Shown here: in pieces, positions 1 through 40,329 of the stretch
How the letters are laid out: every line of letters begins with the position of its first letter
Numbering within the stretch: the stretch's first letter is position 1
From: Bacteroidales bacterium
Lineage (GTDB): Bacteria > Bacteroidota > Bacteroidia > Bacteroidales > Paludibacteraceae
Assembly: GCA_022777485.1 (NCBI GenBank)
Contig: JALFGC010000052.1
Span: 1 to 40,329 of the forward strand
Direction of reading: 5' to 3'
Length of the DNA stretch: 40,329 nt
The notes under the pieces: model-generated
The model's input: only the letters and a program-made list of their open reading frames with translations
The model's database searches: none
What the model was told of the DNA's origin: nothing
Program-made: the position numbers and the translations under genes

Positions 1-1227
1 CAGAATAACCGCGGGATGTCGGGCGAGGAGAACCTGAACGCCAGTATCGAGAACCTTGAGTATGCCTTTGCAGAGGCAATACACCAAGTGCAGCAGACGG
101 AAGTGCCGCGGGTGGCGTTCTTGGAAGGGCATGGCGAGTTACCGGAGCAGAATGTGTATGATATCTGTCTGGCACTGAGCAAGTATTTCCAGGTAGACCG
201 CGGGGCATTGGGCAACGACCCGAGTGTGCTGGACGGCTATCAAGCAGTGGTGGTGGCAGACCCGCAAACACCTTTCTCGGAGACGGATAAATATATCCTT
301 GACCATTACATTCAGCAGGGCGGCAATGTGCTGTGGGTGCTGAACGGCGTGCGTTTCTCGGAGGATGTGTTGGCGCAGTCGGGTTTCACAACGGTGTTGG
401 CGCTGGACTTGAACTTGACGGATATGCTGTTTCGCTATGGCGTGCGGGTGAACCCTACGCTGCTACAAGATGTGCAGTGTCTGCCTGTGCCGGTGAATGT
501 GTCTTCCGACCCGCAGCAACCTAACTTGCAGCCCGTACCATGGTACTATGCGCCGCTGTTGCTCACCTCACAGGCGTCGCCTATTACGCGCAATATCGGG
601 CAGGTGAGCAGTATGTTTGCTTCGCCCGTGGATGTGGTAGGCGGCGAGGACGGAATCCGCAAAGAGGTGTTGCTTGCAACTTCTACCGCTACGCGCTTGA
701 TTCCTACGCCCGCGGAGGTGGACCTTGGCGACCTTAATCCCGATATGAGCACATTTCGTTATCAGTATGTGCCCGTGGCGGTGGCACTGGAAGGGCGTTT
801 CCCATCGGTGTTTGCGCACCGCATGGCGCCGGAGGGGATAGAACTTGCTGCGGCAGGAGGGGCTATCGGGGGAGATTCGGAAGTTTCCCGACAAGTGGTG
901 GTGGCGTCAGGGAGCGTGATACGAAACGAGATTCAGCAGGGGAAGGCATTGCCAGCGGGGTATGACCGTTACTCGGGCATGCAGTTTGCCAACCGTGATT
1001 TCCTTGTGAATGCAGTGCTGTACCTCACTGACGAGCAGGGACTGATTCCGCTTCGGCAGAAAACTATTGCGCTGCGTCTGCTCAACGACCGAAGGGCACA
1101 CGAGCAACGCACACAGATGCAACTATTCTCCACCATCACGCCTGTTGCCTTGCTTGCCTTTATCGGACTGATTGTTTTCTTGATACGGAGATATAAATAC
1201 ACGAGAGCATATGCCGCGAGAAGTTGA
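1..1227 (+). CDS. gldG: GldG-like gliding motility ABC-type auxiliary protein, C-terminal part (5' truncated by window edge)
   Basis: Frame is open from base 1 (QNNRGMSGEEN...); 'ENLNASIENLEYAFAEAI' and 'VAFLEGHGELPEQNVYDI' typical of GldG; C-terminal TM followed by RRYKYTRAYAARS. Confidence 0.8.
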   Translation, partial: QNNRGMSGEENLNASIENLEYAFAEAIHQVQQTEVPRVAFLEGHGELPEQNVYDICLALSKYFQVDRGALGNDPSVLDGYQAVVVADPQTPFSETDKYILDHYIQQGGNVLWVLNGVRFSEDVLAQSGFTTVLALDLNLTDMLFRYGVRVNPTLLQDVQCLPVPVNVSSDPQQPNLQPVPWYYAPLLLTSQASPITRNIGQVSSMFASPVDVVGGEDGIRKEVLLATSTATRLIPTPAEVDLGDLNPDMSTFRYQYVPVAVALEGRFPSVFAHRMAPEGIELAAAGGAIGGDSEVSRQVVVASGSVIRNEIQQGKALPAGYDRYSGMQFANRDFLVNAVLYLTDEQGLIPLRQKTIALRLLNDRRAHEQRTQMQLFSTITPVALLAFIGLIVFLIRRYKYTRAYAARS

Positions 1228-1312
1228 CAGTGAGAGGTTGACTGGCTCTGAATAATCGGAATATTCCGAATAATCTGAATAATCTGCTAATTTTGGATAT
1301 CAATAATACTAT

Positions 1313-2500
1313 ATGAAAAAGACTATTTTTATACTTCTTGCTGCGGTGGTAGTAGCTGGTTGTACACGGACAAGCGAGCCGATGGCTACAGATTATCTTG
1401 TTAAGACAGTGCGCATAGCACAGTCGGAGATAGTGCATAACCCCGAGTTGTGGATGGCAGACTTCTTGAAAGCCCCCAAATGGGACTACACACAGGGACT
1501 AATTGCCAAGGCTATGCTGGAGACCTATCTCGCTACGGGCGACAGTGCGTATCTGAACTATGTGCAGGCGTTTGCAGACTACTTCATACAACCCGATGGT
1601 AGCATTAAGACCTACAAGTTAGAAACCTATAATATTGACCGCGTGAACGGCGGTAATTTCCTCTTCCTGCTTGATTCGCTCAATCCGCAGCCGCAGTACA
1701 AAGAGGCGATTCGTCTGCTTCGCTCACAGTTAGCAACTCAACCGCGCACCTCGGAAGGCGGGTTCTGGCACAAGAAAGTGTATCCATGGCAGATGTGGCT
1801 CGACGGTTTGTATATGGGTGAGCCTTTCTATGCGCACTATGCCGTATGGGCAGACGAGGACACGATTTTCAATGACGTGGTGCGTCAGTTCCGTGTGGTG
1901 GACAAGCACACGCTGGACGCGGAGACGAATCTGAACTTCCATGGTTGGGATGAGAGTCGCCAACAGGCTTGGGCAGACTCGCTGACGGGATGCAGTCCGC
2001 ACACATGGGGGCGCGCCGAGGGCTGGTACGTGATGGCTATATGCGATGTGCTGGATTATCTGCCTGCCGATCACGAGGGACGCGCAGAACTGATAGGCAT
2101 CCTCAACCGCGTGTGCGAGGCGTTGCTGCCGCTGCAAGACGCAGAGACCAAAATGTGGTACCAAGTGCCTGACCTGCCCGAAGCGGAAGGTAACTACACC
2201 GAATCCACCTGCTCGGCGATGTTCTGCTACGCGATGGCGAAAGGGGCGCGCATGGGTTACTTGCCTGCGAAGTTCCGCACCATTGCCCAGGAGACATACG
2301 ACGGGATATGGAAGAGCGCCGTGGTGGAGAACGAAGACGGCACGATTAGCCTGACACGCTGCTGCGCCGTGGCCGGGTTAGGAGGCAACCCCTACCGTAG
2401 CGGAGAATACGACTATTACATCCATGAACAGATACGCGACAACGACCCGAAAGGTATAGGACCATTTATATTGGCAGGACTGGAGTTGAGCAGAGAATAA
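1313..2500 (+). CDS. Glycoside hydrolase family 88/105 (unsaturated rhamnogalacturonyl hydrolase-like), lipoprotein signal
   Basis: Lipobox-like VVVAGCTR; 'WDYTQGLIAKAMLETY', 'GGFWHKKVYPWQMWLDGLYMGEPFYAHYA', 'WGRAEGWYVMAICDVLDYLP' are GH105/YteR-like. Confidence 0.88.
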   Translation: MKKTIFILLAAVVVAGCTRTSEPMATDYLVKTVRIAQSEIVHNPELWMADFLKAPKWDYTQGLIAKAMLETYLATGDSAYLNYVQAFADYFIQPDGSIKTYKLETYNIDRVNGGNFLFLLDSLNPQPQYKEAIRLLRSQLATQPRTSEGGFWHKKVYPWQMWLDGLYMGEPFYAHYAVWADEDTIFNDVVRQFRVVDKHTLDAETNLNFHGWDESRQQAWADSLTGCSPHTWGRAEGWYVMAICDVLDYLPADHEGRAELIGILNRVCEALLPLQDAETKMWYQVPDLPEAEGNYTESTCSAMFCYAMAKGARMGYLPAKFRTIAQETYDGIWKSAVVENEDGTISLTRCCAVAGLGGNPYRSGEYDYYIHEQIRDNDPKGIGPFILAGLELSRE

Positions 2501-2618
2501 TGACCGTTCGCTCACTGAAAGATAAAAGACTTATTACCTTCGTCTTTGAGATTCCATGGTCATAACTATTTAATCGTTAATCTTGTGTCTTGAATCCTTT
2601 ATCCTATACAAAAAGATT

Positions 2619-4115
2619 ATGCAGATAAGAAAACTTTTCATATTTTGTTTTGTGTGGCTGGCATTGCTGCCTTTGATGGCGCAGGATGCGGCTGTTGACA
2701 GTATTGTGGCTAGATGCCCGATAGATACCATACATGGGCAACCGATGTACCGCTACACCGTGGAGAAAAGCGTGGGACTCTACCGCGTGAGCAAGAATTT
2801 CGGCGTATCGCAAGACGCGATCATAGAGGCTAATCCTGAGTTGCGCACGCGTGGTCTGCGCTTCGGGGAGGTGATTTATATCCCTGTGCCCGAGGGCAGG
2901 CGTGTCAAGGTAGCTTCAGCCGATGCTGCCGCTCCTGCCCCCACCCCAACAGCAGACAGGCGCAAGCCTGCACAGCCCCGCGAGTTGTCTCGAAGAGACA
3001 CCATCTCTCGCCGCCTGCACGACCCTCGCATAGAGGCACCCCGCGAGGTGGAGACAGTTGCGGACAGCCTGCCGAGCGTAGTAGATACGACAGCAGTAGC
3101 CGATTCCATTCCTGCGCTATGGGAGTGGAACGACTCGACAACCATACGACTCTCGCTGCTATTGCCTTTCCAAGCCCGCAACGACAAACGAGACCAGCAT
3201 GCGGAGCGCTTCATGGAGTTCTATGAGGGTTGCCTGCTTGCCGCATACGACCTGCAAGCCGAAGGGCAGCCGCTGGTGCTGGATGTGTATGACACGGAGA
3301 AGAACACCGCGATTGTTCGCCAACTGATAGACAGCAACAGTCTCGCAGAGACGCAGGCGGTGATCGGTTTGGCATATCCGTTGCAACTGATGCAAGTGAT
3401 GCCGTGGGCGATGGAGCACGAAGTGCCTGTGCTGGCGCCTTTCATCGACTATATGGAAGGCATAGAGACTAACCCATATCTATACCTCTTCAACTCCTCT
3501 GCCGAGCAAGAGGCACGTGTGCTGGGACAGTGGTTGGAGGAGCATCGCGACAGCGTCAACTGCGTGCTGGTGGAGGCTAAAGACGCGGATATACCTTCGT
3601 CTGTCCGCTTAGTACACAAGGAAATCACAGCACGGCAAATACCATACACCAAGACTTCCATACGCCAGATATTGGATGATTCTATCCAATTGGCACTGCG
3701 GGACAGCGTGGAGAATATCTTGATTTTCAACACGGAGAAGTACAGCAATGTGCAAGTGCTTATTCCGCGTATTCTCAATAGCAAGGGTTCGCATGCCGTT
3801 ACGCTTCGCGCACAATACTCGTGGACGCGCGAGAATATCGCTCTACCGCTACTCTACACCTCTATCTTCTCGACCGACCAACCTACGGCGCGCGATGCCT
3901 ATGAGATGCACTACGAGCGCTACTTCGGGCACGAGCATGTTTCCACGACTCCTCGCTACGACCTGTTAGGTTACGACTTGACACGCACAATAGCGGCTAT
4001 TTTGAAAGATACCACCTACACCGGTTTGCAGTCGGATATACGATTCGAGCAAGTGAACCCCGAGGGAGGGTATATCAATACGAATGTACACGTGATACAC
4101 ACAAAAGCGGAATAA
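2619..4115 (+). CDS. LysM domain protein with periplasmic-binding-protein-like (amino-acid ABC receptor-like) domain
   Basis: LysM motif 'YTVEKSVGLYRVSKNFGVSQDAIIEANPEL'; C-terminal PBP1-like fold 'RLSLLLPFQARND...'. Start set at MQIRKLF rather than the upstream ORF start. Confidence 0.75.
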   Translation: MQIRKLFIFCFVWLALLPLMAQDAAVDSIVARCPIDTIHGQPMYRYTVEKSVGLYRVSKNFGVSQDAIIEANPELRTRGLRFGEVIYIPVPEGRRVKVASADAAAPAPTPTADRRKPAQPRELSRRDTISRRLHDPRIEAPREVETVADSLPSVVDTTAVADSIPALWEWNDSTTIRLSLLLPFQARNDKRDQHAERFMEFYEGCLLAAYDLQAEGQPLVLDVYDTEKNTAIVRQLIDSNSLAETQAVIGLAYPLQLMQVMPWAMEHEVPVLAPFIDYMEGIETNPYLYLFNSSAEQEARVLGQWLEEHRDSVNCVLVEAKDADIPSSVRLVHKEITARQIPYTKTSIRQILDDSIQLALRDSVENILIFNTEKYSNVQVLIPRILNSKGSHAVTLRAQYSWTRENIALPLLYTSIFSTDQPTARDAYEMHYERYFGHEHVSTTPRYDLLGYDLTRTIAAILKDTTYTGLQSDIRFEQVNPEGGYINTNVHVIHTKAE

Positions 4116-4179
4116 ACCCTATATAATATCAGCACTTACGCATACTGTTCATCGTCATATTGTCTTCTGTGCCTTTTGG

Positions 4180-4806
4180 TTGGCGGCTGTCTGTGTGGCG
4201 GCGCAACCTCGGCTACGCAAGCCGGAGGTGTATTTTGGGGTACATGGGGGAGTTACTGCTTCTACGGTGCAGTTTTCGCCTACGGTGCCTAACATGTCGC
4301 CGATTACTGACGCGGTAGTCTTAGGCGGGAATAGCGGACTGGTCTTCCGCTGGAGCGGGCAGAAATGCTGTGCGGTGCAAGTGGAGCTCAACTACCTGCA
4401 ACGCGGCTGGCGTGAGGCGAACGAAGCGGGAGCCTACACGCGCGCGCTACACTATATAGAATTGCCGTTTCTGATGCATATCTATTTTGGCAGTTCGACT
4501 GTTCGAGGGTTTGTTAATTTGGGTCCACAGATAGGTTACTGCGTGTACGACAATGGCGGCAGCGGCACGAAACAAACGAGCGAGGTGCACCAATATAGCC
4601 CCATAGAGAAGCCTTTTGACTGGGGAATAGCGGGCAGTTTGGGTTTCTATGTCCGTAGCCGCAAGGCAGGATTGTACCAATTGGAAGTACGCTATAACTA
4701 TAGTCTTGGCACGCTTTTTGACGACTCTTTATCAGCGCATTTCCGCAACTCGAACCCTATGGAGCTGTCTGTCAATCTGGCATGGCTATGGGAGTTTAAG
4801 CGGTAA
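4180..4806 (+). CDS. Outer-membrane beta-barrel protein (PorT-like); start uncertain
   Basis: Barrel-like alternation, 'NLGPQIGYCVYDNGG', C-terminal LAWLWEFKR; no ATG at a sensible position upstream. Confidence 0.55.
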   Translation: MAAVCVAAQPRLRKPEVYFGVHGGVTASTVQFSPTVPNMSPITDAVVLGGNSGLVFRWSGQKCCAVQVELNYLQRGWREANEAGAYTRALHYIELPFLMHIYFGSSTVRGFVNLGPQIGYCVYDNGGSGTKQTSEVHQYSPIEKPFDWGIAGSLGFYVRSRKAGLYQLEVRYNYSLGTLFDDSLSAHFRNSNPMELSVNLAWLWEFKR

Positions 4807-4887
4807 ATTATAAATTATGGAGGGCATTGCTACTCCATGCAACGCAAATTATGAAACATACGAAAACAACAACTAATACTAACAGAC

Positions 4888-5733
4888 ATGAAGACAAATT
4901 ATGAGATTCGCTATGCGTCGAACCCTGTTGACGCAAAGAGTTACGACACGACACGTCTGCGTAACGATTTCCTGATTGAAAAGGTTTTCACCCCCAATGA
5001 GGTAAACATGGTGTATTCGATGTACGACCGCATGATTGTGGGCGGTGCTATGCCTGTGGGCGAGGTGCTCGCGCTGGAGGCTATCGACCCGCTGAAGGCA
5101 CCGCATTTCCTGACCCGCCGCGAGATAGGTATCTTCAATGTAGGTGCAGGGAAGGGTATCGTGAAGGTGGACGGCACGGCTTTTGAGTTGGACTACAAAG
5201 AGGCGCTCTATTTAGGCAAAGGCGACCGCGAGGTTACTTTCGAGTCGTGCGATGCTGAGCACCCCGCATTGTTCTACTTCCTCTCCGCAAACGCACACAC
5301 TACTTATCCAGACAAGAAAGTTACAAAAGCAGACGCCGTAGTAGCGCACATGGGCAGCCTTGAGATGTCCAACGAGCGTGATATCAACAAGATGATTGTC
5401 AATCAAGTGCTGCCTACCTGCCAGTTGCAGATGGGTATGACGGAATTGGCTCCCGGCAGCGTATGGAACACGATGCCAGCGCATGTTCACTCACGCCGTA
5501 TGGAGGCATATTTCTACTTTGAACTGCCCGAAGACCAGTCTATCTGTCACTTCATGGGTGAGGTGAACGAGACACGCCACATCTGGATGCACAACAACCA
5601 AGCCGTGCTCTCGCCGGAGTGGTCTATCCATAGCGCAGCCGCTACCCACAACTACACTTTCATCTGGGGTATGGGCGGCGAGAACCTCGACTACGGAGAC
5701 CAAGATTTCAGCCTGATTACGGATTTGAAGTAA
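4888..5733 (+). CDS. kduI: 5-dehydro-4-deoxy-D-glucuronate (DKI) isomerase
   Basis: 'NYEIRYASNPVDAKSYDTTRLRNDFLIEKVF', 'MPAHVHSRRMEAYFYFELP', 'SPEWSIHSAAATHNYTFIWGMGGEN' are diagnostic for KduI. Confidence 0.95.
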   Translation: MKTNYEIRYASNPVDAKSYDTTRLRNDFLIEKVFTPNEVNMVYSMYDRMIVGGAMPVGEVLALEAIDPLKAPHFLTRREIGIFNVGAGKGIVKVDGTAFELDYKEALYLGKGDREVTFESCDAEHPALFYFLSANAHTTYPDKKVTKADAVVAHMGSLEMSNERDINKMIVNQVLPTCQLQMGMTELAPGSVWNTMPAHVHSRRMEAYFYFELPEDQSICHFMGEVNETRHIWMHNNQAVLSPEWSIHSAAATHNYTFIWGMGGENLDYGDQDFSLITDLK

Positions 5734-5933
5734 GGACTGCCGGCGGGCGTCCGACCGCGCTCCGCGCTGAAGGACCGCTTCGCTGAAAGATAAAGGATAA
5801 AAGACTTAATAGTTTTGACTATGGAAGGTTTTCTACCGCGGGCGAGACGCGCGCATCCGGTAATAAATCCTTCATCCTTTATCCTTCATCCTAAAACAAA
5901 AACAATTATCAACCCTTTTAATAACTAACTATC

Positions 5934-6734
5934 ATGAATCCTTTTTCTTTGGAAGGTAAGAACGCCCTCATCACCGGTGCGTCTTACGGCATTGGCTTCA
6001 ACATCGCACGCGCGTTCGTTGCAGCAGGTATCAAAAACATTATCTTCAACGACATCAACGAGGAGTTCCTTGCCCGCGGTCTGAAGAACTATGCTGACGC
6101 AGGTATCACCAATGTGCACGGCTATGTTTGCGATGTTACGAAAGAAGACCAAGTGAAAGAGATGGTCGAGAAAATCCACGCCGAAGTGGGCAACATTGAC
6201 ATCCTTGTGAACAATGCCGGCATCATCAAACGTATCCCTATGCACGAGATGAAACGCGCAGAGTTCCAGCAAGTTATCGACATCGACTTGGTAGGTCCGT
6301 TCATCGTTTCTTCCGCTGTATTGCCCGAGATGATGGAGCGTCGTGAGGGTAAGATTATCAACATCTGCTCGATGATGTCTGAGTTGGGTCGCGAGACCGT
6401 GAGCGCTTATGCTGCTGCCAAAGGCGGTCTGAAGATGCTCACACGCAACATCTGCTCGGAGTACGGTGCTTACAACATCCAGTGCAACGGCCTTGGCCCA
6501 GGCTATATCGCTACCCCGCAAACGGCTCCGTTGCGCGAGTTGCAACCTGATGGCAGCCGCCATCCGTTCGACCAGTTCATCTGCGCGAAGACTCCTGCCG
6601 GCCGTTGGCTCGACCCGTCGGAACTGGGTGGTCCCGCAGTGTTCCTCGCTTCGCACGCTTCGGACGCTGTGAACGGACACATCCTCTATGTGGACGGCGG
6701 TATCTTGGCTTACATTGGCAAACAACCCGAATAA
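5934..6734 (+). CDS. kduD: SDR-family 2-dehydro-3-deoxy-D-gluconate/gluconate 5-dehydrogenase
   Basis: 'GKNALITGASYGIGFNIARAF', 'ILVNNAGIIKRIPMHEM', YAAAKGG active site; downstream of kduI. Confidence 0.9.
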   Translation: MNPFSLEGKNALITGASYGIGFNIARAFVAAGIKNIIFNDINEEFLARGLKNYADAGITNVHGYVCDVTKEDQVKEMVEKIHAEVGNIDILVNNAGIIKRIPMHEMKRAEFQQVIDIDLVGPFIVSSAVLPEMMERREGKIINICSMMSELGRETVSAYAAAKGGLKMLTRNICSEYGAYNIQCNGLGPGYIATPQTAPLRELQPDGSRHPFDQFICAKTPAGRWLDPSELGGPAVFLASHASDAVNGHILYVDGGILAYIGKQPE

Positions 6735-6737
6735 GCC

Positions 6738-7652
6738 ATGAAGAAAGTACTTTTCATGGCTTCTCTTGCGCTCGCGCTCATAGCGTGCCAGCCCGCTGCC
6801 GAACAAGCAGCAAAGGTCTATGGTCGCTATGTACCCGAGCGAAAAGACGACTTCGCGTGGGAGAACGAGTATGCGGCTTTCCGTCTCTACGGACCGGCTC
6901 TGCTGCCCGAGAACCCCTCTAACGGGGTAGACTTGTGGTTGAAGAATAGTCCCGAACTGCGTATCGACTCTATGTACTACCACGAGTTAGTGTTGGGCGA
7001 GCCTTACCATATCAACTACGGCAAGGGGCTTGACTGCTACAAGGTAGCGCACACGGTAGGCTGCGGCGGACTTGCTGTGGTGGCTGAAGACGTGCTCTAC
7101 GTGGGTGGTCCGTACAGCCGCTGGGAGGTATTGGAACAGACGCCCGACCGTTTCTCATTCCGCCTTCAATACGACAGTCTGCTGGTCTGCAACCAAGTGA
7201 TGCAGGCGTCGCTCACCATCACCGCTGAGGCTGGCAAACTGCTGAACCGTGCTGACATCGTCATCACCAACCGCACACGTATTCTCCTGCCGCAACTCTA
7301 TGTCGGCGGCGGTATCTACCTGCACGACACGGTGGATAACATCATGCAGTGCCAATGCGGCGCGGTGGCATACGCGGAAGACGCACTCTCTGACAAGGGG
7401 GCTGCGAAGATGAACTTCGACTACAACGGTTCCACCTCACAAGGGCGCAACTATGTGGCAGTCATCACCCCGAACGCTACCCGTCAGGAGATTATCGACG
7501 GCTCGCTACTGTCGCTCAAGGAGTATCAGTTAGGCGACACGCTCACCTACTACTTCGGCGGTTGCTGGAGCGAGTGGAGCAACGGCGAGCAGACGATGGC
7601 AACCGATGAGGACTGGTTCAACGCCGTTCGCGCGTTTGCCGAGACGCTGTAG
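6738..7652 (+). CDS. DUF4861-like exported (lipo)protein
   Basis: Lipobox 'ALIACQP'; 'KDDFAWENEYAAFRLYGPALLPENPSNGVDLW' is DUF4861-like; abuts kduD. Confidence 0.75.
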   Translation: MKKVLFMASLALALIACQPAAEQAAKVYGRYVPERKDDFAWENEYAAFRLYGPALLPENPSNGVDLWLKNSPELRIDSMYYHELVLGEPYHINYGKGLDCYKVAHTVGCGGLAVVAEDVLYVGGPYSRWEVLEQTPDRFSFRLQYDSLLVCNQVMQASLTITAEAGKLLNRADIVITNRTRILLPQLYVGGGIYLHDTVDNIMQCQCGAVAYAEDALSDKGAAKMNFDYNGSTSQGRNYVAVITPNATRQEIIDGSLLSLKEYQLGDTLTYYFGGCWSEWSNGEQTMATDEDWFNAVRAFAETL

Positions 7653-7764
7653 ATTAGATAAGTATAAAGTTTCAGGTTTCAAGTATCAGGTAATTTTACA
7701 TTTTGAAATGAATCTTTCTTGAAGCTTGAGACCCGAAACTTGAAACCTTTTACATTCAACCTTT

Positions 7765-8757
7765 ATGACCTGTTTGATACTTCGGTTAGCTACGCTCGGC
7801 AATGTGGCGATGACGGTGCCCGTCATTGCTTCGCTGAGTGCGCGCTACCCGGAGCATCAGTGGGTAGTGGTGTCGCAGAAACCGCTTGCCGCGATGTTCC
7901 ATGGTATGCCCAATGTGCACTACCACGAAATCCAACTGAAAAATTTCGCGGGTCTATCGCGGGTCTATCGCGGGTTGACCGCGTATCGTCCGGACATGGT
8001 ATTCGACCTGCATGGTGTTCTTGCCACCCGCATCCTTTGCGGGTTATTTCGTTCGCAGGGGGTGCCCGTTTACTCCATAGACAACGAGCGAGCCGCCAAG
8101 CGGATGCTCACCCTGCGGGGCGCGAAGAAAGGCGCGGCGTTACCCTCTGAGTTTCAACGCTATGCCGACACGTTTCGGCTTGCGGGCTTCGACACCGATG
8201 ACCACTTCACTGCTTTGCCTGTCAATACCCAAGCCGCCGAAGCCGTGCAACAACACTTCGGCACCAAGATAGGGCGCTGGATAGGCATTGCACCTTTTGC
8301 TAAATCCAAATCGAACATGCTACCTTACCGCGTGATGAAAGAGGTGATACAAGCCCTCTCCGCGCGCGAAGACACCCGCCTTTTCCTATTCGGTGCAGGA
8401 AAAGTGGAATGCGAGATGCTCCGCCAGTGGGCGAGCGTTTTTCCCCGCACCGAAAGCGTGGCAGGCTGTCTGCCGCTGGAACAGGAATTGGAACTGATGC
8501 GTCAGCTTGACCTCATGCTCTGCATGGATTCCGCCAACCAGCACCTCTCTTCGCTCGTCCGCCTGCGTGCCGTGAGCGTTTGGTGCGCCACCCACCCATG
8601 CATCGGGTTCATGGGCTGGAAGCAGTCGCCCGATGACATCATCCAACACACAGACTTGAGTTGCCGACCCTGCACATGCCACGGAACCAACCATTGTAGG
8701 TACCGCAACTTTGCCTGCAAACAATTCAACGCCAACGATATAATACAAAGAATATGA
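7765..8757 (+). CDS. Glycosyltransferase family 9 (heptosyltransferase-like)
   Basis: 'LRLATLGNVAMTVPVIASLSARYPEHQWVVVSQKPLA' and C-terminal 'CMDSANQHLSSLVRLRAVSVWCATHPCIGF'; TGA/ATG overlap with parA. Confidence 0.85.
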   Translation: MTCLILRLATLGNVAMTVPVIASLSARYPEHQWVVVSQKPLAAMFHGMPNVHYHEIQLKNFAGLSRVYRGLTAYRPDMVFDLHGVLATRILCGLFRSQGVPVYSIDNERAAKRMLTLRGAKKGAALPSEFQRYADTFRLAGFDTDDHFTALPVNTQAAEAVQQHFGTKIGRWIGIAPFAKSKSNMLPYRVMKEVIQALSAREDTRLFLFGAGKVECEMLRQWASVFPRTESVAGCLPLEQELELMRQLDLMLCMDSANQHLSSLVRLRAVSVWCATHPCIGFMGWKQSPDDIIQHTDLSCRPCTCHGTNHCRYRNFACKQFNANDIIQRI

Positions 8758-9515
8758 GTAAAATAATCGCATTAGCCAACCAAAAAGGCGGTGTAGGAAA
8801 GACCACCACCGCCATCAATCTCGCTGCCGCCTTGGCACAACAGCAACAACGCGTGTTGCTCGTGGATGCCGACCCGCAAGCGAATGCCTCATCGGGCTTG
8901 GGAATAGAGATTCGCGACCTAAACAATACTATCTACGAATGCCTGGTCAACAACAACGACCCGCATGCAGCGGTGATAGAGACCTCCGTCAAGAACCTCT
9001 TCCTCATCCCGAGCCATATTGACTTGGTTGGCGCGGAGATAGAGATGCTGAATATCGACAACCGCGAGACCCTGCTCAAGCGTGTGCTGGCACAGGTACA
9101 CAACGAGTACGACTATATCCTTATTGACTGCTCGCCTTCGTTGGGACTTATCACGGTCAATGCGCTCACCGCAGCCGACAGCGTCATCATCCCCGTGCAG
9201 TGCGAGTTCTTCGCGCTGGAAGGTATTGCCAAGCTGCTGAATACCATCAAGATAATCAAGTCGAAACTCAATCCTTCGCTGAAGATTGAGGGTTTCCTGC
9301 TCACGATGTACGACAACCGTCTGCGCTTGAGCAATCAGGTCTATGAGGAGGTGAAGCGCCACTTCGGCGACCTGGTGTTCAACGCGGTGATTGCCCGCAA
9401 TGTGCGCCTTTCGGAAGCACCGAGCCACGGTATGTCGGTGCTCGAATACGACCCCTCCAGCAAAGGCGCGAAGAACTACACCGCACTGGCGAAAGAACTG
9501 ATTAAAAGACAATAA
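8754..9515 (+). CDS. parA: ParA-family chromosome partitioning ATPase (Soj)
   Basis: Deviant Walker A 'NQKGGVGKTTTAINLAAALA'; 'DADPQANASSGLG'; followed by parB. Confidence 0.95.
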   Translation: MSKIIALANQKGGVGKTTTAINLAAALAQQQQRVLLVDADPQANASSGLGIEIRDLNNTIYECLVNNNDPHAAVIETSVKNLFLIPSHIDLVGAEIEMLNIDNRETLLKRVLAQVHNEYDYILIDCSPSLGLITVNALTAADSVIIPVQCEFFALEGIAKLLNTIKIIKSKLNPSLKIEGFLLTMYDNRLRLSNQVYEEVKRHFGDLVFNAVIARNVRLSEAPSHGMSVLEYDPSSKGAKNYTALAKELIKRQ

Positions 9516-9635
9516 GAAAGGATAAAGGATTAAGGACACAGGAGAAAGGACTAATTACCTTTGTCATTGAATTTTCAGAGTCGGAACTATTACGTCTTTC
9601 ATCCTTCATCCTTTATCTTTCATCCATACAAGATT

Positions 9636-10499
9636 ATGAAGAAACTTACAGGACTCGGGCGTGGATTGGACGCCCTGATTGATACCACGCATGTGGACAC
9701 CAACGGCGGCAGCAGTATCAACGAGGTGGAACTCCGCCTCATCGTTGCCAACCCCGACCAGCCGCGCCGCAACTTCGACGAAGAAGCCTTGCAAGAGTTG
9801 GCAGACTCTATCCGCGAACACGGCGTTATCTCCCCCATCACCCTCCGCAAGAACGAAGACGACACCTATATGATTATCGCAGGTGAGCGTCGATTCCGCG
9901 CAGCGAAGATGGCAGGACTGGACACTATCCCCGCCTATATCCGCACCGCCAAAGATGAGCAGGTGATGGAATGGGCACTCATCGAGAACATACAGCGCGA
10001 GGACTTGGATGCTATAGAGATTGCGCTTGCCTACCAACGCCTCATGGACGACTATCAACTCACCCAAGAGCGCATGTCCGAGCGCGTGGGCAAGAAGCGT
10101 GCCACGGTTGCCAACTACCTGCGATTGCTCAAGTTACCCGCTGAAATTCAGATGGGTATCAAGGAGAAGAAGATTGACATGGGGCACGCCCGCGCCATCT
10201 TGGGCTCTCCTTCCACCGAGCAGCAACTCAGCCTCTACCAGCGCATTCTCGCCGAAGGGCTCTCTGTCCGCCGCGTGGAGGAACTGGTGAACGAGGCGAA
10301 AGGCGAAGAGCAACCGAAAGCGCCCAAAGCCGCAAAGTCGCCCGTGAAAGCAGAGTTGGCGGCATTGGCTGAGCAAATCTCAACAGCATTGCAAACCCGC
10401 GTGAAAGTAACCGACGGCAAACTCACCATCGCCTTCCGAAGCGAAGAGGAGTTGCACGCTATCGCTGACCGCCTAACAGCTGAAAGACCGCTTCGCTAA
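9636..10499 (+). CDS. parB: ParB/Spo0J-family partitioning protein
   Basis: 'MKKLTGLGRGLDALI', 'PDQPRRNFDEEALQELADSIREHGVISPI', 'IAGERRFRAAKMAG', 'ENIQREDLDAIE'. Upstream ORF extension is a heptamer repeat. Confidence 0.95.
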   Translation: MKKLTGLGRGLDALIDTTHVDTNGGSSINEVELRLIVANPDQPRRNFDEEALQELADSIREHGVISPITLRKNEDDTYMIIAGERRFRAAKMAGLDTIPAYIRTAKDEQVMEWALIENIQREDLDAIEIALAYQRLMDDYQLTQERMSERVGKKRATVANYLRLLKLPAEIQMGIKEKKIDMGHARAILGSPSTEQQLSLYQRILAEGLSVRRVEELVNEAKGEEQPKAPKAAKSPVKAELAALAEQISTALQTRVKVTDGKLTIAFRSEEELHAIADRLTAERPLR

Positions 10500-10610
10500 A
10501 AGATAAAGGATAAAAGACTGATTACCTTCTTCTATTAATGTGCGGCATAGAAATCGTACCTTCATTATTCTAATTTGTCTTTCATCCTTCATCCTTTATC
10601 TTTCATCCTT

Positions 10611-11270
10611 GTGAAACCATACGCATTCATATTGCTCATCTTCCTGTTGTTGCCCTGCGCCCTCAAAGCGCAGAGCGACCAAATCTACTATGTCCACACG
10701 GAAGACACCACGCACACCGACGACAAAGAGGAGTACAAATACTACATCGACCTCCGTCGTCAGCCCATCGCGGCGCGGGCAGTGTGGCTCGGCGCTATCG
10801 TCCCCGGACTCGGGCAGATATACAACGGAAGTTACTGGAAACTGCCTATCGTCTATGGTGGTTTCATGGGCTGTGGCTATGCCATTTCGCTCAATCAGAC
10901 GCGCTACGAGTCGTACAAACAAGCCTATCGCGACCTCTACAACGACGCACAGGCAGGATTGGTAAACGACGACCCGAGCAAGTCCTACAACGCCATCTTG
11001 CCCGAAGGCTACACGATAGACCGCATGGGGGGCGTCAGCAACTACACCACCACACTCAACAACTGGCAGAGTACCTATCGCCGCTACCGCGACTACAGCA
11101 TTGTCGCGACCATACTCGTCTATGCCCTCTCGTTGGTGGACGCGTATGTTGACGCCTCGCTCTTTGACTTCGACATCTCCCCTGACCTCACCCTGAATGT
11201 AGAACCGCAGTTGTACTACGACTTGCAGCAGCAGCGTAGTGCCGAACTAAAACTCGCCATCAAGTTTTGA
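10611..11270 (+). CDS. DUF5683-like membrane protein (GTG start likely)
   Basis: 'ARAVWLGAIVPGLGQIYNGSYWKLPIVYGGFMGCGYAISLN'; upstream ORF extension is repeat-derived (SFILHPLSFIL). Confidence 0.75.
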   Translation: MKPYAFILLIFLLLPCALKAQSDQIYYVHTEDTTHTDDKEEYKYYIDLRRQPIAARAVWLGAIVPGLGQIYNGSYWKLPIVYGGFMGCGYAISLNQTRYESYKQAYRDLYNDAQAGLVNDDPSKSYNAILPEGYTIDRMGGVSNYTTTLNNWQSTYRRYRDYSIVATILVYALSLVDAYVDASLFDFDISPDLTLNVEPQLYYDLQQQRSAELKLAIKF

Positions 11271-12616
11271 AAAAGATAATCATACTCTTTTCGATTGCCC
11301 TTGCGCTACCGCTGTTCGCCGAAGACCTTCTCTCCGAACAGCCCGTGCAACCGCAAGACTCTCTCCTCTCCGAGTCGCTCTCTGCCGACTCCGTCCTCCT
11401 CGATTCCATCGACCAAGCCATTGAGGCGATGGCAGACACCATCACGGACTCTCCGTTCTTTCCCCAATCGCCCGATTCGGCGCTCTCCGACCTCGACTAT
11501 CGTCTGTTGGAGTGGTCAATAGGCTGGCTCGACACTGCGCAGTGCGTTGTCTCTCCCGACACCACCACACTGCCCGACTCCCTCTATAAGGCGCGTTTGC
11601 AGGCGTTGCCATGCGTCATCGAACTACCCTACAACAGCATAGTCCGTGCGTTCATACTCCGCTATGTCAAGCGCAACCCCAAGCAGGTGGCGCGGCTGAA
11701 ACGCATGTCGGAGTACTACTTCCCCATCTTCGAGGAAGCACTCTGCCGCCACAACTTACCCTACGAGTTGGCGCTGCTGCCCGTCATCGAATCCGCACTT
11801 AACCCTTCCGCACACTCACACGCCGGCGCTGCGGGACTATGGCAGTTCATGCCTGCCACGGGCAAACGCTATGGACTGGAAATCAACTCGTTAGTCGACG
11901 AGCGACTCGACCCCGTCAAGTCCACCGACGCGGCTTGCCGCTTCCTCAGCGACCTCTACAACATCTTCCACGACTGGAATCTCGTCATCGCCGCCTACAA
12001 CTGCGGCGGAGGAAATGTAAACAAAGCCATTGCCCGAGCAGGAGGAAAGCGCGACTTCTGGTCAATCTACCCCTACCTCCCCCGCGAGACCCGCTCCTAC
12101 CTGCCCATCTTCATTGCCGCCAACTATGCGATGAACTACCACGATGAGCACGGTATCTGCCCCGCACCCTTGGACAAAATCATGCTCACCGACACCATCA
12201 TCACCAAGCGGCGCATGCACCTCGAGCAGGTGGCGGATAAACTGCATATCCCCATCGCCGAACTGCGACGCCTCAACCCCCAATACACCCGCGACATCCT
12301 CCCCGGAGGCACACCTTACGCCCTATGCCTGCCGCAGGAGAAGACCACCGCGTTCCTGCAACAAGAGGACTCTATCTACGCCCACCGAGCCGACCAACTC
12401 ATCAACAACCGACGCGCGGAAATAGACCTTGCCAAGGTAACATCCATCTCCGGCGCATACCGTGTCAACGGCGTTACCTACTACACCATCAAGAATGGAG
12501 ACACCCTCGGCGGCATCGCCAAGAAGTTCCACTGCACCGTCAAGCAACTGAAAGCATGGAACAACCTCTCATCAGACAATATCCGAGCGGGGAAGAAACT
12601 GAAAATCTGCAAATAA
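11267..12616 (+). CDS. mltD: Membrane-bound lytic murein transglycosylase D-like (SLT + LysM)
   Basis: 'ELALLPVIESALNPSAHSHAGAAGLWQFMPATGKRYGLEIN', 'AYNCGGGNVNKAI', C-terminal LysM 'YTIKNGDTLGGIAKKFHCTVKQLKAWNNL'. Confidence 0.9.
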   Translation: MKKIIILFSIALALPLFAEDLLSEQPVQPQDSLLSESLSADSVLLDSIDQAIEAMADTITDSPFFPQSPDSALSDLDYRLLEWSIGWLDTAQCVVSPDTTTLPDSLYKARLQALPCVIELPYNSIVRAFILRYVKRNPKQVARLKRMSEYYFPIFEEALCRHNLPYELALLPVIESALNPSAHSHAGAAGLWQFMPATGKRYGLEINSLVDERLDPVKSTDAACRFLSDLYNIFHDWNLVIAAYNCGGGNVNKAIARAGGKRDFWSIYPYLPRETRSYLPIFIAANYAMNYHDEHGICPAPLDKIMLTDTIITKRRMHLEQVADKLHIPIAELRRLNPQYTRDILPGGTPYALCLPQEKTTAFLQQEDSIYAHRADQLINNRRAEIDLAKVTSISGAYRVNGVTYYTIKNGDTLGGIAKKFHCTVKQLKAWNNLSSDNIRAGKKLKICK

Positions 12617-12619
12617 GCC

Positions 12620-12958
12620 ATGCAAGAAGACAAAATTTATTACAGCATGCGTGAGGTCTGCCGACAGACGGGAGTTACCCCCGCCGCTCTGCGCTTTTGG
12701 GAAAAGTCGTTTGATCAACTCTCACCCCGCAAGGACGGACATGGAAACCGCTATTACACCTCGCAGGAAATCGCCCTCATCGCCCGTATCAAGTACATAC
12801 GCGACGAACTGAAAATCACACGCATAGAGGCTATCCGACGCGAACTGCAAACCGACAAGAAGCAGTCCGCGCTCAAACATTCCGTTGCAGACATCTTGCG
12901 CAATGTCCGCGCAGAATTGGTCGAACTGCGGGCAATGGTAAACCCAAACGCGGACTGA
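12620..12958 (+). CDS. MerR-family transcriptional regulator
   Basis: 'YYSMREVCRQTGVTPAALRFWEKSFDQLSPRKDGHGNRYYTSQEIALIARIKYI'. Confidence 0.9.
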   Translation: MQEDKIYYSMREVCRQTGVTPAALRFWEKSFDQLSPRKDGHGNRYYTSQEIALIARIKYIRDELKITRIEAIRRELQTDKKQSALKHSVADILRNVRAELVELRAMVNPNAD

Positions 12959-12991
12959 CTCGATTTCTCCCACAGTCCTTATGCGGTCAAT

Positions 12992-13035
12992 TACGTAGGA
13001 TATACGTAGGATATACGTAGGATATACGTAAGATA
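12992..13035. repeat. Four tandem copies of an 11-bp unit TACGTAGGATA
   Basis: Three exact units plus TACGTAAGATA, counted base by base. Confidence 0.97.
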
Positions 13036-13096
13036 AAGGCAGGTATATGCAGACTTTACCCTTATCTTGCATACGAACAACAACACCTTCCCTACA

Positions 13097-13939
13097 ATGA
13101 TGAAATATTTGTGTAAATACTTTCTGCTACCGGCATTCCTTCTAATGCAGGCAGGAACATTGCTGTCAGAAGACACCATCCGTCTGCTTTGTATCGGCAA
13201 TAGTTTTTCTTGGGACGCGGTGGAGCAGGAGTTGGTGCCGCTCTGCAATGCCGCTGAGCAACCCATCGTGATTGGCAACTTGTACTATGGCGGCTGCTCG
13301 TTGGAGCAGCACCATGCGTTTCTGCTGAAAGACACCGCCGCCTACGAGTTCCGCTTCCTCACCAACGACACAACCATCCGCCACCAATCCTACTCCCTGC
13401 GCCAAGCGCTAACCAACTATCATTGGGACTATATCTCGCTCCAACAGGCATCCCACGACAGCGGAATTACCTCCACCTACGAGCCCTTCCTCACTGCACT
13501 CATCGACAGCGTTATCCACCATCAACCACATGCCACCCTCTGCTGGATGCAGACTTGGTCCTATGCACGCAACGCCAAACACCCCGCCTTCCCACGCTAC
13601 CAAAGCAGTCAATGCGTGATGGACGACTCCATACAACTCGCCACGCACTATGTCCTGCTGCAGCACCCCGACCTGCACCTCGTACCCTGTGGAGAAGCGA
13701 TCCAACTCGCCCGAAAGCGCCTCGGAGACACACTCTGCCGCGACGGATACCACCTCAACTACACCTACGGACGATACCTCGCTTCCTGCGTGTGGTTCGA
13801 GTTTCTTCGGAAAGAAGAAATGCAAAAGAACGGAACAACACGCCTCCGAGACATCCGCCGCAACCCATACCGCAACCCCGCCATGACCCGCCGCCAGCAG
13901 CGTATCACACAGCGGATCGCACACCACCTATTGCCCTAA
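13097..13939 (+). CDS. DUF4886-like exported SGNH-type protein
   Basis: 'IRLLCIGNSFSWDAVEQELVPL', 'YYGGCSLEQHHAF', 'WDYISLQQASHDSGI'. Confidence 0.8.
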   Translation: MMKYLCKYFLLPAFLLMQAGTLLSEDTIRLLCIGNSFSWDAVEQELVPLCNAAEQPIVIGNLYYGGCSLEQHHAFLLKDTAAYEFRFLTNDTTIRHQSYSLRQALTNYHWDYISLQQASHDSGITSTYEPFLTALIDSVIHHQPHATLCWMQTWSYARNAKHPAFPRYQSSQCVMDDSIQLATHYVLLQHPDLHLVPCGEAIQLARKRLGDTLCRDGYHLNYTYGRYLASCVWFEFLRKEEMQKNGTTRLRDIRRNPYRNPAMTRRQQRITQRIAHHLLP

Positions 13940-14025
13940 TAGGGCGCTTTCACCCCTCTCGAAGGAGGCTCGAACGCCTAAGCAAACAAAAAATGCACTT
14001 TTTTTGCATTTTTTCCTTAAAAAAT

Positions 14026-14056
14026 TTGGTCATGTCAAAAAAAAGCAGTACCTTTG
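14026..14056 (+). promoter_or_regulatory. Bacteroidetes-type promoter (TTG-N20-TACCTTTG) upstream of tRNA pair
   Basis: TTTG...AAAAAAAAGCAGTACCTTTGCA. Confidence 0.75.
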
Positions 14057-14106
14057 CACTCGCTTTTGAAAAGGAGCCTATCGGTTGAACCAAGCACAAA
14101 AGAAAT

Positions 14107-14180
14107 GGTGCGGTAGTTCAGTTGGTTAGAATACCGGCCTGTCACGCCGTAGGTCGCGAGTTCGAGTCTCGTCCGCACCG
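14107..14180 (+). tRNA. tRNA-Asp(GTC)
   Basis: Acceptor GGTGCGG/CCGCACC, anticodon loop CTGTCAC, T-arm GTTCGAGTC. Confidence 0.93.
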
Positions 14181-14240
14181 CCTAACTCAACCGATAGCGC
14201 TTTTCCTCGCTCAAACTGGAAAAGAATTATCATAAAAGGG

Positions 14241-14314
14241 GTCCGTTAGCTCAACTGAATAGAGTACCACACTACGGATGTGGGGGTTGCAGGTTTGAAT
14301 CCTGCACGGATCAC
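14241..14314 (+). tRNA. tRNA-Arg(ACG)
   Basis: Acceptor GGTCCGT/ACGGATC, anticodon stem CCACA-CTACGGA-TGTGG, T-arm GGTTTGAATCC. Confidence 0.9.
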
Positions 14315-14324
14315 GAAAAAAAGA

Positions 14325-14351
14325 AGACACCTCGTAAGGTGTCTTTCTTTA
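14325..14351 (+). terminator. Intrinsic terminator after tRNA pair
   Basis: AAGACACCT-CGTA-AGGTGTCTT followed by T-rich tract. Confidence 0.85.
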
Positions 14352-14367
14352 TTTTATCTCCTGCACT

Positions 14368-15321
14368 CTACCTCCCGAGGCGCTTTCCCAAGAGATTGTA
14401 GCGCATACCTTCGCGCAGAATTACCACTTGATTTCCATCCAGCAGTTTCTGCGGCTTATCCGACGATACACTTGGCTGAACATCAACAGCAGAGGGAGTA
14501 TCTGCCTTCGGGCAAACCATTGAATAATCGGAGTAAACCATATCCATATCCTGCTTCACACGATACAACTGAATGAAATACGGATTTATCTCGCTCTTTA
14601 CATAAGCCTTATAACTTTTCTCGGTTGATGAACTATAGCCTAACACTCTATCATTCAGTCCGATAATGTTCCAACAAGTATCCGTATAGACTACTCGAAA
14701 ATAGGTTGTTTTATAGTTCGATAAATCCAAATCAGTCTTATCTGCATACTTGTGCCTCAAATACTGTTCGCTATTCGCTGATTGCAGATAGTAACCCCTC
14801 ACCGCCCCTTTCGCGTCAACACTCGCTACAAATCGCCACAAATATTCCTCCGTTCCCGTTAATTCCGCAGTTTTGTAGTTCGCCGTAGTGTATAGTTTCT
14901 TATTATCTGACAAGTTCCTTGCCACGGCACCCTGCTGCTCTATCATGTAGAGTCCGCCGTCTTCCAACTCGCTCTCAGAAGTGATTAAACCAGCCGAATA
15001 AGTAGCCCTTGGAATGAGCGTTTCTTGCGCAAAGACCGCATAGAAAGCAGTATCAGCCTGTGCTGCTCCAAAGTCCGCTACGGGTACAAAATCACTGCCG
15101 TCTTCCGCCACCGTGCTTGCCGCAGACCAGCCTACAAAAGCAAGGCTGTCGCACTCAGGCGTGAAAGGCGGCACTATCTCCTCGCCCGCCGACACAAACA
15201 CTACTTGCTCCTCGCCCGACACAAACCAAGAAACGGCATACTCCTGTGCAAGCAGTTGCACCGCGCCGACAATCTGCATTGCCACCAGCAAGACAGACCA
15301 TTGCCACAAGCGTTTCATCAT
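14368..15321 (-). CDS. Secreted protein with repeat-like N-terminus and T9SS-like C-terminal tail (function unknown)
   Basis: Signal peptide; C-terminus 'GNQVVILREGMRYNLLGKRLGR' resembles Bacteroidetes C-terminal sorting tails. Confidence 0.55.
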   Translation of the reverse strand: MMKRLWQWSVLLVAMQIVGAVQLLAQEYAVSWFVSGEEQVVFVSAGEEIVPPFTPECDSLAFVGWSAASTVAEDGSDFVPVADFGAAQADTAFYAVFAQETLIPRATYSAGLITSESELEDGGLYMIEQQGAVARNLSDNKKLYTTANYKTAELTGTEEYLWRFVASVDAKGAVRGYYLQSANSEQYLRHKYADKTDLDLSNYKTTYFRVVYTDTCWNIIGLNDRVLGYSSSTEKSYKAYVKSEINPYFIQLYRVKQDMDMVYSDYSMVCPKADTPSAVDVQPSVSSDKPQKLLDGNQVVILREGMRYNLLGKRLGR

Positions 15322-15767
15322 TTTGCCAACAATTCGCGAACTTTCAGGTTGATGGCTTTGCCTTCGGCGCGCCCTGCCAGTTGCTTCGTCGCCACGCCCA
15401 TCACTTTGCCCATGTCTTGCGGGCTTGTCGCACCCACTTGGGCAATAATTTCCGTCAGGGCTGCCGTCAACTCCTCCTCCGTCATCATTGCGGGCAGGTA
15501 GCGCTCAATAACCTTGCATTGCGCCAACTCGTCGTCAGCCAATTCGGGACGGTTAGCGTCAAGGAACATCTGCGCCGACTCTTTGCGTTGCTTCACCATC
15601 TTTTGCAGAATCTGCAACGCCTTGTCGTCATGCAACTCCCCATCGCCGCCTTTGGCGGTCTTTGCCTCCAAGAACTCTTTCTTGATACCGCGTAGCGCGT
15701 CCAGCGCCACTTTATCCTTTGCGAGCATCGCTTTCTTGATGTCCTCGCTGATTTGGTCGAATAACAT
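15318..15767 (-). CDS. GatB/YqeY domain protein
   Basis: 'ISEDIKKAMLAKDKVALDALRGIKKEFLEAKT', 'IERYLPAMMTEEELTAALTEIIAQVGATSPQDMGKVMG'. Confidence 0.93.
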   Translation of the reverse strand: MLFDQISEDIKKAMLAKDKVALDALRGIKKEFLEAKTAKGGDGELHDDKALQILQKMVKQRKESAQMFLDANRPELADDELAQCKVIERYLPAMMTEEELTAALTEIIAQVGATSPQDMGKVMGVATKQLAGRAEGKAINLKVRELLAK

Positions 15768-15778
15768 AATGTATTTGT

Positions 15779-16606
15779 TTATTGGTGATTAACTATTGAT
15801 TGAATAAATTGTTGAATCTGTTTGTTTACAAACTCGGGATTGTCTTCATTGGAGTTATGGCGCGCATTCGGCACTATCACCAGTGGCAACTCCTCAGCGT
15901 GCGCCCAATCGCCACAAAGGCGTTGGCAGGCTCCTACCCTATCCTCGTCCCCAATAAGCAAAAGCATAGGACATTTCGGAAGGGGAGTAGTCTGTTCTTC
16001 TTCTGCTTCTGCTAAGATACGAAAGCCAAATCCTGCCAGTTTGCAATACTCCCTCCAAGTGTAGGCTGACAACATCTTGTAAATAGATTCTCGTGCGGAA
16101 ACAGTTTTAGCACATGCACTCGCAAGGGACTTTTTGAGCACGCTCCACGGGTACAAATAGAAGAACGACTCTACATGTTTCAGCAACCACAACTCGGTTT
16201 TACGGAGGTACTTCCCCTCTAATGGAGTAGAATCCACAGACACTATGCCCCCTACATGCGATGGGTAGAGAGTTAGGTATTTCTGGGCTAACATCCCGCC
16301 CTTGGATTGACCTATCATTATCGGCGCAGAGGCTTCTCCGGCATACTGGCATACTATCCCTCGTAGCCATTGTGCCTCTTGCTCCAAAGAGAAATCTAAC
16401 ACAAAGGGTCTCGATTGCGCGTGACCGGGTGCGTCCCACACAAGGACATTGTACTTTGCACCAAACTCTGCTATCTGTTCATCAAAGAGCGTATGGTCTG
16501 CCGTCAATCCGGGCAGGAATACCAAAGTTGGGCGAGTGGCATCATACGCATTCACCCAATAACGGATAACTCCTTGCGCAATCGAATATGTTCTTTCGCT
16601 AAGCAT
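15779..16606 (-). CDS. Alpha/beta-fold hydrolase
   Basis: 'LVFLPGLTADHTLFDEQIAEF', nucleophile elbow GQSKGG, 'LLLIGDEDRVG', catalytic His in 'NARHNSNEDNPEFVN'. Confidence 0.88.
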   Translation of the reverse strand: MLSERTYSIAQGVIRYWVNAYDATRPTLVFLPGLTADHTLFDEQIAEFGAKYNVLVWDAPGHAQSRPFVLDFSLEQEAQWLRGIVCQYAGEASAPIMIGQSKGGMLAQKYLTLYPSHVGGIVSVDSTPLEGKYLRKTELWLLKHVESFFYLYPWSVLKKSLASACAKTVSARESIYKMLSAYTWREYCKLAGFGFRILAEAEEEQTTPLPKCPMLLLIGDEDRVGACQRLCGDWAHAEELPLVIVPNARHNSNEDNPEFVNKQIQQFIQSIVNHQ

Positions 16607-16609
16607 TGA

Positions 16610-17959
16610 CTATAGTAGAAATATCAGTTGCACAATGATATACACGGGCAACAGGATGATGAGAGAAAACTTAATCATATAGCCAAAGAACGACGGCATC
16701 TTGATATTGTTCTCTTCTGCAATCGCCTTCACCATGAAGTTTGGACCATTACCGATATAGGTCATTGCGCCGAACATCACAGCACCAAGCGAGATGGCTT
16801 TGAGCAACACCTCAGGGATGCCTGCTACAAACGATGTCCCCTCTACCACGCCGTCCACGATACCTGCGCTGGCAGCCGCCAAGGACTCAGGCAGACCGCT
16901 TGCCACGCCATGGAAGGCTACGGCGGTAGGCGTGTTGTCTAGGAAGGAGGAGAGCAAACCGGTAGCGTAGTAGAACTGCCACGGGGCAGTGAGTCCCAAT
17001 TCTCCGGCGTGGGCTTTCAGGAATGCCAACGCGGGAGTCATGGTGGTGAAGATACCGAGGAAGAGGACTGCTACCTCAATAATAGGCTCCCATGTGAACT
17101 TATTCGCCTCGTAGCGCACACTCTTTTTGGTGGTGTAGAGGCTGAGCAACAGGAGCGAGAGGAGCACGATCTCGCGTAGGAACTTCAGCCAAATCGGAGC
17201 GTCTTCGGTTCCCATCTGCGGGATGGTTCCCTCGTTGATGAATGCCACGCTCAGCACCACGCCTATCAGGAAGAGGAAGTTGATATTCCCCTGCAGCCGC
17301 AGCGGTTGTTTCTCGCGCGCATCGGCGGAAAGCGCCGTCCAGTGCTCCTTCTTATAGAAGTAGGTATCCATGGCGAAATAGATAGCCAATAGAATCAAGC
17401 CCGTTACTGCCCACTCAGGTGCCAAGTGCATGAACCAAGAGAACGACGCCCCGCGCAGGAAGAGCATGAACAACGGCGGGTCTCCCAGCGGGGTTAAAAG
17501 TCCACCGCAGTTCGCTACCAGTGCGATGAAGAAGAGAATCGTGTGCGTGGTGTACTTGCGTTGCTGATTGGTAGCAATCACGGGGCGTATCAGCAGCATA
17601 GCCGCGCCCGTTGTACCCATGATACTCGCCATAAGCCACCCTGCTCCGAGGAAAGCGGTATTAATCCACGGCTTGGCTTTGATATCACCACTCAGGTGAA
17701 TGCCGCCTGTAATAACATAGAGCGCCAATAGCAGGATGATGAACGGCACATAGTCGTACAGCAATTGATGCTCCAACTCGTGCATCATGCCGCCGATAAT
17801 CAGGCACACCGCAGTGGGCACGCCCAGCAACAGCGATACAATCAACTTGTTCAAGTTCTTTTCCCAGAACTTCTCTGCCACCAGCGGTCCGATGGCAATC
17901 ATCAGGAGCATTATCCCAAAGGGAATCATGCTCCACGCAGAATGTACAAACTCTTCCAT
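16610..17959 (-). CDS. NhaD/CitT-type sodium:proton antiporter
   Basis: Many TM segments; 'GGLLTPLGDPPLFMLFLRG', 'SSFLDNTPTAVAF', 'IGNGPNFMVKAIAEENNIKMPSFFGYM'. Confidence 0.88.
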   Translation of the reverse strand: MEEFVHSAWSMIPFGIMLLMIAIGPLVAEKFWEKNLNKLIVSLLLGVPTAVCLIIGGMMHELEHQLLYDYVPFIILLLALYVITGGIHLSGDIKAKPWINTAFLGAGWLMASIMGTTGAAMLLIRPVIATNQQRKYTTHTILFFIALVANCGGLLTPLGDPPLFMLFLRGASFSWFMHLAPEWAVTGLILLAIYFAMDTYFYKKEHWTALSADAREKQPLRLQGNINFLFLIGVVLSVAFINEGTIPQMGTEDAPIWLKFLREIVLLSLLLLSLYTTKKSVRYEANKFTWEPIIEVAVLFLGIFTTMTPALAFLKAHAGELGLTAPWQFYYATGLLSSFLDNTPTAVAFHGVASGLPESLAAASAGIVDGVVEGTSFVAGIPEVLLKAISLGAVMFGAMTYIGNGPNFMVKAIAEENNIKMPSFFGYMIKFSLIILLPVYIIVQLIFLL

Positions 17960-18036
17960 ATAATAATTAACAATTTACATACCTCTGCTCCTATATCTCT
18001 TCCGCACGGCAATTTTCGAAATATCCATCCTCCTTT

Positions 18037-18072
18037 CTCCCTCCCTTTAAGGGAGGGCAGGGGTGGGTCTCT
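18037..18072. repeat. GC-rich palindromic repeat, copy 1 (3' side of lepA)
   Basis: CTCCCTCCCTTTAAGGGAGGGCAGGGGTGGGTCTCT; near-identical copy at 19938-19976. Confidence 0.9.
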
Positions 18073-19846
18073 AATCCAACTTCAACACTGCCAAGAACGC
18101 TTTCTGCGGCACTTCCACATTGCCTATCTGCTTCATGCGCTTCTTGCCTTTCTTCTGCTTCTCAAGCAGTTTGCGCTTACGGCTCACATCGCCACCATAG
18201 CACTTTGCCAACACATCCTTGCGCACCTGCTTCACCGTCTCGCGGGCGATAATCTTCGCACCTATCGCTGCCTGAATAGCAATATCAAACTGCTGGCGGG
18301 GCAGCAACTCTTTCAGTTTCTCGCACATGCGCCGCCCGAAGTCCACGGCGTTGTCTCTGTGCGTCAGCGTGGAGAGGGCATCCACCTGCTCGCCGTTGAG
18401 CAGGATATCCAGTTTCACGAGGTTCGACGGGCGGAAGCCGTTGGCATGCCAGTCGAAGGACGCATAGCCCTTCGAGATGGATTTCAGTTTGTCGTAGAAG
18501 TCAATCACTATCTCGCCCAGCGGCATGTCGAAAAGCAGTTCCATGCGGTCGCCGGAGATATACTCTTGCTTCACCAACTCGCCGCGTTTGCCGAGGCAGA
18601 GCGTCATGATAGGGCCGATGAAGTTGCTCGTTGTGATGACCGACGCACGGATATATGGCTCCTCAATGCGGTCTATCTCCGTCAGGTCGGGCATGCCCGC
18701 GGGGTTGTGCACCTCCCTCATGCCACCGTCTTTGGTATAGACATTGTAACTCACGTTGGGCACGGTGGTTATCACATCCATGTTGAACTCCCTATCCAAT
18801 CGCTCCTGCACAATCTCCATGTGCAGCAGTCCGAGGAAGCCGCAGCGGAAGCCGAAGCCGAGGGCAATAGACGACTCCGGCGTGAAAGTCAGCGAGGCAT
18901 CGTTGAGTTGCAGTTTCTCCAACGACGAACGCAGGTCTTCGTAGTCCTCCGCCTCAATGGGATAAACGCCGGCAAACACCATCGACTTCACTTCCTCAAA
19001 GCCCTCAATGGCTTTCTCGCAGGGGCGCGCCACGTGGGTAATGGTATCGCCCACGCGCACCTCCGACGAGGTCTTGATACCCGAGATGATATACCCCACA
19101 TTGCCTGCCCCAATCACCTGCCGCGGCTGCATGTCCAGTTTCAGCACGCCTATCTCATCCGCGTCGTACTCCTTGCCGGTGTTCACGAAGCGCACCCTAT
19201 CGCCCGCATGCAGCGTACCGTTCACCACCTTGAAGTAAGCAATGATACCGCGGAAACTGTTGAATATCGAGTCAAAGACCAAACACTGCAAGGGTGCCTC
19301 AGGGTCGCCCTCAGGCGCAGGAATCCGCTCCACAATAGCGTCCAATATGGCATCCACGCCCTCGCCCGTCTTCGCCGAGCAGCGCAGTATCTCCTCGCGC
19401 TTGCAACCCAGCAGGTCGATAATCTCGTCTTCCACGCGCTCCGGCATGGCGGAGTCCATATCGCACTTGTTCATCACAGGGATGATTTCCAAGTCATGCT
19501 CCAGCGCCATGTAGAGGTTGCTGATGGTCTGCGCCTGCACGCCCTGCGATGCGTCCACCACCAGCAGCGCGCCCTCGCACGCGGCTATCGAACGGCTCAC
19601 CTCATAGGAGAAATCCACATGCCCCGGAGTGTCTATCAAGTTCAGCGTGTAGCCCTTGTATTGCATTTGGATAGCGTGGCTCTTGATGGTAATGCCGCGC
19701 TCTTTCTCCAGGTCCATGTCGTCCAGCACTTGGTTCTCCATGTCTTTCTTATCCACCGTGCCGGTCATCTCCAGCATACGGTCTGCCAAGGTGCTCTTCC
19801 CGTGGTCAATATGGGCAATAATACAAAAGTTGCGTATATTCTTCAT
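18071..19846 (-). CDS. lepA: Elongation factor 4
   Basis: '[31 protein letters not shown]', '[15 protein letters not shown]', '[50 protein letters not shown]'. Confidence 0.97.
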
Positions 19847-19937
19847 AATCTTTATGTTGGACAAAGGATTAAGGACATAGGATAAAAGACGAAATAGTAT
19901 TAACTCTGAAAACTTAACATACAAAAGGTATTAATCA

Positions 19938-19976
19938 CCCCCTCCCTTTGAGGGAGGGTCGGGGTGGGTCCTCTCC
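19938..19976. repeat. GC-rich palindromic repeat, copy 2 (5' side of lepA)
   Basis: CCCCCTCCCTTTGAGGGAGGGTCGGGGTGGGTCCTCTCC. Confidence 0.9.
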
Positions 19977-20127
19977 TTTATCCTTAAAAATCGCCGCAAA
20001 GTTACAAAAAAAAATCCATTTTTGCAAATCTTTTACGATTTTTCAACAAATTCCCCAAAATGTTTGCATTCTCTGTTTTCCATTTCCAAACCTCTTCGTT
20101 TTTCCACCGAAATCGTCCCCTGTCAAT

Positions 20128-20171
20128 CTTGGGTGATTCTTGGGTGATTCTTGGGTGATTCTTGGGTGATT
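20128..20171. repeat. Four perfect tandem copies of 11-bp unit CTTGGGTGATT
   Basis: Counted base by base; 44 bp. Confidence 0.98.
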
Positions 20172-20268
20172 ACCGAGAGGATACACTGACTTTGCATGCA
20201 GGTTACGCGGGCACTATGCCGCACCCCTGCGTACAGTATGCGAAAAATAGCAAAAAAAAGAAGATTAT

Positions 20269-20299
20269 TTGCTCATATTAAAAAAAAGCAGTATCTTTG
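20269..20299 (+). promoter_or_regulatory. Bacteroidetes-type promoter for korAB
   Basis: TTG-N20-TATCTTTG. Confidence 0.75.
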
Positions 20300-20320
20300 T
20301 CCGCGAATTATGAACTAAAA

Positions 20321-20423
20321 AACACGGAGTGAAGCGGAGTTCCCAACACGAAGTTATAAACAAAAATGCCAAACACGGAGCGAAGCGGAGTTCCCAACAC
20401 GAAGTTATAAACACGAAGTTATA
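20321..20423 (+). repeat. Tandem ~51-bp direct repeat in korA leader
   Basis: AACACGGAGYGAAGCGGAGTTCCCAACACGAAGTTATAAACA at 20321 and 20372, plus partial AACACGAAGTTATA. Confidence 0.93.
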
Positions 20424-20429
20424 TATATC

Positions 20430-22313
20430 ATGGAAAAAACAAATGTAGTAGTGCGCTTCTGCGGAGACTCGGGCGACGGCATGCAGTTGACTGGCAACAT
20501 GTTCTCCTCGCTGAGCGCTATCCTCGGCAACGAGATTTCTACGCTGCCGGACTTCCCCGCAGAGATTCGTGCCCCGCAGGGCACATTAGGTGGTGTGTCG
20601 GGCTTCCAAGTGAACCTCGGCAAGCAAGTCTTCACACCGGGAGACAAGGCCGACGTCATCGTGGCGATGAATGCTGCCGCGCTGAAAGTCTGCACCTTAG
20701 GCTCACAGTTCAACCAAACCGCTGCGCAGTACAACGACGAGCATGCAATGTACACGCGCCATGCCGTAGTCATCGTGGACATGGACGCTTTCGCAGCCAA
20801 AGACCTGGAGAAGGCGCTCTACAAGACCGACAACCCTTTCACCGAACTCGGCATACCCGAGACCGTGCAGATAGTGCCTGTTAGGCTGACGCAACTCACC
20901 AAAGACTCGCTCAAAGAGTCGGGATTGGACAACAAATCTATCCTCAAGTCGCGCAACATGTTCGCACTCGGACTCGTCTGCTGGCTCTTCGACCGCCCTG
21001 TGGATAAAGCCATCCATTTCCTCGAAGGCAAGTTCAAGAAGAAACCCGCCCTCATCGCCCCCAACACCAAGGTGCTCGTGGACGGCTACAACTACGGTCA
21101 GAACCTTGCCTTGAATGTGAATCAGATTCATGTGGTCAGTGCTTCGGAGACGGAGGTTGCAAGTCCTTCATCTTGTGTCCTTCATCCTTCATCCACATAC
21201 ACCTCCATCGCGGGCAACCGCGCAACGGCGTTCGGTTTGATTGCCGCTGCCCACAAGACAAGTAAGCGCCTCTTCCTCGGCTCCTACCCCATCACCCCCG
21301 CCACCGATATCATGCACGAGTTGGCAGCCCGCAAGGACATGGGCGTCATGGTGGTGCAGGCGGAGGACGAGATAGGCGGCGTATGTACCGCCATCGGCGC
21401 TGCCTTCGCAGGCGACTTAGCCTGCACCTCCACCTCCGGTCCCGGGCTCTCGCTCAAGTCGGAGGCTATCGGGCTCGCCGTCATGGCAGAGTTGCCGCTT
21501 GTGGTCATTGACGTGCAACGCGGTGGTCCCAGCACAGGACTCCCCACCAAGACCGAACAGACCGACCTCCTGCAAGCCGTCTTCGGACGCAACGGAGAGT
21601 GCCCCGCCGTAGTCATCGCGGCGTCGAATAGTGCCAACTGCTTCGACTACGCCTATGAGGCTTGCCGACTGGCGTTGGAGAACATGCTCCCCGTCATCCT
21701 GCTCACCGACACCTACCTCGCCAACGGCACCGCTCTCTGGCAACTGCCAACGCTCGAGTCGCTACCCGCTATCCATCCGCAGACTGTACCCGAGTCGCTC
21801 AAGGGGCATTACAACCCCGCCTTGCGCGATGAGAATGGTATCCGCTACTGGGCTTTCCCGGGCATGGAAGGCTACGAGCACCGCAATATAGGACTGGAGC
21901 GCGACAGCGAGAAAGGCACCATCTCCACCAACCCCGAGAACCACGAGGTGATGGTCAAGGCGCGCCAACATAAGTTAGACCATGTGGCGCAGCAGATTCC
22001 CGCCTTGCAGGTGCAGGGCAACGCCGCGAGCGACACCCTGCTCGTAGGCTGGGGAAGCACAGAGGGACACCTCCGCGCCGCTGCCTTAGAACTCGACTGC
22101 GCACTCGCACACTTCAACTATATCAACCCGCTGCCGCTCAACACCCGCGAGGTGCTGGCAAAGTACAAGCGAATAGTAGTGTGCGAACTGAACAATGGGC
22201 AGTTCGCCACCATCCTCCGCGCCAAGTTCCCCGACATCACATTGGAGCAATACAACGAAATCATGGGGCAACCCTTCGCCGTAGAAAGAATCGTAAAATC
22301 AATTAGGAATTAG
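20430..22313 (+). CDS. korA: 2-oxoacid:acceptor oxidoreductase subunit alpha (fused gamma/alpha)
   Basis: 'VVVRFCGDSGDGMQLTGNMFS', 'SYPITPATDIMHELA', 'VVIDVQRGGPSTGLPTKTEQTDL'. Confidence 0.95.
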   Translation: MEKTNVVVRFCGDSGDGMQLTGNMFSSLSAILGNEISTLPDFPAEIRAPQGTLGGVSGFQVNLGKQVFTPGDKADVIVAMNAAALKVCTLGSQFNQTAAQYNDEHAMYTRHAVVIVDMDAFAAKDLEKALYKTDNPFTELGIPETVQIVPVRLTQLTKDSLKESGLDNKSILKSRNMFALGLVCWLFDRPVDKAIHFLEGKFKKKPALIAPNTKVLVDGYNYGQNLALNVNQIHVVSASETEVASPSSCVLHPSSTYTSIAGNRATAFGLIAAAHKTSKRLFLGSYPITPATDIMHELAARKDMGVMVVQAEDEIGGVCTAIGAAFAGDLACTSTSGPGLSLKSEAIGLAVMAELPLVVIDVQRGGPSTGLPTKTEQTDLLQAVFGRNGECPAVVIAASNSANCFDYAYEACRLALENMLPVILLTDTYLANGTALWQLPTLESLPAIHPQTVPESLKGHYNPALRDENGIRYWAFPGMEGYEHRNIGLERDSEKGTISTNPENHEVMVKARQHKLDHVAQQIPALQVQGNAASDTLLVGWGSTEGHLRAAALELDCALAHFNYINPLPLNTREVLAKYKRIVVCELNNGQFATILRAKFPDITLEQYNEIMGQPFAVERIVKSIRN

Positions 22314-22315
22314 TT

Positions 22316-23350
22316 ATGGAAGCAAGTCAATTCAAATCCGACCAATATGTTCGTTTCTGCCCGGGCTGCGGCGACCACGCTATCTGCATGGCGTTGCAGA
22401 AAGCCATGGCGCAGATAGGAGTACCCACCCACGAGACCGTGGTCATCTCGGGTATCGGCTGCTCCAGCCGCATGCCGCACTACCTCAACACCTACGGCTT
22501 CAACACCATCCACGGGCGCGGGGCTGCCATCGCCACAGGCGTGAAGACCGCGCACCCCGAACTGACCGTTTGGCAGATGACGGGCGACGGCGACTGCCTC
22601 GCCATCGGCGGCAACCATTTCATCCACTCCCTCCGACGCAATGTGGACCTGAACATCTGCCTCTTCAACAACCGTATCTACGGTCTCACCAAGGGGCAGT
22701 ACTCGCCCACCTCGCCACGGGGCTTCGTCTCGAAGTCCAGCCCCTTCGGCACCGTGGAGCGTCCCTTCGTGCCTGCCGAGTTGGTGATGGGTGCACGGGG
22801 CACCTTCTTCGCCCGCACGCTGGATGTGGACATGCCCACCACCGTGGACTGCATGGTGCAAGCGCAGCAACACAAGGGCGCGAGCGTGATAGAGTGCCTC
22901 GTCAACTGCGTGATTTTCAACAACGGCACACACGACTGGATAGCCAATCGCGACACGCGCGCCGAGCGCACCATCATCCTCCGCCACGGCGAGAAAATGC
23001 TCTTCGGCAAGGACCTCGACAAGGGGCTTGCACTCGTTACGGATGAAGGCGCTTTGCTGCCGCACCTCGCCGTAGTGCCTGCCGACGACCCGCGGGTACT
23101 CACCCACAATGCCACCCTTGCTGACCCCACGCTCCATCGCATGCTCGCCCTCATGGGGCAAGACCAATACATGGAGGTCGGTGGCGCAGAGACAGAATCG
23201 GAGTTGCCCATCGCCCTCGGCGTGATACGCAATGTGGCAGAAGAGACCTACGACCACGCGGTGAATCAGCAGATTGCGGATGTGCAAGCCAAATCGAAGA
23301 TACACACCTTCGACGAACTCCTCGGCACACTGGAGCAATGGGAAGCGTAA
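22316..23350 (+). CDS. korB: 2-oxoacid:acceptor oxidoreductase subunit beta
   Basis: 'RFCPGCGDHAICMALQKAM', 'GIGCSSRMPHYLNTYGFNTIHGRGAAIATGVK', 'TGDGDCLAIGGNHFIH'. Confidence 0.95.
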   Translation: MEASQFKSDQYVRFCPGCGDHAICMALQKAMAQIGVPTHETVVISGIGCSSRMPHYLNTYGFNTIHGRGAAIATGVKTAHPELTVWQMTGDGDCLAIGGNHFIHSLRRNVDLNICLFNNRIYGLTKGQYSPTSPRGFVSKSSPFGTVERPFVPAELVMGARGTFFARTLDVDMPTTVDCMVQAQQHKGASVIECLVNCVIFNNGTHDWIANRDTRAERTIILRHGEKMLFGKDLDKGLALVTDEGALLPHLAVVPADDPRVLTHNATLADPTLHRMLALMGQDQYMEVGGAETESELPIALGVIRNVAEETYDHAVNQQIADVQAKSKIHTFDELLGTLEQWEA

Positions 23351-24009
23351 AGCAGAAATTCTATGTCGTTTGGCAGGGAAAGCAAACGGGTGTCTTCACC
23401 TCGTGGGCGGAATGTGAAGCCCAAGTGAAAGGGGTGGAGGGCGCTAAATACAAATCCTTCCCCACGCGCGCCGAAGCAGAGGCGGCTCTCGCAGGAGAGC
23501 CGCCCGTTTGGCGCAAGAGAGGCAATGGCGGAGGGGCAATTATATTGCAAAAGAATGATGATGGCGGGGATTTGCTGAGCCGATTGGCGGGGTGCAAAGT
23601 GAAACCTGTATTGCCGGCGTTGGCGGTGGACGCAGCCTGCTCGGGCAACCCCGGGATGATGGAGTTCAGAGGCGTGATAGCCGACACAGGCACGGAGGTC
23701 TTCCACCGCGGACCATTTACGGAGGGAACGAACAACATCGGGGAGTTCCTCGCTATCGTTTTGGGGCTTGCCTACCTCAAGCAGCACAACCTGCCGTGGG
23801 TGCTCTATTCCGACAGCCGCACCGCCTTAGCATGGTTGAAGAAGAAGCACGCGCAGACGAAACTCGTGTGCACCCCCGCCAATCAGCCGCTCTTTGAGAT
23901 GTTGCGCAAGGCGGAGCAGTGGCTCCACGACAACACCTACACCACCACCGTCCTCAAATGGGACACCGACCACTGGGGGGAGATTCCCGCCGACTTCGGC
24001 AGGAAATAA
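23338..24009 (+). CDS. Ribonuclease H with N-terminal viroplasmin/HBD-type domain
   Basis: N-terminal 'KFYVVWQGKQTGVFTSWAECEAQVKGVEGAKYKSFPTRAEAEAAL'; RNase H 'AVDAACSGNPG...EVFHRGPFTEGTNNIGEFLAIV', 'LYSDSRTALAW'. Confidence 0.92.
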   Translation: MGSVKQKFYVVWQGKQTGVFTSWAECEAQVKGVEGAKYKSFPTRAEAEAALAGEPPVWRKRGNGGGAIILQKNDDGGDLLSRLAGCKVKPVLPALAVDAACSGNPGMMEFRGVIADTGTEVFHRGPFTEGTNNIGEFLAIVLGLAYLKQHNLPWVLYSDSRTALAWLKKKHAQTKLVCTPANQPLFEMLRKAEQWLHDNTYTTTVLKWDTDHWGEIPADFGRK

Positions 24010-24030
24010 GTGCAACAAAAAGTGCCCGCC

Positions 24031-24107
24031 GACCTGCGGACGACCTGCGGACGACCCGCGGACGACCCGCGGTAATGTTACGATAGACCCGCGATAGACC
24101 CACGGCG
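24031..24107. repeat. Array of seven 11-bp units (GACCYGCGGAC family) with one divergent in-phase unit ATGTTACGATA
   Basis: GACCTGCGGAC x2, GACCCGCGGAC, GACCCGCGGTA, ATGTTACGATA, GACCCGCGATA, GACCCACGGCG. Confidence 0.95.
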
Positions 24108-24152
24108 AACATTTGCGCTTATTCAGCCCCCTCTTACAAGCAAATCGGGAAT

Positions 24153-24185
24153 AAAAAAATAGGGAACCACCTTGCAGGTAGTCCC
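24153..24185 (-). terminator. Intrinsic terminator of rpsT
   Basis: Minus strand GGGACTACCT-GCA-AGGTGGTTCCC followed by TATTTTTTT. Confidence 0.85.
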
Positions 24186-24213
24186 CTCTCGGAAATATCT
24201 CGGTTATGAAAAC

Positions 24214-24468
24214 TTACGCGAGTTTGTTCACATAGACAGCCAATTTCGATTTCAAGTTAGCAGCCTTGTTCTTGTGGATAATGTTGCGTTTAGCCAACTT
24301 ATCCAACATCGAACTTACCTTGGGCAGAGCTGCCTGTGCAGCGGCCTTGTCAGTAGTAGCACGCAGGTCGCGAACGGCGTTGCGAGCGGTTTTTGCGTAG
24401 TAGTGGTTGCGAGCCTTGCGAGTAATCGTTTGGCGAATTCTCTTTAATGAAGATTTGTGGTTTGCCAT
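24214..24468 (-). CDS. rpsT: 30S ribosomal protein S20
   Basis: '[35 protein letters not shown]...[23 protein letters not shown]'. Confidence 0.97.
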
Positions 24469-24541
24469 CTTTAATAAGGCGTTAAGTAGTTAGACAAATG
24501 ATTTACCTTTGAGGAAGGTTTTCTTTGCGCTTATTCGTTTG

Positions 24542-24613
24542 TAGTCCATAGCAGAGTCGAACTGCTCTTTAGAGAATGAAAATCTCTCGTCCTAACCGAT
24601 AGACGAATGGACC
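24542..24613 (-). tRNA. tRNA-Glu(TTC)
   Basis: Acceptor GGTCCAT/ATGGACT (first pair G-U), anticodon loop TTTTCAT, T-arm GCAGTTCGACTCTGC. Confidence 0.92.
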
Positions 24614-24872
24614 AAATTAATTATGAAATTTGAATTATGAGAGCGTTGGCACTCTAAACGCTCAACGCTCAACTCTCAACAAGCCTTTTGGTCGAAAGCG
24701 GGTGCAAAGGTACTGCTTTTTTTTCAAACACGCAAATTTTTTGGTAAAAAAAGTTATTTTTCACGCTTTTTTTTGCATAATTCGGGAAAAAGCAGTACCT
24801 TTGCACAAGATTAAGGATAAAGGAAGCAGGATAAAAGACTCATAACCTCCGACTGACCTTTTAGGGTATACA

Positions 24873-25643
24873 ATGAAAAAAATCCTATATATATTTATTG
24901 TGTGTTGTGCGGCGGTGGCCGTACAGGCGCAAGAGGTGCGTCGTCAGCCCGACTTGCAGACGGCGGACAACACCTTCTTCGACCCCACGCGGAAAGAGAC
25001 CAAGAAACAGGAGTACCACTTCGGCGTGGAGTATCGTCTGGAGGTGGGCTACACGCAGCCTCAACAGCGCACGGACAACTATACCTACCCCGATATGTAC
25101 TTGCACGGGGCTCGTATCGGTGCTACCTTTACCTTCCTGCTTCCGCTCCATTTCAGCATGCAGACGGGACTGCTCTACTCACTCTCTTTGGGGAACAACG
25201 ACCAGCATTGGCGTTCGCAGACTGCTGCCACGGTGCAAGAGGAGTATATCCACCACCGCGTGCTGCAGCATAACCTCACCATCCCCGTGCGGTGTTTCTA
25301 CACCATCCCGCTGTGGAAGGAACTGAACATGTTCTTCTACGCCGGTCCGCAACTGCATATCGGAATGGGGGAGGTGGATTACCTGCAACTCCACCTGAGC
25401 GAGGGCACGCTGCAATGGCTTCAAAATCAGGGGATTCCTACCGAGAAATACGACCGTCTGCGCACGGATGAACTGTTCCGCACCAACATTCAGATGGGCT
25501 TGGGCGGCGGCTTTGAATGGGATAAGTATCGCCTGCAAGCAGGCTACGACTTCGGGCTGAACAACCGCGTGAAGAGCAAGACTATCGCCGAGCAGCAGAT
25601 GTGGGAATGGGGCTGGTATGTGGCGTTCTCGTATAGATTTTAG
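24873..25643 (+). CDS. Outer-membrane beta-barrel (porin-family-like) protein
   Basis: Signal peptide ending VQAQ; barrel strands; terminal aromatic 'WYVAFSYRF'. Confidence 0.7.
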   Translation: MKKILYIFIVCCAAVAVQAQEVRRQPDLQTADNTFFDPTRKETKKQEYHFGVEYRLEVGYTQPQQRTDNYTYPDMYLHGARIGATFTFLLPLHFSMQTGLLYSLSLGNNDQHWRSQTAATVQEEYIHHRVLQHNLTIPVRCFYTIPLWKELNMFFYAGPQLHIGMGEVDYLQLHLSEGTLQWLQNQGIPTEKYDRLRTDELFRTNIQMGLGGGFEWDKYRLQAGYDFGLNNRVKSKTIAEQQMWEWGWYVAFSYRF

Positions 25644-25653
25644 TGGTCAGTGA

Positions 25654-25681
25654 TTAGTGGTTAGTGGTTAGTGGTTAGTGG
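25654..25681. repeat. Four tandem copies of heptamer TTAGTGG
   Basis: Counted base by base, with degenerate copies upstream. Confidence 0.95.
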
Positions 25682-25742
25682 TCAGAGAAAGCAAAATAAT
25701 CTGAGTACTCAGAGTGCTCTGAATAAAATCAATAAAATACTA

Positions 25743-25820
25743 ACTTTTCGGGGGTGCTAAATTCCGATTTGGCTGAGAAAACACCCTTTGAACCTGCACA
25801 GGTAATTCTGTAGAGGGAGT
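25743..25820 (+). promoter_or_regulatory. TPP riboswitch (THI element)
   Basis: GGGGTGC...GGCTGAGAAAACACCCTTTGAACCTG...AGGTAATTCTGTAGAGGGAGT matches the THI-box core; ends at the ATG of the downstream TonB-dependent receptor. Confidence 0.92.
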
Positions 25821-28178
25821 ATGAAAAAACAATCATTTCTTTCTGTGTGCTGCCTATCGGCAGCCGTTGCGGTCAGCGGTATACGTGCGTATGCCGCAGA
25901 TGACACGCTGACTGTTGTGATGAACCAAATGCAAGATGTGCAAGTGGTCGCACAACGCGTACAACAAACCACTATCAACCACGATGTGGTCGGCAATGAC
26001 CGTCTGAACCGTGAGAACACGGGTCAGAACTTGCCGTACCTGCTGAGCACTATCCCTGCGTTGCAGGTAACGAGCGACGACGGTTTAGGTGTGGGCTACA
26101 CCTATTTCCGCGTGCGCGGTACGGACCACACCCGTATCAATATGACAGTGAACGATGTGCCTCTCAACGACCAAGAGAGCCAGACCGTTTTCTGGGTGAA
26201 CATGACGGATATGGCGGCTTCGATGTCGAGCATTGATGTGCAACGCGGCGTGGGCACCTCGACCAACGGTAGTGCTTCGTTCGGTGCGTCGCTGAACATG
26301 TACACAGGGAACACCGACACGGCGAACCACTTCACGCTGGCATTCAACGGGGGTATGTACAACACCTTCCGTGAGATGGTGAGCGGGCACGTGGTGCTGC
26401 CGGGCAACTGGCGCGTGAATGCGCGTTTCAGTAAGGTGAACTCCGATGGTTTCCTCTATCGCACGAACTCCGACCTGTATTCGTACTACGGCGACCTCGG
26501 CTGGTACGGGAACAAGACGCAGGTGGTGGCGCGTTTCTTCGGCGGCAAGGAGAAGACAGGCATGGGATGGGACGGCGTGGACTACAACACAGCCTACGGC
26601 ATTGACGGTGCTGACCGACGCTACAACCCCGCGGGGGAATACGAGGATGCAGAGGGCAACACCAAGTACTATGATAATCAGACGGATAACTACGCGCAGC
26701 AGCATGCGCAGTTGCAGGTTACGCACCGCTTCACGCCCAACTGGAGCCTGAACGCGACGCTGCACTACACCCACGGCGGGGGCTACTACGAGCAGTATAA
26801 ACGCAAGAGCTTCGAATACTGGGGGCTGGAGCGCTACACCGATGTGAACGGGGAGAAAGTGAAGAAAGCCTACGGCATGTATCGCAAGAGCCTCGACAAC
26901 CACTTCGCGGGGGCGATAGTGAGTGCAAAATATGTGAACGAGCATGTGGATGTGCAGTTCGGTGCAGCGGGGAACGACTATATCGGCGCGCACTTCGGCA
27001 CGCTAAACTACATCCAAGACAGCGTCTATGGCGGGAGCCTGCCCATTAACTACGAGTACTATCGCAACAACGCCAACAAGGTGGACGCGAACACCTACGG
27101 CAAAGTCAATTGGCGTGTGCTCAACCGCGGGCAGGAGCGTCTCAGCCTCTATGCCGACCTGCAATACCGCTATGTGCGTTACCACCGCGACGGTATCAAC
27201 GACGAGGACATGACCGACCTGCCGCTGACCGTCAACTACCATTTCTTCAACCCCAAGGCGGGTCTCACCTATCAGAATCGCGGGCACCTGCTCTACGGTT
27301 CCTTCGCCATAGCTAACCGCGAGCCGAGTCGCAACAACTACAAGGAGAACGTGCTCTGGGACGCAGAGACGCAGACCTATACGGGCCTGCCGAAAGCCGA
27401 GACGCTGTACGACTACGAGTTGGGCTACCAATACAGCCACCCGCGTTTCGCCGTTGGCGCGAACCTCTACTTCATGGACTATGACAACCAGTTGGTGCTA
27501 ACGGGTCGCGTGAACGATGTGGGTAAGCAATCGACTGTCAACGTGAAAGATAGTTACCGCATGGGTGTTGAACTGACGGCGGGCGTGAAGATAACCGACT
27601 GGTTCCGTTGGGACGGGAACTTCGTGCTCAGTCGCAACAAGATACTCGGCTACGACGAGACTGTAACGCGCTACGATGCCAACTGGGTGGAGAACGAATA
27701 CGGACAGACCGTGCATTTCGATGAGACCGACATCGCCTATTCGCCGATGATTACTGCGATGTCGCTCTTTACATTTGACATCGCGGGCTTCGTGGCGACC
27801 GTACAGACGAATGTGGTGTCGAAGCAGTATCTGGACAACACCCACGGCAACGGTATCGTAATGGAGAACATCGCATGGTACGGCGAGACGGAGCCGATTC
27901 ACCCCGAGCAAATTGGGCAGCCGGCAAAAATCGCCACCGCCTTCATCAAGGCATACACCACCACCAATGTTAACCTGCAATACACACTACCTTTGCAGAA
28001 GTACAAACGCTGCCCCGAGATTAAGTTGCTGTGCCAAATCAACAACATCTTCGACCACAAATACGCAAGCAACGGCGGCAGCGACTGTTCGTACTACCAA
28101 GACGGCACTGCCTGCTGGCCGTGGTACTACGCGCAGGCGGGTATCAATGTGCATGCCGGCTTCGTGGTGAACTGGTAA
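25821..28178 (+). CDS. TonB-dependent receptor, probable thiamin(-compound) outer-membrane transporter
   Basis: Plug domain 'LPYLLSTIPALQVTSDDGLGVGYTYFRVRGTDHTRINMTVNDVPLNDQESQTVFWVNMTDMAASMSSIDVQRGVGTSTNG'; TPP riboswitch upstream. Confidence 0.92.
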   Translation: MKKQSFLSVCCLSAAVAVSGIRAYAADDTLTVVMNQMQDVQVVAQRVQQTTINHDVVGNDRLNRENTGQNLPYLLSTIPALQVTSDDGLGVGYTYFRVRGTDHTRINMTVNDVPLNDQESQTVFWVNMTDMAASMSSIDVQRGVGTSTNGSASFGASLNMYTGNTDTANHFTLAFNGGMYNTFREMVSGHVVLPGNWRVNARFSKVNSDGFLYRTNSDLYSYYGDLGWYGNKTQVVARFFGGKEKTGMGWDGVDYNTAYGIDGADRRYNPAGEYEDAEGNTKYYDNQTDNYAQQHAQLQVTHRFTPNWSLNATLHYTHGGGYYEQYKRKSFEYWGLERYTDVNGEKVKKAYGMYRKSLDNHFAGAIVSAKYVNEHVDVQFGAAGNDYIGAHFGTLNYIQDSVYGGSLPINYEYYRNNANKVDANTYGKVNWRVLNRGQERLSLYADLQYRYVRYHRDGINDEDMTDLPLTVNYHFFNPKAGLTYQNRGHLLYGSFAIANREPSRNNYKENVLWDAETQTYTGLPKAETLYDYELGYQYSHPRFAVGANLYFMDYDNQLVLTGRVNDVGKQSTVNVKDSYRMGVELTAGVKITDWFRWDGNFVLSRNKILGYDETVTRYDANWVENEYGQTVHFDETDIAYSPMITAMSLFTFDIAGFVATVQTNVVSKQYLDNTHGNGIVMENIAWYGETEPIHPEQIGQPAKIATAFIKAYTTTNVNLQYTLPLQKYKRCPEIKLLCQINNIFDHKYASNGGSDCSYYQDGTACWPWYYAQAGINVHAGFVVNW

Positions 28179-28256
28179 GTTTCCCTCATTCGCCAAACGA
28201 CACACTGCCTGCCCCCTTGGGTTGGGCAGTGTTTGTGTTTTGAGACCTATCTTGGA

Positions 28257-28311
28257 GACCTGCGGACGACCCACGGGAGACCCGCGGTAATGTTACGATA
28301 GACCCGCGAAG
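28257..28311. repeat. Second 11-bp array of the GACCCGCGGTA/ATGTTACGATA family
   Basis: GACCTGCGGAC, GACCCACGGGA, GACCCGCGGTA, ATGTTACGATA, GACCCGCGAAG; shares 31 bp with the array at 24064-24094. Confidence 0.95.
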
Positions 28312-28406
28312 AAAAGCCCAATGTGCTCCGCAAAGTATTTCGCGACGGGCAAGTGCTCATCATCCGTAGGGATAAAGTCTATACTATCTTGGGTGAAGAA
28401 CGATAA
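28308..28406 (+). pseudogene. Orphan 3' remnant encoding a T9SS-type/secreted-protein C-terminal tail
   Basis: Frame reads EEKPNVLRKVFRDGQVLIIRRDKVYTILGEER-stop with no start or upstream domain; typical Bacteroidetes tail 'K-DGQ-.I.R....Y...G'. Confidence 0.6.
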
Positions 28407-28444
28407 GGTAGGTTGAGCAAAGAAACAAAAAAACATTTCTATTC

Positions 28445-28486
28445 ATAAAAAAAGAGCGAGGCTGTCAGTAATTTGACAGCCTCGCT
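28445..28486 (-). terminator. Intrinsic terminator downstream of the adenosyltransferase gene
   Basis: GCGAGGCTGTCA / TGACAGCCTCGC stem with T-run on the minus strand. Confidence 0.88.
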
Positions 28487-28505
28487 TGGTGGTGGAGGGT
28501 ATGGC

Positions 28506-29045
28506 TTATTTCTCCCAAGGGGTATCGGGTATATGGTTCAGGAAAGCCAGATAGCGAGACAGCACAAAGAAATAGTCGCTCAGACGATTGACGAAGCGCA
28601 AGAGTTCCGCTTCTGCCTGTGTGTCCTGCAAAACGGACTCTGTTGCTTGCAGACGGACGATGTCGCGCTCAAGGCGTCGGGTGGTAGTGCGGCAAATATG
28701 CGCTAATGCCACTTGTTGATTTCCCGCAGGCAAGATAAAACAGCGTTGGGAAGGCAGTTTGTTCTGCATTTCGTCAATCCAGTGCTCTATCTGCGCTACA
28801 TCATCGGCTTCTATCCACATGCCTGAGGCAAGGCTCAAAGCGGCACCAACATTGAAGAGTTTATGCTGTATCCATAGCAGCCTGCTATCAACAGTCGGCA
28901 CATTCAATGCTCGGAGGGCGCCCACAAAAGCATTCAACTCATCGGCAGTGCCATAGGCTTCTAAGCGGAGTGAAGACTTGGAGACGCGCTCCATATTGGC
29001 AAGCGAAGTGTCGCCTTTATCTCCTGTTTTCGTGTATATTGACAT
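28506..29045 (-). CDS. Cob(I)alamin adenosyltransferase, PduO/ATR type
   Basis: 'MSIYTKTGDKGDTSLANMERVSKSSLRLEAYGTADELNAFVGALRA', 'FILPAGNQQVALAHICRTTTRRLERD', 'FVNRLSDYFFVLSRYLA'. Confidence 0.95.
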   Translation of the reverse strand: MSIYTKTGDKGDTSLANMERVSKSSLRLEAYGTADELNAFVGALRALNVPTVDSRLLWIQHKLFNVGAALSLASGMWIEADDVAQIEHWIDEMQNKLPSQRCFILPAGNQQVALAHICRTTTRRLERDIVRLQATESVLQDTQAEAELLRFVNRLSDYFFVLSRYLAFLNHIPDTPWEK

Positions 29046-29046
29046 A

Positions 29047-29883
29047 TCAGATGAGAGGGTGTTTTTTTAGTTTTATGCGGTAACTCTTCTGTATGTAGTG
29101 GGGGTCAAAGAAAAGGACACCTACATGCAAGAAATCAATGGTGGTTGTTACTTGCGGCAACTGCTGGAGTTCATACCACGCTTGCTCCATCTCTTCGGAG
29201 TAGTGGATATCGTCTATTGCAATAATAGTCTTGGGGTGAATATGCTTTAGCAATTGGTGCACATAGCGCATGGTAGCATCGTAGGTATGATTGGCATCTA
29301 CAAAGGCGAAATCGACTTTGTTGCCCGATAAGGCACCTGAAAGCGTGGAGTCGATGTTTCCGATTTTCAACTCAATGTTGTCTATACCTAATCGTTGCCA
29401 GAGTTGCAGTGCTTGGTGCGCAATCTCCTTACTACCCTCAAAGGTGATGACACGATTACGGGAATGCGGTTTCGCTAAATAGGAGGTGGTAATTCCCAAG
29501 GAAGTGCCTAACTCAAAAATTGTGAGGGGTTTCTGCGCTTGTTGAGAAAGAAAGACTAACCAACGAAAGAACAATTGCGCTACCTCCGGCTTTTCAAGGC
29601 TGGTATTTGCTATGTCGCATACTCTGCGAATATCGACCTCTTTACCTAAATTTCCTGTTCCATAATCTTTTACCTTCAACTCTTGGGTGTTGGATTGAAA
29701 TAAAGCGCGCTGTTGCTCTATCGCCTTCCAACAATAGAAGGCATTATCATCCCACAACAAACTATTCGTCAAATAAAACAAATACGGAGAATGTATTCCT
29801 TCGCCTCTTGTATTCCATGCTCCAAAGAGATGTCGGATATAAGCCCGAAGACGCAACCACAGTATTTGGAAATTTATCTGCAT
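29047..29883 (-). CDS. Class I SAM-dependent methyltransferase
   Basis: 'LTIFELGTSLGITTSYLAKPHSRNRVITFEGSKEIAHQA', 'VDFAFVDANHTYDATMRY'. Confidence 0.82.
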   Translation of the reverse strand: MQINFQILWLRLRAYIRHLFGAWNTRGEGIHSPYLFYLTNSLLWDDNAFYCWKAIEQQRALFQSNTQELKVKDYGTGNLGKEVDIRRVCDIANTSLEKPEVAQLFFRWLVFLSQQAQKPLTIFELGTSLGITTSYLAKPHSRNRVITFEGSKEIAHQALQLWQRLGIDNIELKIGNIDSTLSGALSGNKVDFAFVDANHTYDATMRYVHQLLKHIHPKTIIAIDDIHYSEEMEQAWYELQQLPQVTTTIDFLHVGVLFFDPHYIQKSYRIKLKKHPLI

Positions 29884-29968
29884 AGTTTATCCAATAGACG
29901 GTGCAAAGATAGTATATTTTTTTGATATATGCAAATAAAAGTAATGGCAGCAGAAGTTTTCGCAGAAA

Positions 29969-29999
29969 CAAAGAGCCCGAAGATTTCTCTTCGGGCTCT
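29969..29999 (-). terminator. Terminator-like hairpin after the minus-strand 5S-derived element
   Basis: AGAGCCCGAAGA-TTTC-TCTTCGGGCTCT, T-rich on the minus strand. Confidence 0.8.
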
Positions 30000-30002
30000 G
30001 AA

Positions 30003-30048
30003 AGTGGCGGCTACCTACTCTCCCACAACAAGTGCAGTACCATCGGCG
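30003..30048 (-). pseudogene. Truncated 5S rRNA (3' half), part of a larger GC-rich element
   Basis: Minus strand CGCCGATGGTACTGCACTTGTTGTGGGAGAGTAGGTAGCCGCCACT matches the conserved 5S 3' half; a standard 5' half is not present. Confidence 0.75.
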
Positions 30049-30239
30049 TGGCTGGGTGTGGGGCGGCTCTGCCGCCTCTCTGCCCCCTCCAGCGCGCCCG
30101 CGCGCATACCGCCGCCCGCCCTGCGCCTCTGATGCATTGCGAGAGGGGTACGGCGCCACTCACTCATGGGACATAAAAGATATGGGCTCTCTCAAAAAAG
30201 TCTCTCTCTCTTTTTCGAGCGATCATTGGGCGCACGAGG

Positions 30240-30596
30240 TTATAGTAGAGCTTGTCGCGTCTTGGGAAGTTTAGAGGTTATGAGCTGATAAGATGAGGTG
30301 ATTAGTTCTTGAACAAGGGTGTCGGGAAGTTTGTTCAGATAGAGATCGTTCCAATGCGTTTTGTTCATATGGTAGGCTGGACGAATACCATCATACCGGG
30401 CACGCAGTTCTGCACTCATTTCGGGTAGCAGTTTAACCGCTACGCGTGGTTCGGGTGCATCGAGTTGCATAAGCAAAAACCACTTGCCGAATATTCTCCA
30501 AGAAATCCAATTCTCCGCAAATAGTTCTTCCGTCACTTGGGTATTGATACCCAATGCAAATTCTCTGACTTGTTCTACATTCATACCATTACACAA
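30240..30596 (-). CDS. MmcQ/YjbR family protein
   Basis: 'VREFALGI...VTEELFAENWISWRIFGKWFLLMQLDAPEPRVAVKLLPEMSAELRARYDGIRPAYHMNKTHWNDLYL'. Confidence 0.85.
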   Translation of the reverse strand: MCNGMNVEQVREFALGINTQVTEELFAENWISWRIFGKWFLLMQLDAPEPRVAVKLLPEMSAELRARYDGIRPAYHMNKTHWNDLYLNKLPDTLVQELITSSYQLITSKLPKTRQALL

Positions 30597-30787
30597 ATCC
30601 GTCCGGCTTCCTTAGTAAAGATTGAGGGATAGCGGCAAATTACCACATAGACTTGGGCACTGGTAACAGGCTTTCCGTCCTTGCGGATATGCCAACCGTT
30701 GCGGTTAATTGCATCTGCTATTTGGTCGGTTGTCTTCCCATGACCATCCGACATAATGGCATATGTTATCGCTTCCTCTATTCGCAT
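30581..30787 (-). CDS. Small HARE/winged-HTH-like protein
   Basis: 'MRIEEAITYAIMSDGHGKTTDQIADAINRNGWHIRKDGKPVTSAQVYVVICRYPSIFTKEAGRI'; overlaps the MmcQ-like gene by 16 bp. Confidence 0.65.
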   Translation of the reverse strand: MRIEEAITYAIMSDGHGKTTDQIADAINRNGWHIRKDGKPVTSAQVYVVICRYPSIFTKEAGRICVMV

Positions 30788-31290
30788 TTGTCATTGTTGT
30801 GCGTTTGCGAGTGCAAAGGTAGTAAAAAATCTGACATAGGTAAATTGATTGTGTAGCCGTTTCGATTTTCGGCGACACAACGGGACGTAAACATAAAAAT
30901 CGTTTGCCTTATGCGTACACGCGCGAGGGGGCGCGCGTATATACCTTATTATAATATATAAGAAGGAAATGAAAGTTAGAGAGTTAGGGGTTAGAGAGAT
31001 GTATAAAAAAGGATCAAGTGAAACAATACAAGTGAAGCAAAATATACACAAGCATGTAAGCAAAGCGAACTCCTTATTAAAGAGAGACCAATAAAACAGA
31101 CGTACGATAGTACACCTTATTAGAGAGACCATAGATTTTATGTATTCATGAGGGAGGGGCGGTCGTTGGATTAAGAAAAATGCATCAGAGGCGCGGGGCG
31201 GGCGTCGGTATGCGCGCGGGCGCGAGAGAGAGCGAGGCGGGAGACAGCGGAGCGGAGAGGGGCGAGGGCAGCCGAGAGAGGGCACAGGGT

Positions 31291-31351
31291 CGTTAAGCTC
31301 AGCATCGCCGATGGTACTGCACTTGTTGTGGGAGAGTAGGTAGCCGCCACT
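31291..31351 (+). pseudogene. Truncated 5S rRNA (3' half), inverted relative to the copy at 30003-30048
   Basis: GTTAAGCTCAGCATCGCCGATGGTACTGCACTTGTTGTGGGAGAGTAGGTAGCCGCCACT; last 46 nt identical to the other copy. Confidence 0.78.
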
Positions 31352-31646
31352 TTGAGAACCTCTGAGATTCGTCTTGGGGGTTCTTTCTTTGTATAGCATG
31401 TCCTGCAATGCAAGCGGAAAGCCGACCCCATCCTATAAAGAAATTTTGCGGATCAAAGACAAATCCGTGAGCGAAGCGAACACCTTATTAAAGGGGGAAA
31501 GAAAAAATCGTTAAAACAGAAGTGAGTGAAACGAACTCCTTATTGACATACCTCGAACGAAGTGAGATAAGTTTCCTTGTGAAGAAAGGAAAAAGTGAGT
31601 ATAAATAGATAAAGAAAAATAGTGCCAACTGAGGCACTTGATATTA

Positions 31647-32768
31647 TTAAGAAAGTCTATTTAACGAAGCATTTTCTAATCGTACAGATGTGGCTTTTAG
31701 AGTTTGCAATCCTTCAACTCGGACATCAGCACCTTGATTAAAAGCTTCGGTGACTAATTGTGAATACTGTGCATTATCCAATTCTACTTTTACAGTAATT
31801 TTTTGTCCCTCATCTCCAATCGCTGCCACTGATATCATTAATTTATCCCGACTTTCTACTTCTGCAGCACCTGCAATATTTGTAATTTTCCCGTAATAGG
31901 CCTTAGTAATATTTTGTTCAGCCTTCGGCATGTATTTCTCTGCTATATATGTTACTTTATCAATATAACGAGGCTCTAGTTTAATCGCTGTAATCGGATT
32001 AGGAATTGGATTAGGAACATCCACATTCCAAGAGGCACTTATGTTTACATCCGTATTAGAATTTTCCTCGTACAATCTTGTTAGGGCATTAAGAAAGTTG
32101 ACACTTATATTGCCTGCTGCCACTTTCTCGTCCGCCAAGGAACTATTATCCTTTATTGATTGTTGAATAGTGTCTATATTTTCAAATATTCTGAGGTTAA
32201 TTTTCCTACTTAGCGGTAATTCTTCAGCATTCGGATCAAATAACGTATGTTGATAATATCCCAATGGACATATGATATTTAAGATATAGCTACCTATTTC
32301 GGTTTGACCGAATTTATAGGTTTCCATTTGTTTCACAACAGCTTGTGTCTGAATTTTCTTATGGTATGTTAATGGACTAATTATATCCACACATGTCGCA
32401 GACAATAATTCTTTGATATAGTCTATATTTGCCTGCATAGCATTAAAGGAGATTTCCCCTCTCGAAGTGAGATCATCTGCTATGCGCCATCTTAACAAAT
32501 CACTCGATGGATTGATTAATTTACTATAAACCGCCTGGATTGAGGACTTTTCTACAATGGATAATATCTTCAACGAATCCTTAATAACATCGTAATAATC
32601 GGAGAAATCTTTAGTTAGGGGTATATATACCACATCCTCACTCTCAGGATAGATAAACTGCTTGACCTTACCTCCAGCGAGATCAGACAACTGTCGCCAA
32701 TTTCTTTTCTCAAGATATTGGCATAACATTTGCATGTTAATTCGATCTATTTGTTGCTTATTATCCAT
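31647..32768 (-). CDS. Uncharacterised 373-aa protein, partner of DUF4365 protein (putative defence component)
   Basis: Long AT-rich ORF; start codon overlaps the DUF4365 stop (TAATG). Confidence 0.75.
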   Translation of the reverse strand: MDNKQQIDRINMQMLCQYLEKRNWRQLSDLAGGKVKQFIYPESEDVVYIPLTKDFSDYYDVIKDSLKILSIVEKSSIQAVYSKLINPSSDLLRWRIADDLTSRGEISFNAMQANIDYIKELLSATCVDIISPLTYHKKIQTQAVVKQMETYKFGQTEIGSYILNIICPLGYYQHTLFDPNAEELPLSRKINLRIFENIDTIQQSIKDNSSLADEKVAAGNISVNFLNALTRLYEENSNTDVNISASWNVDVPNPIPNPITAIKLEPRYIDKVTYIAEKYMPKAEQNITKAYYGKITNIAGAAEVESRDKLMISVAAIGDEGQKITVKVELDNAQYSQLVTEAFNQGADVRVEGLQTLKATSVRLENASLNRLS

Positions 32769-33286
32769 TACAACGGTTGTTCGTTGGCAACTTTAATCAT
32801 TATATCTTTCAGTGTCTCTGCTGTTAACAAATCAGCAGCAGAAAAATGTATACTAATAGTTTCTTGGTTGTCTGTAGGAGCCTGTCCCGCTAAACATTTC
32901 CAATACGCACACTTCGTTATTTTAAGGTAATCTGTAGTTTGTTCTATCCATTGATTTACATCTTCATGCATTTGAAGAACAATTAGGATAAGAGGTTTAA
33001 AACGATTCTCATCGATAAGCGATCTATAATTATCAACCTCTAATGCATATGATATTGTTCCGTCATTATTACTATGAATTTTGGCATATGAAGATTTTAA
33101 CTGCACTTGTATAGAAGGAGAATGTTTCTTGCAATTATCAGTAGGGCATCCGCTACAATTAATAGTTATATCGTATCCATCATTATCATGCTCAACACTC
33201 CCTATACTATAGCCATTGACAGCACACAGAGCGCGCACGTAAGCCACACTCATATCCTCCATTCGTAATTGTTGTGTATTGGGCAT
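32768..33286 (-). CDS. DUF4365-like protein with PD-(D/E)xK-like core
   Basis: 'AYVRALCAVNGYSIGSVEHDNDGYDITINCSG...SIQVQLKSSY': D-(x)n-QVQLKSS pattern of DUF4365. Confidence 0.78.
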   Translation of the reverse strand: MPNTQQLRMEDMSVAYVRALCAVNGYSIGSVEHDNDGYDITINCSGCPTDNCKKHSPSIQVQLKSSYAKIHSNNDGTISYALEVDNYRSLIDENRFKPLILIVLQMHEDVNQWIEQTTDYLKITKCAYWKCLAGQAPTDNQETISIHFSAADLLTAETLKDIMIKVANEQPL

Positions 33287-33558
33287 ATTGATATCTATAA
33301 TCTTTCGTTCGCAATACCACCACTTGGAATGATATTGTTTTCATTTACAAATTTGCTGCAAAGATAATGCATTTCTTTCAAATATACAAATAAATTTACA
33401 TTTTGTGGCGATTTGAGAGGGTTATGATGTATAAAAATGAAAAATAATCACATTATAAACAAAAACTACACCTTTTTACTGACAAATTTGATGAAAAGTT
33501 TGCACATATCAGAGTTTTTAAGTATCTTTGCAACCTAATTTGAAAAAAGTTAACAAGA

Positions 33559-34446
33559 ATGCCTAAGAAAGCGACATATCTTCATGAACAGATCGCCCTG
33601 CTGCGCTCACGCGGAATGGTTATTACCGATGAGCAGAAAGCAGAGGAGATTTTATTGGATGTGGGTTACTACCGTTTGGGCTTCTACGCCTACCCTTTTG
33701 AAATCAACCCACAGCAACAACCGCGAGACCACACATATAAACCAGATACAGACTTCAACCAGATTGTTGATCTTTACTACTTTGACCATGATTTGCGTCA
33801 TATACTTATGCGTTATATCAGCCGAATAGAAGTCAACATCCGTACGTTCATCACTTACACGGTTAGTAACTATTATAAGAATGATCCAACATGGTTTGTT
33901 AACTCCAAAGTAGTTAAGGCTGATTTCCGCAACAACTTTGAGCAGAAGATATACAGTACATTGCGTCAGAACCCGTGCATTGCCAACCATCATCATCGCT
34001 ATCATAATGATCGCTATGCTCCGGCATGGAAGACGTTGGAGTTCATGACACTTGGCAGTATTATCACATTATACGAAAGCCTATTGGATCAGAACCTCAA
34101 GCTACAAATCGCGAAACATTATGGTTTGAATACGATTCCTTTGTTTGAAAACTATTTGCAAACGCTAAAAGTTATCCGCAATGCATGCGCTCACGGAAAC
34201 CATATATTTGATTTGCGGTTAATAAAAGCGGTTAAGAAAGGACCTCTTCAGCACTTCGAAGCTGAACATCGTCACGATATCTATGCAGTGCTTTTAGTAC
34301 TCTTGTATTTCTTGCATCATATATCGGAAAATCGTGAGCAAGAACTACGAATTGCACTAGAAAAACACCTAAAACAGCCAAAAAACAAAGAAAATGTAAT
34401 TATTTTGAACGATTTTTTGCAAAAAGTTTTGCTATATCAAAAATAA
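33559..34446 (+). CDS. Abi family protein (AbiD/AbiF-like, Abi_2; HEPN fold)
   Basis: 'YLHEQIALLRSRGMVITDEQKAEEILLDVGYYRLGFYAYPF', 'RHILMRYISRIEVNIRTFITYTVSNYY', HEPN Rx4H motif in 'VIRNACAHGNHIF'. Confidence 0.93.
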   Translation: MPKKATYLHEQIALLRSRGMVITDEQKAEEILLDVGYYRLGFYAYPFEINPQQQPRDHTYKPDTDFNQIVDLYYFDHDLRHILMRYISRIEVNIRTFITYTVSNYYKNDPTWFVNSKVVKADFRNNFEQKIYSTLRQNPCIANHHHRYHNDRYAPAWKTLEFMTLGSIITLYESLLDQNLKLQIAKHYGLNTIPLFENYLQTLKVIRNACAHGNHIFDLRLIKAVKKGPLQHFEAEHRHDIYAVLLVLLYFLHHISENREQELRIALEKHLKQPKNKENVIILNDFLQKVLLYQK

Positions 34447-34458
34447 TTACTACCTTTG
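34429..34458 (+). promoter_or_regulatory. Consensus Bacteroidetes promoter overlapping the 3' end of the abi gene
   Basis: TTG (34429-34431) - N19 - TACCTTTG (34451-34458). Confidence 0.85.
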
Positions 34459-34462
34459 CACC

Positions 34463-34557
34463 GTCAATTGAGACAGTGTCCGTATTGGCAGGTCCAATAT
34501 CTACACTTAAAAAGGTGAAAGACAACGCTCCGCGAGATAGAGCGTTGTCGCTTTTTT
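34463..34557 (+). ncRNA. Predicted Abi-associated structured ncRNA (~95 nt)
   Basis: Own promoter; hairpin AGTGT-CC-GTATTGG-CAGGT-CCAATAT-CT-ACACT (34475-34507); perfect 10-bp terminator GACAACGCTC/GAGCGTTGTC (34521-34549) then T6; not coding. Confidence 0.8.
34519..34557 (+). terminator. Intrinsic terminator of the Abi-associated ncRNA
   Basis: GACAACGCTC-CGCGAGATA-GAGCGTTGTC-GC-TTTTTT. Confidence 0.92.
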
Positions 34558-34670
34558 ATACTTTTAAGTCATCCGAAAAAGGAATTCCTGATTTTGAAAA
34601 AAGCAATTATTGCAGCAGAATCGCCACACCAGATTCCTCCATTATAGCATTTACTTTCGCCTTTATTCCA

Positions 34671-35675
34671 TTAGACTATGCTGTCCCCTTTTTTGAGAAC
34701 ATCTGGTATTAAATTTTCCAACTGGAGCGTTTGCATATATTCAACATATGATATTACTTCTTTATTTTCCCTTTTCTCTTTTTCCGCTACATTTTTTGCT
34801 GCATTTATCATTTTGTTGTCACCACTAACTAATACAATTCTCTCTCCGTCTATACTTTTTCCTGCTGCAAATAATATTAAAGTGTCCCATATCGTATTTA
34901 GTCGAGAACCTTTTTGAGGTATAGCACTTCTTTCTTTTAATCCTATAATCATTGATCTAAATTGTTCTGTGGGAATTTTATTCTGAGACACAATAAGTTC
35001 ATACATTTCAATTGTAGGTTTAAGTAGTATCTGACAATCTCTATATAGTGCTTGTTGAAGAGCCATTATTATTACAGAAGCCATAAAAATATCTAATGCA
35101 TATTCATTTTCAACATACTCTTTCAACAATGCCTTATTTATCTTATTTTGCTCCTTCGATATTGATTTATTTTTCCTTAGCCAAGTGTCGTGGATATACT
35201 GTAAAAGGATTCCAAACTGCTGTTCAGTCTCCTGTATTGTATAATATATATTATTAATGTTATGTTTGAATTCATTATTTAGAGTTGTCATTTGCTCTAT
35301 TGATGATAACTGAGAAAGTTGGAAAAGCATTCGTCCAACATATATTTGATTATTTATAAGACGAGAATAATCAAAATCTACTAATTCTTTTGCAAGTTGT
35401 ACCCAAATTTGTGGTAGTAATCCATAATTTTTTTTGTCTCCACAATGAAAATACATTGCTTGAGACGCACAAAAACGAGATTTATCATCTGCTGACATCG
35501 GCTCCTTTAAGTGCGATAAGAGTTCTTGTGCTACTGTATCACATATCAATGCATGAATAGGCTCTGAATATTTAGTCTCCGCTGAACGAAGAAGATTCAC
35601 ACGTTGCCTTATTGTTTCATTATCTTTATTATCCGCTAAATAAAGATATGCATTTGTGTCAAATATAACAATCAT
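34671..35675 (-). CDS. PIN-domain putative ribonuclease (334 aa)
   Basis: N-terminal 'MIVIFDTNAYLYLAD', mid-region acidic residues, C-terminal 'DTLILFAAGKSIDGERIVLVSGDNKMINAA'. Confidence 0.72.
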   Translation of the reverse strand: MIVIFDTNAYLYLADNKDNETIRQRVNLLRSAETKYSEPIHALICDTVAQELLSHLKEPMSADDKSRFCASQAMYFHCGDKKNYGLLPQIWVQLAKELVDFDYSRLINNQIYVGRMLFQLSQLSSIEQMTTLNNEFKHNINNIYYTIQETEQQFGILLQYIHDTWLRKNKSISKEQNKINKALLKEYVENEYALDIFMASVIIMALQQALYRDCQILLKPTIEMYELIVSQNKIPTEQFRSMIIGLKERSAIPQKGSRLNTIWDTLILFAAGKSIDGERIVLVSGDNKMINAAKNVAEKEKRENKEVISYVEYMQTLQLENLIPDVLKKGDSIV

Positions 35676-35906
35676 AATAAAATTATAAAAAAATATTTTC
35701 TAAATTAATATATTTATAATCTCAGTGCACATTTCATTTAGATTCTTCTATGTTAAGAGTTGATAACATTCCCTTATATATTACGACTTATAATCTTTTC
35801 GGGGGCATAGTTACTATTTTTTGAGACATACATATTCATTTGAAAATTGCTCATAGCGTTGCAGTTTTAACAACCTCGACCGTCAAAGATTTTTAAGCTG
35901 TCATAC

Positions 35907-36953
35907 TTATTTATCTTCTTTAGGAGAGACAGACACATCCGGAGTCTTTTTTTCAGGATTTCTCTCTTGAAGAGATTGAGACAAATCAAATTTAACATTC
36001 CCAAAATCTATATCTTTGAGCGCATCAAAATTTATATATCGTTGCCATAATTCCACATGTTTAGATATATCTGGCAAACGTATCTCTTGTATCGTATCTA
36101 TTTCCTCTTTATTAAATACTTTTCCTGTTTCATTAGCATAATTAATAAAATCTTGTAATGGATACATAAGGATATGCCCATTAGAAATAGCTTGAAATTC
36201 TTTTAGCAAATGAGGATGAAGCCCACATTTTCTTCCATGCAAAATCCATTGCCAATCTCCCTTGTTGAGATCACGTGAAACAAATACTATAGAACTTTCT
36301 GGGTGTGCAGCAGCAAATTTTAAAATTTCTTTCCATATAATCAAATCGCCATACTTATTTCCATTGGTTTTATTACTATCTTCATGTCCAGGAGGTTCTT
36401 TCAATCCAAATCTTCTTGCTCCTTCTTCTTCAATTTGTCTTATTTCATCTTCTGAAAATTGTTCTAAAACTTTATCTCCCAAAAAGTCTGCAAGTTCGTC
36501 TGGCAACTCCCATGTTTCTAATTGTTGCGATATAAAATTTTTCTCCTGGGTTATTTTATTTCGAAATACTCTGAGTGCTTTCGTAATATGCTTCTTAAGC
36601 ATTTTTGCTAAATGTTCATATTTAAACAAATCTTTAGAATTATCCTCTATCAGTTTGATTATATAATCTGCTGTGATTTTTTCAAATAATGTAGAATATA
36701 GGCTATCACATTCTATCATTATATCGTACACATGTTCATGATATTCTTCTGCTACATGATAGGGTATCTTTATTTGATTTTCATATTTCTTAAATAACCT
36801 TATTACTTTATTTGATACGGTTTTTCCCAGTCTATAAATATCAAGTAAAGCATTTGTATCAAAAATAAAATAAGTGTCTGGACTATTAAATATAGCCTTC
36901 TTTTGTTCCTGTTTTAGAGGGTAATATGCTTTAAATTTTGTTTTCATACTCAA
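35907..36953 (-). CDS. PIN-like domain protein (DUF4935/PIN_8 type)
   Basis: 'YFIFDTNALLDIYRLGKTVSNKVIRLFKKYENQIKIPYHVAEEYHEH', 'PPGHEDSNKTNGNKYGDLIIWKEILKFAAAHPESSIVFVSRDLNKGDW'. Confidence 0.85.
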   Translation of the reverse strand: MSMKTKFKAYYPLKQEQKKAIFNSPDTYFIFDTNALLDIYRLGKTVSNKVIRLFKKYENQIKIPYHVAEEYHEHVYDIMIECDSLYSTLFEKITADYIIKLIEDNSKDLFKYEHLAKMLKKHITKALRVFRNKITQEKNFISQQLETWELPDELADFLGDKVLEQFSEDEIRQIEEEGARRFGLKEPPGHEDSNKTNGNKYGDLIIWKEILKFAAAHPESSIVFVSRDLNKGDWQWILHGRKCGLHPHLLKEFQAISNGHILMYPLQDFINYANETGKVFNKEEIDTIQEIRLPDISKHVELWQRYINFDALKDIDFGNVKFDLSQSLQERNPEKKTPDVSVSPKEDK

Positions 36954-37285
36954 ATGGAATCATATTTAGTGGGCATTGATGTAAGATTTACTTCTACGAT
37001 GTCGGCATCAAAAGTGTTAAGAAGGAATTCTGCAAATTTGCAATGGTATACTGTATATGTTTCTTTTGTCATACGCTCGTCCTTCCGTCCATATATAGCA
37101 AAAATAAGTTCATTTTCTAGTTCTATAACAGCGTGCAACCATGCCCTATCTTCGTATTGAGAGGACGTTTGGGTAAAATCACCATCTGCATCATATTTCC
37201 AGTCCATACATTCTCCATTTATTATCTTCGATCTTATACGAGATAATAATGTTTTGGAAGAACTAGTATGTATTATTATCGCCAT
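36950..37285 (-). CDS. Hypothetical 111-aa protein, ATGA-overlapping upstream partner of the PIN-like gene
   Basis: Contiguous ORF; 4-bp overlap with the PIN-like gene start; promoter TTG-N20-TACCTTTG on the minus strand upstream (~37375-37410). Confidence 0.7.
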   Translation of the reverse strand: MAIIIHTSSSKTLLSRIRSKIINGECMDWKYDADGDFTQTSSQYEDRAWLHAVIELENELIFAIYGRKDERMTKETYTVYHCKFAEFLLNTFDADIVEVNLTSMPTKYDSI

Positions 37286-37654
37286 TGTAACTTATATTAT
37301 TTGAAACATAAAATATTATTTGCTCCTATTTTCTGGCACGATTTAAGGTTAACGACATGTTTTTCTATTTCGGGTGCAAAGGTACAAAAAAATTTTGACA
37401 TAAACAAATAAATCTTTAGATTTGGAAGAGAATGCAAATGAGCAACGCGGAAAACAAAACAAAGCGGGAAACAAAACAAATATCAACACATTCCCCTATC
37501 AAAATCAAAATTTTATTAGCATATCTCGAAAAAATATTGTACCTTTGTGGTATATTTTTTGCTGTAAAAAAATGAACGATTTGCGTTTATCGGTGTATGC
37601 AGTAGTGAGAGCGCACTCGAAAACTGAATATTAACCGATAAAATTTCAACCAAA

Positions 37655-38869
37655 ATGGATAAAAAGTATTTGATTATTGCAGTAGCAGTATTAGCACTGG
37701 GCTGCATCGGGACTCTCCAAGCGTTTACACATTTGGAAACGCAAGAACCCCAAGAAATCCGCGGTATTGTTGTAGATGAGCACGATGCCGCATGGTACGA
37801 ACAACAGCAAACATTGTGGCTCAAGAAGGCACAAGCCACCCCGACAGACGATCACGTATGGGAACAGTGTTTCAGCGCAGCACGATACGCGGATATGCTC
37901 AACGAGCAGTATGGGATGACCGACCGCAAAAAGGTTGTATTGGACGAAATGGCAAAGCACATTCCCAATTCGTTCACATATAACCTCGCCATGTACCAAA
38001 CAAAACGTGATATGTACGGCGAGGACGCAAGTCCGTGGGCAGAAAAGGCATTGCAACAGATTCCGGAAAACATCGGTCGTCAAGATGCATCCATACTTAT
38101 CGCTTATCTGGAGAGGAGCGGCAAATGCTTCAGCGATAAAAAGACACAAGAGACCAGCCATGAACTCATCGAGTTGCTGTACAAAAACAACGTTTACCCA
38201 AGTTATTTGCTCCGTTATGCCGACAATTGTATGCGCGGCATGGAGGGAAACGCACTATACTTCATTAACGGCGATGTGCCTTGGTATGGATCACGTATTC
38301 TGCAAGAAGCCTTGGATTTGCACAAAGACAAGAAAGTAATTCCTATTTCGTTCCTTGCCATCCCTGCCTATCGGGACGCTCTCTGTAAATCGCTTGGTAT
38401 CAAGCTATTTGAAGCCAAAGAGAATTACGATTCCATAGATAATTTTTACCATGAGGTGTTGGAATATATCATCAACAAGAGCAAGCGTCCGGCATACTTC
38501 TCGCCGCACGACAATTTCTCTAATGCAGATGATTTTCCGTTAAAGCTCTATAACGAGGGGTTGGTGTTCCGTTATTCGGCAAAGCGCTATGACAATATGG
38601 CTGTCGCTCAGCGGAATGTAGAAGAGAAATATCACTTGGAGTATCTTTTGGAGCCGCAGTATGTCAATGAGGAGCAGTGGCAAGGCAGCGAACGTATCCA
38701 ACTCAACTATATGGTCATGCTTGCGCCGGTTGTCAAGAGTTACAGGCAGGCAGGTGATACATTGCACGCCAACCGCCTGACACGATACCTGAGTGCAGCC
38801 GTTGCGAGGACATCGCTGTCAAACGAAGAAAAGCAAAAATATATCAACCTGTTAAGCGACAAAAAATGA
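37655..38869 (+). CDS. Exported/membrane-anchored protein of unknown function, possibly TPR-like
   Basis: N-terminal hydrophobic segment 'KKYLIIAVAVLALGCIGTLQAF'; overlaps the sigma gene start. Confidence 0.7.
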   Translation: MDKKYLIIAVAVLALGCIGTLQAFTHLETQEPQEIRGIVVDEHDAAWYEQQQTLWLKKAQATPTDDHVWEQCFSAARYADMLNEQYGMTDRKKVVLDEMAKHIPNSFTYNLAMYQTKRDMYGEDASPWAEKALQQIPENIGRQDASILIAYLERSGKCFSDKKTQETSHELIELLYKNNVYPSYLLRYADNCMRGMEGNALYFINGDVPWYGSRILQEALDLHKDKKVIPISFLAIPAYRDALCKSLGIKLFEAKENYDSIDNFYHEVLEYIINKSKRPAYFSPHDNFSNADDFPLKLYNEGLVFRYSAKRYDNMAVAQRNVEEKYHLEYLLEPQYVNEEQWQGSERIQLNYMVMLAPVVKSYRQAGDTLHANRLTRYLSAAVARTSLSNEEKQKYINLLSDKK

Positions 38870-39438
38870 TAACCCTGTTTGTGAACTACAAGTCTCTTTC
38901 CGACGGGCAACTCATGGAGCGTGTTCGTCGGAAAGACGATGAACAGGCATTCGCGGAAATTTATCGCCGCTATGCCCGATTGCTGCAAGGTTTCTTCTTC
39001 CGCAGGTTAGGTAGCGACGATGAATCAGCCTCGGATCACATGCAAGACACATTCTTGAAAGTATGGTCTTCGCGGTGGAATTATTCAGACGGACAACCGT
39101 TCCGTGCATGGATTTTCACCATTGCCTACAATCTTTGCAAGAACACATATCGGCAAAATCAGCATGAGCAAGAATATCTTGATTCGCTTCCGACGGATGA
39201 GCCCATTGCAGAAGATAGCACTCCGCTGAAATTGGACGCGGCTACATTTGATAGTGCTTTGAAACAGGAACTCGCCCGTCTCAATGAGGCACAACAAATG
39301 TTGTTTGAACTTCGATTTACGCAGGAGTTAACCGTACCGGAAATAGCCGCAATTATTGATATTCCGGAAGGCACTGTCAAATCGCGCCTCAATACATTAA
39401 CTAATTATCTACGACTAAAATTGAAAGATTATGAATAA
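38866..39438 (+). CDS. ECF-type RNA polymerase sigma factor
   Basis: 'DEQAFAEIYRRYARLLQGFFFRRLGSDDESASDHMQDTFLKVWSSRWNY', 'LPTDEP...LNEAQQMLFELRFTQELTVPEIAAIIDIPEGTVKSRLNTL'. Confidence 0.92.
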   Translation: MITLFVNYKSLSDGQLMERVRRKDDEQAFAEIYRRYARLLQGFFFRRLGSDDESASDHMQDTFLKVWSSRWNYSDGQPFRAWIFTIAYNLCKNTYRQNQHEQEYLDSLPTDEPIAEDSTPLKLDAATFDSALKQELARLNEAQQMLFELRFTQELTVPEIAAIIDIPEGTVKSRLNTLTNYLRLKLKDYE

Positions 39439-39724
39439 GACTTTTGAATCCCAACTATCTGCTTCTGCGCGTCGTATACGCAAGCAATCGGAAAGCAATC
39501 TCTCTGTTCCCGAGACGATTGTTATTCCACAAAAATACACCCGTTATTGGGGCTGGATAGCGACACCAACCGCCGCTGCCATCGGCCTGCTGGTCGGGCT
39601 TTTCATTCATCGCCCGGCAGAGCGTCAAGACAAATTCTCTGTACCCGTTGTAGTTGCTTCCGACAATTCCGGTCATAGCATTGTAGAAGACGGTACGGAT
39701 TATAGTTTGTTAGTATCGCTATAA
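39431..39724 (+). CDS. Small single-pass membrane protein, possible minimal anti-sigma factor
   Basis: 97 aa; central TM 'YWGWIATPTAAAIGLLVGLFI'; overlaps the end of the ECF sigma gene. Confidence 0.6.
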   Translation: MNKTFESQLSASARRIRKQSESNLSVPETIVIPQKYTRYWGWIATPTAAAIGLLVGLFIHRPAERQDKFSVPVVVASDNSGHSIVEDGTDYSLLVSL

Positions 39725-39750
39725 AATATAGTGTCCATTTAGAAACGCAA

Positions 39751-39817
39751 TTTTTCCTCCCCCCTGTTAGCCCTGTTTCGGTACCCTCCACAGGGCTAAC
39801 AGGGGGAGGAGGAAAAA
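39751..39817. terminator. Very long inverted repeat / hairpin after the ECF operon
   Basis: TTTTTCCTCCCCCCTGTTAGCCCTG (39751-39775) vs CAGGGCTAACAGGGGGAGGAGGAAAAA (39791-39817). Confidence 0.85.
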
Positions 39818-40051
39818 GACAAAATACAAAATGGAGGCCTAAAGTAAATGCAATGCAAAAAAACAGGAAAGGATTTGCTCCTTTCCCGGAAAATAGTTAA
39901 TTTTGCATTTGCTAATAGACAGTACAGATTGTATAGTATTTTTTTTCAATAATTACGCCTCTATCGAGGCTGTTTTTTTGATGACGTAGACTATTTATAA
40001 GTGGGCGAAAGTTGGTGTTTTTTGTTACTTTTCGCCCATCTATAAGTATCT

Positions 40052-40122
40052 TTATTCAGCAAACAAATCATCCATGGTGACAACCGCCTGTACCATGCTG
40101 CTTTGCGACCAATGATGTTCAT
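40052..40122 (-). pseudogene. Deletion scar of an AAA/DUF234-type ATPase gene: N-terminal MNIIGRK joined to C-terminal MVQAVVTMDDLFAE-stop
   Basis: Minus strand ATGAACATCATTGGTCGCAAAGCA / AGCATGGTACAGGCGGTTGTCACCATGGATGATTTGTTTGCTGAATAA; the two parts are in different frames. Confidence 0.55.
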
Positions 40123-40147
40123 ATTGTTGGTTTTTAGAATTTGAGTA

Positions 40148-40178
40148 CAAAGTTACGAAAAATTTTTCAAATATGCAA
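40148..40178 (-). promoter_or_regulatory. Bacteroidetes-type promoter reading left into the ATPase remnant
   Basis: Minus strand TTG-N20-TAACTTTG. Confidence 0.7.
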
Positions 40179-40329
40179 GAATAAGTGGGCGAAATTTGCA
40201 TTTTTTTGGCGTATAGGTCATTTTGCAGGCTGGTAGAGACATACCTCTAAAAACCTCTTCGTTTGGGATTGCGTAGTATGCGGCTTGGGGAGCCGCGTAG
40301 TAGACCTTAAATCATCCGATAGAGCATAT

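Follow-up and report, generated by a model that had tools for sequence, protein, structure and literature searches.

An AbiF-type HEPN gene of Bacteroidales with a conserved structured RNA at its 3' side, a probable type III-like toxin-antitoxin locus

The Cas13 nuclease has been proposed to descend from AbiF, and the crRNA from the RNA that accompanies AbiF. In classical type III toxin-antitoxin systems such as ToxIN, CptIN and TenpIN, a protein toxin is neutralised by a tandem-repeat RNA that lies 5' of the toxin. RNA-neutralised AbiF is likewise already known. PbAbiF of Prevotellaceae, solved together with its RNA AbiFr (8VZ6; Zilberzwige-Tal et al., Cell 2025), forms a dimer that holds two ncRNAs, one per monomer (PMC12373285; PMC12737573), and its R210/H215 double mutant is reported to be inactive (PMC12373285). 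In a C. difficile prophage, the gene for the Abi_2 protein AbiFCd adjoins that of its partner RNA, RCd22, which lies 5' of the toxin gene, is co-transcribed with it by terminator readthrough, and contains two RF03085 motifs. RCd22 binds AbiFCd directly and thereby neutralises it, an effect shown both in cis and in trans (PMC12373285). Toxicity is thus suppressed by the RNA in each of the two AbiF systems characterised so far (PMC12373285; Cell 2025 as relayed in PMC12737573). AbiF ncRNAs are represented by published covariance models, AbiF5_iter3.CM and diverse_rna_xinsi.CM (Zilberzwige-Tal et al.; named in PMC12804078), and, in Rfam, by the abiF RNA RF03085, a two-part hairpin with an internal loop that is tied to abiF genes.

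Here we analyse a related locus on contig JALFGC010000052.1 of a Bacteroidales bacterium of the Paludibacteraceae (GCA_022777485.1), of which the whole 40,329-nucleotide stretch is referred to as the window. An earlier note, made from the DNA letters, had read the locus as an AbiF-type HEPN protein gene followed by a 3' ncRNA with a promoter of its own, and this reading is supported by the conserved structure downstream of homologues, its covariation, its specificity for abi, the match of the protein to PbAbiF in both sequence and fold, and the lack of a match to RF03085.

The AbiF protein and its adjoining RNA element

The abi gene (33559..34446, + strand) is an intact open reading frame of 295 aa that ends in a TAA stop codon at 34444-34446. 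Its product, described in the earlier note as Abi_2-like with a HEPN RNACAH motif, does match Pfam Abi_2 (E 6.9e-45, 154 bits against a cut-off of 25.6) and carries RNACAH at residues 207-212 (R207...H212; 34177..34194, + strand), while PADLOC assigns it to AbiD (E 7.9e-53). The sole clearly related solved structure in sequence and profile searches of the PDB is 8vz6, PbAbiF with its ncRNA (E 4.8e-33 by sequence); the profile search returned PbAbiF alone, with Cas13 absent from the results. An AlphaFold2 model built with 41 aligned relatives (mean pLDDT 90.7) gave a significant Foldseek match to 8vz6 and to nothing else (TM 0.78, E 1.2e-13, 28% identity over the structural alignment). Across 41 relatives R207, N208 and C210 are invariant and H212 is present in at least 90%, and the motif aligns with RNSCCH of PbAbiF. 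By domain, Rx4H motif and AbiF fold, the window protein is a member of the AbiD/F (Abi_2) HEPN family. The separate abi promoter that had been proposed can be read at 33500..33530 (+ strand), with TTG at 33500-33502 and TATCTTTG at 33523-33530, and 30 of 37 loci have a TAnnTTTG box no more than 150 nt from the start of the abi reading frame.

A second set of promoter-like elements, of the Bacteroidota kind, spans the abi stop codon (34429..34458, + strand), with TTG at 34429-34431, a spacer of 19 nt and TACCTTTG at 34451-34458, so that it overlaps the TAA of abi. Downstream lies the putative ncRNA core (34475..34507, + strand), a two-part hairpin with stems AGTGT/ACACT and GTATTGG/CCAATAT and the loop CAGGT, for which alignment, covariation and covariance models define a conserved outer AGTGY/RCACT stem and a covarying inner stem. 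An A-rich linker (34508..34520, + strand; family consensus nTAAAA) separates it from an intrinsic terminator (34521..34557, + strand), in which the perfect 10-bp stem formed by GACAACGCTC and GAGCGTTGTC, at 34521-34530 and 34540-34549, is followed by T6 at 34552-34557. Promoter, hairpin and terminator had each been claimed in the earlier note, and all three are present in the sequence as described. The folded stretch, which includes the terminator, has a z-score of -4.56, and none of 200 shuffled sequences (0/200) was equally stable.

Relatives were gathered by a protein-only search, which yielded 43 genome loci at 38-100% identity, with one fragment (L044) at 36%. The covariance model that had been suggested, from homologous abi 3' flanks, was built from 37 RNA cores of these 43 loci (R1), and it matches beside abi in 39 of the 43, most of them loci in its own training set. 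The lack of a conserved structure 3' of close abi homologues, named beforehand as the outcome that would refute the reading, is not what the relatives display. Their 3' flanks have a common order of TAnnTTTG, AGTGC...GCACT, nTAAAA and terminator: in 35 of 37 loci the box stands 8-16 nt upstream of the hairpin, compared with 3% of background bins, and a terminator-like hairpin with a T-rich tail follows the RNA core in 35 of 37.

Covariation was scored on a MAFFT alignment of the RNA cores made without structure, in which standard pairs make up 91% of pair cells and two-sided pair changes number 50. Shuffled alignments gave 16.8 such changes and slid ones no more than 13, and pairing likewise exceeds both kinds of control. 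Covariation is strong in the inner stem, where many pair types occur; the outer AGTG/CACT stem is invariant across the alignment and therefore conserved, but uninformative by covariation. A second model, R2, for which the window and its nearest relatives were left out of the training set, recovers the window RNA blind at 34472-34515 (E 6.7e-7) and also matches seven loci outside both training sets. Two loci, L067 and L083, have two tandem RNA units directly 3' of abi, each with a promoter-like box and terminator, the first unit being too diverged for detection by the model. In L087 (G173:C26) the window-type RNA, again followed by a terminator of its own, stands 5' of abi.

Linkage to Abi_2 genes and apparent transfer as a unit

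Scanning 393 genomes of the order with R1 gave six matches at E<1e-8, each of them immediately 3' of an Abi_2 gene and in the orientation of that gene, and a seventh (G305, E 1.1e-6) close to a contig start, 104 nt away. Among 396 genomes of the phylum there was one further strong match, G589 from another order, which lies 3' of an Abi homologue and comes with promoter and terminator. Every strong match with upstream sequence sits directly behind an Abi_2 gene. Counting full-length clade members of the order sample only, with Abi_2 fragments left out, the RNA accompanies 8 of 8, seven times 3' and once (L087) 5' of the gene. A conserved structured ncRNA is stably linked to abiF. Weak matches were judged to be chance: neither those in the order (G119, G039) nor those in the phylum (G742, G462, G577, G440, G566 and G548) have an Abi homologue in the flanks that were fetched, and the two from the order are simple hairpins in which the apical portion of the motif is missing.

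The closest comparisons delimit a unit that includes both gene and RNA. Between the window and L003, whose proteins are 98% identical, similarity in this region is limited to 33521-34560 with unrelated sequence on both flanks, and the common unit runs from the abi promoter to the terminator. Similarity to L004 stops at the same terminator, at 34557, with 97% identity in the RNA core and 73% in the gene. The abi gene and the RNA appear to move together and to be selected together.

In plasmid and phage collections we found distant Abi_2 proteins only: no best match reached 60% identity, and those among the matches listed did not exceed about 32%. Cultured strains that carry a member of the clade include Alloprevotella rava DSM 22548, Duncaniella muris DSM 103720 and Hoylesella nanceiensis DSM 19126.

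On the 5' side of abi and divergent from it, two adjacent ORFs (31647-33286, - strand) correspond to PDC-M02A (DUF4365) and PDC-M02B, which PADLOC lists as a candidate defence pair, and the region is likely a defence island. On the 3' side two ORFs (34671-36953, - strand) are convergent with abi, one without a Pfam match (34671-35675, - strand) and the other encoding a PIN_8 protein (35907-36953, - strand). A contig labelled Eubacterium sp. (L002; JALERM010000139.1) is 99.9% identical to the window over 7.2 kb and is probably mis-binned.

Two AbiF clades with two RNA types

Elsewhere in the order, Abi_2 genes are preceded by a hairpin of another kind, placed in their 5' leader, and only some of these leader hairpins are confirmed by a model, given that RF03085 matches 3 of 15 scanned 5'-type loci at a relaxed threshold and a pattern search found a convincing leader hairpin to be lacking in about four 5'-type leaders. 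A maximum-likelihood tree of 72 proteins splits 27 5'-type from 45 window-type proteins at 100/100 support and needs a total of only three changes in RNA state, and the HEPN motif is RNxCAHG in the window type versus RNx(C)(A/C)HH in the 5' type. Both window-type and RF03085 RNAs are two-part hairpins with an internal loop, but their models do not cross-match in either direction: RF03085 has no match in the window at E<=10 or in ten window-type relatives at E<=1, and R1 and R2 have none in the 5'-type loci. Rfam scans of the abi/RNA region at gathering and relaxed thresholds gave chance matches only, and the suggestion that the ncRNA is uncatalogued holds for Rfam 15.

The solved PbAbiF complex represents the other clade, because PbAbiF is 91% identical over 215 aa to L063, its nearest relative found here, and L063 has an RF03085 RNA 5' of its gene. 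PbAbiF resembles the window in protein family, fold, aligned HEPN motif and the possession of a structured partner RNA, but its clade has RNxCAHH or RNxCCHH rather than RNxCAHG, and the window RNA is a different one, 3' with its own promoter. The C. difficile system has an Abi_2 protein with an adjoining partner RNA gene, as in the window, yet the window RNA is unlike RCd22 in lying 3', having its own promoter, usually consisting of one hairpin unit and having no match to RF03085. The likeness to ToxIN, CptIN and TenpIN is one of analogy, since the window has an Abi_2 HEPN toxin candidate and a 3' RNA with its own promoter in place of a tandem-repeat RNA on the 5' side.

Throughout the window clade the RNA is 3' and promoter-driven, with one 5' exception (L087) and one RNA-less subclade. 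The members of that subclade, L032, L039, L040 and L041, keep RNxCAHG yet show no R1 RNA on either side, and their abi follows a similar reading frame without assigned identity, as if fixed at one chromosomal place. Retention of the catalytic motif suggests that the protein there manages without the window-type RNA or is not toxic.

A toxin probably silenced by a bound RNA

Very probably the locus is a type III-like toxin-antitoxin system in which an AbiF toxin is silenced by a bound RNA. AbiF, with its HEPN RNase fold and motif, would probably dimerise, cleave RNA and arrest growth. An RNA of approximately 95 nt, transcribed from a separate promoter where abi ends, would fold as the two-part hairpin, bind AbiF and hold the toxin inactive. 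With separate promoters for toxin and RNA, expression of the toxin would be independent of readthrough from the RNA gene, unlike in the RCd22 system of C. difficile. If the RNA supply fell, through phage infection or some other insult, the toxin would be released and abortive infection would follow. The lack of an RF03085 match and the RNA-less subclade speak against this reading. We infer transcription of the RNA, its binding to the protein, toxicity, neutralisation and the phage trigger; an RNA-bound, neutralised AbiF is the most likely state here because family, fold, motif and RNA linkage are as in the relatives.

Linkage, covariation and a separate promoter cannot separate an inhibitor from a cofactor or sensor that AbiF needs in order to act, for example a phage-sensing RNA, and the loci L032 and L039-L041, with the motif but without the RNA, would also fit such a role. 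We consider it unlikely, given that the RNA is a suppressor of toxicity in both characterised AbiF systems (PMC12373285; Cell 2025 via PMC12737573). The RNA, being short, structured and separately promoted, would also fit a type I antitoxin, an antisense RNA that blocks translation of the abi mRNA by pairing with it; this we regard as quite improbable, since RNA and abi are on the same strand without overlap, the RNA is conserved in structure and not in complementarity to abi, and pairing with the 5' region of its own abi is no better than with others (mean rank 0.499 over 34 loci, from crude duplex energies).

The hairpins might also be a mere 3' UTR and terminator of the abi mRNA with no separate RNA function, given that a terminator is present and that transcripts from the promoter of abi could run on into the hairpin. 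The recurrence, in 35 of 37 loci, of TAnnTTTG at a near-fixed distance upstream of the hairpin, a covarying hairpin distinct from the terminator, and the same RNA with its own terminator 5' of the gene in L087 make this very hard to credit. The chance that the hairpin is a mobile-element end or an attC-like recombination site that happens to flank the cassette seems negligible, even though it lies near the 3' edge of the transferred unit: strong model matches are confined to positions next to Abi_2 genes or at the edge of a contig, with promoter and terminator, and no second copy of the hairpin was found in the window with the covariance-model filters off.

The RNA family and its 3' self-promoted position were found neither in Rfam 15 nor in the accessible literature. 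Their novelty is provisional, because the covariance models of Zilberzwige-Tal et al. 2025 may include the window RNA type. We tentatively propose that a major Bacteroidota AbiF clade may have an antitoxin RNA family of its own that RF03085 does not recognise, with toxin and RNA as separate transcription units and the RNA 3' and sometimes doubled (L067/L083), an undescribed layout in which effector and RNA would be uncoupled as in CRISPR-Cas. The clade supplies a second, independently variable AbiF RNA family with clean covariation and a near-fixed promoter position, and offers two RNA positions (3', rarely 5') together with a natural RNA-less branch. Hence, it makes testable how one HEPN fold is matched to different RNA inhibitors, and how an RNA supply would work when uncoupled from the toxin transcript.
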